In this document: positions 1 to 52,378 of the stretch, piece by piece | Position numbering within the stretch: position 1 is the stretch's first letter | How the letters are laid out: each line of letters opens with the position of its first letter | Source of the DNA: Flavobacteriales bacterium | GTDB lineage: Bacteria; Bacteroidota; Bacteroidia; Flavobacteriales; Flavobacteriaceae | Assembly (NCBI GenBank): GCA_027065715.1 | Contig: JAMONO010000016.1 | Location: 1-52,378 of the forward strand | DNA: 52,378 bases | Direction of reading: 5' to 3' | Notes under the pieces: generated by a model | Database searches by the model: none | The model's input: the letters and a program-made list of their open reading frames with translations, nothing else | What the model was told of the DNA's origin: nothing | Position numbers and translations under genes: made by a program

Positions 1-434
1 GTGGTATTTCTATCCAAACGTCCTACCGGATAAATCCGAACCGGAGCCGATTTTTCAACCAATTCCATCACTGTTTTACGACCTTTTTCATCTTCGGTAG
101 TGGTTATAAAATTTTTAGGTTTGTTCAGCAATACATAAACCTTTTTCTCGGGTTTGATGGTTTCGCCGTTAAACTGAACTTTATCGTCGAGCTTTACTTT
201 GTATCCCATTTCGGTCACAATTTGCCCGTTTACACTTACCGCTCCTATTTTGATTAACTCATCCGCTTCGCGACGCGAAGCTATTCCGGCATGTGCCAAA
301 TATTTGTTTAAACGCATACTACCGTCGGTTTTGGTAGCCGGCTGCTTGGTTGGATTATTTTTCGACTTAAATTTTCGGGGTGATGAAATTTTGACTTTTT
401 TCGATACTCCTTTTCTGTTTCCTTTCTTGTTCAT
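1..434 (-). CDS. rluB: rRNA pseudouridine synthase, RsuA/RluB/E/F family (3' end beyond the window)
   Basis: This enzyme isomerises a specific uridine in ribosomal RNA to pseudouridine. Reading the minus strand from the ATG at 434 gives 144 residues without a stop to the window edge. First comes a basic N-terminal tail of about 40 residues. An S4 RNA-binding domain follows, beginning MRLNKYLAHAGIASRREADE. Then comes the start of the catalytic domain, with YVLLNKP and the active-site motif GRLDRNT, whose Asp is the catalytic residue. Only about half of a usual ~290-residue protein is present. A Bacteroidota -7 element lies at 480-487, about 40 bases upstream of the ATG. The family is certain; the exact position it modifies (rluB, rluE, rluF or rsuA) cannot be settled from this half. 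Confidence 0.9.
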   Translation of the reverse strand, partial: MNKKGNRKGVSKKVKISSPRKFKSKNNPTKQPATKTDGSMRLNKYLAHAGIASRREADELIKIGAVSVNGQIVTEMGYKVKLDDKVQFNGETIKPEKKVYVLLNKPKNFITTTEDEKGRKTVMELVEKSAPVRIYPVGRLDRNT

Positions 435-479
435 GATTCTTTTTATTTAGTTGTATTATTTTCAACAACTATTCCGAAG

Positions 480-487
480 CAAAGATA
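480..487 (-). promoter_or_regulatory. Bacteroidota -7 promoter element for the pseudouridine synthase gene
   Basis: On the minus strand this reads TATCTTTG, an exact match to TAnnTTTG. It would place the transcript start near 473, about 40 bases before the ATG at 434. No clear -33 TTG is visible at the usual spacing. Confidence 0.5.
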
Positions 488-547
488 TGACATTTTGACA
501 TATAAAATTCTCTGTTATAAAGAAAAAAATATCTGGCATGTTTATTG

Positions 548-555
548 TAAATTTG
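548..555 (+). promoter_or_regulatory. Bacteroidota -7 promoter element for the thioredoxin-like/glutaredoxin gene
   Basis: TAAATTTG is an exact match to TAnnTTTG. It lies inside the longest open frame, which could begin at 538. Transcription would start near 561, so both ATG 538 and ATG 559 would be upstream of or at the transcript start. The ATG at 577 is therefore the likely initiation codon. Confidence 0.5.
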
Positions 556-576
556 ACGATGAAAATAAAGAAATTT

Positions 577-1146
577 ATGCAATTGATACCGGTAAACTCA
601 TACGATGACATAGTACAAAACGCTGATGATAAAAAGTTTATATTGATTTTTAAAAAAGGAACCGCCCATTCGGATTGCGCCTTTAATAATTTATCTAAAA
701 TTGAAGACGTAAAAATTCTGTCAGTTGATGTAAATCATGTCAGAGATGTGCATACTCATTTTGGAGTTAATTCGGTTCCTTCCTTAGTGATTGTTAAAAA
801 TAACAAAGTTGAAAATATTGTCAAAGGTTGTCAAACAACCAATTATTACGACCAAATTATACACGAACGAAAAATCAGTTATACAACCAACGACGGTAAA
901 CCGCAAAAACGGGTAACCGTTTATTCGACACCAACTTGTACGTTTTGCAACAAACTGAAAAAATATTTTAACAAACACGGTATCAAATATACCGATATCG
1001 ATGTATCGCGTAACCAACAAGCCGCTATGGAAATGGCACGCAAAAGTGGACAACGCGGAGTGCCGCAAACCGAAATAGACGGACAAATTATCGTTGGTTT
1101 CGATACAGCAAAGTTAAGCAGATTATTAAATATACCAACCGAATAA
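577..1146 (+). CDS. Thioredoxin-like / glutaredoxin fusion protein
   Basis: The 189-residue protein joins two thioredoxin-fold domains and is probably a cytoplasmic thiol oxidoreductase. Residues 1-95 look like a thioredoxin fold with a cis-proline site (SVPS, P68), but the active-site loop reads GTAHSDCAF and has a single cysteine (C34) in place of CxxC. Residues 110-189 are a glutaredoxin with the dithiol CTFC (C121/C124), the glutathione-side motif GVPQTEIDG and a GF-D pair near the end. The start at 577 is chosen because a promoter element overlaps the two upstream ATGs. groES follows after 21 bases and is probably co-transcribed. The N-terminal domain resembles monothiol bacilliredoxin-like folds, but that is inference. 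No substrate can be named. Confidence 0.8.
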   Translation: MQLIPVNSYDDIVQNADDKKFILIFKKGTAHSDCAFNNLSKIEDVKILSVDVNHVRDVHTHFGVNSVPSLVIVKNNKVENIVKGCQTTNYYDQIIHERKISYTTNDGKPQKRVTVYSTPTCTFCNKLKKYFNKHGIKYTDIDVSRNQQAAMEMARKSGQRGVPQTEIDGQIIVGFDTAKLSRLLNIPTE

Positions 1147-1167
1147 ATAACTAAAAATCAATAAGAT

Positions 1168-1455
1168 ATGAGAGAGTTACAACCCTTAAACGAAAATGTA
1201 TTGTTAGAACTTACAGACGAATTTACCGAAGAAAAGACCCCTTCGGGCATCATAATACCCGATAGTGCCAAAGAAAAACCATCGTTAGGTCGTGTTTTGG
1301 CTTTGGGCAATATTGAAGATGCCGCCGTTCAACCCGGCGATGTGGTAATGTATAAAAAATTTGCCGGCAATAAAGTCGAATTGGACGGCAAAGAATATTT
1401 AATATTACCTTACGCCGATATTTTGGCAAAAATATCAGAAGTTGACAGTATTTAA
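1168..1455 (+). CDS. groES: GroES-family co-chaperonin (orphan copy)
   Basis: The 95-residue protein is a 10-kDa chaperonin cap. It keeps the mobile loop that binds GroEL (EEKTPSGIIIPDSAKEKPSLG, residues ~20-40), a PGDVVMYKKFAG roof segment and the terminal strand YLILPYADILAKI. Length is normal for the family. No groEL lies in the window, whereas groES normally precedes groEL, so this is either a relocated copy or a second paralogue. It sits 21 bases after the thiol-redox fusion gene, which suggests one transcript. A bidirectional terminator follows. Confidence 0.88.
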   Translation: MRELQPLNENVLLELTDEFTEEKTPSGIIIPDSAKEKPSLGRVLALGNIEDAAVQPGDVVMYKKFAGNKVELDGKEYLILPYADILAKISEVDSI

Positions 1456-1476
1456 CTAACTTGTAAATAACAAAAC

Positions 1477-1513
1477 AAAAAGAGGTTGCCAAATTGTATG
1501 GCAACCTCTTTTT
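1477..1513. terminator. Bidirectional intrinsic terminator between groES and ssb
   Basis: A perfect 14-bp inverted repeat (1477-1490 / 1500-1513, arm AAAAAGAGGTTGCC) with a 9-base loop and a T-run on either strand. It lies between the convergent groES (+) and ssb (-). Confidence 0.88.
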
Positions 1514-1529
1514 GAATCATAACAAAAGC

Positions 1530-1865
1530 TTAATTCTTATTGCCAAGCATCACCAATTCATTAATTTGTACTTCGGTAATATACCGCTTGGTGCCGTCTT
1601 GCGCATCATAAGTGCGATTGACCAATTTACCTTCAATAGCTATTTCTTTGCCTTTATCGACATAGTTCTCTATGATTTCGGCAGTCTTTCCCCATGCAAT
1701 CAAATTGTGCCAATAGGTTTGAGTTATTTTTTCGCCTTCTTTAAAATAAACTTCGTTGGTGGCAATACTCAATTTTGCCAATTTACGTCCGTTCTCCAAA
1801 TTTTTGATTTCGGGAGTTTGTCCTACATGTCCGATTAATCTTACTGAATTTCTTAAAGTTGTCAT
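1530..1865 (-). CDS. ssb: Single-stranded DNA-binding protein, short form without acidic tail
   Basis: This 111-residue OB-fold protein binds single-stranded DNA. The N-terminus NSVRLIGHVGQTPEIK, the core YWHNLIAWGKTAEIIENYVDKG and EGKLVNRTYD are typical of SSB. The protein ends MLGNKN directly after the OB fold. The Gly/Pro-rich linker and the acidic C-terminal tip (DDIPF-type) that recruits partner proteins are missing. Short SSB paralogues of this kind occur in Bacteroidota beside a full-length copy, so this is probably an accessory SSB. A -7 element lies upstream at 1938-1945. Confidence 0.88.
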   Translation of the reverse strand: MTTLRNSVRLIGHVGQTPEIKNLENGRKLAKLSIATNEVYFKEGEKITQTYWHNLIAWGKTAEIIENYVDKGKEIAIEGKLVNRTYDAQDGTKRYITEVQINELVMLGNKN

Positions 1866-1937
1866 AATAATAAAATTTTAATGGTTAATAAATAAAACTA
1901 ATTTTTACGTGCGTCGATTTGTTTTTAAATGACACTG

Positions 1938-1945
1938 CAAACATA
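1938..1945 (-). promoter_or_regulatory. -7 promoter element for ssb
   Basis: The minus strand reads TATGTTTG, matching TAnnTTTG exactly, about 70 bases upstream of the ssb start. The 1866-2078 spacer holds nothing else recognisable; it is very AT-rich. Confidence 0.45.
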
Positions 1946-2078
1946 CGACAAGCTCCAAATATTATTCGGTTAATAAATATTTACTTTCGTTTAAATTCGT
2001 TTATAAGTATTTGTTGTCGTTTATGTAGTTGTTAATCAAATATTTATAGATATTATTAATTCAATAGGAAACAAAAAT

Positions 2079-3995
2079 TTATCGAATATCGGGTGTCAAA
2101 CGATTTTCAATCAACCTGTTTTTGTATTGTTGAATAAAGGCTTTGAGTTTGCGTTCCATAGGTTTTATATCTACGGGCGATTGGAACAAAATATTATTTT
2201 GTAATAAACGGTCTTTATTGTAATTGTATAATCCAATGGTTTTTTCGTTTCTAAAACGCAATAAATAATCACCTTGCATAAATTCCCAAGTTCCGCCTGA
2301 ATAATTGACAACAAACGGATTTTTTTCTGTCTTCGGATCATTGCCAAAACTCAAAATACTGCCTGTATAATTTAGTTTTCGTAACAATCGCGGCATTATA
2401 TCAATTTGCTGTGTAAGCGTGCTGTCGAGTTTTATATCGTTTTTGTTTCCGGGTTCATAAAATATGATGGGAATGGCATGACTGCCTACGGTCGAATTGT
2501 ATTGTGGCAAAATACTCTGATTGCAATGGTCTGCCGTAATAACAAAAATTGTGTTCTGATACCAGGAACTTTGACTTGCCAATTCAAAAAAATGTTTTAG
2601 AGCATAATCGGTATATTGAACGACTTTGTGTATGGGCAAAGGTCCGCCTTTAAATTTTCCTTCAAAACCTTTGGGCAATTTAAAAGGGTGATGTGATGAA
2701 AGTGTAAAAACCGTTGCAACAAAAGGTTGTGTAAAAGTATCTAAGGTTTTTGCCATAAAAGGTAAAAATTTGTCGTCGGGTATGCCCCAATGTCCGTCAA
2801 AATCGGCATCGTTGTTATACTCGGTCATTCCGTAATATTCGTCAAATCCGGCTAAGTTGACAAAAGCATCAAATCCCATGGAACCGTTGGGTGCTCCGTG
2901 AAAAAAAGCGGTTTTATAAGCTTGTTGTTTCAATATTTTTCCCAACCCCAAGAGTTTGTTAGTGCCATAAGGCGATAAAACATAAGGTTGCACCAACGAT
3001 GGTACCGATGTCAATATGGAAGGCATGGCATCAATAGATTTTCGTCCGTTGGCGTAAGCATTGGTAAAAGTATGACTTTGTTGCATCAAACTGTCAAGAA
3101 AAGGGGTGTATCCTTTGTATCGGGGTATGTCGCGATTAAGTAAACCTGTATATTCACGTGCCAAACTTTCAACTATAATGATAACAACGTTTTTGTTTTG
3201 AAAACTCGAATCGGCTTCAAAGTGCTTTACCGGATTAAAAATTTGTTTTACTTCTGTTTCACTAAAATACTGCACCGGCTTAAAAGCTTGTTTTTTCAAA
3301 GTTCGAATAATGGTAAAGGGTGTATTCAAAACTATTGCCATTTCCAAAGGCTTGTTGATATAAGCACCGGCATTGTTCATGTTTATAGGACGTGTGTCGC
3401 GTGTAAAACCGCCTCTGATACCTACAATTGAAAAATATAAAACCAACAACAATACCGAAAAAGCCGATAAAAAATTTTTTAAATTAAATTGTTTTTGATA
3501 CATGGGTGTGTCAAATAATCGATACCAACGAAATAATATCCAAATAAAGAAACCGAACAATAAAAATCCCCACCAAAAATCTTGTAAAAATTGCACAAAC
3601 AAAACACCTATGTTGCCTTCACCGGCAAACATAAACAATTCAATCGTAGAACGTTTTAATATGTAATCAAAATAAAAAATATCCATCAAATTAAAAGCTA
3701 TCCCCAAAGAATTGGTCAATATAAACAAACCGAATAAAAATTTGCGATAAATCAAGTTGTCGGTAAAGGGATAAGGAAATAAGTATAAAACAATATACAA
3801 CAGATTTAGATATAAAAGTGCCGTCAAGTCAAAACGTAAACCGCCCCACATCATTCGCAAATAAGCCCCCCCATCAACTTGTTGAAAATGATGGTGGTTA
3901 TAGATAAAGAATATCAACCGCATCAATTGATACAAAACAAACAAGATGCTCAAACGCTTGATCAAAACCGATAATTTGTTGATAATATACTTCAT
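2079..3995 (-). CDS. LTA synthase family sulfatase / phosphoglycerol transferase-like membrane protein
   Basis: The 638-residue protein has about five hydrophobic segments in residues 10-195 and then an extracytoplasmic alkaline-phosphatase-superfamily domain. Catalytic features of the LtaS/sulfatase type are visible: metal ligand E276 in IVESLA, a likely nucleophile S320 in NGRKSIDAMPS, and ITADHCN plus SHAIPIIFYEPG near the C-terminus. Bacteroidota do not make Gram-positive lipoteichoic acid, so the activity is probably transfer of a phospho-group such as phosphoglycerol or phosphoethanolamine to an envelope glycan; the substrate is unknown. coaD lies upstream on the same strand with a 111-base gap. 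Confidence 0.85.
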   Translation of the reverse strand: MKYIINKLSVLIKRLSILFVLYQLMRLIFFIYNHHHFQQVDGGAYLRMMWGGLRFDLTALLYLNLLYIVLYLFPYPFTDNLIYRKFLFGLFILTNSLGIAFNLMDIFYFDYILKRSTIELFMFAGEGNIGVLFVQFLQDFWWGFLLFGFFIWILFRWYRLFDTPMYQKQFNLKNFLSAFSVLLLVLYFSIVGIRGGFTRDTRPINMNNAGAYINKPLEMAIVLNTPFTIIRTLKKQAFKPVQYFSETEVKQIFNPVKHFEADSSFQNKNVVIIIVESLAREYTGLLNRDIPRYKGYTPFLDSLMQQSHTFTNAYANGRKSIDAMPSILTSVPSLVQPYVLSPYGTNKLLGLGKILKQQAYKTAFFHGAPNGSMGFDAFVNLAGFDEYYGMTEYNNDADFDGHWGIPDDKFLPFMAKTLDTFTQPFVATVFTLSSHHPFKLPKGFEGKFKGGPLPIHKVVQYTDYALKHFFELASQSSWYQNTIFVITADHCNQSILPQYNSTVGSHAIPIIFYEPGNKNDIKLDSTLTQQIDIMPRLLRKLNYTGSILSFGNDPKTEKNPFVVNYSGGTWEFMQGDYLLRFRNEKTIGLYNYNKDRLLQNNILFQSPVDIKPMERKLKAFIQQYKNRLIENRLTPDIR

Positions 3996-4106
3996 ATTGT
4001 AAGTTTTGCCTTTTTTTATTACCTATAAAAAACATACACAAATGTTCGATATTTATCGTGTTTTTTTCGAAAGCTTTACAGGTATGATTTTTTGTTCTGT
4101 CAAACC

Positions 4107-4568
4107 TTATTTTATCATTTTTACCACTTCGGGAGGCACTAAACTCGACACATCGCCGCCGTTACGATAAATATCTCTTACAATACTGCTACTGATATAT
4201 GAAGTATCGGGACCGGTCAGCAAAAAAACCGTTTCAACACCCCCCAATTTACGGTTGGTTTGTGCTATGGCTTTTTCAAATTCAAAATCTGCCGGATTAC
4301 GTAATCCGCGTAAGATAAATTTCAAATGGTGTTTGTGGCAAAAATCCACTGTCAAACCGGTATAATCGGTAACCGTTATTTTCGGTTCGTTTTGATAAAC
4401 GGCTTGTATCATTTGTTTTCGTTTATCTACATCAAACATATATTTTTTATCAACATTAATTCCAATGGCAATGATTAATTGGTCAAAAAGCGGTAAGGCT
4501 CTGTTGATAATATCGGTATGTCCCAAAGTAATGGGGTCAAAAGAACCCGGAAAAACAGCTATTTTCAT
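4107..4568 (-). CDS. coaD: Phosphopantetheine adenylyltransferase
   Basis: This enzyme of coenzyme A synthesis converts 4'-phosphopantetheine and ATP to dephospho-CoA. At 153 residues it has the usual length. It carries the nucleotidyltransferase motif GSFDPITLGH (residues 8-17), the LRGLRNPADFEFE substrate loop and the ATP-phosphate motif ISSSIVRD. The terminal PPEVVKMIK is also typical. It is read in the same direction as the sulfatase gene. Confidence 0.96.
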   Translation of the reverse strand: MKIAVFPGSFDPITLGHTDIINRALPLFDQLIIAIGINVDKKYMFDVDKRKQMIQAVYQNEPKITVTDYTGLTVDFCHKHHLKFILRGLRNPADFEFEKAIAQTNRKLGGVETVFLLTGPDTSYISSSIVRDIYRNGGDVSSLVPPEVVKMIK

Positions 4569-4704
4569 ATTTACTAGAATTTTACGGGTAAAGGTATAAA
4601 ATTTTAACTTAAAAAGAATGTCATGTAAGTCCTTGTTTCAATCTCTTGTCAAAACCAATAATTATTAAGTTATTGATTATCAAACAAAAATATACCAATA
4701 AAAA

Positions 4705-6480
4705 TTACCCTTTAAAATTTATTTTTCGCATACGTAAGTTTTTCGGTGTTATTTCCAGGTATTCATCGTCGCGAATATATTCCATTGCTTCTTCGAGTGA
4801 AAAACGAACTTTGGGAGCAATTTTCATATTTTCGTCCGAGCCCGATGCTCGCATATTGGTTATTTTTTTGCCTTTGGTCAAATTAGCCGTTATATCTTTG
4901 TCTCGTGTATTTTCACCAACCACTTGACCTACATAAACTTCTTCTTGCGGTTCAACAAAAAAACGACCTCTGTCTTGCAAACGGTCTAACGAATAAGCCG
5001 AAACTTTTCCGGCTTCCATTGAAACTATGGCTCCTTTATTTCGTTCGGGTATATCACCTTTGTAAGGTGCATATTCTCTAAAACGGTGATTCATAACAGC
5101 CGTGCCGGCAGTTGCCGTCAAAATACTGTTTCTCAATCCGATAAGACCTCTCGAAGTAATATCAAATTCCAGATGCATAACATCACCTTTGGGTTCCATT
5201 GCCAGTAAGTCGCCTTTACGGTTTGAAACCAATTCAATGACTTTACCGCTGTAAGTTTCGGGCACATCAATTATCAAAGTTTCGTATGGTTCGTGTTTTT
5301 TTCCGTCAATTTCTTTGTATAAAACTCGGGGTTTGCCTACTTGCAGTTCGTAGCCTTCGCGTCGCATGGTCTCAATAAGAACGGACAAATGCAATATACC
5401 GCGTCCAAAGACATTAAATTTATCTTCGGTATCGGTAGGTTCAACTCGCAGAGCCAGATTTTTTTCGGTTTCTTTTATCAAACGGTCTCGCAAATGTCGC
5501 GAAGTTACATATTTGCCTTCTTTTCCAAAAAAGGGTGAATTGTTAATGGTAAACAACATACTCATAGTAGGCTCGTCAATGGCAATTCGTTCCAAAGCTT
5601 CGGGGTGTTCTACATCGGTAATGGTATCTCCTATTTCAAAATTATCCATACCCACAATGGCACAAATGTCTCCGCTTTGCACTTCGGTTACTTTTTCTTT
5701 TCCTAAACCGGTAAAAACATAAAGCTCTTTAACTCTTGATTTTTGGGGCGGGTGTTCTCTGCCGAGCAATAACACATCTTCACCTTGTTTGATTACACCT
5801 CTAAAAATACGTCCAATAGCAATACGACCGACAAAATTGGAATAATCCAACGAAGTAATTTGCATTTGCAAAGGTCCTTCATTATGCGGAGCTTCGGGAA
5901 TATGTTCAACTATGGTATCTAACAAAGGTTTGACGGTTCCTGTTGGTTGTGTCCAGCCTTCGGTACTCATCCAGCCTTGTTTTGCCGAACCGTAAACCGT
6001 AGGAAAGTCCAGTTGCTCTTCGGTAGCCCCCAAATTATACATCAGGTCAAAGATTTGTTCTTGCACTTCATCGGGTTTGCAATTTTCTTTATCAACTTTG
6101 TTGATAACCACTATGGGCTTTAACCCCAATGAAATGGCTTTGCTCAAAACAAAACGGGTTTGTGGCATGGCTCCTTCAAAAGCATCGACCAGCAACAATA
6201 CACCGTCAGCCATTTTTAATACCCGTTCGACTTCACCCCCGAAATCGGCGTGACCGGGTGTGTCTATTATATTAATTTTTACGCCGTCATAATCGACCGA
6301 TACGTTTTTTGACAAAATGGTTATACCTCTTTCGCGTTCCAAATCATTGGAATCGAGCAACAAGTCTTTGTGTTCTTTTCGCTCGTCGAGCAGGTTGCTT
6401 TCTTGAATAATTTTGTCCACCAAAGTTGTTTTACCGTGATCGACATGCGCTATAATGGCAATGTTTCTAATGGATTTCAT
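4705..6480 (-). CDS. typA: Translational GTPase TypA/BipA
   Basis: The 591-residue ribosome-associated GTPase is involved in stress adaptation and ribosome assembly. The G domain shows AHVDHGKTT (P-loop, residues ~11-19), RGITI (switch I), DTPGHADFGGE (G3) and NKVDK (G4). EF-G-like domains and the TypA-specific C-terminal domain (RNKGAIVSMEAGKVSAY, GENTRDKDITANLTK) follow. The frame is open upstream to 6525, but an exact -7 promoter element at 6523-6530 overlaps that extension. The ATG at 6480 (MKSIRNIAIIAH) is therefore the start. Confidence 0.96.
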   Translation of the reverse strand: MKSIRNIAIIAHVDHGKTTLVDKIIQESNLLDERKEHKDLLLDSNDLERERGITILSKNVSVDYDGVKINIIDTPGHADFGGEVERVLKMADGVLLLVDAFEGAMPQTRFVLSKAISLGLKPIVVINKVDKENCKPDEVQEQIFDLMYNLGATEEQLDFPTVYGSAKQGWMSTEGWTQPTGTVKPLLDTIVEHIPEAPHNEGPLQMQITSLDYSNFVGRIAIGRIFRGVIKQGEDVLLLGREHPPQKSRVKELYVFTGLGKEKVTEVQSGDICAIVGMDNFEIGDTITDVEHPEALERIAIDEPTMSMLFTINNSPFFGKEGKYVTSRHLRDRLIKETEKNLALRVEPTDTEDKFNVFGRGILHLSVLIETMRREGYELQVGKPRVLYKEIDGKKHEPYETLIIDVPETYSGKVIELVSNRKGDLLAMEPKGDVMHLEFDITSRGLIGLRNSILTATAGTAVMNHRFREYAPYKGDIPERNKGAIVSMEAGKVSAYSLDRLQDRGRFFVEPQEEVYVGQVVGENTRDKDITANLTKGKKITNMRASGSDENMKIAPKVRFSLEEAMEYIRDDEYLEITPKNLRMRKINFKG

Positions 6481-6522
6481 AAATATTTTTATAATCGATT
6501 GTCCGTAAGACATTTTAAGCGG

Positions 6523-6530
6523 CAAATATA
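6523..6530 (-). promoter_or_regulatory. -7 promoter element for typA
   Basis: The minus strand reads TATATTTG, an exact TAnnTTTG match. The predicted transcript start near 6516 gives a ~36-base leader to the ATG at 6480 and rules out the upstream in-frame ATG at 6525. Confidence 0.55.
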
Positions 6531-6701
6531 CACTATTTTTTTAGACACCTATGATTGTTAATAAGGCATAATAACTTCAAAATAACATACAAATTAGACC
6601 AAATCGATTTATAAAATGATTTGTTATAACAATCGGTTGTTAATATTTATCCTTATTTTATGAACAACATTAAAATTTGTATTTTTACCAAAATTTTTAT
6701 C

Positions 6702-7607
6702 ATGTTTTTACAAGAAAACGATTGGGTGGCTTTGGTTAGTCCGGCAGGATTTTTACCGGATGATACCGTTGTTAAACATGCCGTTAAGTTATTGAAAAAA
6801 TGGCATTTGCGTGCCTATGTAGCGCCTCATGCTTTGGAAAGATACGGACATTTTGCAGGCACCGACACACAGCGTCTCTCCGATTTGCAAGAGGTATTTG
6901 ACAATCCCGAAATCAAAATGATCTGGGCACTGAGAGGTGGTTACGGAAGTATAAGGATTGTAGATAAACTCGATTTCACTCATTTTAATAAGCAACCTAA
7001 ATTGTTAGTCGGATTTTCGGACATAACCATTTTGCACAATAAAATACAATTGCAAAACCATTATGGCTTGCATGCCTTCATGCCTGTGCAACTCAAAGAT
7101 AAAATAAGTAAAGAAGTAGTAAAACAAACCAAAAGGGCTATCCGTGGCAATGAGATTTTATACAGGTTTAAAAAATCTGCTTACAACACTGATTTTAAGC
7201 AAGTTGAAGGAGTTGTTACCGGAGGTAATTTGGCAAATTTGTATAGTGTTTTGGGTACAAATTTGGATATTGACACTCAACAAAAAATATTATTTATTGA
7301 AGACGTAGGCGAACAATTGTATCAAATAGATCGCATGATGATTGCCTTAAAAAAAGCCGGAAAATTCAATAAGTTGAAAGCCTTGTTAGTAGGACAGTTT
7401 ACCGATATACCGGACAATAAACCTTCGTTTGCAAAATCTTATCAACAAATTATTTTGGAACACACCCGCAAATTTGATTTTCCTGTTATATTTGATGCAC
7501 CCATAGGACATATCACCAACAATTATCCGTTGATGCTCGGACATCAATTATTGTTAAAAGATGAAAACAACCGGATTTTGCTCCGACAACCCGCTTTAAA
7601 AGTTTAG
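6702..7607 (+). CDS. LD-carboxypeptidase (peptidase family S66)
   Basis: The enzyme removes the terminal D-amino acid from tetrapeptides of peptidoglycan during recycling; MccF-like self-immunity proteins belong to the same family. Starting at ATG 6702 (MFLQENDWVALVSPAG) gives 301 residues, the usual length. The Ser-Glu-His triad is visible: S106 in VGFSDIT, Glu in LFIEDVGEQLYQIDRM and His in APIGHITNNYP. The oxyanion region ALRGGYGS is intact. The ATG at 6660 would add 14 hydrophobic residues that do not belong to the family. lipB begins 4 bases after the stop, so the two form an operon. Confidence 0.92.
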   Translation: MFLQENDWVALVSPAGFLPDDTVVKHAVKLLKKWHLRAYVAPHALERYGHFAGTDTQRLSDLQEVFDNPEIKMIWALRGGYGSIRIVDKLDFTHFNKQPKLLVGFSDITILHNKIQLQNHYGLHAFMPVQLKDKISKEVVKQTKRAIRGNEILYRFKKSAYNTDFKQVEGVVTGGNLANLYSVLGTNLDIDTQQKILFIEDVGEQLYQIDRMMIALKKAGKFNKLKALLVGQFTDIPDNKPSFAKSYQQIILEHTRKFDFPVIFDAPIGHITNNYPLMLGHQLLLKDENNRILLRQPALKV

Positions 7608-7611
7608 TTTT

Positions 7612-8328
7612 ATGCCAGTCAATCAAATCATCTATTACCAAGATTTGGGAATTACCGATTATCAAACGGCTTTTACACAACAAAATATATTGTTTGAACA
7701 ATTAAAGCAATCGAAAATAGACAATAAATATCGTCAAATACCGCAACCAACCGATAATTATTTTTTGTTTACCGAACATCCGCACGTTTATACCTTGGGC
7801 AAAAGCGGCAAAGAAGAACATTTATTGATTGACGAAAAACAACGAAGTGAAAAATCGGTGCAATTTATTAAAACCGACAGAGGAGGAGACATTACCTATC
7901 ACGGTCCGGGACAGATAGTCGGATATCCCATTATTGATTTGGATAATTTTGGTTTGGATATATTGGCTTATATGCGACTGATGGAAGAAATTATCATCGA
8001 TTTATTAAAAAAATATGACATACAAGGCGAACGCAGCCAAGGAGAAACCGGTGTTTGGATTGATGCAGGCAAACCGACCGCCCGAAAAATTTGTGCCATG
8101 GGCGTAAAAACCAGCCGCTGGATTACCATGCACGGATTTGCTTTGAACGTAAGTCCCGATTTAAGTTATTTTAATCATATTATACCTTGCGGTATTCATA
8201 ACAAAGGTGTTACATCTATGCAAAAGGAACTGGGTTATATCCCAAACCAAGAGGTATTGAAACAAGAAATACGGGATTTGTTTGCTTTGCTATTACCGGC
8301 AAAGTTTGTTGCCAAAAAATTATTTTAA
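7612..8328 (+). CDS. lipB: Octanoyltransferase (lipoate biosynthesis)
   Basis: The enzyme transfers octanoate from acyl-carrier protein to lipoyl domains, the first step in lipoate assembly. It has 238 residues. Family motifs are RGGDITYHGPGQIVGYPI (residues 90-107), the catalytic lysine K159 in ARKICAMGVK, WITMHGFALN, and the catalytic cysteine C193 in IIPCGI. It is coupled to the LD-carboxypeptidase gene upstream. Its last 4 bases overlap the end of the convergent SPOR gene. Confidence 0.96.
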   Translation: MPVNQIIYYQDLGITDYQTAFTQQNILFEQLKQSKIDNKYRQIPQPTDNYFLFTEHPHVYTLGKSGKEEHLLIDEKQRSEKSVQFIKTDRGGDITYHGPGQIVGYPIIDLDNFGLDILAYMRLMEEIIIDLLKKYDIQGERSQGETGVWIDAGKPTARKICAMGVKTSRWITMHGFALNVSPDLSYFNHIIPCGIHNKGVTSMQKELGYIPNQEVLKQEIRDLFALLLPAKFVAKKLF

Positions 8329-8969
8329 TTCGTTTTTTTATAAATCCATGCCGTATTGTCCGTAGTGCGTATTTCTTTTAATTTGGTTTTGGCATCGTTA
8401 ATATTGTCAAAACCTTCATACGCCACTATGTATAAACCGTTTGAATTTTGTCCTACGATAACCGCTTTATAACCCGAAGTGGTCAGTTGGTCTAATTTTT
8501 TTTGTGCATTGCTTTCTTCTTTAAAGGCACCGCTTACAATAAAATAAACCATTTCGGAACTGTTATTTGAAGTTGCAACTGACTGTTCTTGTGAAGAGTT
8601 TTCGGTAGTATTTTCCATATTTCCACCGGTTGTCGTTTCGGTTTCGGAAGATTCGCTCGAAGTTTCGGGAGTGGCTTGTTCCTCATTAGTTTGTTCGGCA
8701 GAATTATCACCCGCCTCATCACCTGCTTGATATGTATCTTGTGTATCGGTCGTTGTTTCCATATCGGTTTCTTGTTCTGTTACTTCAACTGCTTCGGACT
8801 CTTCGTTGTTTTTGTTTGACACCCAGTAGTAAATGCCACCGCCGATAAGCAATAACAACAAAATAATCGCTCCTATACGTATATAATTGGGACCGGTCTT
8901 TTCTTCGACTACATCATTGTCTTCCAAAAAATTAAAATCATATTCATTTTGATTGTTTGTGTCAGTCAT
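8325..8969 (-). CDS. SPOR-domain membrane protein
   Basis: The 214-residue protein has a short acidic cytoplasmic N-terminus, one membrane helix (IGAIILLLLLIGGGIYYWV, residues ~31-50) and a long linker of Glu, Thr and Ser. A C-terminal SPOR domain of about 75 residues follows (YFIVSGAFKEESNAQKKLDQL through AWIYKK). SPOR domains bind denuded peptidoglycan glycans at division sites, so the protein probably acts in the periplasm during cell division or wall turnover. The start at 8969 is preferred because a -7 element at 8989-8996 leaves a 13-base leader; the longer frame from 9023 overlaps it. Confidence 0.88.
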   Translation of the reverse strand: MTDTNNQNEYDFNFLEDNDVVEEKTGPNYIRIGAIILLLLLIGGGIYYWVSNKNNEESEAVEVTEQETDMETTTDTQDTYQAGDEAGDNSAEQTNEEQATPETSSESSETETTTGGNMENTTENSSQEQSVATSNNSSEMVYFIVSGAFKEESNAQKKLDQLTTSGYKAVIVGQNSNGLYIVAYEGFDNINDAKTKLKEIRTTDNTAWIYKKTN

Positions 8970-8988
8970 GGTTGTAAATTTTATAAAA

Positions 8989-8996
8989 CAAATATA
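8989..8996 (-). promoter_or_regulatory. -7 promoter element for the SPOR protein gene
   Basis: The minus strand reads TATATTTG, an exact TAnnTTTG match, with the predicted start of transcription near 8982. Confidence 0.5.
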
Positions 8997-9013
8997 TAAA
9001 AAAATGACATAAA

Positions 9014-9044
9014 AAAACGGCAACTGTTAAAAAGTTACCGTTTT
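9014..9044 (-). terminator. Terminator of the ATP synthase operon
   Basis: A 12-bp inverted repeat with one mismatch (9014-9025 / 9033-9044, arm AAAACGGCAACT), a 7-base loop and a T-run on the minus strand. It lies 24 bases after the atpC stop codon. Confidence 0.75.
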
Positions 9045-9067
9045 ATTGCTCAAAATATATAAAGACT

Positions 9068-9346
9068 TTACTCTGCCAAGACAATAACTTTGTTATTTTT
9101 CATTTCGACAGTTCCCGAATGAATGGGCAAAACGGCTTCTCCCGTAGTAACTTTAAACTTGTCTTGCACCTCTTCGTCTATTAAAATTTGAGGAGCTTTG
9201 ATTCGTATTTCTCCTTCGGTCAATATAGCTACAATGGGGGCGTGATTGTTCAACATTTCAAAAGTACCGTTTACGCCGGGAACTACTATTGAATCAACCT
9301 CGCCGGAAAATAAAGCACCTTCGGGGGTTACAATGTCTAATTTCAT
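9068..9346 (-). CDS. atpC: F-type ATP synthase subunit epsilon
   Basis: The 92-residue subunit of the F1 central stalk couples rotation to catalysis. It begins MKLDIVTPEGALFSGEVDSI and shows the beta-sandwich motifs PGVNGTFEMLNNHAPIVAIL. It contains only the N-terminal beta-sandwich; the C-terminal helical hairpin that inhibits ATP hydrolysis in E. coli (138 residues) is missing. That short form is common in Bacteroidota. It is the last gene of the operon, separated from atpD by a structured 105-base spacer. Confidence 0.95.
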   Translation of the reverse strand: MKLDIVTPEGALFSGEVDSIVVPGVNGTFEMLNNHAPIVAILTEGEIRIKAPQILIDEEVQDKFKVTTGEAVLPIHSGTVEMKNNKVIVLAE

Positions 9347-9451
9347 ATTATGTTTTTTTTCAATTAAGCAAATGAAAAACAGATAGTTGTTTGAATTGTA
9401 ATGAAATAATTCATTTTAACATCACATGTATATCTGTTTTACAATTATTTT
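9347..9451 (-). other. Structured atpD-atpC spacer
   Basis: The 105 bases contain a perfect 10-bp inverted repeat, AAAACAGATA at 9376-9385 paired with TATCTGTTTT at 9431-9440. Nested inside is a 6-bp hairpin with a 4-base loop (AATGAA/TTCATT, 9400-9415). No open frame is present. It may be a processing or attenuation signal between the beta and epsilon genes. Confidence 0.5.
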
Positions 9452-10963
<1,512 letters not shown>

Positions 10964-11051
10964 TTATTTTAATTTAATCCGTTTTATATTATTATCTAAG
11001 CCTTATGCTCGGTGCCATGTGCAATATGCGGCACACATCATTTTCAGCTTT

Positions 11052-11912
11052 TTATCCTTTTAAAGCTTCTGCACCACTTACAATTTCGAGTATTTCGCCG
11101 GTAATAACCGCTTGACGAGCCTTGTTGTATTGCAAGGTTAATTCGTCTTTCATTTCTTTGGCATTATCGGTAGCTTTGTGCATTGATGTCATACGTGCAC
11201 CGTGTTCCGAAGCCCAAGCATCGCGAATAGTCTTATAAAATTGTGTTTTAAGCGATTTGGGTATCAATTCCAAAACAATTTCTTTTTGCGAAGGTTCATA
11301 GATATAATCCAAAACCACATTGCTTTCGTTTTGATCGGTTTTGATGGGCAAAAATTGTTCTGTTTTAACAATTTGTGTAGCGGCATTTTTAAAACTGTTA
11401 TATATCAATACAACTTTGTCGTATTTTTTTTCTGCAAAGTCGTCCATAACACTTTGGGCTACGGCGGCTATATTTTCATAAGTCAAACTGTCAAACAAAT
11501 CGCTTTTGTTGGCTATTACTTCGTATTTTTTGGACAATTGATCATAAGCTTTTTTACCGATGGTCAGTATTTGCACATTTTTATCGGCATATTCATTTTC
11601 AATCAAACGCTGGGTTTGTTTGATAATATTGGTATTTAAAGCTCCGCATAGTCCTCTGTTTGAAGTAACGGGTATCAATAATACATTTTTTATTTCGCGT
11701 TCGTCGGCATACACACCGCCCATATCGCTGTCCAGCGAGGCACTCAAACCGGCTAAGAGTTCGGTAAGTTTTTCGGCATACGGACGCATTTTTTCAATCG
11801 CATCTTGGGCTTTTTTCAATTTGGCGGCAGATACCATTTTCATAGCATTGGTAATTTGCATGGTGCTACCAACCGATTGAATACGTGTGCGTATATCTTT
11901 TAAATTTGCCAT
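11052..11912 (-). CDS. atpG: F-type ATP synthase subunit gamma
   Basis: The 286-residue rotor shaft of F1 has long terminal helices. The N-terminus MANLKDIRTRIQSV and ITNAMKMVSAAKLKKAQ are diagnostic, as are TSNRGLCGALN in the middle and the C-terminal helix ARMTSMHKATDNAKEM with YNKARQAVITGEILEIVSGA. It is fourth from last in the operon, with a 126-base spacer after atpA. Confidence 0.97.
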   Translation of the reverse strand: MANLKDIRTRIQSVGSTMQITNAMKMVSAAKLKKAQDAIEKMRPYAEKLTELLAGLSASLDSDMGGVYADEREIKNVLLIPVTSNRGLCGALNTNIIKQTQRLIENEYADKNVQILTIGKKAYDQLSKKYEVIANKSDLFDSLTYENIAAVAQSVMDDFAEKKYDKVVLIYNSFKNAATQIVKTEQFLPIKTDQNESNVVLDYIYEPSQKEIVLELIPKSLKTQFYKTIRDAWASEHGARMTSMHKATDNAKEMKDELTLQYNKARQAVITGEILEIVSGAEALKG

Positions 11913-12038
11913 GTTAATTATTTTAATCGTTTAAATTTACTAGCCTCTTTATCGTTTTGTTTCTCTGCAATGACGTTGGTTCTGCTTTTTTACCACTTCA
12001 TTTGATTGTCATTATGAGTTTCAAAACCAATTTGCAAA

Positions 12039-13619
12039 CTAATTATTGTATTTTGCGGCTACTTCCAAAGCGGCTTGGGTCAAAACCTCGGCAATTTCAT
12101 CATTCCATTTTCCGTTTTTAATGGCATCGAGTGTATCTCTGTTTTTGGCATTGAGATAGTCAATGTAATCTCTTTCAAACTCTTTGACTTTGTCAACCGG
12201 CACATTTTTAAGCAGGTTTTTGGTTCCTGCAAAAATAATGGCTACTTGATCTTCGACGGTCATGGGATCGTGTTGTCCTTGTTTTAAGATTTCGACATTG
12301 CGACGTCCTTTTTCGATTACACCCAATGTAACGGGGTCAAGGTCGGAACCGAATTTGGCAAAAGCTTCCAGTTCGCGAAATTGAGCTTGGTCGAGTTTGA
12401 GGGTTCCCGCTACTTTTTTCATAGGTTTAATTTGTGCCGAACCACCTACACGCGATACCGAAATACCTACGTTAATGGCGGGACGTACGCCTGAGTTAAA
12501 CAAATCGGATTCTAAAAATATTTGTCCGTCGGTAATAGAAATTACATTGGTAGGGATATAAGCCGAAACATCACCGGCTTGGGTTTCGATAATGGGAAGT
12601 GCCGTTAATGAACCGCCTCCTTTCAACATGGGTTTTAGAGCTTCGGGTACATCGTTCATATTTTTGGCTACGGCATCGTTATCGATAACTTTGGCGGCAC
12701 GTTCCAATAAGCGTGAGTGCAAGTAGAAAACATCGCCGGGGTAAGCTTCACGACCGGGTGGACGACGTAAAAGCAACGAGATTTCGCGGTATGCTACGGC
12801 TTGTTTGGACAAATCGTCATAAACAATAAGTGCCGAACGTCCCGTATCTCGAAAGTATTCGCCAATGGCAGCTCCGGCATAAGGAGCATATACTTGCATA
12901 GGTGCCGGGTCGGAAGCATTGGCGGCTACAATGGTTGTATAAGCCATTGCACCTGCATCTTCCAAAGTTTTATAGATTTGAGCTACGGTAGAAGCCTTTT
13001 GTCCGATAGCTACATAAATGGCATAAACAGGCTCACCTTTGTCATAAAATTCTTTTTGATTGATAATGGTATCGATGGCAACGGTTGTTTTACCGGTTTG
13101 ACGGTCGCCGATAATCAATTCACGTTGTCCGCGTCCAATGGGTATCATGGCGTCGATTGCTTTGATACCGGTTTGTAACGGTTGATTTACGGGCTGACGG
13201 TAAATAACCCCGGGAGCTTTGCGTTCCAAAGGCAAATCAATAGTATCACCTTTGATGGGTCCTTTTCCGTCAATGGGTTGTCCCAAGGTATTTACCACAC
13301 GACCTATTATGCCTTCACCTACCGGAATAGACAAGATACGGTTGAGGCGTTTAACGTGTGAACCTTCTTTGATGTCGGTGTAGGGACCTAAGATAACAAT
13401 CCCGACATTGTCTTCTTCCAAGTTAAGCACAACTCCTTCCGAACCGTTGTCAAATTCAACCAATTCGCCGTATTGTGCATTGTTTAAGCCATATACCAAG
13501 GCAATCCCGTCTCCTACTTGAAGCACCGAACCGGTTTCTTCGAGTGAAGCGGCAGATGATACACCTGCCAATTGTTCTTTAATGATTGCCGAAATTTCTG
13601 ATGGTTTTATTTCTGCCAT
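12039..13619 (-). CDS. atpA: F-type ATP synthase subunit alpha
   Basis: The non-catalytic nucleotide-binding F1 subunit has 526 residues. It shows the Walker A motif [13 protein letters not shown], the segment [13 protein letters not shown], Walker [13 protein letters not shown], and [21 protein letters not shown] carrying the arginine-finger region further on ([14 protein letters not shown]). It is separated from atpH by 15 bases. Confidence 0.98.
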
Positions 13620-13634
13620 AATTTATGTAAATTT

Positions 13635-14156
13635 TTATGCTAACAATTTTTGTTTGATTTTTGCCAGTTTGCCCGAAACGCTGGCATCGTAACGAAGGTC
13701 ATCTAAATTGAGAATGAAACCTCCGATGATATCGGGATTGACCGTATTGGTCAATTTGATTTGATGACTACCGGTCAATTCTTTTATTTTGGTTAATATT
13801 TTATTTTTTAAATCGTCGGTAAGCGGCACAGCAGTAACTACTTGTGCTTCTTTGAGACCTTTTGATTGTTTATACAATTGTTCAAAAGCCGTACTGATAC
13901 CTAGCAATAAAGCCAAACGGTCTTTTTGACCCAAAAGTTCGATTAATTTTTGGGTTTCGATTGTCAAACCGTTAAAAACTTTTTGAATGATTTGCAATTT
14001 TTTTGAACTTGCTACGGTCGGGTCTTTTACGACTTTAACCAATTGCGGATTGGTTTCAAAAGTATGTCGTATCAATTGCATATCATTTTGAACGGTATCC
14101 AAATTATTTACAGCCGTTTCAAACAGGGCTTTGGCATAGCGTTTTGCTGCTTTCAT
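13635..14156 (-). CDS. atpH: F-type ATP synthase subunit delta
   Basis: The 173-residue subunit connects F1 to the peripheral stalk. It begins MKAAKRYAKALFETA, the typical N-terminal helix of OSCP/delta. It ends with the C-terminal signature GGFILNLDDLRYDASVSGKL. The gap to atpF is 3 bases. Confidence 0.95.
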   Translation of the reverse strand: MKAAKRYAKALFETAVNNLDTVQNDMQLIRHTFETNPQLVKVVKDPTVASSKKLQIIQKVFNGLTIETQKLIELLGQKDRLALLLGISTAFEQLYKQSKGLKEAQVVTAVPLTDDLKNKILTKIKELTGSHQIKLTNTVNPDIIGGFILNLDDLRYDASVSGKLAKIKQKLLA

Positions 14157-14159
14157 AGT

Positions 14160-14651
14160 TTAGTTTAATTTGATGTCGGAAACTAATTTTTCAACTTGTT
14201 TTAATTGAGCTTCTTTGTTTTTTAGTTGTTCGCCCAAAACTTTTTCGGCGATACTTACCGACAATTCGGATACTTGATTTTTTAGTTCTTTGATAGCCGC
14301 TTGTTTTTCGCTTTCAATTACAAGTTTGGCTTTTTCAATTTCTTTATTGGCTTCCAACTGAGCTTCTTCGCGCGCTTTGTTAATAATTTGTTCTTTAAGC
14401 GCTTTGGCTTCTTTGAGCATTTGGTCTCTTTCGGCACGTGCTTCGTTTAATATTTTTTGATTGTCGGCTTTGAGGCGTGCCATTTCTTCACGTGCTTTAT
14501 CGGCTTCCAAAAGAGCATTTTCGATAGATTCTTCTCTTTCTTTAACGGCATTCAAAATAGGTTTCCAAGCAAACTTTTTTAAAAGAATGAAGAATATCAA
14601 GAAAAATAAGGTCATCCAAAAAATGAGGGTTTCGGGTGATGTTAAGTTCAT
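14160..14651 (-). CDS. atpF: F-type ATP synthase subunit b
   Basis: The 163-residue peripheral-stalk subunit has one N-terminal membrane helix (TLIFWMTLFFLIFFILLKKFAW, residues ~8-29, ending with the usual KPI). A long charged coiled coil rich in Ala, Glu and Lys fills the rest. Only a single b gene is present. It lies 91 bases after atpE, and that gap holds a strong hairpin. Confidence 0.95.
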   Translation of the reverse strand: MNLTSPETLIFWMTLFFLIFFILLKKFAWKPILNAVKEREESIENALLEADKAREEMARLKADNQKILNEARAERDQMLKEAKALKEQIINKAREEAQLEANKEIEKAKLVIESEKQAAIKELKNQVSELSVSIAEKVLGEQLKNKEAQLKQVEKLVSDIKLN

Positions 14652-14690
14652 ATCAGTTGATTTTAAATTTTTGTTTTTTACAGATTTAAA

Positions 14691-14729
14691 GAAAGAAAAT
14701 CTTAAACCAACCGTTTAAGATTTTCTTTC
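14691..14729 (-). other. Perfect 17-bp hairpin between atpE and atpF
   Basis: Arms 14691-14707 and 14713-14729 are exactly complementary (17 bp, GAAAGAAAATCTTAAAC), with a 5-base loop. On the transcribed minus strand it begins 13 bases after the atpE stop codon. It is followed by TTTAAATC, not by a long T-run. It is well placed to act as a partial terminator or as a 3'-end stabiliser of an atpB-atpE transcript, which would help make the extra c-subunit copies. The function is inferred. Confidence 0.75.
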
Positions 14730-14742
14730 GCAAAAATTCGGA

Positions 14743-14943
14743 TTACTTAATCATCGCAACTACTACGGCAAAAAGAGCAACACCTTCTACCAGTGCAGCT
14801 GCAATAAGCATAGCGGTTTGAATTTTGTTTGCGAACTCAGGTTGGCGAGCCATAGCTTCTGTGGCTGAACCGCCAATTCGTCCGATTCCGATTCCGGCTC
14901 CGATTGCTGCCAATCCTGCGCCGATTCCTGCTAATGATCCCAT
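14743..14943 (-). CDS. atpE: F-type ATP synthase subunit c
   Basis: The 66-residue rotor-ring proteolipid consists of two membrane helices around the polar loop ARQPE. The first helix has the glycine ladder GAGLAAIGAGIGIGRIGG. The second carries the ion-binding glutamate in AAALVEGVALFAV. The Gln and Glu-Ser/Thr signature of sodium-translocating c subunits is absent, so proton use is expected. It sits between atpB and a strong hairpin. Confidence 0.97.
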   Translation of the reverse strand: MGSLAGIGAGLAAIGAGIGIGRIGGSATEAMARQPEFANKIQTAMLIAAALVEGVALFAVVVAMIK

Positions 14944-14975
14944 AATTTATTGTTTTTAAGGGTTAATAATCTTTT

Positions 14976-16118
14976 TTATATCGTGTGTTCCACGTGTTTC
15001 GCTTCATGTTCATGTCCGTGCTCTTCAATGGCTAAGCCTATAAACAGTGCTGATAATATAGTAAAAATATAAGCTTGAATAAAGGCAACCATTAATTCGA
15101 TAAAACTCATAAAAATTACAAAAAATCCCGACACGGGTGCTACCATCAAAGTGCCGCCTATAAAAATTAGTGCCACCAAACTGATCATTATGGTATGTCC
15201 TGCCAGAATATTGGCAAATAAACGAACCATAAGCGCAAAGGGTTTGGTAAACATGCTCAATATTTCGATAGGTATCATTATAGGCCACAACAATTTGGGA
15301 ACGTCGGGGGTTAAAATGTGTTTCCAATAATGTTTATTACCACTCAGCGTAGTGATAATAAATGTAAATATAGCCAATACAAAAGTAATGTATATGTTTC
15401 CGGTCAAATTGTATCCGAATGGCGAAAACGGAATTAATCCTATTAAATTACTAAATAAGATAAAGAAAAATACCGTTAATAAATAAGGCATATATTTTTC
15501 GTATTTGGCTTTGCCGATATTGGGAATGGCCACATCGTCTCTGATAAAAATAATGATGGGTTCTACAAAACCGGCTATACCTTTGGGTAATTTTTTGGGA
15601 TTTTGATAAACTTTTGCCGTTAAATACATTACCAAAAATAAAAGTATAAAACTAAAAAAGATGCCGGTTACATTTTTGGTAACGGAAAAATTTAAGGGTC
15701 TTTTGTCAAAATCAAAAGCCGAAGGGTGTTCATGTTCGCCCAATTTATCGGCATAGTAGATAACTTCGTGTAAACGAACGTATTTGTTTCCTTTGTCGTC
15801 GGTTACGATTACTTTGCCTTGATTATCGCCTTTAAATTTACTCGAAGGGAAAACACTTAAACCTTTGTTTGTCCATAAAATAACGGGCAAATGAATGGTT
15901 TTGTGTAAAAAAGGCAATTCAAATTGATAGTCGTGCGAGTCGGCTAAGTGGTGAGAAACCAATTCGCCTACATCAAAGCCTTCGTCATGTTCTGTATTTT
16001 CGGTTTGATGCTCCGATTTTTCGGCATGTTGTCCTGCTGTTTCGTGATGTTGAGAAATCGCTTTAAAACTAACAAGTAAAAAAGCGGCTAACAGGTATCT
16101 AAACAGTTTATTTGTCAT
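14976..16118 (-). CDS. atpB: F-type ATP synthase subunit a
   Basis: The 380-residue membrane subunit forms the ion channel against the c ring. The essential arginine is in MVRLFANILAGH, and the segment YMPYLLTVFFFILFSNLIGLIPF is typical. The N-terminus has a signal-peptide-like segment and a His/Glu-rich periplasmic stretch of about 40 residues, which explains why it is longer than E. coli AtpB (271). The C-terminus is also His-rich (EEHGHEHEAKHVEH). This long form is usual in Bacteroidota. It is the first gene of the operon; no atpI or atpZ precedes it. A two-part promoter lies at 16138-16167. Confidence 0.96.
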   Translation of the reverse strand: MTNKLFRYLLAAFLLVSFKAISQHHETAGQHAEKSEHQTENTEHDEGFDVGELVSHHLADSHDYQFELPFLHKTIHLPVILWTNKGLSVFPSSKFKGDNQGKVIVTDDKGNKYVRLHEVIYYADKLGEHEHPSAFDFDKRPLNFSVTKNVTGIFFSFILLFLVMYLTAKVYQNPKKLPKGIAGFVEPIIIFIRDDVAIPNIGKAKYEKYMPYLLTVFFFILFSNLIGLIPFSPFGYNLTGNIYITFVLAIFTFIITTLSGNKHYWKHILTPDVPKLLWPIMIPIEILSMFTKPFALMVRLFANILAGHTIMISLVALIFIGGTLMVAPVSGFFVIFMSFIELMVAFIQAYIFTILSALFIGLAIEEHGHEHEAKHVEHTI

Positions 16119-16137
16119 ATCCCTTCAAAGATTTTTG

Positions 16138-16167
16138 CAAAAGTAAGATTTTTTTTCTTTATGGCAA
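16138..16167 (-). promoter_or_regulatory. Promoter of the ATP synthase operon
   Basis: On the minus strand the -33 element TTG (16167-16165) and the -7 element TACTTTTG (16145-16138, exact TAnnTTTG) are separated by 19 bases, the Bacteroidota optimum. Transcription would begin near 16131, about 13 bases before the atpB ATG. Confidence 0.65.
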
Positions 16168-16198
16168 TTTTTTTTGCAAAAAATGATTTTTGTTTGAT

Positions 16199-17722
16199 TT
16201 ATTTAGCCCAAAGCGGAAAATCATTAAGATTGATGTCAAAGATCCAACTCATATAAAAATAAGCCGTCAAAGTCAAAATACTTATTCCGATAATATTGAG
16301 CCAAAATCCGGTTTTGACCATATCGTTTATCGTCAATTTTTTAGAGCCGAATACAATGGCATTGGGCGGAGTTGCCACCGGCAACATAAAAGCAAAACTG
16401 GCGGCTATGGTTGCCGGTATCATTAAAAACAAGGGATTGACCCGAACCGCCACGGACATGGCAGCCAATATCGGCAAAAAGGTTTCGACCGTAGCGGTAT
16501 TGGAGGTTAGTTCGGTCAAGAAAGTTATGGTTATAACTATAATTAATACTATCAATATCGGGTGTAAGTTTTGTAAACCGGTGAGTTCTTGTCCTATAAA
16601 CTGTGACAAACCCGATTCTTTGAATCCGCTTGCCAAAGCAAAACCGCCGCCAAACAACAAAATTATGCCCCAAGGTATGCGTTCTGCGGTATGCCAATCC
16701 ATCAAAAAAGTTGATTTTCGGGTATTTTTGGCGGGTATCAAGAACAAGAGTATGCCTATGGCTATGGCAATATTGCCGTCGGTTATCCACTTGGGATTGG
16801 CAAACAATTCGGACCAACCGTGCAGATGCACAAATCCTAAATTGACAGGACGACGAAACAGCCACAACAACGCCAAACTGACAAACAGAAATAACACCCA
16901 GCGTTCTTCATAAGACATTTTTCCTAAGGAATGATATTCGGTTTCAACAATTTTTTTTCCCATATTAAAATCGTTGGTTACATTTTTAAAAAACACATTG
17001 TATAAATAAATGTATGTTATGAGCAGCAAAACAGCAGACAAAGGCAGCGCAAAAACCAGCCACAGGGCAAAAGAAATGTCGGGAGCCTGAGGAAAATATA
17101 TTTTAAAAATTCGCACAAATGACAGATTGGGTGGTGTTCCTATTAAGGTGGCGATTCCGCCTATCGAAGCGGCATAAGCAATACCCAATAACAAGCCTTT
17201 TTCCATTTTACGGGTTTGAGTCGTATTGTTTACTTCTTCTATTTTGGCTATAATTGAAAGCAAAATAGGCACCATCATCATAGTGGTTGCCGTATTGGAA
17301 ATCCACATGGACAAAAAGGCCGATGTAAACATAAAACCTAATAAAATACGTGCCGGACTCAATCCTATCCACAATAACAACCGCAAAGCAATACGTCTGT
17401 GCAGATGCCATTTTTCCATAGCCAAAGCTATCAAAAATCCGCCTATAAACAAGAATATCAAATGATTGAAATAGGTTTCGGCTACAGCTTTGCCGTTCAT
17501 TATCCCTAATAAGGGAAATAAAGCCACAGGCAAAAGAGCCGTTACCGCCAACGGAATTACTTCGGTCATCCACCAAATTGCCATCAGCACGGCAATCCCG
17601 GCGGTATAAGCTATAACGGGGTTTTGTGGATCAAGCCATTGTGGAAACAACAACAACAGCACAAATAATAAAGGAGCGATTAAAAACAAAATTTTTTTTA
17701 TCAAAGATATTTCTTGCAACAT
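16199..17722 (-). CDS. DASS family (SLC13) anion/sodium symporter
   Basis: The 507-residue membrane protein has about 11-12 hydrophobic segments. The two SNT motifs that bind sodium and substrate in the divalent-anion:sodium symporter family are present: ISNTATTMMM and TSNTATVETFLP. WWMTEVIPLAVTALLP near the N-terminus is also diagnostic. Likely substrates are dicarboxylates such as succinate, or sulfate; the sequence does not decide. The gene is 12 bases after the PNPOx-like gene and reads toward atpB. Confidence 0.9.
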   Translation of the reverse strand: MLQEISLIKKILFLIAPLLFVLLLLFPQWLDPQNPVIAYTAGIAVLMAIWWMTEVIPLAVTALLPVALFPLLGIMNGKAVAETYFNHLIFLFIGGFLIALAMEKWHLHRRIALRLLLWIGLSPARILLGFMFTSAFLSMWISNTATTMMMVPILLSIIAKIEEVNNTTQTRKMEKGLLLGIAYAASIGGIATLIGTPPNLSFVRIFKIYFPQAPDISFALWLVFALPLSAVLLLITYIYLYNVFFKNVTNDFNMGKKIVETEYHSLGKMSYEERWVLFLFVSLALLWLFRRPVNLGFVHLHGWSELFANPKWITDGNIAIAIGILLFLIPAKNTRKSTFLMDWHTAERIPWGIILLFGGGFALASGFKESGLSQFIGQELTGLQNLHPILIVLIIVITITFLTELTSNTATVETFLPILAAMSVAVRVNPLFLMIPATIAASFAFMLPVATPPNAIVFGSKKLTINDMVKTGFWLNIIGISILTLTAYFYMSWIFDINLNDFPLWAK

Positions 17723-17734
17723 AAGATAAAAGTT

Positions 17735-18310
17735 TTAATCTTTTTGTAATACCAAATTGACGCGTGAAGGTGCCCATGTTTGAGGATCACCGGTTAGTCC
17801 GCTCGCAATACTGATAACTTCCAAATACCGGGGCATAAATTTTATCAGCATATAATCATTGTCGCGGTTTTTATAAAAACGTTCCCAACCCGGTTTCCAC
17901 AAAGTTTTTTTCAAGCTGTCATCGGTAACGATAAAAGCTTTGCCATAAAACGAAACATATCCCAAATTACGTTTATCAAAATAATGTAAGCTTGCCATGT
18001 TGTTGTTTTTAATTTCGGAGACTTTGCGACTGTGCGGATTGGTTGCCAAATAAATTTCAAAATGTTTATCGGGATGAAACGGTTCCATAATACGTGCTTT
18101 GGGTTGCCCGTTGCCGTCTATGGTTATCAAAGTGCCATAGTAAGCACTATCGACTATTTGACGAGCCACTTGCATAATTTTTTGTTCTTCGTTAGTAAAA
18201 TTATCGCGATAAACCAAAGGTTTATTCGTATGAGACTTTGCAGTATATTGAAGCAAATAAATACCGGTTATAAAGATAAAGAACAGCGTAATTAAAATTT
18301 TTTTTATCAT
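17735..18310 (-). CDS. Pyridoxamine 5'-phosphate oxidase-like flavin-binding protein, membrane-anchored
   Basis: The 191-residue protein starts with a hydrophobic segment (residues ~4-22), so the domain is probably periplasmic. The rest is a split-barrel PNPOx-like fold: VARQIVDSAYYGTLITIDGNG, MASLHYFDKRNLGYVSFYGKA and a C-terminal ISIASGLTGDPQTWAPSRV. This matches the general-stress/PNPOx-like group that binds FMN, F420 or heme, not true vitamin B6 oxidase. It probably forms an operon with the DASS transporter. The ligand is unknown. Confidence 0.75.
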   Translation of the reverse strand: MIKKILITLFFIFITGIYLLQYTAKSHTNKPLVYRDNFTNEEQKIMQVARQIVDSAYYGTLITIDGNGQPKARIMEPFHPDKHFEIYLATNPHSRKVSEIKNNNMASLHYFDKRNLGYVSFYGKAFIVTDDSLKKTLWKPGWERFYKNRDNDYMLIKFMPRYLEVISIASGLTGDPQTWAPSRVNLVLQKD

Positions 18311-18460
18311 AACAATGGAGGTTTAATTTGACACCCCGAAATTTAGAGATGTCCCGATTTTTTTGTATAAAATTACAAAATTTTTGTCGTGTTCAATACG
18401 GTTAAGGGTGTTTTTTGGAAATATTGAAAGAATTAAAATAATTTTTTTGGCAAAAAAGCA

Positions 18461-18468
18461 TAACTTTG
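18461..18468 (+). promoter_or_regulatory. -7 promoter element for the TonB-C-like protein
   Basis: TAACTTTG is an exact TAnnTTTG match, 20 bases upstream of the ATG at 18488. Confidence 0.5.
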
Positions 18469-18487
18469 TTACTTAAATCAAGCGTAT

Positions 18488-18892
18488 ATGAAACACATTA
18501 TAATTGTTTTTGTCATCAGTATGTCATTGCAAACTGTTACCGCACAAGTTCCCGACCAAATGCCCGTTTATCCGGGGTGCGAAAAAGCAGAAGCAAAAAT
18601 GCCTTGTTTTAAAGAAAAACTTTTGAATTTTATTGCCGAAAATTTTAATTCCGATTTACTTCAAAAAATCAAAGGACAATCCGAAGTTCAAATGATGGTT
18701 TCGTTTGTCATTGATACGAACGGTAAACCGGTTCAGGTTAAAATCAGTTCGGCATACGAATTTTTAAACAATGAGATGCAAAAAGTTATAAACCGGTTAC
18801 CTCAATTGGTTCCCGCATACTCACAAGGGATTGCGATTCGTATGCAATATGAATTGCCGGTGGTTTTTGAGGTTGAAGAATCAACCAATTAA
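18488..18892 (+). CDS. Secreted TonB C-terminal-domain-like protein
   Basis: The 134-residue protein has a signal peptide (residues 1-19, ending TVTAQ). A short region with two cysteines follows (PVYPGCEKAEAKMPCFKEKL). Then comes a beta-alpha-beta unit, VQMMVSFVIDTNGKPVQVKI to VPAYSQGIAIRMQYELPVVF, which resembles the TonB C-terminal domain. It lacks the membrane anchor and Pro-rich spanner, so it cannot energise a receptor by itself. Such stand-alone proteins are common in Flavobacteriia and their role is unclear. It is monocistronic; its 3' end faces the HMG-CoA reductase gene across a dispersed repeat. Confidence 0.7.
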   Translation: MKHIIIVFVISMSLQTVTAQVPDQMPVYPGCEKAEAKMPCFKEKLLNFIAENFNSDLLQKIKGQSEVQMMVSFVIDTNGKPVQVKISSAYEFLNNEMQKVINRLPQLVPAYSQGIAIRMQYELPVVFEVEESTN

Positions 18893-18990
18893 AAAAAATA
18901 GACTTTATAATGAATTTTAATGTGGTTTAGTCTGTCCTTTTGATTATCATTTTAAAATTTTGATGCGGATTTGTTCGGCACACGTTTTGA

Positions 18991-19310
18991 AACAAGGCAG
19001 TTTTGTCGCATTTACGTCCACCGATTAATATTGGAAATTGCCAAAAAATAAAGATTTCTCACTGCGTTCGAAATGAACACTTTGTTGTTTAATATGTTGA
19101 TTAACAGTATGTTGCTATTGTGAGGGGCGAGACACGAGCGCCGTGGCAATCTTTGGTTTTTGTGTCGGTTTATTGAATTAGATTCTTCACTTCGCTTTGC
19201 TCCGTTCAGGATGACAGCACTTCGATAGGCGTTATTAGTCGTTTCAATGGGTATCTTATGAAACATGTCTTGAAGTATCGGCATATCTCCCGAAGTATCG
19301 GGACATCGAT
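18991..19310 (+). repeat. Dispersed modular intergenic repeat, copy A
   Basis: This non-coding sequence fills most of the 468-base gap between two convergent genes. It contains three short modules in order: TTTCTCACTGCGTTCGAAAT (19054-19073), a hairpin-forming unit ending CCGTGGCAATCTTTG (19112-19154) and GATTCTTCACTTCGCT...CCGTTCAGGATGACA (19181-19215). The same order occurs at 34401-34668 (opposite strand) and 50261-50575. Short open frames within it, with RSEES-like translations, are by-products of the repeat. Confidence 0.85.
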
Positions 19311-19360
19311 TTATCAGTTTATCATCAATTACCTACTAAAATAATAGTAAACCAAAAATA

Positions 19361-20647
19361 TTAATCTCTTCCCAAAAGTTTTTTTAGTTCGCTAAAAACG
19401 ACTTTTTTGTCGGAAAAATAAGCTTTTGCTCGCCTCCTTTCTTCGGGATTGGCTTCAATCAAATTTAATAAATTGTTGAGATGCATTTTCATGTGCCCTT
19501 TTTGTATGCCGCTTGTTATTAACGAGTTAATAGCAGCAAAATTTTGTGCCAATCCCACCGAAGCAACAATTCGCATCAATTGTCGTGCAGAAGGTTTTTG
19601 TAATAACTGTAACGAAAATTTGACCAATGGGTGTAAACGTGTCAAACCTCCGACCGTTCCGACTGCCAAAGGCAAATCCAACCAAAAAATCAGTTGGTCA
19701 TTTTCAATTCGAGCATGGCTCAAACTACTGTATTTGCCGTTTTTTGAAGCATAGGCATGTACGCCGGCTTCCACGGCTCTAAAATCGTTTCCGGTAGCTA
19801 TAACAACAGCATCAACACCGTTCATAATCCCTTTGTTGTGCGTTACTGCCCTATAAGGTTCTTTTTCGGCAATAGCTACCGCTGTCAAAAATTTTTGGGC
19901 ATATTCATAACCCGATAAACGGGGTGTTTGTAATTGTTCCAATGGACACGAAACACTTGCTCTCACCAAACTTTCGGGGGTATAGTTGGATAAAATACTC
20001 ATAACTGTTTGCCATTGTCCCGACAACATTTTTTCGGCTTTGACATTTAAATAATCGGCTGCTTCTTCCAATATGCTGTTGATAAAATTGGCACCCATGG
20101 CATCTACCGTATCAAATTTGAATTCTATTTGATAATAATCGGGCAATTCGGTGGTTTTGTCTATCAAATTGACATCTTTTATTCCACCGCCTCTTTGCTG
20201 CATATTTTGTTGCAAATGTGCAACGGCGTCAAGCAAATCTCTACGTATGTTTCTAAAAAAAACTATTAATTCGGAAGTAGCACCGGTATAAGTAAAGTGT
20301 ATGTGTCCAACTTTAATCGTACCTGCTATTTCGGTTTTAAATCCACCTTTATTAGACCAAAATTTTGCCGATTTGGCTGCCGCCGCAACCACCGAACTTT
20401 CCTCAGTAACCATAGGAACGGCATAAATTTTTTTGTCTATAACAAAATTGGGAGCTATTCCGTATGGCAAATAAAAATTGCTGATACTGTTTTCGATAAA
20501 TCCGTCGTGCAACTCTTGTAAAGCCTTATCGGTATGCCAATATTGTTCCAATATTTGCCGAGCTTCGTTACTGTCGGATAAATAATGTTGCAACAACCAA
20601 TCGATTTTGTCTTTTTTTGATAACTTTGAAAATCCGTTTATTTGCAT
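19361..20647 (-). CDS. mvaA: Hydroxymethylglutaryl-CoA reductase, class II
   Basis: The enzyme makes mevalonate from HMG-CoA, the committed step of the mevalonate route to isoprenoids. It has 428 residues and no membrane anchor, as expected for class II. The substrate loop ENSISNFYLPYG is at residues 52-63. The catalytic glutamate is in VPMVTEESSVVAAAA (E82/E83), the lysine in THNKGIMNG and the aspartate in ATGNDFRAVEAG. The flap histidine is in GHMKMHLNNLL. GTVGGLTRLHP is also typical. It is divergent from coaX, with 50 bases between the starts. No other mevalonate gene is in the window. Confidence 0.95.
   Translation of the reverse strand: MQINGFSKLSKKDKIDWLLQHYLSDSNEARQILEQYWHTDKALQELHDGFIENSISNFYLPYGIAPNFVIDKKIYAVPMVTEESSVVAAAAKSAKFWSNKGGFKTEIAGTIKVGHIHFTYTGATSELIVFFRNIRRDLLDAVAHLQQNMQQRGGGIKDVNLIDKTTELPDYYQIEFKFDTVDAMGANFINSILEEAADYLNVKAEKMLSGQWQTVMSILSNYTPESLVRASVSCPLEQLQTPRLSGYEYAQKFLTAVAIAEKEPYRAVTHNKGIMNGVDAVVIATGNDFRAVEAGVHAYASKNGKYSSLSHARIENDQLIFWLDLPLAVGTVGGLTRLHPLVKFSLQLLQKPSARQLMRIVASVGLAQNFAAINSLITSGIQKGHMKMHLNNLLNLIEANPEERRRAKAYFSDKKVVFSELKKLLGRD
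20621..20628 (+). promoter_or_regulatory. -7 promoter element for coaX
   Basis: TAACTTTG matches TAnnTTTG exactly. It lies inside the 5' coding end of the divergent HMG-CoA reductase gene, about 70 bases upstream of the coaX ATG. The placement is plausible, but there is no clear -33 element. Confidence 0.4.
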
Positions 20648-20697
20648 GTATCCGCCTTTTGGTTTGGGCTTGCAAGATACTTAAAGATTTACAAAAT

Positions 20698-21432
20698 ATG
20701 AACTTAATTGTCGATATTGGAAACACACGTATCAAAATAGCTGTTTTTGATAACCGAAACCAAATGATTTTTTATACTCCGGTTACACCCGAAAATTTTA
20801 TAAAAACCGTTCAAAATTTAGAACAAAAATATAAGTTGACGCATGCGGGTATTTCACAAGTGGGAAAAAAACCGAAAGGTTTTGATGAATTTTTTAAAAC
20901 TCGAAAAATATTTTCCGTTTACATTAATTCAAATATTCATTTACCCTTTCAGTTAAACTATCAAACCCCTCACAGTTTGGGTGCCGATCGGTTGGCTTTG
21001 GTGGCGGGTGCCGTATCCAAACAACCCGAACACAATACATTGATAATTGATGCAGGCACTTGTGTAACCTACGATTTTATCGATAAAGACAACATTTATC
21101 ACGGAGGTGCCATTTCTCCCGGATTACAATTGCGTTATCAATCATTAAATAATTATACTGCCAAACTACCTTTGCTCACGCCCCCCGAGAACGAAATTTT
21201 GCCCGTAGGAAACAATACGCAAAACGCTATTCACAGCGGAGTTATTTTCGGATTGGTTCACGAAATAGAAGGTTTTATTGTTAAATATAACTTAAAATTT
21301 AAGGATTTAACAGTTTATTTAACAGGTGGCGACCAGAAACTTTTGGATAGATACATAAAAAATAAGATATTTGTGAGCTCAAAATTTCTTTTATTGGAAG
21401 GAATTAACCATTTATTAAATTTGAATAAATAA
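20698..21432 (+). CDS. coaX: Type III pantothenate kinase
   Basis: The enzyme phosphorylates pantothenate, the first step of coenzyme A synthesis, and belongs to the ASKHA fold. The protein of 244 residues begins MNLIVDIGNTRIKIAVFD, with the phosphate-binding motif DIGNT. It also has DAGTCVTYDFID and GGAISPGLQLR, and PHSLGADRLALVAGA, which binds pantothenate. Starting at 20698 gives a family-like N-terminus; the frame is open upstream to 20617 but that part is not conserved. The outer-membrane protein gene begins 3 bases after the stop. Confidence 0.95.
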   Translation: MNLIVDIGNTRIKIAVFDNRNQMIFYTPVTPENFIKTVQNLEQKYKLTHAGISQVGKKPKGFDEFFKTRKIFSVYINSNIHLPFQLNYQTPHSLGADRLALVAGAVSKQPEHNTLIIDAGTCVTYDFIDKDNIYHGGAISPGLQLRYQSLNNYTAKLPLLTPPENEILPVGNNTQNAIHSGVIFGLVHEIEGFIVKYNLKFKDLTVYLTGGDQKLLDRYIKNKIFVSSKFLLLEGINHLLNLNK

Positions 21433-21435
21433 TTT

Positions 21436-22683
21436 ATGAAAATATATCGTTTTTTTGCAATAGTTGTTTTATTTGGCTCCATTTTTTCACTACAAGCCCA
21501 AGACGGTTCGCCGTCGGTTTACTCGTTTTTCGGTTTGGGTGATCCGGGGTTTAAAGGCAATATAGAAAGTTTGAGTATGGGAGGTATTCATTCCTATACC
21601 GACAGCATACACTATCAAATTAATACGCCGGCAGCTTTGTCTCAAATTAAATATGTCAATTTGAGCTTGGGATTTGCCAATAAATTTTTCAATGCTGCCG
21701 ATCAAAATTCCGAAACATGGCTGTCGTCACACAATATATCATATTTTTCGCTGGCTCTTCCTATCGGAAAAAAAATAGGAATTGGATTTGGGTTGGCTCC
21801 GGTCAATTCAAGCGGTTATCAAATTTTTAAAAAAGACGATTTAGGCACTTATACTTCCAAAGGAGACGGTGGTAATACCCGTTTCTTTTTGGCAAGCGCT
21901 TATCAAATAAACAAAAATCTTTCATTCGGATTAGAATACCAATATTATTTCGGCTATCTAACTCATGAAAATTATTGGATACCCTCGGGAGTATTTACTT
22001 ATACCCGCGAAAACAATACGGTCAATTTTAATGGTTCTACGTTCAAATTCTCAGGTTTATTCCATCAAAAACTTACCAAAGACCATTATATTAATATATC
22101 GGCAAACTATCGTTTGGCTTCAAAACTCGGTGCCGAATACAACCGATTGGTGCGTATTGTTACCGTTGCCAACGGAACCGAACAAACCGTTACGACCATT
22201 GAAAAAGCTAACGAAACCGGAACAATCGATTTTCCTTATGCCGCCGATTTCGGAATAGGCTATGGACTCAAACACAAATGGTATATCGGAACCGGCTTTG
22301 AATACAGCGACCTGTCCGGTTTCAAAAATCCTTATTACGACCCTTCATATACTTCTTACAACCAAGCCTTTGGTTTTAAACTGGGTGGAACTTATACCCC
22401 CCAATATAATTCCATTTCAAAATATCATAAACGAATAACTTACAGAGCCGGAGCTTATTTTAAGAATACCGGAATGAACCTATACGGAACCGACATAACC
22501 GACTTTGGCATAACTTTTGGATTAAGTTTGCCGGCTATCAGAGGTATTTCGAATATGAATATAGGAATAGAAACGGGACAACGAGGTAAAATAACCTCTC
22601 ATTTGGTCAAAGAACAATATATCAACCTACATATCAGTGTATCACTCAACGATAAATGGTTCATAAAACGTAAAATAAATTAA
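21436..22683 (+). CDS. Outer-membrane beta-barrel protein (coaX-linked)
   Basis: The 415-residue protein has a signal peptide (1-22, ending SLQAQ) and alternating aromatic/polar strands throughout. It shows GLGDPGFKGNIESLSMGG and NTPAALSQIKYVNLSLGF near the start and GISNMNIGIETGQRG before the end. This resembles FadL/PorV-like outer-membrane barrels found beside coaX in Flavobacteriia. It lies 3 bases after coaX and 11 before the TPR gene. The transported substrate is unknown. Confidence 0.75.
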   Translation: MKIYRFFAIVVLFGSIFSLQAQDGSPSVYSFFGLGDPGFKGNIESLSMGGIHSYTDSIHYQINTPAALSQIKYVNLSLGFANKFFNAADQNSETWLSSHNISYFSLALPIGKKIGIGFGLAPVNSSGYQIFKKDDLGTYTSKGDGGNTRFFLASAYQINKNLSFGLEYQYYFGYLTHENYWIPSGVFTYTRENNTVNFNGSTFKFSGLFHQKLTKDHYINISANYRLASKLGAEYNRLVRIVTVANGTEQTVTTIEKANETGTIDFPYAADFGIGYGLKHKWYIGTGFEYSDLSGFKNPYYDPSYTSYNQAFGFKLGGTYTPQYNSISKYHKRITYRAGAYFKNTGMNLYGTDITDFGITFGLSLPAIRGISNMNIGIETGQRGKITSHLVKEQYINLHISVSLNDKWFIKRKIN

Positions 22684-22694
22684 ACAAATATATT

Positions 22695-24074
22695 ATGAAA
22701 AGGATTTACACATTATTAGGAATTATGTTTTTCAGTTCTTTGGGTTTGTTTGCTCAAGAAGCCAATGATTGTGATGTAAACTTAAGCTTGGAACACGACT
22801 ATATCGTCGCACGTAAGTATGACGAAGCTTTAAAATATTGGGATAAATTAATCAAAGATTGTCCCAAACACAGCGAAGCTATTTATGCCGACGGAACCAA
22901 AATTTTTAAATCCAAGCTCAAAAAAGCCAAAAAAGCCAAAGACGAAGCCGGCAAAAAAGCATATTTGGACAAATTAATGCAATTGTATGACCAATGGATC
23001 GCTTATTTTCCCAATTCAAAAAACTTGGCAAAAATTTACCACGACAAAGGATTGTTAATGGTAGATAACAAAATAGGAACCGCCGAAGAAAAGTATAATA
23101 TTTTTACCAAAGGCTATCAATTGGACAAAAACAAATTTACCAACCCGAAAGCCATATACGGATTTTTCGATGCAGCAGTAGATATGTATAAAAACCAAAA
23201 ATTAACTTTTGAAGACCTTATCAATCGGTATGACGAATTATCGGCATCAATCGAAAAACTTAACGAAAAATACACCATGGAAATGGAACGTTTGCAAAAA
23301 AAAGAAGATGCCGGCGAATTGATGAAAAAAGAAGAAAAAAGATTAAAAGCCATTCGAAAAAATTTACCCGTATATGCCATTGTAGCCAATAATATGGACA
23401 AAATTTTAGGCGAACTGGGCGATTGCAAACACTTGGTTCCCTTATACAAGCGAACATTTGAAGCCAACAAAAACAATGCAACTTGGTTGCGAAAAGCCGC
23501 TCAAAACCTAAGTAAAAAAGATTGTTCAAACGACCCTATTTTTGAAAAATTGGTAGTGCAATTGGATAATTTGGAACCCACTTTCAGTTCTAAATACTTT
23601 TTGGGCATACTCAATGAAAAGAAAGGAAGAATTAACACGGCTATTAAATATTATAAAGAAGCTATCAGTTTAGCCGACAAAGCGTACGACAAAGCCAAAA
23701 TATATTTTAAACTGGCTCGCTTATCCGAAAAGAAAGGACAAAAATCACAAGCACGAAGTTATGCTTACAAAGCTTTGGAATACAAACCTTCAATGGGATC
23801 TGCATATTTGTTAATCGGTCGTTTGTATGCCTCTAGTGCCAATCAGTGTGGTAACGACGAATTTACCAAACTTTCTACCTACTGGTTAGCCGCTTCCATG
23901 GCGGACAAAGCCGCCCGTGTCGATCCGGCTATTGCCAAAAGAGCCCGTAAAAAAGCCGCTTATTATAGAGCCAAAGCCCCCGGAAAAACCGAAATTTTTA
24001 TGAAAAACATGGCCGGCAAAAAAGTTCCTATGAAATGTTGGATAGGGGGAAGCGTTACCGTTCCAAACAAATAA
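22695..24074 (+). CDS. Exported tetratricopeptide-repeat protein
   Basis: The 459-residue protein has a signal peptide (1-21, ending GLFAQ), followed by helical repeats. The clearest TPR units are AIKYYKEAISLADKAYDKA and QARSYAYKALEYKPSMGSAY (residues ~315-380). A Lys/Glu-rich helical region (KKEEKRLKAIRKN) lies in the middle. The C-terminus has conserved small residues (CWIGGSVTVPNK). It is a periplasmic or outer-membrane-associated scaffold of unknown partner, encoded between an outer-membrane protein and lptC. Confidence 0.8.
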   Translation: MKRIYTLLGIMFFSSLGLFAQEANDCDVNLSLEHDYIVARKYDEALKYWDKLIKDCPKHSEAIYADGTKIFKSKLKKAKKAKDEAGKKAYLDKLMQLYDQWIAYFPNSKNLAKIYHDKGLLMVDNKIGTAEEKYNIFTKGYQLDKNKFTNPKAIYGFFDAAVDMYKNQKLTFEDLINRYDELSASIEKLNEKYTMEMERLQKKEDAGELMKKEEKRLKAIRKNLPVYAIVANNMDKILGELGDCKHLVPLYKRTFEANKNNATWLRKAAQNLSKKDCSNDPIFEKLVVQLDNLEPTFSSKYFLGILNEKKGRINTAIKYYKEAISLADKAYDKAKIYFKLARLSEKKGQKSQARSYAYKALEYKPSMGSAYLLIGRLYASSANQCGNDEFTKLSTYWLAASMADKAARVDPAIAKRARKKAAYYRAKAPGKTEIFMKNMAGKKVPMKCWIGGSVTVPNK

Positions 24075-24076
24075 AA

Positions 24077-24655
24077 ATGTTATTTCGTATTAAAAATATA
24101 CAACTTGTAAAAAGCATTGCTGTCATTCTTTTGACCGCAGTGCTTTTTTCTTGTGCCAAAAAAATAGAACAAGTCAAACGTTTGTATAGCGAAAACGAAA
24201 GCATACCCATATCCGAAACCAAAGATTTTAGTCTTACTTACAGCTTGTCAGGAAGCCGCGTTTTAACACTTACGGCTCCGCTTATGCTCGATTTCAGCCA
24301 CCAAAAAAAACTGGCTTATCAATATTTTCCCGAGCACATTCGTATTGAAATTACCAATCAAAATAGAAACGAAAAAACCATTATAACCGCCGACAGGGCT
24401 TTCTTATATAAAAATCCCGATTTATCCGAGCTGATAGGACATGTAGTCATAACCGGAGCAGATGGCAGTAGTCTGCATACAAGTCATTTGTTTTGGGACG
24501 CTTCCAATCAACATATTTTTGGCGACCAAAAAACCATTTTGCGTCAAAAAGACGAACGTATTACCGGTACCGGTTTTGACTCAAGTATCGATTTTAAAAA
24601 CGTTCGACTCAATCAAATAAACGGTTTGCTAAAAGTAACAAACAATACCCAATAA
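24077..24655 (+). CDS. lptC: LPS export protein LptC-like, lipoprotein form
   Basis: LptC carries lipopolysaccharide from the inner-membrane LptBFG complex to the periplasmic bridge. The 192-residue protein begins at 24077, 2 bases after the TPR stop. It has a hydrophobic segment ending in a lipobox (VLFSC, C26). The rest is beta-jellyroll-like: FSLTYSLSGSRVLTLTAPLM, KTIITADRAFLYK and the later VRLNQINGLLKV. This matches the Bacteroidota LptC family. The frame is open to 24035, but that would overlap the TPR gene. Confidence 0.85.
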   Translation: MLFRIKNIQLVKSIAVILLTAVLFSCAKKIEQVKRLYSENESIPISETKDFSLTYSLSGSRVLTLTAPLMLDFSHQKKLAYQYFPEHIRIEITNQNRNEKTIITADRAFLYKNPDLSELIGHVVITGADGSSLHTSHLFWDASNQHIFGDQKTILRQKDERITGTGFDSSIDFKNVRLNQINGLLKVTNNTQ

Positions 24656-24663
24656 CAAAACTC

Positions 24664-25197
24664 ATGTTTATAAAAAAAACAATTGTATTATTGCTTTTAT
24701 CCGTTTTCTATTACACCTGTCAATCATCTCAAAATATGTTGCAAAAGCCTTATCTGCATACTTCAAGAAACGATAGTTCGTCGTATGTAATAACAAAAAA
24801 AATAGAAATTTTACCCCGCCAAAATCTTCACCTCGAAAAAGACGAAACAGGCAAAAAATATATCAAAATTTTGCCCGGCAACAAAATTGTTTTTAAGTAT
24901 CTTTACAAAAAATATCCGAAAAACCAAAACCTAATGGATGTCGCATATATGCAAAGCATATATTTTGAAACCGACAATTTGGGTGAAATGAAATTAACAG
25001 ACCGACAATTAACCCGAATAAAATTGACCGTCGAAACTGCCGGTTATAGAAATCGACAGTTAAATACTATTGATAAAGGCAGTTTGCAATGGAAACAAAC
25101 CGCAATCGGAACCTACATTTTGCATCTAAAAATAGATTCGACCTATACACATATTTTGATTAAAGAAATTACACAAACCCTAAACTTAACACCATGA
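24664..25197 (+). CDS. Unknown exported protein in the lptC-chaN interval
   Basis: I do not recognise this 177-residue protein. It has a hydrophobic N-terminus with a cysteine at residue 19 (FYYTC), which may be a weak lipobox. The rest is mostly beta-strand-like with many lysines (KIEILPRQNLHLEKDETGKK, LTDRQLTRIKLTVETAGY). Its stop overlaps the start of the ChaN-like gene (ATGA, 4 bases) and it begins 8 bases after lptC. It is therefore read with envelope genes and is probably an envelope lipoprotein. Confidence 0.75.
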   Translation: MFIKKTIVLLLLSVFYYTCQSSQNMLQKPYLHTSRNDSSSYVITKKIEILPRQNLHLEKDETGKKYIKILPGNKIVFKYLYKKYPKNQNLMDVAYMQSIYFETDNLGEMKLTDRQLTRIKLTVETAGYRNRQLNTIDKGSLQWKQTAIGTYILHLKIDSTYTHILIKEITQTLNLTP

Positions 25198-26051
25198 AAA
25201 AATTCTTATTGTTACTGACAATCATAGCCGCGCTGCAAATGACGGCACAACAAAAAAAAGCTTACCAAATATTTAAAGCAAACGGCAAAAAAACCAACTA
25301 TAAAAAACTATTGAAAGCCGCTCGAAAAGCCGATATCGTTTTTTTTGGCGAAGAACACGACAATCCCATAGCCCATTGGCTCGAACTTGAACTTACCAAA
25401 GATTTATACCAAAAATCAAACAAACCCCTTATTATCGGAGCCGAAATGATGGAAACCGATAACCAAAAACAAGTTGATCAATATTTACAAAACCAAATAG
25501 ACTACAAAACCTTTAAAAAAGAAGCTCGTTTATGGCCCAATTTTAAAACCGATTACAAACCTTTGTTAGATTTTGCCAAACAAAAAAAAATACCATTTGT
25601 AGCAACTAATGTGCCCCGCAGGTATGCCAGTAAAGTATATCACGGCGGATTTAAAGTATTGGACAGTTTACCCGAAAACGAAAAACAATGGTTGGCACCG
25701 CTACCTATCAAATATGACAAAAATTTGTCGCAATACCAAAAAATGCTCAAAATGATGGGTGGACACGGAGGCGAAAACCTCCCCAAAGCACAAGCCGTAA
25801 AAGATGCAACCATGGCACACAATATTCTAAAAAATTACAAACCCGGACATTTGTTTATTCATTACAACGGTAGTTTTCATTCTAATTTTTATCAAGGAAT
25901 TATATGGTATATCAAACAACAAAAACCCGATTTAAAAATTTTAACCATCAGTGTCGAAACCCAAGACAACATGAAGAAAATCGATAAAAAAAATTCGGGT
26001 AAAGCCGATTTTATCATTGTAGTAAACAAAAATATACCCCGCTCTTACTGA
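25194..26051 (+). CDS. ChaN/Tiki-superfamily heme-binding-like protein
   Basis: The 285-residue protein has a signal peptide (1-19, ending MTAQ) and the ChaN family signature FFGEEHDNPIAHWLELEL (residues ~50-67). ATNVPRRYASKV, GGHGGENLPKAQAVKDATMA and NGSFHSNFYQG follow. ChaN from Campylobacter binds heme and is iron-regulated, and the superfamily includes TIKI metalloproteases. A role in heme uptake or proteolysis is therefore possible. It overlaps the unknown lipoprotein gene by 4 bases and rnhA by 1 base. Confidence 0.85.
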   Translation: MKKFLLLLTIIAALQMTAQQKKAYQIFKANGKKTNYKKLLKAARKADIVFFGEEHDNPIAHWLELELTKDLYQKSNKPLIIGAEMMETDNQKQVDQYLQNQIDYKTFKKEARLWPNFKTDYKPLLDFAKQKKIPFVATNVPRRYASKVYHGGFKVLDSLPENEKQWLAPLPIKYDKNLSQYQKMLKMMGGHGGENLPKAQAVKDATMAHNILKNYKPGHLFIHYNGSFHSNFYQGIIWYIKQQKPDLKILTISVETQDNMKKIDKKNSGKADFIIVVNKNIPRSY

Positions 26052-26548
26052 TGAAACCAGCCACCAAAATATTGATATATACAGACGGTTCGGCTCTGGG
26101 AAACCCCGGACCGGGCGGTTACGGCATAATTTTAAAAACCGATGACGGACAATACAAAAAAGAATTTTCGCAAGGATACCGACTTACCACCAATAACCGC
26201 ATGGAACTGAAAGCCGTAATCGAAGCCCTCAAAAAAATAAAAAACAAAACAATACCCATCGAAATATATACCGACTCCAAATATGTAGTCGATGCCATAA
26301 ACCAAAAATGGATAAACAAATGGCAAGCACAACGATTTGACAAAACCAAAAATCCGGACCTTTGGAAAGAGTTTGTCAAAGCCGGTAACGGCTTAAACTA
26401 CAAAATTTTTTGGGTAAAAGGGCATAACAATCACCCCGAAAACGAACGCTGTGACCAACTTGCCGTGCAAGCGGCAAATAGCGACAAACTCTTAATCGAC
26501 GAAGGCTACGAAAACAACCGAAAACAACCACCCGGATTGTTTGACTAA
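26051..26548 (+). CDS. rnhA: Ribonuclease HI
   Basis: The enzyme cleaves the RNA strand of RNA-DNA hybrids. The 165-residue protein has all catalytic residues: D12 in YTDGSALGNPGPGGYG, E52 in NNRMELKAV, D75 in YTDSKYVVDA, and D135 with H125 in WVKGHNNHPENERCDQLA. A short C-terminal tail follows (NRKQPPGLFD). Its ATG uses the final A of the ChaN-like stop codon, so translation is coupled. A 7-bp hairpin (26532-26538 / 26547-26553) spans the stop codon but has no T-run. Confidence 0.96.
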   Translation: MKPATKILIYTDGSALGNPGPGGYGIILKTDDGQYKKEFSQGYRLTTNNRMELKAVIEALKKIKNKTIPIEIYTDSKYVVDAINQKWINKWQAQRFDKTKNPDLWKEFVKAGNGLNYKIFWVKGHNNHPENERCDQLAVQAANSDKLLIDEGYENNRKQPPGLFD

Positions 26549-26586
26549 TCCGGTATCTCAGTTATCAAGAAGAAAAAAAATTAATG

Positions 26587-26594
26587 TAAATTTG
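26587..26594 (+). promoter_or_regulatory. -7 promoter element for the OsmC gene
   Basis: TAAATTTG is an exact TAnnTTTG match, ending 29 bases before the ATG at 26623. The same 13-base context (TTAATGTAAATTT) recurs upstream of the nucleoside transporter gene. Confidence 0.55.
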
Positions 26595-26622
26595 CAACAC
26601 CAATTTAAAAAAACAAATAAAA

Positions 26623-27051
26623 ATGGCAAATACAAAATTAGTTTGGAAAAGAGGTATGCAGTTTGATGCTTATACCGACGGTTTGGAACAACCCATACCT
26701 ATTGAAGCCGAAGAAAAATTTGGAGGAATAGGCTACGGTTACCAACCCAAACCCCTTATGTTAGTTTCATTGGCAGGTTGCACTGCACTTGATGTAGCTT
26801 CATTGATGAAAAAAATGCGTATAGACGACGATGTAACAGACTTTACCGTTGATGTCGATGCACACATGACCGAAGAACACCCCAAATTTTATGACAAAGT
26901 ACATGTCATATACAATTTTAAGGGCAATAATTTAAACCGCGAAAAATTAACCAAATGTGTAACACTGTCCGAAAGTCGTTATTGTGGAGTTTACAAAATG
27001 TTTAGAACCTTTGCCGAAGTAAGCTACGAGATCAATTTTATCGAAGAATAA
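26623..27051 (+). CDS. OsmC family peroxiredoxin-like protein
   Basis: The 142-residue protein has the two OsmC/Ohr cysteines: C53 in LVSLAGCTALDV and C121 in SESRYCGVYKMF. It is closer to the YhfA-like OsmC group than to Ohr. The family reduces organic hydroperoxides with thiol reductants. It is monocistronic with its own promoter element. Confidence 0.9.
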   Translation: MANTKLVWKRGMQFDAYTDGLEQPIPIEAEEKFGGIGYGYQPKPLMLVSLAGCTALDVASLMKKMRIDDDVTDFTVDVDAHMTEEHPKFYDKVHVIYNFKGNNLNREKLTKCVTLSESRYCGVYKMFRTFAEVSYEINFIEE

Positions 27052-27131
27052 ACAACTTGGATAAATTGCATAATATATTTTAAACATTTATACGAAAACA
27101 ATACCTAAAAACATATCTATCACTTACAAAC

Positions 27132-27268
27132 AGGCTCGTCTCAAAAGAATAAAATTTTTGTCACTTCAAACTTCAATTTATTGAAGAATAAAATTTTATA
27201 TTGATAATCAGTAATTTAACTATTTGTTTTTTATCAATATATTTTAAAAGACATCTTTGAGACAGCCT
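27132..27268. repeat. 137-bp terminal-inverted-repeat element (MITE-like or degenerate terminator)
   Basis: The ends are complementary: AGGCTCGTCTCAAA at 27132-27145 pairs with TTTGAGACAGCCT at 27256-27268 with one bulge. Inside, ATATTGATAA (27198-27207) pairs with TTATCAATAT (27231-27240), and CTTCAATTTATTGAAG (27171-27186) forms its own hairpin. The whole element can fold back on itself and has no coding capacity. No clear target-site duplication is seen. It occupies most of the 306-base gap before the nucleoside transporter gene. Confidence 0.6.
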
Positions 27269-27329
27269 TTTTTGTATCTGACACACAACCAACAGCCAAT
27301 TTTCAGTCGGTCAAATAAAAAAATTAATG

Positions 27330-27337
27330 TAAATTTG
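27330..27337 (+). promoter_or_regulatory. -7 promoter element for the nucleoside transporter
   Basis: TAAATTTG matches TAnnTTTG exactly, 20 bases upstream of the ATG at 27358. Confidence 0.55.
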
Positions 27338-27357
27338 TTGAAACAAAAAAACCGACC

Positions 27358-28608
27358 ATGAACAATATCAAATTAAAACTCACCATACTCAACTTTTTAG
27401 AATTTTTTGTATTCGGAGCATGGCTGTTATCTTTTGCCAAATATATGTTTGCTATCGGATTTACAGGCAGCCAAGTAGGAAGTGTATTTATGACATTAGG
27501 ATTTGCTTCATTAATCATGCCGGGTATATTCGGAATGATAGCAGACCGATATATATCACCCAATAAGTTATTTGCTCTACTGCATATTGCAGGTGCCGTG
27601 ATGCTATACCTTATGGCTCAACAACACAATTATAACGGTTTGTGGATTTTTACACTACTATATTTAATGTTATACATGCCGTCAATAGGTTTGGATAATA
27701 CCGTATCATATTGCATCTTGGAAAAAAACGGATTTGACGTAGTCAAAACCTTTCCACCCATACGTGTTTGGGGAACCGTCGGTTTTATTATCGCTACATG
27801 GATTACCGATTGGTTCGGTTGGGGTGTAAACGAAGGACAATTTTATTTTGCGGCGGTTGCTTCATTGATTTTAGGACTTTTCACCTTTGCCTTACCCGAT
27901 TGCCCCATTGATAAAACAGGCGAAAAAAAATCATTGGCTCAAGCCATGGGTTTAGATGCCTTCAAACTATTTGCCGATTATAAAATGGCAGTCTTTTTTA
28001 TCTTTTCAATGTTGCTGGGTGCAGCCCTTCAAATAACCAATATGTATGGCGAAGCTTATCTGCATGATTTTAAAAACATACCCGAATATGCCGACAGTAT
28101 TATAGTCAAATATAACGGTATTGTAATGTCATTGTCTCAAATATCCGAAACCCTGTTTATTATAACCATTCCTTTCTTTTTAAAACGATATGGTATCAAA
28201 AAAGTGATGCTGATGAGTATGTTTGCATGGGTGTTGCGTTTCGGATTATTTGGTATCGGTAGCCCCGTAGGAATAGGCGCACTTGCTCTTATCCTGTCAA
28301 TGATTGTTTACGGTATGGCTTTTGATTTTTTCAACATATCGGGCTCTTTGTTTGTAGAACAAGAAGCCGACCCCAAAATCAGAGCTTCGGCACAAGGACT
28401 TTTTATTATGATGACCAATGGCTTTGGAGCCATCATCGGTGCTTACGGTAGCGGTTTGGTTATTGATATGTTTACACAAAACGGCGTAAAAGATTGGCAT
28501 ACCATTTGGTTAATTTTTGCCGGATACGCTTTGATAGTAGCTGTTTTGTTTGCTATTCTGTTTAAATATAAACACAATCCCGAAAAAATCGGTGAGATTA
28601 AACATTAA
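27358..28608 (+). CDS. MFS nucleoside transporter, NupG/NHS family
   Basis: The 416-residue protein has about 12 membrane segments and is a proton-coupled major facilitator. The N-terminus NFLEFFVFGAWLLSFAKYM and the segment PPIRVWGTVGFIIATW are typical of the nucleoside:H+ symporter group (NupG, XapB). DFFNISGSLFVEQEADPKIRASAQG is the conserved second-half signature. It likely imports nucleosides; the preferred substrate is not evident. yebC follows after 28 bases. Confidence 0.88.
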   Translation: MNNIKLKLTILNFLEFFVFGAWLLSFAKYMFAIGFTGSQVGSVFMTLGFASLIMPGIFGMIADRYISPNKLFALLHIAGAVMLYLMAQQHNYNGLWIFTLLYLMLYMPSIGLDNTVSYCILEKNGFDVVKTFPPIRVWGTVGFIIATWITDWFGWGVNEGQFYFAAVASLILGLFTFALPDCPIDKTGEKKSLAQAMGLDAFKLFADYKMAVFFIFSMLLGAALQITNMYGEAYLHDFKNIPEYADSIIVKYNGIVMSLSQISETLFIITIPFFLKRYGIKKVMLMSMFAWVLRFGLFGIGSPVGIGALALILSMIVYGMAFDFFNISGSLFVEQEADPKIRASAQGLFIMMTNGFGAIIGAYGSGLVIDMFTQNGVKDWHTIWLIFAGYALIVAVLFAILFKYKHNPEKIGEIKH

Positions 28609-28636
28609 TTAAATTTATAACTTTATATCGATAAAT

Positions 28637-29365
28637 ATGGGAAGAGCATTCGAATTTAGAAAAGCCCGCAAATTCAAACGTTGGGCAACCATGGCAAAAA
28701 CCTTTACCAAAATAGGTCGCGAAATATCAATGGCAGTAAAAGAAGGCGGTCCAAATCCCGAAACAAACGCCCGACTGCGCGCCGCTATTCAAAACGCCAA
28801 AGCGGCAAACATGCCCAAAGACAATGTCGAAAGAGCTATCAAAAAAGCCTCCGAAAAAGATACAGCCGGTTACAAAACCGTTTTGTTTGAAGGATATGCA
28901 CCACACGGTATTGCCCTCTTGGTCGAAACAGCAACCGATAACAATAACCGGACAGTAGGCAATGTCCGTAGTTATTTTAATAAATACAACGGAACTTTAG
29001 GCACCTCCGGATCGGTTATTTTTATGTTTGACCATGTGTGTAATTTTCGTATCAATAAAGAAAATTTACCCATGGACCTGGAAGAACTCGAATTGGAACT
29101 CATCGATTTTAACGTAGAAGAAATATTTGAAGACGAAGACGGTATTTTAATATATGCCCCCTTCGAAGAATACGGAAAAATCCAAAAATATTTGGAAGAA
29201 AACAAACTCGAAATTCTTTCTTCGGGCTTTGAATACATACCACAAGTAACCAAAAAATTAACACCCGAACAACAAGCCGAAGTAGAAAAATTGCTGGAAA
29301 AAATGGAAGAAGACGACGATGTGCAAAACGTATATCATACCATGGATACTTCCGAAACAAACTAA
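28637..29365 (+). CDS. yebC: YebC/PmpR family DNA-binding/translation protein
   Basis: The 242-residue protein starts MGRAFEFRKARKFKRWATMAK. It shows NARLRAAIQNAKAANMPKDN with VERAIKKASE, the hallmark of the family, and LFEGYAPHGIALLVE. YebC proteins were long annotated as transcription regulators; family members have also been shown to help ribosomes through proline-rich stretches. The acidic C-terminal part (EKMEEDDDVQNVYHTMD) is normal. A TAACTTTA hexamer-like element (7 of 8 to consensus) lies at 28618-28625. Confidence 0.93.
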   Translation: MGRAFEFRKARKFKRWATMAKTFTKIGREISMAVKEGGPNPETNARLRAAIQNAKAANMPKDNVERAIKKASEKDTAGYKTVLFEGYAPHGIALLVETATDNNNRTVGNVRSYFNKYNGTLGTSGSVIFMFDHVCNFRINKENLPMDLEELELELIDFNVEEIFEDEDGILIYAPFEEYGKIQKYLEENKLEILSSGFEYIPQVTKKLTPEQQAEVEKLLEKMEEDDDVQNVYHTMDTSETN

Positions 29366-29664
29366 GGTGCATCAACAAATCTATAACCAAATGACTTCTG
29401 CACAAAAAATTGATAATAAATAAACCCAATGCACCAATCAACTTTTAAAAAAAACTTATGTCTCGGCATAAAATCAAACGCTTGTTGCACTTTAAATTTT
29501 TTTTAAAAAACCTTAATATAGCAATAAAATATTATAAATCAGCAAATTATATAAAAAACGAGGTGTAAAAAAACAAACTCGAAAAAACAAAAATATTCCG
29601 TATATTTGCCGTTCAGAAAAACATATATTAACCGGGGTCGGGAACCCCACAAAATCAAACAGTT
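29366..29664 (+). other. Non-coding region and leader upstream of rpsP
   Basis: These 299 AT-rich bases carry no convincing gene. Near the 3' end are an exact -7 element (TATATTTG, 29601-29608) and a GC-rich hairpin (GGGGT/ACCCC, 29634-29648, 5-base loop) in the rpsP leader. Confidence 0.55.
29601..29608 (+). promoter_or_regulatory. -7 promoter element for rpsP-rimM-trmN6
   Basis: TATATTTG matches TAnnTTTG exactly. The predicted start near 29614 gives a ~51-base leader that includes the GGGGT/ACCCC hairpin. Confidence 0.5.
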
Positions 29665-30264
29665 ATGCCTGTAAAAATCAGATTACAAAGACACGGAAAA
29701 AAAGGAAAACCCTTTTATTGGATTGTAGCCGCAGATTCGCGCACCAAAAGAGACGGTAAATTTTTAGAAAAACTCGGCACCTATAATCCGACCGTTGTAC
29801 CTGCCGAAATAACCTTAAAAGTAGATAGAGCGGTTGAATGGTTATTCAACGGTGCACAACCTACCAATACGGCTCGCGCAATTTTAAAATACAAAGGCGC
29901 TTTGCTCAAAAAACACTTGTTGGTAGGAGTAAAAAAAGGTGCCTTTAGCGAAGAAGAAGCCGAAAAAAGATTTCAAGCTTGGCTAACCGAAAAAGAAGCT
30001 AAAATTGAAGCACACAAAAAAGAAGTAGAAGCTCAAAGAGCCAAAGAAAAAGCCGAGCGTTTGGAAAAAGAAAAAGCCATTAATCAAGCAAGAGCCGCCG
30101 CACACAAAGCTGCCAATGCCGAAATTGTTGCCGAAGCCGAAGCCTCCGAAACAGCCACAGCCGGTAACGAACCGGTCGATGCCGTCGAAGAAGCTTTGCA
30201 ATCGGAACAAACCATTGAAGAAGCTGCCGGAACAGCTCCTGCCGAAGAAAAAACCGAAGAATAA
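29665..30264 (+). CDS. rpsP: 30S ribosomal protein S16 with long C-terminal tail
   Basis: The S16 core (residues 1-~80) begins [20 protein letters not shown] and contains [14 protein letters not shown] further ~115 residues form a Lys/Glu/Ala-rich helical tail ([20 protein letters not shown] and onward) ending in acidic, Ala-rich sequence. E. coli S16 has 82 residues. Long tails of this type are common in Bacteroidota S16. It is the first gene of rpsP-rimM-trmN6. Its stop codon lies in a 6-bp hairpin (ATAAGC/GCTTAT, 30261-30281) that also includes the rimM ATG. Confidence 0.97.
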
Positions 30265-30279
30265 GCACTTTTTTTGCTT

Positions 30280-30807
30280 ATGAAAAAAGAAGACGCTTAT
30301 TATTTGGGAAAAATCGTCAAAAAATACGGCTTAAAAGGTGAACTTTTAGCCAAAATAGATACCGACGAACCCGAAAATTACGAAAATATGGAATCGGTTT
30401 TCCTTGACATCAAAGGAAAACTGGTTCCTTTTTTTTTAAATAAATCTTCATTGCACAAAGCAGCTACGCTACGTCTTCACTTTGAAGACATCAATACCAT
30501 CGAAGAAGCTGACAGCCTCATCGGCAAAGAAATATACTTGCCGCTTGCCCAACTGCCCGAACTTACCGGAAACAAATTTTATTTTCACGAAATTATAGGT
30601 TTTGACGCCATTGACAAACAACACGGATTGGTAGGAACCATCAAAGCCGTAAACGATACGGCACCCCAAGCTTTTTTTATTATTGAAGACGATAAACAAA
30701 ACGAAATACTGATTCCCGTATCGGATAATTTTATTGAAAAAGTCGATAGAAACAACCGACAAATTATTTTTAATACCCCGGAAGGCTTAATTGATATATA
30801 CCGTTGA
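30280..30807 (+). CDS. rimM: Ribosome maturation factor RimM
   Basis: RimM binds S19 and helps mature the head of the 30S subunit. The 175-residue protein begins MKKEDAYYLGKIVKKYGLKG. It contains LRLHFEDINTIEEADSLIGKEIYLP and the PRC-barrel segment FYFHEIIGFDAID with ILIPVSDNFIEKVD. The ATG at 30280 is preferred over an in-frame TTG at 30274. It lies 15 bases after the rpsP stop, in the usual rpsP-rimM order, though trmD is not next. Confidence 0.95.
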   Translation: MKKEDAYYLGKIVKKYGLKGELLAKIDTDEPENYENMESVFLDIKGKLVPFFLNKSSLHKAATLRLHFEDINTIEEADSLIGKEIYLPLAQLPELTGNKFYFHEIIGFDAIDKQHGLVGTIKAVNDTAPQAFFIIEDDKQNEILIPVSDNFIEKVDRNNRQIIFNTPEGLIDIYR

Positions 30808-30813
30808 AATTGC

Positions 30814-31533
30814 ATGTCTGTTTCTTGCCAACAAGTTTTTAAGTTTAAACAATTTAAGGTTTGTCAAAACCAACAAGTAATGAAAGTCGGAACCGACGGT
30901 GTATTGCTGGGTGCATGGGCACATAACAACCCAATCAATCGTATTCTGGACGTAGGAACCGGAACCGGATTAATAGCCTTAATGCTGGCACAAAAATTTC
31001 AAAAGGCACTTATCGATGCCATCGATATAAACCCCTATGCCGTTCGTTTAGCCCAAAGTAATTTTTTACGTTCACCATGGCATAACCGTTTACAAGCCTA
31101 TTTAACCGACTTTAACCGTTTTACAACCAAAGTCAAATATGACTTAATCGTCAGCAATCCGCCTTATTTTGACGAAAATATCCTCGCAAAAAACAAATAC
31201 AGAAACAAAGCTCGTCATACCGGTTCACTCTTGACCGAACAATTGATTAAAAAAGCTGCCGAACTTTTACAACCATACGGCTCCATTCAATTGATTTTAC
31301 CCTATGCCAAAACAGAACTCATACAAAATATTTCAAAAGATAATAATTTGTATATCAATAAATTGACTAATGTAAAAGGCAACAAAAATACAGAATTTAA
31401 AAGAATACTGGTCAAATTGTCTTTCGAAAAAAAATCGCCGACCGACATCAATCATCTGGTCATTGAAAAGCAACGCCACGTTTATACCGATTCATACATC
31501 AAATTAACCCGCGATTTTTATTTAAAAATGTAA
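30814..31533 (+). CDS. trmN6: tRNA1(Val) (adenine(37)-N6)-methyltransferase family
   Basis: The 239-residue protein is a class I SAM-dependent methyltransferase. It begins with the YfiC/TrmN6 signature FKFKQFKVCQNQQVMKVGTD and GVLLGAWA. The SAM motif ILDVGTGTGLIALMLAQ and the catalytic NPPY motif (VSNPPYFDE) follow. YfiC in E. coli methylates A37 of tRNA1(Val). It starts 6 bases after rimM and ends the operon. Confidence 0.92.
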   Translation: MSVSCQQVFKFKQFKVCQNQQVMKVGTDGVLLGAWAHNNPINRILDVGTGTGLIALMLAQKFQKALIDAIDINPYAVRLAQSNFLRSPWHNRLQAYLTDFNRFTTKVKYDLIVSNPPYFDENILAKNKYRNKARHTGSLLTEQLIKKAAELLQPYGSIQLILPYAKTELIQNISKDNNLYINKLTNVKGNKNTEFKRILVKLSFEKKSPTDINHLVIEKQRHVYTDSYIKLTRDFYLKM

Positions 31534-31591
31534 TTTATATTTGTTCAAAATATCGTAACTTTAAGCCATAAAACATTTTAAATCTAAAGTT

Positions 31592-32884
31592 ATGAGATAC
31601 GAACCGCTACCAGCCGATTTATATAAAAGAAACCGCAATAAATTCATGAAAAAAATGAAACCCAAATCTTTGGCGGTTTTCAATTCTAACGATATTTACC
31701 CCGTTAGTGCCGACAGCACACTGCCTTTTGCCCAACACCGCGATATTTTTTATCTGACCGGTGTGGATCAAGAAGAAAGCATTTTGTTGTTGTTTCCCGA
31801 TGCCATTGACAAAAACGATCGTGAAATTTTGTTTTTACGCGAAACAAACGACCATATCAAAGTATGGGAAGGAGAAAAATTGACCAAAGAAAAAGCTCGT
31901 GAACTGACAGGAATAAAAAACGTACAATGGTTGCAAAATTTTGAACCGACCCTAAAAAGACTGGCTTATCAAGCCAAACGAATTTATATCAACACCAATG
32001 AACATTACAGAGCTTCTACCGAAGTGGAAACACGCGAAGACCGGTTTATAAAAAAAGCCAAAGCCATGTTTCCCGGACATAAATTTGAACGAAGCAATCC
32101 TATTTTGCAACGTTTGAGAAGCATAAAAGAACCCGAAGAAATTGCACAAATTCAAAAAGCCTGCGATATAACCGAAGCCGGTTTTAGACGTATCTTGGAC
32201 AAAGTCAAACCCGGTATGAAAGAATATGAATTGGAAGCCGAATTTGCTCACGAATTTTTACGTCGCGGTTCACGCGGATTTGCATACACACCTATTATAG
32301 CCAGTGGAGCCAATGCCAACGTATTGCACTATATTCAAAACGATGCCGAAATCAAAAACGGCGACTTGATTTTGCTCGATGTAGGTGCCGAATATGGCAA
32401 TTGGGCTTCGGATATGACCCGCTGTGTACCTGCAAACGGCAAATTTACACCCCGTCAAAAAGAAGTTTACGAAGCAGTCTTACGCGTTAAAAACGCCGCA
32501 GCCAAAATGTTAAAACCCGGAGTTATTTGGAAAGAATACCAAGAAAAAGTAGGACGAATAATGGAAAAAGAACTCATAAAACTCGGATTACTCACCGAAG
32601 AAGACATCAAAAACGAAAACCCCGATTGGCCCGCTTACAAAAAATATTTTATGCACGGCACATCACACCACCTGGGACTGGATACCCACGACTACGGCAT
32701 ATTGGAAGAACCCATGAAAGCCGGAATGGTATTTACCGTTGAACCCGGTATATACATACCCGAAGAAGGAATAGGCGTGCGTATTGAAGACGACTATGTT
32801 ATTCAAGAAAAAGGCGAACCCCTAAACTTGATGAAAAACATACCCATAACCGTTGAAGAAATAGAAGCTTTAATGGCTAAATAA
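31592..32884 (+). CDS. pepP: Xaa-Pro aminopeptidase (M24B)
   Basis: The 430-residue dimetal enzyme removes an N-terminal residue next to proline. The N-terminal creatinase-like domain includes RDIFYLTGVDQEESILLL. The C-terminal pita-bread fold has all five metal ligands: D263 in LLDVGAEYGNW, D274 in ASDMTR, H359 in GTSHHLGLDTHDYG, E384 in FTVEPGIYIP and E399 in GVRIEDDYVI. It is monocistronic, with a long-loop terminator after it. Confidence 0.95.
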   Translation: MRYEPLPADLYKRNRNKFMKKMKPKSLAVFNSNDIYPVSADSTLPFAQHRDIFYLTGVDQEESILLLFPDAIDKNDREILFLRETNDHIKVWEGEKLTKEKARELTGIKNVQWLQNFEPTLKRLAYQAKRIYINTNEHYRASTEVETREDRFIKKAKAMFPGHKFERSNPILQRLRSIKEPEEIAQIQKACDITEAGFRRILDKVKPGMKEYELEAEFAHEFLRRGSRGFAYTPIIASGANANVLHYIQNDAEIKNGDLILLDVGAEYGNWASDMTRCVPANGKFTPRQKEVYEAVLRVKNAAAKMLKPGVIWKEYQEKVGRIMEKELIKLGLLTEEDIKNENPDWPAYKKYFMHGTSHHLGLDTHDYGILEEPMKAGMVFTVEPGIYIPEEGIGVRIEDDYVIQEKGEPLNLMKNIPITVEEIEALMAK

Positions 32885-32917
32885 ACGAAAAATTCAAAAT
32901 CGACTTTAATAAAATAC

Positions 32918-32974
32918 GATGCCGATACTTTTAAAAAAATCTTGATCTTTTAATCGTGTATCGGCATCATTTTT
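32918..32974 (+). terminator. Terminator after pepP
   Basis: A perfect 11-bp stem (GATGCCGATAC 32918-32928 / GTATCGGCATC 32958-32968) with a 29-base loop, followed by ATTTTT. Confidence 0.75.
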
Positions 32975-33044
32975 GGCATAACAACCAACCTCTTTAATAT
33001 TTTGAATTGAACCCCATTGATAAAGCTTAAATTCTTTTCAAATA

Positions 33045-33626
33045 ATGAAAAAAACAGGTTTATTTTTCGGTAGCTTTAATCCGGTTCACATCGGTCATAT
33101 AATTATTGCCAATTATATAGTTGAACACAGCGACCTGGACGAAGTTTGGTTTGTGGTAACCCCCCACAATCCGCACAAACAAAAAAAAACACTATTAAAC
33201 GATATCCAACGTTTGATGATGGTGCGTATGGCAACCGAAACTTACCCTAAATTAAAAGCCTGTAATATCGAATTCGGTTTGCCGCAACCCAATTATACTA
33301 TCAATACTTTGACCTTATTGCAAGAAAAATATCCCGACCGGAAATTTGTGCTGCTAATGGGAAAAGACAATTTGGCAAGTTTACACAAATGGAAAAACTA
33401 CCAAGCCATATTGCAATATTATATGATATATGTTTATCCGCGTATTACTTCAAAAATACCTCAAAAAGCCATAGTAAATCACAAAAACATACATCAAATA
33501 AAAGCACCCGTAATCGAATTGTCGTCTTCACAAATAAGAAAAGATATTGCCGAAGGCAAAAATATACGCCCTATGCTGCCCCCCGAAGTTTATCAATACA
33601 TTGATGAAATGAATTTTTACAAGTAA
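33045..33626 (+). CDS. nadD: Nicotinate-nucleotide adenylyltransferase
   Basis: The enzyme makes deamido-NAD from nicotinate mononucleotide and ATP. The 193-residue protein has GLFFGSFNPVHIGH (residues 5-18), the substrate segment TPHNPHKQKK, GKDNLASLHKWKNY and the ATP motif ELSSSQIRKDI. The C-terminus MLPPEVYQYI is typical. It is the second nucleotidyltransferase of this fold in the window, distinct from coaD. Confidence 0.96.
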   Translation: MKKTGLFFGSFNPVHIGHIIIANYIVEHSDLDEVWFVVTPHNPHKQKKTLLNDIQRLMMVRMATETYPKLKACNIEFGLPQPNYTINTLTLLQEKYPDRKFVLLMGKDNLASLHKWKNYQAILQYYMIYVYPRITSKIPQKAIVNHKNIHQIKAPVIELSSSQIRKDIAEGKNIRPMLPPEVYQYIDEMNFYK

Positions 33627-33677
33627 CCAATTTCAATATTTATTCGTATTTTCGTAAACGGAAAAAACAACAACAGC

Positions 33678-34370
33678 ATGAGTTTAGTAGAATTGAAAAT
33701 AGATCGCATACAATACAGCGAAACCCAAACCGGTGCTTATGTATTATTTTTGAGTGAAACACTCACCCACAAAAAACTCCCTATTGTTATAGGAGGTTTG
33801 GAAGCTCATGCCATAACCTTAGGCTTGGAAAAAAATATCAAACCACAACGTCCGCTTACACACGATTTAATGAAATCGGTAATGGAAACTTATGATATTA
33901 AACTTAAAAAAGTCGTAATCAATAAATTTGACCAAGGTATTTTTTATGCCCTGTTGGTTACCGAAAAAGACGGTAAAGAAAAAACCATTGATTCTCGCAC
34001 TTCCGATGCGGTTGCCATGGCCGTTCGATTTGATGCACCCATTTTTTGCGAAAGAAATATTTTGGAAGAAGCCGGTATTTTTCTGCCCGACCACACTCCC
34101 GAACCATTGAGCCGAAAAGAAGAAGAAGATTTGGAAACCGACTTGGAAGAACTATTAAAAAAAATCGACGAAATAACCGATGAAAATAAAACCACCGAAA
34201 AATCTAAGCAAGAATTATCCGAATTGGAACAATTGGCTTTGGCACTTTTTGGAAAAAAAACCGTAATGTTTACCAGCCACGAAATAAAACAAATGTTGCA
34301 AGAAGCCATCGAAGACGAACAATATGAAAGAGCGGCAAAACTCAAACGTTTTTTGGAATTAATGCAATAA
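33678..34370 (+). CDS. Bifunctional nuclease-like (DUF151/BFN) protein with UVR motif
   Basis: The 230-residue protein contains a BFN domain at residues ~1-135: LPIVIGGLEAHAITLGLE, PLTHDLMKSVMETYDIKL and SRTSDAVAMAVRFDAPIF. An acidic linker follows, then a UvrB/UvrC-type helical motif at the C-terminus (MLQEAIEDEQYERAAKLKRF). Plant BFN proteins show nuclease activity, but the bacterial function is not established. It lies 51 bases after nadD and could be co-transcribed. Its 3' end faces the GMC gene across a dispersed repeat. Confidence 0.88.
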   Translation: MSLVELKIDRIQYSETQTGAYVLFLSETLTHKKLPIVIGGLEAHAITLGLEKNIKPQRPLTHDLMKSVMETYDIKLKKVVINKFDQGIFYALLVTEKDGKEKTIDSRTSDAVAMAVRFDAPIFCERNILEEAGIFLPDHTPEPLSRKEEEDLETDLEELLKKIDEITDENKTTEKSKQELSELEQLALALFGKKTVMFTSHEIKQMLQEAIEDEQYERAAKLKRFLELMQ

Positions 34371-34400
34371 GAAATGGTTCTATTGTTATTTTTTTGATAA

Positions 34401-34668
34401 ATCGATACCCCGATATTTAAGGAGATGTATTGTGAAATACCCATTGAAACGGACGAACGACACCTATCGAAGTGTGTTATTCAAAACGGAGTAACAGCGG
34501 TGTCGTATTCAGAACGGAGCAAAGCGAAGAGAAGATTCTAATTCAATAAACCGACACAAAAACAAAGATTGCCACGGTGCTCGTTCCTCGCACCTCGCAA
34601 TGACAATAAACAGTTAATCAGTATATTAGATAACAAAGCGTGTCATTTCGAACGCAGTGAGAAATCTT
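34401..34668 (-). repeat. Dispersed modular intergenic repeat, copy B (inverted)
   Basis: This is the minus-strand version of the repeat at 18991-19310, with the same three modules in the same order. It shares the unbroken segment TCGGTTTATTGAATTAGA with copy A. It fills the 374-base gap between the convergent DUF151 and GMC genes. Open frames inside it (for example a plus-strand frame at 34569) encode repeat by-products such as HFERSEKS and are not genes. Confidence 0.85.
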
Positions 34669-34744
34669 TATTAAAATCAGTTATTTTTTGTAGCACCCTT
34701 AGAACGTTATTTTTTTGTTTCTTTTTGTTGCTCCAAAAGCAAAA

Positions 34745-36433
34745 CTACAAAACCGATTTTATAACATCGGCTACTCTAAAACTATTGGCATAAATAGTCC
34801 ACGTATAAGTAAGACTACCACCGGTAGGCATAAAACTACCGTCGGTAATATACAGGTTGTTTACTTCGTGTGCCTTACAATATTTGTCCAATACACTTGT
34901 TGCCGGATCATTTCCAAAACGGCACCCGCCGGCTTGCAAGTTGTTGGGGGGGGCTCCGCTTATACCGGCATACACATTTCGGGCACCGATTTTTGATAGT
35001 ATTTGTTTGGCTTTTTCGGATATAATACCGGCAACTTTTAAATCGTGCGGGTGGTAACCAACTCGTATCCGAGCCACCGGATCGTTCCATTTGTCTTTGA
35101 TATTGCAGTCTAAACTTACAAAACAATTATCGGTGGGCAACCAATCGACAAAAATTTCAAATTTGAGTTTTCGCAGTCCGGTAAAATAATTTTTCAAATG
35201 TTTTTTTAAAGTTTCACCGTAACGCAAATTGCCCTTATCATTCCATTTTTGTCTTATGGCTTTTGAAACAGGATTGGCATGTTCAAACAAAAAATCAACT
35301 GTGCCGCCTTTTATTTTTTTTCCGGTATCGGGGTCGGTCAATTCATAATAATCTTGAACGGTTCTATTGACAAATACCCCGGGTCGAGCAAGTTCACGGG
35401 CTATATCGGGCGATAAATCATCGTAATATAAATCACCTCCGCCTACACCACCGGCAGAAAAAATTAGATTTTTGCCTACTTGTTTGTTATTGTTGGCAAG
35501 TCCTTGTTCAAATTCTTTGTTTTTGCTCATCAACAGCAGTCGTGAGGTTTCAACGGCTTGTGCCGCTACTACAAATATTTTGGCTTTGATATATTGTTTT
35601 TGTCCGATGGCATTGTAATACCAAGCTTTTTTGACGGTAAACTTTCCATTGGTTTCCAAATGATAAACTTTGGCATTGGGTATAACGGCACAATTACCGG
35701 TTTTCAGTGCTTCGTGAATCAACGAAACGCGAGAACTTCCTTTGGCGTCGGAAGAACAACCGTAACTACCGCAAAAATTGGAATAATAACAGGCATTACG
35801 GTCTCCTTTTTTTTGCGACAAAATGGCACGTGGCATTGGTATGGTTTGCACCCCCAAACTTTTTGCCGCTTGATCGATCCATTTTGAAACGATATTTTCT
35901 TGCAAAGGAGGATAAGGAAAATCGGGCGTAGAACGCGGTTCGGCAAAACGATGTTTTATCACTTTGCCCGATATACCTACGATACGTTCCACTTTTTCGT
36001 AATAAGGCTCCAAATCGTAATAATCGATAGGCCAATCGGCTATATTGGCACCTTTAATTTCGCCGTAGGTAGAGAGCAACTTAAAATCGACGGGTTTAAA
36101 CCGTGCAAAATAGCCACTCATAAAATTGGAAGAACCGCCAACGCAATTGCCGTTCCAAAAATCGCGACCGGTTTCGTAGGTTGAACGGGCTTCCCAATTG
36201 CCTTGTTCATTCAAATCTTCTATTACCTGTGGTTCGTCTTTCAAATTGGGCGTATAGACACTGCGTCGGGTGGCAGTCATTTCGTCTTTGCTGAAATCTT
36301 TGGTTCGATACCAAGGACCTTTTTCCAACACAACTACTTTATAACCGGCTTTTGACAGTTCATAAATTACAGGACCGGCTCCGGCGCCGCTTCCTACCAC
36401 ACATACATCAAATATTTTGTCGGACAACTTCAT
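34745..36433 (-). CDS. GMC family FAD-dependent oxidoreductase
   Basis: The 562-residue flavoprotein has an N-terminal dinucleotide fold (FDVCVVGSGAGAGPVIYELS, residues 8-27) and the GMC segment NGNCVGGSSNFMSG. The C-terminal domain includes SVLDKYCKAHEVNNLYITDG and IYANSFRVAD. Three cysteines (C215, C221, C226) sit where FAD-glucose dehydrogenase relatives bind a 3Fe-4S cluster. The usual catalytic His of the H-x-x-G motif is replaced (LQAGGCRFG), and the Asn-Pro of the second site reads LTYTWT. It overlaps the small-subunit gene by 4 bases. It is probably a periplasmic dehydrogenase of a sugar, sugar acid or alcohol; the substrate is unknown. Confidence 0.88.
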   Translation of the reverse strand: MKLSDKIFDVCVVGSGAGAGPVIYELSKAGYKVVVLEKGPWYRTKDFSKDEMTATRRSVYTPNLKDEPQVIEDLNEQGNWEARSTYETGRDFWNGNCVGGSSNFMSGYFARFKPVDFKLLSTYGEIKGANIADWPIDYYDLEPYYEKVERIVGISGKVIKHRFAEPRSTPDFPYPPLQENIVSKWIDQAAKSLGVQTIPMPRAILSQKKGDRNACYYSNFCGSYGCSSDAKGSSRVSLIHEALKTGNCAVIPNAKVYHLETNGKFTVKKAWYYNAIGQKQYIKAKIFVVAAQAVETSRLLLMSKNKEFEQGLANNNKQVGKNLIFSAGGVGGGDLYYDDLSPDIARELARPGVFVNRTVQDYYELTDPDTGKKIKGGTVDFLFEHANPVSKAIRQKWNDKGNLRYGETLKKHLKNYFTGLRKLKFEIFVDWLPTDNCFVSLDCNIKDKWNDPVARIRVGYHPHDLKVAGIISEKAKQILSKIGARNVYAGISGAPPNNLQAGGCRFGNDPATSVLDKYCKAHEVNNLYITDGSFMPTGGSLTYTWTIYANSFRVADVIKSVL

Positions 36434-37029
36434 AGTTGTTTTAAGTCGGTTATAATGATATTTTCGTTTTTTCTTTGCAAAATTTCGGGATATTTATTAT
36501 AATTTTCGGGACGTGGTTTGCCCGGAACATGATGCAAAAATCTCCAACCGATTTCGTGTGTATTAATACCGTAAACAGGGTCTAACAACATGGCTTCAAA
36601 CAATATGGTTAGTAATTTTGAAACCCAATTTTCGCCCCAAGGTTTGGACAAGATAAACTTAATTAGCTTTTCTTGTTGCTTTCGACTGAGCAATAAAAAA
36701 TCGTTCTCAAATTTTTCTTGTGCCGTTTCGCGTATCCAACCGATACCGTTTATTATAAATTGTTGTTCGTCGGGGTCTATTAACGGGTCGGTTAAATAGT
36801 TGTTTAAATGTTTTTCAACTTTGATGTCATAGATGTCGGGACCGGGTTTGGAAGGAAATAATATTTGCAAAACATTGTTTATAACAAACTGGTTATCAGC
36901 CGATAATATACCTTTGTAAATTGTGGGTTTGCAAGATTGCCAGACCGGAAGTTGTAACAAAACTGCTGTTGCTCCAACTCCTTTTATAAATTGTCTTCTG
37001 TTGAATGGAACCCGATTTTTCATATCCAA
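36430..37029 (-). CDS. Gluconate 2-dehydrogenase subunit 3-like protein (Tat-exported)
   Basis: The 199-residue protein begins with a twin-arginine signal (NRRQFIKGVGATAVLLQLPVW), followed by a cysteine (QSC) that could be a lipoprotein site. The mature part has the subunit-3 features: a helix around VINNVLQILFPSKPGPDIYD, and HEIGWRFLHHVPGKPRPENYN. In known enzymes this subunit accompanies the flavoprotein and allows its export. Its stop overlaps the start of the GMC gene (ATGA). No cytochrome c subunit is nearby, so the electron acceptor is unknown. Confidence 0.87.
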   Translation of the reverse strand: MDMKNRVPFNRRQFIKGVGATAVLLQLPVWQSCKPTIYKGILSADNQFVINNVLQILFPSKPGPDIYDIKVEKHLNNYLTDPLIDPDEQQFIINGIGWIRETAQEKFENDFLLLSRKQQEKLIKFILSKPWGENWVSKLLTILFEAMLLDPVYGINTHEIGWRFLHHVPGKPRPENYNKYPEILQRKNENIIITDLKQL

Positions 37030-37104
37030 ATTTAATAAAAATATGCTTTTGCAATAATTTGAAAGTGGTCAAAGAGCAAATTTGATGCATAATACAGCAA
37101 AACA

Positions 37105-37147
37105 GGGTGAGAAATCTTATCTTTTAAGACTTAATGATTTCTCACCC
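37105..37147 (-). terminator. Terminator after the EF-hand gene
   Basis: A perfect 12-bp stem (GGGTGAGAAATC 37105-37116 / GATTTCTCACCC 37136-37147) with a 19-base loop. It lies 53 bases downstream of the EF-hand stop codon on the minus strand, followed by TGTTTTG. Confidence 0.65.
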
Positions 37148-37199
37148 TCAATGCCGTAGAGATTTTATTTCGGAATAAAATTTTTTTTTGGGGGATTAA

Positions 37200-37781
37200 C
37201 TATTTACCGCATTTTCCTTCGCCACATTTTCCTTCGCCGCACTTCATTTTTTTGGTTTCTTTTTTCATTGCTTCACCGCACTTTCCTTCGCCGCACTTCA
37301 TTTGTTTTTTTGAAGCTTTGCCTTTAAAATCCATAAGTTCTTTTTCGGTCATATTGCCGTCTTTGTCGGCATCAATCATATCAAAAATAGCTTCATGTCC
37401 TTTTACAAATTCGTCTTTATCGACAAAATCATTACCGTCTTTGTTCAATTTATCAAACATACCACATTCGTCTTTGGTTATTTTGCCGTCTTTATTTTTG
37501 TCTTTTGCGGCAAATTCGGTTTCATGAAATTTTACAAACTCGTCTTTGCTTACGGTTCCGTTTTTATCCAAATCCATTTGGGCATAAGTTTCTTCCTTTT
37601 CTTCAAACATTTCTTTATCGGCAGCCTCTTCTTCTTTTGCCGCTTCTTTTTGAGCCGGACTTTCTTGTACTACGGACTGTTCGGTTTTTTGTTCTTTATT
37701 TTCTCCGCATGAGGTAAAAAATACAAAGCCGGTCATCAAAATAGTCAAAAAAGCTATTCCGGTAAGATTTAAATTTTTCAT
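37200..37781 (-). CDS. EF-hand lipoprotein with C-terminal EGKCG repeats (candidate MNIO-type RiPP precursor)
   Basis: The 193-residue protein begins at 37781 (MKNLNLTGIAFLTILMTGF), with a lipobox at FTSC (C25). An acidic Glu/Lys linker follows. There are four EF-hand loops: 70-81 (DLDKNGTVSKDE), 94-105, 113-124 (degenerate, N at position 1 and no Gly at 6) and 137-148. The last 33 residues are Lys/Cys/Gly-rich and contain EGKCG three times (165-169, 183-187, 188-192). EGKCG is the pentapeptide modified to a thiooxazole by MNIO/DUF692 enzymes in copper-binding bufferin and oxazolin precursors. The calcium sites are clear; RiPP identity is inference because no MNIO gene is nearby. The frame is open to 37874, but a -7 element at 37811-37818 supports the start at 37781. 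Confidence 0.85.
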   Translation of the reverse strand: MKNLNLTGIAFLTILMTGFVFFTSCGENKEQKTEQSVVQESPAQKEAAKEEEAADKEMFEEKEETYAQMDLDKNGTVSKDEFVKFHETEFAAKDKNKDGKITKDECGMFDKLNKDGNDFVDKDEFVKGHEAIFDMIDADKDGNMTEKELMDFKGKASKKQMKCGEGKCGEAMKKETKKMKCGEGKCGEGKCGK

Positions 37782-37810
37782 AATATTAAATTTTAATTGT
37801 TTAATGTATC

Positions 37811-37818
37811 CAAATTTA
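37811..37818 (-). promoter_or_regulatory. -7 promoter element for the EF-hand lipoprotein
   Basis: The minus strand reads TAAATTTG, an exact match to TAnnTTTG. A start of transcription near 37804 leaves a 23-base leader. No metal-responsive operator is recognisable. The 37782-38198 divergent gap holds this and the 38172 element and nothing else I can identify. Confidence 0.55.
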
Positions 37819-38171
37819 CAAACATTTTTTCCGGTTCGATAATTTTTAACATAAATTTTGTTTATAACAACCATAAAAGTTTTAAGTTGCAGAATATTAA
37901 GCGTTTAACTAAATTTTTTCAAGCCTTTTTATAGTCCCGCAGACATCTTTTCGGCTATTGACTACTGTTTTTGACCCTTAATTTTATTATCGTTTCGTCA
38001 AATTTCTTCTTATGAAGGCAAAAAATTGTAACAAAAATTACACTTTTTTATTTCGAGCTAGTTTACCAATTATCATGTCCAATAGATTTGGTTATTTTTA
38101 TCCGGTCAAGAATTTTGGAAGTGTGTATAACAAAACCGTTTTTTCATTTTTTTAGAATCATAAAAATAGCT

Positions 38172-38179
38172 TATTTTTG
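38172..38179 (+). promoter_or_regulatory. -7 promoter element for the 5'-nucleotidase gene
   Basis: TATTTTTG matches TAnnTTTG exactly, 19 bases before the ATG at 38199. Confidence 0.5.
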
Positions 38180-38198
38180 TATTTAAAACTTTATATTT

Positions 38199-39743
38199 AT
38201 GAATAAAAAATTGATTTTTAGTTACTTATACGCTATTTTACTATTATTAAACGCTTGCAAATCGCAGTTTTCAACCACTACCGGAGACGATGGTATTATC
38301 AATTTTCAATTGGTGCAGCTCAATGATGTTTATGAAATTGCTCCCTTGGAAGGGGGTAAATCGGGTGGTATGGCTCGTGTGGCAAGTCTTGTGGACAGTT
38401 TGCGACACGACAATCCCAATACACTGTTGTTTATGGCGGGAGATTTTTTAAATCCTTCGTTAATAGGCACCATGAAATACAACGGCGAACGAATACGCGG
38501 TAAACAAATGATAGAAGTTATGAATGCCATGAAATTTGACTTGGTAGCTTTTGGCAATCACGAATTCGATTTAAAATATAAAGATTTGCAGAAACGTTTA
38601 AACGAATCAAATTTTGATTGGATTTTGGGTAATGCCTTGCATCACAAAAACAAAAAAAACGAAGCTTTTTACAAAGAAATAGAAGGTAATAAACAATACA
38701 TACCCAAAACCAAAATATTTCACTTGAAAGATACCGACGGAACCCGAATAAATTTGGGATTTTTTTCCGAAATAGTAAATTCGAATCCCAAAGATTACGT
38801 AAAATACATAAATCCGTTTGAACAAGCCCGCAAAGATATTGCTCAATTAAAACAAAGCGGAAGCGACTTGATAATAGGTCTCACTCATTTGAACAAAGAA
38901 GATGATTTGCAATTACTCGAACAACAACCCCAAGTGCCGTTAATAATGGGAGGACACGAACATTACAACATGCTTTTAACAGCCTCAACCGGCGGCAAAG
39001 TAGCCAAAGCCGATGCAAACGCCAAAACCATTTATTTACACAAAATTCGTTACAACAAGCAAACCCGAGAAGTCCGAATAGTTTCGATATTGATACCTGT
39101 TAATGAAAAAGTCAAATCCAAACCTCAAATCAAAAAATTGGTCGATAAATGGCAGCAAATATTGATGAATAAAGTGCAACATGTTGCCGATAATCCCGAA
39201 TCGGTTCTTTGGCATACGGATGAAGCCTTAGATGCCCGCGAAAAATCAATACGACACCGTCAAACCAATTTTGGCAAACTGCTAACCGATGCCATGCTTT
39301 CCGCATCTCGAAACAATGCCGTTATCGCTATTGTAAACAGTGGTTCCATTCGTATTGACGATCAACTTTCGGGTGATATTACAGCTATGGATTTTTTTAG
39401 AGCTTTACCCTTTGGCGGAAGTATATATGACGTGCAAATCAAAGGAAGTTTGCTCAAAAAAGTAATGAATTATTCCGAACAACATAAAGGTAAAGGCAGC
39501 TACTTGCAACACAGTCAAAATTTAAAACGCAACACACAAGGTATTTGGACTGTCGAAAATAAACCTATTGACGATAAACGTGTTTATAATATAATGGTAT
39601 CTGATTATTTAATGAAAGGTTATGACATACCGATATTAAATGAAAACAACCCGGAAGTTATAAAAATAGACAAGCCACGCGACAAAAACGATATTAGAAA
39701 CGACATTAGAAAAACCATTATTCATTATTTAAAAAACACCTAA
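38199..39743 (+). CDS. 5'-nucleotidase / metallophosphatase lipoprotein (UshA-like)
   Basis: The 514-residue protein has a signal with a lipobox (LLNAC, C20). The N-terminal calcineurin-like metallophosphatase domain has GDFLNPS (81-87), GNHEFD (119-124), GLTHLNKEDD and GGHEHYN. The C-terminal 5'-nucleotidase domain has VNSGSIRIDDQLSGDI and FGGSIYDVQIKG. The first metal motif, normally D-x-H, reads LNDVYE (D43, Y45), so one His ligand is Tyr; I believe this is a subfamily feature, not damage. It probably hydrolyses nucleotides outside the inner membrane. Monocistronic, with its own promoter and terminator. Confidence 0.9.
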   Translation: MNKKLIFSYLYAILLLLNACKSQFSTTTGDDGIINFQLVQLNDVYEIAPLEGGKSGGMARVASLVDSLRHDNPNTLLFMAGDFLNPSLIGTMKYNGERIRGKQMIEVMNAMKFDLVAFGNHEFDLKYKDLQKRLNESNFDWILGNALHHKNKKNEAFYKEIEGNKQYIPKTKIFHLKDTDGTRINLGFFSEIVNSNPKDYVKYINPFEQARKDIAQLKQSGSDLIIGLTHLNKEDDLQLLEQQPQVPLIMGGHEHYNMLLTASTGGKVAKADANAKTIYLHKIRYNKQTREVRIVSILIPVNEKVKSKPQIKKLVDKWQQILMNKVQHVADNPESVLWHTDEALDAREKSIRHRQTNFGKLLTDAMLSASRNNAVIAIVNSGSIRIDDQLSGDITAMDFFRALPFGGSIYDVQIKGSLLKKVMNYSEQHKGKGSYLQHSQNLKRNTQGIWTVENKPIDDKRVYNIMVSDYLMKGYDIPILNENNPEVIKIDKPRDKNDIRNDIRKTIIHYLKNT

Positions 39744-39767
39744 CATACAATAAAATTAATTATTGTT

Positions 39768-39807
39768 AAAAATATCCGATACACCAGTTGTTTCGGATAT
39801 TTTTTTA
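39768..39807 (+). terminator. Terminator after the 5'-nucleotidase gene
   Basis: A 12-bp stem (AAAAATATCCGA 39768-39779 / TCGGATATTTTT 39793-39804), a 13-base loop and a T-run. Confidence 0.8.
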
Positions 39808-39934
39808 AATAGACAGATAAAGTTTTGTAAAAAAAATAACGAGCTGTTTATTAAACTATTATTTATTTTTAGGCGAAAAATTATTTGAAAAATATTTTTT
39901 TAAGATTATTTTATAATAACTTTAAAATTTTTCT

Positions 39935-39942
39935 TAAATTTG
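39935..39942 (+). promoter_or_regulatory. -7 promoter element for the OmpA-family gene
   Basis: TAAATTTG matches TAnnTTTG exactly, 35 bases before the ATG at 39978. Confidence 0.55.
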
Positions 39943-39977
39943 CCCGTATTAATATTCAAAATTAAACAACAAGAATT

Positions 39978-41924
39978 ATGAAAAAACTATTATTTTTTGG
40001 AATGTTGCTCATGGGCACAACCATTTTTGCTCAAGACCTTCCTACCAATCCCGAACCCGGAAAGTGTTACGTTCGTTGTAAAACTCCGGAAGAATGGAAA
40101 ACAGAAGAGGTAACCATTGAGGTATCTCCTTCTTATACCAAGTATAAGACCCATCCGGCACAATACAAAACCGAAACCGAAACGGTTGTTGTGCGTGATG
40201 CGTATCAAAAATTAAGTGTTGTACCTGCCAAATACGGCACCGAAACCTTTGAAGTGGAGGTAACCGGACCTTCCAAAAAAATCAAAAAAACACCGGCTTC
40301 ATACAGCAAAGGTTATACCGAAGTGGAAGTAAAAACTCCTGCCAAAAGTTTATCGATTGTTCCCGCCAAATTGGGTACCGAAACTTTTGAAGTGGTTGTA
40401 AAAGGACCCGGCAAAAAAGTTGAAGTTATACCTGCCAAATACGAAACCGTTTATGAAGAAATAGTAGTGCAAGAAGCCTATAAAAAACTGGTAAAAGTTC
40501 CGGCTGTTTACAAAACCGTTACCGAAACCGTTGTTGTGCAACCTGCCACTTACAAATACAAATACTATCCTGCCAAATTCGGAACCGAAGAGGTTACCAT
40601 TCCCAAATTTGACGGCGGCAAAAAAATGAAAGTCATACCCGCCCAATGGAAAAAGGAAACCATCAGTTACTTAAAAAGCGAAAAAGGTTCCAAACTCAAA
40701 GTGGTTCCCGCCAAATTTTCAACCGATTATCAAACCATTGAAGTAGCTCCGGCTACTGCCAAGTGGGAATTGGGAGCCAAATCGCCCGATTGTGAGTCGC
40801 CCGACCCCAACGATTGTCGCGTATGGTGTTACAAAGAAACACCTGCCAAATTTGAAACCGTAAAAGTTACCAAATTGGACAGTGATGCTCGTGTTGAAAC
40901 CATACCCGGTTGTAAAACCATGGGCGAAAAAGGTTGTGTAACCGGTACTTATACCAAAACCACATTGGTTACACCCGAAACCACACAAGTTATCGATATT
41001 CCTGCAACGACTACGGTTGTTAAAAAAGTGGTTATGGTTGAACCGCCGCGTGCCGAAAAAATCATGATACCCGAAGTAACCAAAACATACAAAAAAGTGG
41101 TTATGGTAAGTCCGCCTACCACCAAAGAAATCACTGTTCCCGCAGTTACCAAAAAAATTAAAAAAGTGGTTATGGTTGAAGAGCCCAAAGTTATTATTAA
41201 AGATATACCGGCTGTAACCAAAACTTTCAAAAAAACCGTTATGGTTGAAGAGCCCAAAGCTATTTATAAAGACATACCGGGCAAAACCCAAAAAATTGCC
41301 GTTACCAACGTAACCCCTCCTTCTTACGAATTGGTAGATGTACCGGGTGCAACCAAAACATACAAAAAAACCGTTATGGTTGAAGAACCCAAAGCCGTTG
41401 CCAAAGAAATACCCGCCAAAACTGCAGTTATCAAAAAAACAGTGGTTGCCAAAGATGCTTGGGCTGACAGCGAAACCGTTCCTGCACAATACAAAACCGT
41501 CAAAAAACAAGTGTTGGTTAAAAAAGGCGGTTTAACCCAATGGCGTGAAATCGATTGTAAACTCGTTACTTACAATCCGCTGCCAATTAACTGGCCCTTG
41601 GGAAGTGCAACGCTTACACCACAAGCCAAAAAATTAATCGATACCCGTTTGATCCCTGCGATAAAAGCCAATCCGGGTGTAAAAGTTGAAATTGCTTCGC
41701 ATACCGACTCGAGAGGTTCGGCCGTAAGTAATCAAAAGTTGTCCGAAAGACGCGCACAAGCCGTTGTCAGATATCTGGTTTCAAAAGGTATCCCCGCCGA
41801 CCGTTTGGTTGCCAAAGGTTACGGAGAAACCAAATTGTTAAACAGATGTAAAGACGGAGTGAAATGTAGCGAAGCGGAACACAGAGTAAACCGACGAACC
41901 GAATTCAGAATGTTAAGCGAATAA
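39978..41924 (+). CDS. OmpA-family protein with 23-residue repeats
   Basis: The 648-residue protein has a signal peptide (1-19, ending IFAQ) and ends in an OmpA peptidoglycan-binding domain (residues ~538-648; VEIASHTDSRGSAVSNQKLS, KGYGETKL, EHRVNRRTEF). Between them are about 18 beta-type repeats with a strict 23-residue period. The [VI]PA landmark falls at residues 59, 82, 105, 128, 151, 174, 197, 220 and 243, and again at 341, 364, 387, 410, 433, 455, 478 and 501. Each of the two blocks is opened by a C-x3-C pair (C30/C34 and C280/C284). It is probably an extended periplasmic or outer-membrane structural protein fixed to the wall. The fold and partners are unknown. Confidence 0.88.
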   Translation: MKKLLFFGMLLMGTTIFAQDLPTNPEPGKCYVRCKTPEEWKTEEVTIEVSPSYTKYKTHPAQYKTETETVVVRDAYQKLSVVPAKYGTETFEVEVTGPSKKIKKTPASYSKGYTEVEVKTPAKSLSIVPAKLGTETFEVVVKGPGKKVEVIPAKYETVYEEIVVQEAYKKLVKVPAVYKTVTETVVVQPATYKYKYYPAKFGTEEVTIPKFDGGKKMKVIPAQWKKETISYLKSEKGSKLKVVPAKFSTDYQTIEVAPATAKWELGAKSPDCESPDPNDCRVWCYKETPAKFETVKVTKLDSDARVETIPGCKTMGEKGCVTGTYTKTTLVTPETTQVIDIPATTTVVKKVVMVEPPRAEKIMIPEVTKTYKKVVMVSPPTTKEITVPAVTKKIKKVVMVEEPKVIIKDIPAVTKTFKKTVMVEEPKAIYKDIPGKTQKIAVTNVTPPSYELVDVPGATKTYKKTVMVEEPKAVAKEIPAKTAVIKKTVVAKDAWADSETVPAQYKTVKKQVLVKKGGLTQWREIDCKLVTYNPLPINWPLGSATLTPQAKKLIDTRLIPAIKANPGVKVEIASHTDSRGSAVSNQKLSERRAQAVVRYLVSKGIPADRLVAKGYGETKLLNRCKDGVKCSEAEHRVNRRTEFRMLSE

Positions 41925-41949
41925 AAACGTTTTTTATTGAAAACTTGAT

Positions 41950-41985
41950 AAAAAAGAGCAGGATATTTAAAACCTGCTCTTTTTT
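41950..41985 (+). terminator. Terminator after the OmpA-family gene
   Basis: A perfect 13-bp stem (AAAAAAGAGCAGG 41950-41962 / CCTGCTCTTTTTT 41973-41985) with a 10-base loop and a T-run. Confidence 0.88.
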
Positions 41986-42047
41986 TGTTTGTTTATCTTG
42001 ATAAAATTGTTTAAAATTGCATAATGAAATTATAAAAACTCATTATC

Positions 42048-42407
42048 ATGAAAAAATATTTAGGTATTCTAATTTTGTTTTTGTCATTGAGTATGAATGC
42101 TCAATCTCTGTCTAAACAATTTGACGTAAAAGAATATGCACAAGAACAAACCGAAATGATCAAATCGACTTTAAATCTGGACCAAGCCACTGCCGACAAA
42201 GTATATAAAGCAACCTTACGTAAGGCTTACTCCATACACAAATATATTATTTTGTCCGAACAAAGAGGAACAGCACAAGGTAAAACTTTGAACCAAGTGA
42301 TTGAAATGGTACAAAAAGATGCCGAAAGAGGTTCCGGTTATCAACAATCCATGAAAGCTATTTTGGGTGAAAAATACGATCTTTTTGTAGAAAAATTCGT
42401 AAAATAA
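42048..42407 (+). CDS. Small secreted helical protein of unknown function
   Basis: The 119-residue protein has a signal peptide (1-19, ending MNAQ). The rest is helical and charged: EQTEMIKSTLNLDQATADKVYKATL, then RGTAQGKTLNQVIEM and a C-terminal ILGEKYDLFVEKFVK. The 'LNLDQ...A' pattern loosely recalls periplasmic Spy/CpxP-like proteins, but the LTxxQ signature is absent, so I do not assign it. Terminators lie before and after, so it is read alone. Confidence 0.75.
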   Translation: MKKYLGILILFLSLSMNAQSLSKQFDVKEYAQEQTEMIKSTLNLDQATADKVYKATLRKAYSIHKYIILSEQRGTAQGKTLNQVIEMVQKDAERGSGYQQSMKAILGEKYDLFVEKFVK

Positions 42408-42430
42408 AAATATGAAATTAACATTTTAAT

Positions 42431-42459
42431 AACCCCGGCTTTTAGTCGGGTTTTTTTTT
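42431..42459 (+). terminator. Terminator between two convergent small genes
   Basis: A stem of ACCCCGGCT and AGTCGGGT (one bulge, one G-U pair) with a short loop and nine T residues. It overlaps the end of the convergent minus-strand gene. Confidence 0.7.
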
Positions 42460-42799
42460 ATGTCCCGAATTGTTTTTTAAATACCAATTTTTGTATTTCA
42501 CGCTTTACGATTAAATATGTTATATGTTCGGTCAGCGTTGAAAATTCCGCTTCATTGAGTTGTTGCAAAATTTTTTCGGAAATATCAATCCGATACATCA
42601 AACGATCAAAAGCTTCGGTATGATATTGTAACAAATCGGTTATCAATAAAGATAATTGTCGCAACCAAGCTTCGGGTGTGGTTGCTTCTTCAAAATAACC
42701 GGTATCGATGCCCGACATTTGGAGGTCTTTGTTTAACTGGGCTTTCAGTTCGGCAAAATTTTGATCTTTTTGAGCCAATAATTCTTCTACGGGAAACAT
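42458..42799 (-). CDS. Unknown small cytoplasmic helical protein
   Basis: I do not recognise this 113-residue protein. It has no signal or membrane segment. It is predicted mostly helical, with EELLAQKDQNFAELKAQLNK at the start, an aromatic/Leu-rich middle (EAWLRQLSLLITDLLQYHTE) and a basic C-terminus (IVKREIQKLVFKKQFG). An exact -7 promoter element 15 bases upstream supports expression. It is divergent from the Ig-like lipoprotein gene. Confidence 0.75.
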   Translation of the reverse strand: MFPVEELLAQKDQNFAELKAQLNKDLQMSGIDTGYFEEATTPEAWLRQLSLLITDLLQYHTEAFDRLMYRIDISEKILQQLNEAEFSTLTEHITYLIVKREIQKLVFKKQFGT

Positions 42800-42813
42800 A
42801 AATTTGATTTTGG

Positions 42814-42821
42814 CAAATATA
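42814..42821 (-). promoter_or_regulatory. -7 promoter element for the 113-residue protein
   Basis: The minus strand reads TATATTTG, an exact TAnnTTTG match, 15 bases upstream of the ATG at 42799. Confidence 0.5.
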
Positions 42822-42883
42822 TCATTATAAATTTAAAACACATATACAATTGTTTTTATAACTTTACATCAAATTTTGTTTTT

Positions 42884-44452
42884 ATGAGATTTCGTTATGT
42901 TTTATATGTATTATTTGTTTTTATTATGTTGCGGTGTGCCCGTATCGGACAACCTACCGGAGGAGAAAAAGACATTACTCCGCCCAAGTTGTTAAAAAGT
43001 ATTCCGGATTCGGCACAAACCGGTTTTGACCAAAATACCATTAAACTTTATTTTGATGAATATGTTGTGATAAAAAATCCGCAAAAGAACATATTAATTT
43101 CTCCGCCACCCGAAGAAATGCCTCAAATTACGCCAGCCGGATTTGCTTCCAAAGTTTTTGAAATAAAATTTGATAAAGCCTTACAAAAAAACACCACTTA
43201 TTTGATCAATTTCGGTGAAAGTATAGCCGATTATAATGAAGGAAACAAACTCAACAATCTTCAATTGGTTTTTTCGACCGGTTCATTTATAGATACTTTA
43301 CAATTGGAAGGCAAAATAATACCTGTTTACATGGATAAAAAACCCGAAAAAATACTCGTTGGGTTGTATCCGTTACATGATTTTAACGATTCGGTGATTT
43401 TCAAACACAAACCTTACTATGTAACGGTAGCCGATAAACAAGGTAATTTTAAACTCAAGCATTTGAAAGCCGGAAGTTATAAAATAATAGCTTTGGGCGA
43501 CCAAAACGGCGATTACAAATACAAACAAGATGACGAAAGCATAGGGTTTGTAAATCACAGTATAGAAATTCCGAAAGACACCCCGGTGCAATTGTATTTG
43601 TTTAAAGAATTTGGACGATTTGAAATCAAAGACATTTTACAAAAATCAAAAAATCATATTGTAATCGATATAAAAGGCGACAAAGACAGTTTGGTTGTTA
43701 CGCCGCTCATGGCTTTAAGTAAATCTTTCGGTTATTTTGAAGATCACAAATATCATTTTTGGTATCAAAGTGTTGCTGACAGTATCAAATTTCAAATAAA
43801 ATTGGGCAACAAACAAAAAATATATCGTCGTAAACGAATTGAAAAATCGGATAGTTTGATATTGCAAATATTCCGTCAAAAATTGGCGCCGATAGATTCG
43901 CTTATTATTACCGCAAACATGCCACTTATGTATTGTGATGCGTCTTTTGTTCGTTTGAAAAAAGACAGTTTACCGGTAGATTTTAAATGTATAACCACCT
44001 CAGAACATCGAGTTTTTATGGATTTTGATAAAGAACCGGGTGCCATTTATCATTTACAAATTTTTCCAAATGCCGTTACGGGTTTTAATGGCAGCAAAAA
44101 CAAAGATACGATACAATCGACCATTATGATAAATAAAAATGAAGCATACGGAAATTTACATTTGCAATTAGACGGTAAGTTGCCAACCACACCGGTTTTT
44201 GTTGAATTGCTTCAAAAGAACAGGGTTGTTCGAAAGTCGCCCGCTTCAACGGACGGTAAGTTTGATTTTTTGTATGTAACTCCCGGCAAATATACCATTA
44301 GGTTTATATTGGACAGCAACCGGAATAATCGGTGGGATACCGGAAATTATTTGAATCATCGACAACCCGAAAAAACCTATGAGCCTCATATTGAAATAGA
44401 AGTTAGAGCCAACTGGGATCTAAACCAAACCCTTGAGTGGAAAAACAGATAA
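42884..44452 (+). CDS. Ig-like (SbsA/Big_5) domain lipoprotein
   Basis: The 522-residue protein has a lipobox at IMLRC (C18) and then the segment PTGGEKDITPPKLLKSIPDS. An SbsA-type Ig domain follows (IKLYFDEYVVIKNPQKNILI, KNTTYLINFGESIADYNEGN). The middle and end hold further beta-domains, with LKAGSYKIIALGDQNGDYKY and PGKYTIRFILDSNRNNRWDT. This architecture is widespread in Bacteroidota as an envelope lipoprotein of unknown role. A bidirectional terminator separates it from the TonB receptor. Confidence 0.85.
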   Translation: MRFRYVLYVLFVFIMLRCARIGQPTGGEKDITPPKLLKSIPDSAQTGFDQNTIKLYFDEYVVIKNPQKNILISPPPEEMPQITPAGFASKVFEIKFDKALQKNTTYLINFGESIADYNEGNKLNNLQLVFSTGSFIDTLQLEGKIIPVYMDKKPEKILVGLYPLHDFNDSVIFKHKPYYVTVADKQGNFKLKHLKAGSYKIIALGDQNGDYKYKQDDESIGFVNHSIEIPKDTPVQLYLFKEFGRFEIKDILQKSKNHIVIDIKGDKDSLVVTPLMALSKSFGYFEDHKYHFWYQSVADSIKFQIKLGNKQKIYRRKRIEKSDSLILQIFRQKLAPIDSLIITANMPLMYCDASFVRLKKDSLPVDFKCITTSEHRVFMDFDKEPGAIYHLQIFPNAVTGFNGSKNKDTIQSTIMINKNEAYGNLHLQLDGKLPTTPVFVELLQKNRVVRKSPASTDGKFDFLYVTPGKYTIRFILDSNRNNRWDTGNYLNHRQPEKTYEPHIEIEVRANWDLNQTLEWKNR

Positions 44453-44471
44453 TACCAAATCGATTTAAAAA

Positions 44472-44503
44472 AATAGAGGCTGCCTTTTGAGACAGCCTCT
44501 ATT
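44472..44503. terminator. Bidirectional terminator between the Ig-like gene and the TonB receptor
   Basis: A perfect 11-bp stem (AATAGAGGCTG 44472-44482 / CAGCCTCTATT 44493-44503) with a 10-base loop, in the gap between convergent genes. The loop and right arm (TTTGAGACAGCCT) repeat the right end of the 27132-27268 element. Confidence 0.8.
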
Positions 44504-44530
44504 ATTTTAGTTAAAAATAGATTGGAATTA

Positions 44531-47143
44531 TTAGAATTTAAGTTTTACGCTGAAATTCCAGGTTCTTCCAAAGCCTATACTAACTTGGTTTCTAACATCA
44601 ATTCCTTTCCATGTTTCAACAGTGTTATTGTCAATTTCTTGACCGCCATTAGAGAATTCAATATAAAATTTGTCAAAAACATTATTTACATTTAAATTAA
44701 ACAATAAAGATTTATTCTTTAAGGGAAGTTTATACGATAAACCTGCATCAACAACACTATATGAAGGTAATTTTAAACCACCTAAGGAATAAAGTCTGTC
44801 ATAATATTTTTGAATAGTATTAAATCTAAGGTTTTTAACAAACTCATAATCAAGCCCCAATGCTGCTGTAAACTGAGCTGCACCACCTATAACATCACCT
44901 TCTTTATAACTACCTCTTATTTCACCGGTATAAGTAGAAGTTATGTCATTACCATCATCGTCAAAAACTTTTGTTGTCGGTTCTTTACCGTATTTCCAAT
45001 CACCTAATGAGGTAAAACCGTATAGTTTTAATGTTTTAAGCGGTCTATAATTGAAATCTATTTCAACACCTTTATGTATTTCATTAATACCATTTTGTTG
45101 GAAATCGAAAGTTTTAATATTATTAGGATCAGTATCATCAACAAGGGTATAAGTATGGGTTCTGTCTAACCATTTTGTATAATATAAGTTTATACCCATG
45201 TTTATTTTTTCTTTTTTAATTGTGTGTCCCAATTCCACTCCTATTACGGTTTCGTTTTTGTTTGCCAATTCATCTACATCAACACTTTTCCTTAAATTTT
45301 TGAAAATATTATCATGAAATGGTTGTCTTGAATAATATCCGGCGTTAAAATATGTGTTTGAATGAGAAGTAAATTTATAGGAAAAACCACCTTTAACATT
45401 GAAACCCATATTATCAATTTTATCTGATTTTTTAGCTTCGGGATAATTGAAGTAGTTTGTTACTTGATGACTTTGATTGGAAATAGCTCCTTGGAAGAAA
45501 GTAGCAAAATTATCATTGGCATATTCCACTTGACCAAATATACCATAATAGTTAATAAATTCTTCATAGTCATATTTATAACGTTGTTTGTGGTCATTAT
45601 TAAAGTTGGTTACCGCTTTCCAAGGATTCCAACCACCGAAATTATTATTAATTGAATAATTACCGCTATAAGTACTGGAAGTATCATAATGGTCAGCTCC
45701 CATAAAATCAACAACTCCTCTAAAGTGGATGCCGTTGTACATTCTTACATCACCTCCAATATTCAAAGTAATATTATCGGTTATCTGGTTTTCGTAATTA
45801 GTTACAACTCCGTACCAATTATGACCATTATAAGAACCTTTCATAAATCCTTTGGCGTTACCGTCTGTTTGACTTTCATTCAAAGCAACTAAAGAGTCAA
45901 AGTCCATTCCGCCATCTTTATCAGGATTAATTAAGCCCCATGCTGCTTTTTCCATATATGCATATCCTCCTCGTCCAATTGAGCCATAAAGAACGGTTGA
46001 AAGTTTAGAGGTTTCATTGATATTAAAGTCCCAGCTTAAATTGATAATAGGTTTGTGATAAAAGTTTCTTAAACCGGGGTAAAGTTCACCATCTTTATAC
46101 CCATAATAAGGATTAAATTTTCCTCCTTCTTCACTATGTAAATATTTTTCTAAGGCAACATTCCAAGCATCACCATGCCATTGAGGAGCGCCTGTGATAA
46201 GGAAGTTAAAAATGTGTTTGTCATTGGGTTTATAACCTAAAGAAAGGAAATAAGTTTGTCCTTGTCCGGGTGTTCCGTTTCTATATCCGTCTCCTTGCCA
46301 ATGTCCGAACATTGCAGCAACTGCCAATCCGTTACTCATAATTCCTGTCGAATAATATGCGGTAGCTTTCATGTAATTATTATTAGCCAACATGGCGCTA
46401 ACAAAACCACCTTGTTTTTTATCTACTGTTTTTGTTACGATATTAACTGTTCCACCAACGGAAGAGATTGCTAATTTAGAAGACCCTAATCCTCTTTGAA
46501 CTTGAACGGCATTTGCAATATCCAAAACACCTGACCAGTTAGACCAATACATTTTACCGTCTTCCATTCCATTAATAGGTTGTCCATTTAACAAGAAAGC
46601 TGTATTAGTTTGGTCAAAACCTCTCAAATACATTTTACCTCCACCATATCCACCTCCTTTAATAGATTGAACAGAAGGTGTGCTAGTTAATAATTCGGGC
46701 AAATCAAAGTTTCCGATTTTTTCTTGGATTTCTTGTGCTTTAATCGTAGAAACTGCAATAGGGGTCTTTCTGTCTTTGGCAAGGTCTATTACTCCTGTTC
46801 CGACAATCACCACTTCGTCCAATGAGGCGGCATTGGGTTTAAGGCTAATTTTACCCAAGTCAATTGTCTTACCGTTTTCTACGTTTACATTAATTGTTGT
46901 GGCATCGTAACCGACAAATGTAATTTTAATTTTTTGGTTACCGGCAGGCACTTGCAAGGCAAAATTTCCGTCAAAATCGGTAGCAACTCCTTTGGTGGTG
47001 CCTACTACAACTACGTCGGCGCCCGGTAAAGGTTCATTTGTGTTTGCTTCCACTACGGTTCCTTTTACGGTTCCTTGTGCAAAAGCGTTACTCGCCATCA
47101 GTCCGAAAATGGCTAATAAGAATAAATTTTTGAGTGTTCTCAT
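44531..47143 (-). CDS. TonB-dependent outer-membrane receptor with N-terminal CarboxypepD_reg-like domain
   Basis: The 870-residue protein has a signal peptide (1-23) and a carboxypeptidase-regulatory-like domain at ~24-105 (GTVKGTVVEANTNEPLPGAD). A linker LDEVVIVGTGVID and a plug domain (~115-235; KMYLRGFDQTNTAFLLNGQP, SVGGTVNIVTK) follow. The rest is a large barrel ending in the terminal strand WNFSVKLKF. No SusD partner is adjacent, so this is not a SusCD pair. Candidates are siderophores, cobalamin or peptides. A two-part promoter lies upstream. Confidence 0.93.
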   Translation of the reverse strand: MRTLKNLFLLAIFGLMASNAFAQGTVKGTVVEANTNEPLPGADVVVVGTTKGVATDFDGNFALQVPAGNQKIKITFVGYDATTINVNVENGKTIDLGKISLKPNAASLDEVVIVGTGVIDLAKDRKTPIAVSTIKAQEIQEKIGNFDLPELLTSTPSVQSIKGGGYGGGKMYLRGFDQTNTAFLLNGQPINGMEDGKMYWSNWSGVLDIANAVQVQRGLGSSKLAISSVGGTVNIVTKTVDKKQGGFVSAMLANNNYMKATAYYSTGIMSNGLAVAAMFGHWQGDGYRNGTPGQGQTYFLSLGYKPNDKHIFNFLITGAPQWHGDAWNVALEKYLHSEEGGKFNPYYGYKDGELYPGLRNFYHKPIINLSWDFNINETSKLSTVLYGSIGRGGYAYMEKAAWGLINPDKDGGMDFDSLVALNESQTDGNAKGFMKGSYNGHNWYGVVTNYENQITDNITLNIGGDVRMYNGIHFRGVVDFMGADHYDTSSTYSGNYSINNNFGGWNPWKAVTNFNNDHKQRYKYDYEEFINYYGIFGQVEYANDNFATFFQGAISNQSHQVTNYFNYPEAKKSDKIDNMGFNVKGGFSYKFTSHSNTYFNAGYYSRQPFHDNIFKNLRKSVDVDELANKNETVIGVELGHTIKKEKINMGINLYYTKWLDRTHTYTLVDDTDPNNIKTFDFQQNGINEIHKGVEIDFNYRPLKTLKLYGFTSLGDWKYGKEPTTKVFDDDGNDITSTYTGEIRGSYKEGDVIGGAAQFTAALGLDYEFVKNLRFNTIQKYYDRLYSLGGLKLPSYSVVDAGLSYKLPLKNKSLLFNLNVNNVFDKFYIEFSNGGQEIDNNTVETWKGIDVRNQVSIGFGRTWNFSVKLKF

Positions 47144-47172
47144 GTTTAAGTAAATTTTTGAGTTTGATGAGA

Positions 47173-47205
47173 CAAAAGTAACTTTTTTTTTTTACAAGTC
47201 AAAAT
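47173..47205 (-). promoter_or_regulatory. Promoter of the TonB-dependent receptor
   Basis: On the minus strand the -33 element TTTTG (47205-47201) and the -7 element TACTTTTG (47180-47173) are 20 bases apart. The predicted start near 47166 leaves a 23-base leader. Confidence 0.6.
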
Positions 47206-47300
47206 ATGTTAGTCAGTTTTTTTAAGTTTTAATCTTTTAATAATCAATCAATTACAAAAAAATAGATTTGTCATATACAAGATAGCTTCCGAACATAAAA

Positions 47301-47326
47301 AAAGAGACTGTTTTTTTAGTCTCTTT
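47301..47326 (-). terminator. Terminator after the outer-membrane barrel gene
   Basis: A perfect 9-bp stem (AAAGAGACT 47301-47309 / AGTCTCTTT 47318-47326) with an 8-base loop, and a T-run on the minus strand. Confidence 0.8.
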
Positions 47327-47356
47327 GTATATCATGAATTTATCGAATAACAAAAA

Positions 47357-48115
47357 TCAATATATAAAAATTACAATACCGATTGAAGGAGAGAATAACC
47401 AATCGTTGTATTTATTTTCTGCAAATTCAGGATCCGGAACCAATCCATCTACTTTATCACTTAAAAAATACATCCATTTGTTGTTAAAACTCAACTGTAA
47501 TTCTTGAGTTATTTGATAACGAATGCCAACTTCCAAATTAATAGAAGGTGTAATACCTGGTTCCGAATATATTCTATTTTTAAAAGCCAAAGGCAAGATA
47601 CTTGGATTTTTTTCATAATTACCCAGTGAAGATTCTATATCAACTCCATAAAACATGGCGCCTATTCCTACCCCGAAATACGGATCAAACTTGGAAAAAA
47701 AACTGGTCGAAAAAAAATTCACATTACGTAAGTCCGTCAAATGATATTCAGCACCAAAATTTAAATCCAAAAAATAAATTTGACCCGAAATGGCCTTAAT
47801 TTTAAGAATGCCGGGGGTTAATTTTTCATCATTATATGCATCGGAAAAACTCAACACCGAATATCCAGTATTAAACCCTATCGGAAATTTTAAATATTTT
47901 CCTACACCATCCGGATTAATCAGATTTAAATATATTTTGCCACCAATCATACCTCCCGAGTTGCCCATAGTAGTGGAAAAATCATTGCGTTGTCCAAAAT
48001 CTCCTTGCATATTCAAATAACCGATACTTGCTTCCCACTCGTCTATCAAAGCATATTGCGCATCGGTATTTGCATAACCTATAAATAATAATAAAATGAA
48101 AGCTAGCTTTTTCAT
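47357..48115 (-). CDS. Outer-membrane beta-barrel protein (possible THC0290_0291 family)
   Basis: The 252-residue protein starts at 48115 (MKKLAFILLLFIGYANTDAQ, signal peptide). It is strand-rich, with GDFGQRNDFSTTMGNSGGMI and IGGKIYLNL near the N-terminus and FDPYFGVGIGAMFYGVD in the middle. The GDFG-R-DF...GN-G pattern resembles a flavobacterial family called THC0290_0291; I am not certain of the match. It ends in the aromatic strand SIGIVIFIY. An exact -7 element lies upstream, and it diverges from ftsX. Confidence 0.75.
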   Translation of the reverse strand: MKKLAFILLLFIGYANTDAQYALIDEWEASIGYLNMQGDFGQRNDFSTTMGNSGGMIGGKIYLNLINPDGVGKYLKFPIGFNTGYSVLSFSDAYNDEKLTPGILKIKAISGQIYFLDLNFGAEYHLTDLRNVNFFSTSFFSKFDPYFGVGIGAMFYGVDIESSLGNYEKNPSILPLAFKNRIYSEPGITPSINLEVGIRYQITQELQLSFNNKWMYFLSDKVDGLVPDPEFAENKYNDWLFSPSIGIVIFIY

Positions 48116-48136
48116 AACAAAACACATTTATTTTTC

Positions 48137-48144
48137 AAAGTTAA
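48137..48144 (-). promoter_or_regulatory. -7 promoter element for the outer-membrane barrel gene
   Basis: The minus strand reads TAACTTTG, an exact TAnnTTTG match, 22 bases upstream of the ATG at 48115. Confidence 0.5.
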
Positions 48145-48190
48145 GAAAAATTTATAAAACTCAATTGCAAAATATATTTTTTTCTTTTTA

Positions 48191-48220
48191 TTTGAAACAT
48201 CTCATTTTTTTTTACTTTTA
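48191..48220 (+). promoter_or_regulatory. Promoter of ftsX-DUF3098-uppP
   Basis: The -33 TTTG (48191-48194) and a near-consensus -7 TACTTTTA (48213-48220, 7 of 8) are 18 bases apart. It lies inside the longest open frame of ftsX and implies initiation downstream, at the TTG at 48234. Confidence 0.5.
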
Positions 48221-48233
48221 CAAAAAAAATATT

Positions 48234-49118
48234 TTGAGCGATTATTTTGAAAAATATCAACAACGAAAAATTATAAATGCCAATATATCGGTAGTGATTA
48301 GTATTGCCATTGTTTTGTTTTTACTTGGTATTTTGGGTTTTTTTCTGTTGAACTCCAAACGAATCACCAATCATTTTAAAGAAAAAATTACCATTAGCGT
48401 TTTTTTTAAAGAAAAAGCCAAATTGACCGAAATAAAAAATTTTGAAAAAAAAGTAAAGCTCAGTAACGAAGTAAAGTCCACCCGTTTTATACCCAAAAAA
48501 GAAGCCGCCGAACAACTAAAAAAAGAAATAGGAGAAGATTTTATTAAATTTTTGGGTTATAATCCGTTGCAAGATAATCTGGAAATCAACCTTAAAGGTG
48601 ATTATGTCAATGAAACAAAAATGGACAGCTTAAAAAACAAATGGTTAAAGTATCCGATTGTTGCCGATGTCAATTATGAATACTACAAACCGCTTATCAA
48701 AATATTAAATCAAAATATCAAGAAAGTGAGTTTTTGGATTATTGTAGTGAGTTCAATTTTTGTTTTCTTGGTTTTCTTGTTGATAAACAGCGCTATTCGT
48801 TTGTCGTTATACAACAAAAGGTTTGCAATCAAAACCATGCAATTGGTGGGAGCTACCAAAGCTTTTATTCGCAAACCGTTTTTAAAAAGGGCTTTTTGGT
48901 TGGGATTTGCCGGTGCTACCATTGCTTCGGCTGCTCTTTTTACTTTGTTATATTATGCCGACCGCTATTTTCCCGATTTTCAAATTATGCAAGATTATAA
49001 ACTCTTGAGTATCTTATTTGGTGGCATTTTTGTTACGGGTATTTTAATCACCTTGTTCAGTACTTATTTGGCAACAGCTCGTTTGTTAAATTTAAAATCA
49101 GACCAATTGCACTTTTAA
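48234..49118 (+). CDS. ftsX: Cell division protein FtsX (TTG start)
   Basis: FtsX is the membrane half of the FtsEX complex, which activates peptidoglycan hydrolases at the septum. Starting at TTG 48234 gives 295 residues beginning (M)SDYFEKYQQRKIINANI, which is family-like. The first membrane helix is at ~20-42. The extracytoplasmic domain includes FKEKITISVFFKEKAKLTE, and three C-terminal helices make up the permease domain (KTMQLVGATKAFIRKPF). No ATG lies near that point; the first ATG of the frame (48096) would add 46 hydrophobic residues and sits upstream of a promoter. ftsE is not in the window. Confidence 0.9.
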   Translation: MSDYFEKYQQRKIINANISVVISIAIVLFLLGILGFFLLNSKRITNHFKEKITISVFFKEKAKLTEIKNFEKKVKLSNEVKSTRFIPKKEAAEQLKKEIGEDFIKFLGYNPLQDNLEINLKGDYVNETKMDSLKNKWLKYPIVADVNYEYYKPLIKILNQNIKKVSFWIIVVSSIFVFLVFLLINSAIRLSLYNKRFAIKTMQLVGATKAFIRKPFLKRAFWLGFAGATIASAALFTLLYYADRYFPDFQIMQDYKLLSILFGGIFVTGILITLFSTYLATARLLNLKSDQLHF

Positions 49119-49135
49119 AAAAAATTATAATCGTT

Positions 49136-49387
49136 ATGAGTAAAAAAAATAAAACAAAGCAAACAGTCGAAAAAAAACTTTTGTTTGGTAAACGCAATTA
49201 TAAATTTATGCTTATCGGTATTATTTTGATAACAGCAGGGTTTATATTAATGTCAGGTGGCGGTAGTGATAATCCCAAAGTGTGGAATGAAGCTATTTTT
49301 GATTTCAGAAGAATACGTTTGGCTCCCATGTTAATACTTTTGGGAATGGCGGTAGAAATATATGCAATTATGACCAAACCCGAATAA
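49136..49387 (+). CDS. DUF3098 membrane protein
   Basis: The 83-residue protein has a basic N-terminus, a first membrane helix ([20 protein letters not shown]), the conserved segment [14 protein letters not shown] and a second helix ([15 protein letters not shown]). It belongs to DUF3098, found next to ftsX and uppP in Bacteroidota. Function is unknown. uppP starts 2 bases after its stop. Confidence 0.88.
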
Positions 49388-49389
49388 CG

Positions 49390-50172
49390 ATGACCGAATT
49401 GCAAGCAGTGATATTGGCACTGGTGGAAGGTATAACCGAATTTTTGCCGGTCTCTTCAACCGGACATATGATTTTGACCTCTTCGTTTATGGGTATTGCT
49501 CATGACGATTTTACCAAACTGTTTACCATAGTTATTCAGTTGGGTGCTATTTTATCCGTTGTAATACTTTATTGGAAACGTTTTTTGCAATCGTGGGATT
49601 TTTATAATAAATTGTTTGTGGCATTTTTGCCGGCTGTGGTTTTGGGTTTATTGCTCAACGACTTAATTGACCGTTTACTCGAAAGTCCTTTAACGGTAGC
49701 CGTTTCATTGATAACCGGCGGGTTTGTATTGTTGAAAGTTGATAATTGGTTCGGACATAATACAGAACAAAACATATCTTATGTGCAGGCTTTAAAAATA
49801 GGTTTTTTTCAAACACTTGCCATGATACCGGGGGTTTCGCGAAGCGGTGCTACCATCGTGGGTGGTATGATTGAAAAACTCGACCGAAAAACCGCAACCG
49901 AATTTTCTTTTTTCTTAGCCGTGCCAACCATGTTTGGTGCTACGGTCAAAAAACTTTGGGACTACTATCAAAAAGGGTTTGAACTTAATCAGCACCAAAT
50001 AGATTTGTTATTGATAGGAAACGCAGTTGCTTTTATCGTTGCCATGATAGCCATTAAAAGTTTTATTAACTACGTTAGCAAAAAAGGGTTTAAAGTTTTT
50101 GGTTACTATCGTATTATTATCGGGGTGGTTATTTTGTTGTTACATTTTTTTATTCGTCCCCTCAGTATATAA
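49390..50172 (+). CDS. uppP: Undecaprenyl-diphosphatase (BacA/UppP)
   Basis: The enzyme removes a phosphate from undecaprenyl diphosphate to recycle the lipid carrier for cell-wall synthesis. The 260-residue polytopic protein has both active-site segments, [19 protein letters not shown] (residues 11-29) and [14 protein letters not shown]. It is the last gene of ftsX-DUF3098-uppP. In many Flavobacteriia truB follows on the same strand; here a repeat follows and truB is on the other strand. Confidence 0.96.
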
Positions 50173-50260
50173 TTTTTCTGTTCTATCTCTAATTACCGTA
50201 AATTAAAACTAATCATTGATTGTTACGAAACGATTTTTTGTTTCGCAAGCACTTCGGGAT

Positions 50261-50575
50261 TAGGCAGTTTTACCGCATTTTTGTCCGCCGATTAAGATGC
50301 TGTTGCTAAAAAAAGAAAGATTTCTCACTGCGTTCGAAATAACATCATTTATTGCGTAATTCTTTGATTAACAACACGTTGTTATTGCGAGGTGCGAGGT
50401 ACGAGCACCGTGGCAATCTTTGTTTTTGTTTAACGATTTAGATTCTTCACTTCGCTGTCGCTCCGTACAGAATGATACAACACCGTTCCGGATGACAAGC
50501 TTCAATAGGTCTGCCCGTTTCAATTGAAATCTTAAAACATTGGGACATCGTATTATTTTCGGAAGCATCGGGGAC
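50261..50575 (+). repeat. Dispersed modular intergenic repeat, copy C
   Basis: This is the third copy of the repeat at 18991-19310, same strand, within the 450-base gap between convergent uppP and the TonB-like gene. It carries the initial GGCAGTTTT..CCGCATTT and CCGATTAA segments shared with copy A. TTTCTCACTGCGTTCGAAAT is at 50321-50340, the GAGGTGCGAGGTACGAGCAC unit at 50389-50408 and GATTCTTCACTTCGCT at 50441-50456. No gene is present. Confidence 0.85.
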
Positions 50576-50622
50576 ATATCCGTTAAAATTATATTAGAAC
50601 CGTTTTTTTTACAAACAATAAT

Positions 50623-51300
50623 TCAATAGCGGTAGGTTATATATCCTTTTTGTATGGTTGGAGCTGTCGGATCGGCATTAAAATAACTTTCGTAAGCAGC
50701 TGTAACGGCACTTTCAATTAAACATTCGGCGGTAGTCGTCGATTTTTGTTTGTTGTATTTTGCCGAAACCACTTTACCGTTTTTATCTACCTTGATGTCT
50801 ATTACTATCAACCCCGTCATGTTTTGAGGACATGTATATAAGGGATTGGTGATAAATACATCGTATCTGTTTTTGATAAAATATCTGATATTGCTGTCAC
50901 CCGTAAAACGTTTTTCTTTTTTGTTTTTTTCTTTTTTAGATAATGTTTTTTCTTCGCCTATATTTACCGATTGGGTATTGGTTCTGTTTTTATAAAATTC
51001 TTGCAAAGCATTTTCGTGATGTTGTCTAAATTCTTCAAATGACTTTTCTTCTTGTAAAGCATTGGAGGCAATATTAGTGCTTTGTTTTTTGTGAATGTAT
51101 TTTGATATGTCGGGCAATTCGATTTTTTCTTCGGGTTTCAGGTCTTCAAAATCAAAATTATCATCGATAAATTCTACGGCATATACCTGTTCTTTGGGTT
51201 TTTCTTTAAAACCCAAATTAAACAATAAAGCTATGATTATCAATTCGATAAATAAACTGATAAGCAAAGCTTTTTCGGTATGAGACCATTTAATTTTCAT
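50623..51300 (-). CDS. TonB-like energy transducer
   Basis: The 225-residue protein has one N-terminal membrane helix (ALLISLFIELIIIALLFNL, residues ~11-29). A charged acidic/Lys-rich spacer follows, including DDNFDFEDLKPEEKIELPDI. The C-terminal TonB-like domain begins near residue 140 (RYFIKNRYDVFITNPLYTCP) and continues with GLIVIDIKVDKNGKVVSAKY, ending GYITYRY. The spacer has few prolines compared with classical TonB. It overlaps truB by 11 bases at its start. No exbBD genes are nearby. Confidence 0.82.
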   Translation of the reverse strand: MKIKWSHTEKALLISLFIELIIIALLFNLGFKEKPKEQVYAVEFIDDNFDFEDLKPEEKIELPDISKYIHKKQSTNIASNALQEEKSFEEFRQHHENALQEFYKNRTNTQSVNIGEEKTLSKKEKNKKEKRFTGDSNIRYFIKNRYDVFITNPLYTCPQNMTGLIVIDIKVDKNGKVVSAKYNKQKSTTTAECLIESAVTAAYESYFNADPTAPTIQKGYITYRY

Positions 51301-51985
51301 TGTTTAATCGGTTTATCCAGTTTTGATATGTAACGGCATTTTCAACCGAATAATTGCCTATTTTGGTTCGTCTGAGCCGGGACAAATATCCGCCCGATTG
51401 CATGGCTTTGCCAAAATCGTAGGCAAGAGAACGGATATATGTGCCTTTGCTGACTTTGACTCTAAAATTGACATCGGGCAAATTGATCGATAAGATTTCA
51501 AATTCTTTAATTTCAATTTTGCGAGGTTTTATTTCGACGGTTTCACCTTTGCGGGCATGTTCATAAAGTTTTTTGCCGTTTTTTTTAACGGCGGAAAACA
51601 GGGGAGGGGTTTGTAACTGTTTACCTATAAAATTTTGAGCGGTTTGATGTATAAAATTTTCGTTGAGATGATTTATCGGGTAATATTGATTTATTTCGGT
51701 TTCCATATCATAAGAAGGCGTAGTGGCGCCCAGTCGGATGGTTCCGATATATTCTTTATCGAGGTTTTGAAATTGTTGTATGTTTTTGGTCGCTTTACCG
51801 ACACATACAATTAAAAGTCCGGTTGCCAAAGGGTCTAATGTGCCGGCATGTCCCACTTTAAATTTTTTCAAATTGTAGTGTTTTAATATGGCATGTCGCA
51901 ATTTGTTTACCACATCAAACGAAGTCCAATGCAAAGGTTTGTCTATCATAATAACCACACCTTTTTTTAGTTTTTCCAAATCCAT
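51290..51985 (-). CDS. truB: tRNA pseudouridine(55) synthase
   Basis: TruB makes pseudouridine 55 in the T-loop of tRNAs. The 231-residue protein starts at 51985 (MDLEKLKKGVVIMIDKPLHW). It has the catalytic aspartate in HAGTLDPLATGLLIV, QTPPLFSAVKKNGKKLYE and FRVKVSKGTYIRSLAYDFG. The frame is open to 52063, but an exact -7 element at 52006-52013 lies in that part. The TonB-like gene overlaps its 3' end, so the two form an operon. Confidence 0.96.
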   Translation of the reverse strand: MDLEKLKKGVVIMIDKPLHWTSFDVVNKLRHAILKHYNLKKFKVGHAGTLDPLATGLLIVCVGKATKNIQQFQNLDKEYIGTIRLGATTPSYDMETEINQYYPINHLNENFIHQTAQNFIGKQLQTPPLFSAVKKNGKKLYEHARKGETVEIKPRKIEIKEFEILSINLPDVNFRVKVSKGTYIRSLAYDFGKAMQSGGYLSRLRRTKIGNYSVENAVTYQNWINRLNNEN

Positions 51986-52005
51986 AAACCGTTGTTTGTG
52001 AATTG

Positions 52006-52013
52006 CAAAGATA
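52006..52013 (-). promoter_or_regulatory. -7 promoter element for truB
   Basis: The minus strand reads TATCTTTG, an exact TAnnTTTG match, 20 bases upstream of the ATG at 51985. Confidence 0.5.
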
Positions 52014-52063
52014 CGTGAAAAATATGCTGAATTTGTAATTAATACCAAAATGATTATAGACAA

Positions 52064-52378
52064 TGATTATAAAATTATAGTTTGTTGATTTTTAATAAAA
52101 TAAACGGTGAAATATTTTAAAAAAATATCATTGATTATAGGTATGTTAGTAGAATAAATGTGATGCATACATGTTACCGAATACAGGATGTTTTTGGTTA
52201 CGTTTTTCTTGCTTGTCAGATTTTGAAAGCTTGATTTTCTTTTTTTGACGCAGATTTATACGGATTTGCCGGATTTACGCTGATTTTTTTGCTTCGCAAA
52301 ATATCTCGGGGGTGTTCCCCCCACCGCAAAACATCGAACGAATAGGACTAACAGAGATAAACTTTTTTTTTGCATTTA
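52064..52378. other. Non-coding right end with degenerate tandem repeats
   Basis: No gene is visible in these 315 bases. At 52248-52286 there are four degenerate ~10-base units of the form ACGCnGATTT. At 52308-52321 there is a small GC hairpin (GGGGG, TGTT, CCCCC). The sequence continues beyond the window. Confidence 0.5.

Follow-up and report, generated by a model that had tools for sequence, protein, structure and literature searches.

Analysis of the window (the whole stretch of 52,378 nucleotides that was analysed, from a 2.22 Mb Flavobacteriales assembly that is 95% complete) showed a lipoprotein gene at positions 37200 to 37781 of the minus strand, coding for a protein of 193 amino acids, with its stop codon at 37200-37202. 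The lipoprotein signal peptide (37707-37781, minus strand) carries the lipobox FTSC at residues 22-25, with the predicted acylated cysteine at residue 25; the lipobox was identified by eye from the sequence and is conserved, and Leu15, Gly18 and Cys25 were near-invariant in 18 homologues. A compact EF-hand domain (residues 63-160; 37302-37595, minus strand) was delimited from Pfam, the alignment and AlphaFold2, and contained four loops starting at residues 70, 94, 113 and 137. The loops at 70, 94 and 137 were canonical, the three canonical sequences being DLDKNGTVSKDE, DKNKDGKITKDE and DADKDGNMTEKE, and the loop at 113 (NKDGNDFVDKDE) was degenerate. The loop-to-loop spacing was compact (24/19/24), and all EF-hand loops were kept across the 18 homologues. 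The Pfam EF-hand matches were above the gathering cut-off for PF00036 (46.4 vs 25.4 bits) and PF13202 (43 vs 25.9 bits), with a best E-value of 1.6e-12. AlphaFold2, run with the 18 homologues, gave a compact EF-hand domain with a pLDDT of about 90 over approximately residues 63-160, while residues 160-193 were unstructured with a pLDDT below 50. The protein is thus predicted to be both a bacterial lipoprotein and an EF-hand protein. One cysteine outside the tail, Cys106, which closes EF loop 2 (DEC; 37464-37466), was invariant in the 18 homologues and is a possible disulfide partner or metal ligand.

The closest solved folds of the EF-hand domain model were the lanmodulins (8fns, TMt 0.73), which are likewise exported and have four compactly spaced loops. 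In lanmodulins, loop position 2 is Pro and position 9 is Asp; neither residue occurs there in any of the three canonical loops. Membership of the lanmodulin family was rejected despite the fold match, since these loop features were lacking and the NF053806 model reached 27.5 bits against a cut-off of 135. The window protein also differs from lanmodulin by its cysteine-rich tail and lipid anchor.

The disordered Lys/Cys/Gly tail (residues 161-193; 37203-37301, minus strand) was delimited by NF050137, the motif positions and pLDDT. It contained EGKCG at residues 165-169, 183-187 and 188-192, and its cysteines were at positions 163, 168, 181, 186 and 191. The NCBIfam model NF050137 "KCGExKCG_twice", an HvfA-family domain, scored the tail at 29.7 bits, above its curated cut-off of 19.5, and 8 of 18 homologues matched it at E<=0.01; the full-length HvfA equivalog NF050188 gave no match for the window protein at E<=0.1. 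At least one EGKCG arose in only 0.165% of 20,000 whole-protein shuffles and three in none, and tail-only shuffles never produced three. Across the 18 homologues, the final Cys-Gly of the tail was invariant and the last two KCG units were conserved, while the count of KCG units differed between species. The tail residues stay while synonymous codon positions vary, which argues for selection on the tail as protein. An earlier reading made from the sequence alone had described the lipobox, the four EF-hand loops with one degenerate, and the three EGKCG motifs, and this description was confirmed by the sequence, Pfam and NF050137. The separate conservation of EGKCG number and EF-hands that it had raised was also borne out, the number varying independently of the EF-hands in the 18 homologues.

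Downstream of the lipoprotein gene, on the same strand, were a gene for a Gluconate_2-dh3 protein (dh3; 36430-37029; PF13618, 7.1e-11), a small subunit of FAD dehydrogenases with a twin-arginine (Tat) signal, and a gene for a GMC (FAD) oxidoreductase (34745-36433; PF05199, 8.2e-18). A perfect 13-nt inverted repeat with a 19-nt spacer (37104-37148) lay between the lipoprotein gene and dh3. It was rejected as a terminator, as it had no T-run and no terminator was called, so that read-through into dh3 may occur. No Rfam element or riboswitch was found upstream of the lipoprotein gene. A mobile origin was also rejected, with no plasmid match and no viral relative. Elsewhere in the window, the dispersed repeat GTCATTTCGAACGCAGTGAGAAATCTT was present in three copies with at most one mismatch (19051-19077, 34642-34668 and 50317-50343; 0 expected by chance), and it is possibly a miniature mobile element.

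The gene order was followed in 20 homologous loci, made up of 11 loci of the genus and nine outside it (L116, L123, L124 and L128-L133). The KCG tail was retained in all 20, and dh3 was immediately downstream of the lipoprotein gene in all 20; outside the genus, dh3 was recognised by BLAST in eight loci and by position and Tat motif in L116. The GMC gene came right after dh3 in all 11 genus loci, including one fusion. Outside the genus it was next or nearby in three loci (L124, L129 and L130), five loci (L123, L128, L131, L132 and L133) kept the tail and dh3 without an adjacent GMC gene, and L116 stopped at the contig edge. The conserved operon ties the lipoprotein genetically to a periplasmic flavoprotein dehydrogenase. 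In the fusion (L087:3381-5636), Gluconate_2-dh3 and GMC form one natural open reading frame, which supports both proteins working as one complex.

The nearest solved relatives of the GMC protein were the large subunits of FAD glucose dehydrogenase and fructose dehydrogenase (8hdd/6a2u, E about 7e-41), so that it is most simply read as an ordinary periplasmic dehydrogenase of sugars or alcohols. Its subtype is rare: a search of 395 genomes from the phylum gave no further match at E<=1e-100. Further along, several loci carried genes for an OmpA-cytochrome c protein and a small cytochrome c. The likeness to FAD glucose/fructose dehydrogenase complexes thus covers the GMC large subunit, the Gluconate_2-dh3-type Tat small subunit and, in several species, a nearby cytochrome c. 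The window operon differs in being led by an EF-hand/KCG lipoprotein, and the cytochromes of its relatives are short monohaem or OmpA-fused proteins. Upstream of the lipoprotein gene, an ECF sigma and an anti-sigma gene were found in G001, G004, G006 and L116, and an anti-sigma gene only in G009. Relatives of these genes precede HvfA in the MNIO-bearing clusters of G065, G097 and G295, and also in G060. The sigma pair and the cytochromes were missing from the window species, with no sigma/anti-sigma remnants in the 324 bp upstream; both have been lost there, and the operon is therefore not uniform. A 648-aa OmpA-domain protein elsewhere in the window (39978-41924), whose N-terminal half consists of repeated "P-A-K/T" type segments (e.g. 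VPAKYGTETFEVEV), shares only the OmpA domain with the operon's OmpA-cytochrome proteins.

Of the 13 genus genomes, 11 had a full-length orthologue of the lipoprotein; G007 and G008 carried a second, HvfA-like KCG protein instead, so that no genome of the genus is without a KCG protein. When named genomes were scanned, more homologues turned up among other Flavobacteriales, Saprospiraceae and MAGs labelled Chlorobiota. In the Saprospiraceae homologues (L129 and L130), KCG blocks flank the EF-hands on both sides and the whole unit can be duplicated; the tandem genes at L129:1-1913 alternate KCG and EF-hand blocks, with up to 15 KCG units per protein. Genome G012 carries a KCG-less EF-hand lipoprotein paralogue (L018:1480-1992) alongside the tailed copy, which marks the tail as a detachable module.

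The sequence-only reading had proposed that the tail may be converted by an MNIO enzyme acting in trans, with no MNIO gene inside the window, and the latter point holds. The MNIO profile PF05114 gave no match in the window genome or in 12 other genus genomes, and an order-specific profile, made from six of the order's own MNIOs, found nothing in the 13 genus genomes even at E<=10. All genus genomes are MAGs, nine of the 13 being at least 90% complete. MNIO was also absent from the nine further homologue-bearing genomes, those of the non-genus loci named above (0/9; completeness not given). For DUF2063 (PF09836), the HvfC-type partner, nothing exceeded the cut-off in the 13 genus genomes; the sub-threshold, stop-interrupted fragments that appeared were rejected. 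YcaO, the other classic Cys-heterocyclising enzyme, was absent from the genus. The DoxX-like partner that had been suggested was likewise not found in the window genome as an HvfX-type gene. An HvfX-family gene (NF050144, over the cut-off) did occur in 7 of 13 genus genomes (e.g. L021:920-1791, L013, L016, L020 and L091), never beside this lipoprotein; in six of the seven it adjoins the second HvfA-like KCG protein, forming a minimal hvfA-hvfX operon without hvfB or hvfC.

The same searches worked in the positive control. NF050137 was found in ten of 296 genomes of the order; nine of these lie outside the genus, eight of which have a full-length MNIO, and MNIO adjoins the KCG gene in the control loci that were examined. 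The exception, G060, has sigma, anti-sigma, an HvfA-like protein and HvfX without MNIO. This genome (locus L102) is 99% complete and belongs to another family, and G086 of its own genus has MNIO, so that oxazolin operons without MNIO may have more than one origin. Among Buf_EGKCG genomes, 67 of 2,583 are without MNIO and 97% have it (PMC12452194, Table 3), and the present lineage falls in this small minority of EGKCG carriers. A lack of MNIO here and in the genomes of close homologues is the outcome that the sequence-only reading had itself named as its refutation. With neither MNIO nor DUF2063 in the genus, it is very unlikely that a known MNIO modifies the tail in trans; the other option in the sequence-only reading, a tail that binds metal unmodified, survives.

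The linker between KCG units also differed with the presence of MNIO. In CGxGKCG, x was Glu in 19 of 19 linkers from MNIO-bearing genomes and in 35 of 80 from MNIO-less genomes, where it was also Asp, Ala, Asn, Thr or others; this contrast (Fisher p about 3e-6) is uncorrected for relatedness and is correlative only. Relaxation of the linker Glu, with the cysteines meanwhile conserved, is expected if enzyme recognition has been lost.

The reading favoured here, at a probability of roughly 55%, is that the lipoprotein is an MNIO-independent relative of oxazolin (HvfA), in which a Ca-type EF-hand lipoprotein carries an unmodified thiol metal-binding tail beside a periplasmic dehydrogenase. The protein would sit in the cell envelope with a flexible tail of K-C-G-x-G-K-C-G repeats, and its EF-hand domain, judging by the loop sequences, would hold Ca2+. 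The tail cysteines would remain unmodified and coordinate a soft metal ion as plain thiols, with Cu(I) the most plausible candidate in view of what EGKCG proteins bind. The lipoprotein might then buffer metal near the periplasmic redox enzyme, protect it under metal stress, or otherwise serve the dehydrogenase. The proposal builds on the architecture of the protein, the homology of its tail to NF050137, the absence of MNIO, DUF2063 and YcaO, and the conservation of the operon; its weakest step is the suggested tie between metal binding and the dehydrogenase. The published -4 Da chemistry on the EGKCG tail of the NedA lipoprotein counts against it, such tails being modifiable when MNIO is present (PMC12636315), as do the MAG status of all genus genomes and the uneven make-up of the operon; a fast-evolving or novel enzyme may also act on the tail.

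In a less likely reading, which we hold as tentative, function lies in the EF-hand domain and not in the tail: the lipoprotein would bind Ca2+ (or a lanthanide) as an accessory to the dehydrogenase, and the tail, rich in lysine and bearing cysteines, would serve as an anchor or redox linker (e.g. through disulfides). The conservation of every EF-hand loop in the 18 homologues, the compact loop spacing, the KCG-less paralogue in G012 and the closest fold, lanmodulin, being a periplasmic EF-hand protein all point this way. Against it, none of the 20 loci has lost the KCG tail, which in Saprospiraceae is multiplied, with KCG blocks on both sides of the EF-hands, and the LanM model fell far below its cut-off.

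Modification or oxidation of the tail by some other enzyme is improbable. By its position, the first candidate would be the dh3/GMC flavoprotein encoded in the operon, acting on the exported tail instead of MNIO and its partner. Its support is positional: all 20 loci have dh3 directly after the lipoprotein gene, and most also have GMC. The order of sigma/anti-sigma, KCG protein and enzyme genes also parallels that of sigma/anti-sigma, HvfA, HvfB and HvfC, and the GMC subtype is rare in the phylum. However, the GMC protein resembles sugar dehydrogenases and is accompanied by cytochromes, as for an ordinary periplasmic dehydrogenase, and five non-genus loci keep the tail and dh3 without an adjacent GMC gene. 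The Tat signal on dh3 would furthermore place the reaction in the periplasm, unlike known RiPP enzymes. The fuller form of this idea, in which the sigma-controlled dh3/GMC pair stands in for HvfB/HvfC, oxidising or charging the cysteines of the exported tail and giving an MNIO-free second route to EGKCG metallophores made or working outside the cytoplasm, is regarded as highly improbable.

An orthodox oxazolin, in which an MNIO gene at another place in the genome supplies the enzyme that forms 5-thiooxazoles in the tail, agrees with the NF050137 match, with the MNIO modification of the lipidated three-EGKCG NedA (PMC12636315) and with the 97% of 2,583 Buf_EGKCG genomes that carry MNIO (PMC12452194, Table 3), but it is largely refuted and very remote, as MNIO was found in 0 of 13 genus and 0 of 9 other homologue genomes, the DUF2063 partner that HvfB needs (PMC13419390) is absent, and the motif Glu is relaxed.

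Compared with known systems, the lipoprotein resembles the HvfA oxazolin/captophorin precursor (Buf_EGKCG; NF050137, NF050188) in being exported, in its repeated KCGEGKCG and in the related ECF sigma/anti-sigma genes ahead. It differs in that the genus has no HvfB (MNIO) or HvfC (DUF2063), dh3/GMC occupying their place, and in having four EF-hand loops ahead of the motifs and a relaxed motif Glu. The lipoprotein would work like the MNIO-modified oxazolins, yet by the features tested it is not a member. The Buf_EGKC|EF-hand_5 chimaera (example WP_187711723.1) is also exported and has EGKC motifs fused to EF-hands. By its published definition, this class starts with the EGKC part, beside a membrane helix, continues with two EF-hands and occurs with MNIO genes, whereas the window protein is a lipoprotein with four loops, a C-terminal tail and no MNIO, and falls outside this class. 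NedA, the lipidated oxazolin of Neisseria dentiae (PMC12636315), is likewise a lipoprotein with three EGKCG; it comes with an MNIO and a partner (NedBC), its modification (-12 Da) has been demonstrated, and EF-hands are not described there. The EF-hand/EGKCG domain order here is opposite to that of the published chimaeras, which occur with MNIO, and the published lipidated EGKCG protein also has one. The dh3/GMC association is unmentioned in the MNIO survey, and the literature search gave nothing relevant on KCG/EF-hand proteins with GMC or dh3.

Automatic annotation now labels EGKCG proteins as "oxazolone/thioamide-modified RiPP metallophore". In the present lineage, all genomes retain such tails and none has the modifying enzyme or its partner, so that either the motif has an MNIO-free function or a second enzyme exists, and the EGKCG motif alone is no proof of modification. 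This natural system makes the role of unmodified EGKCG repeats directly testable, and the EF-hand/EGKCG fusion gains a conserved partner open to biochemistry, a periplasmic flavoprotein dehydrogenase.
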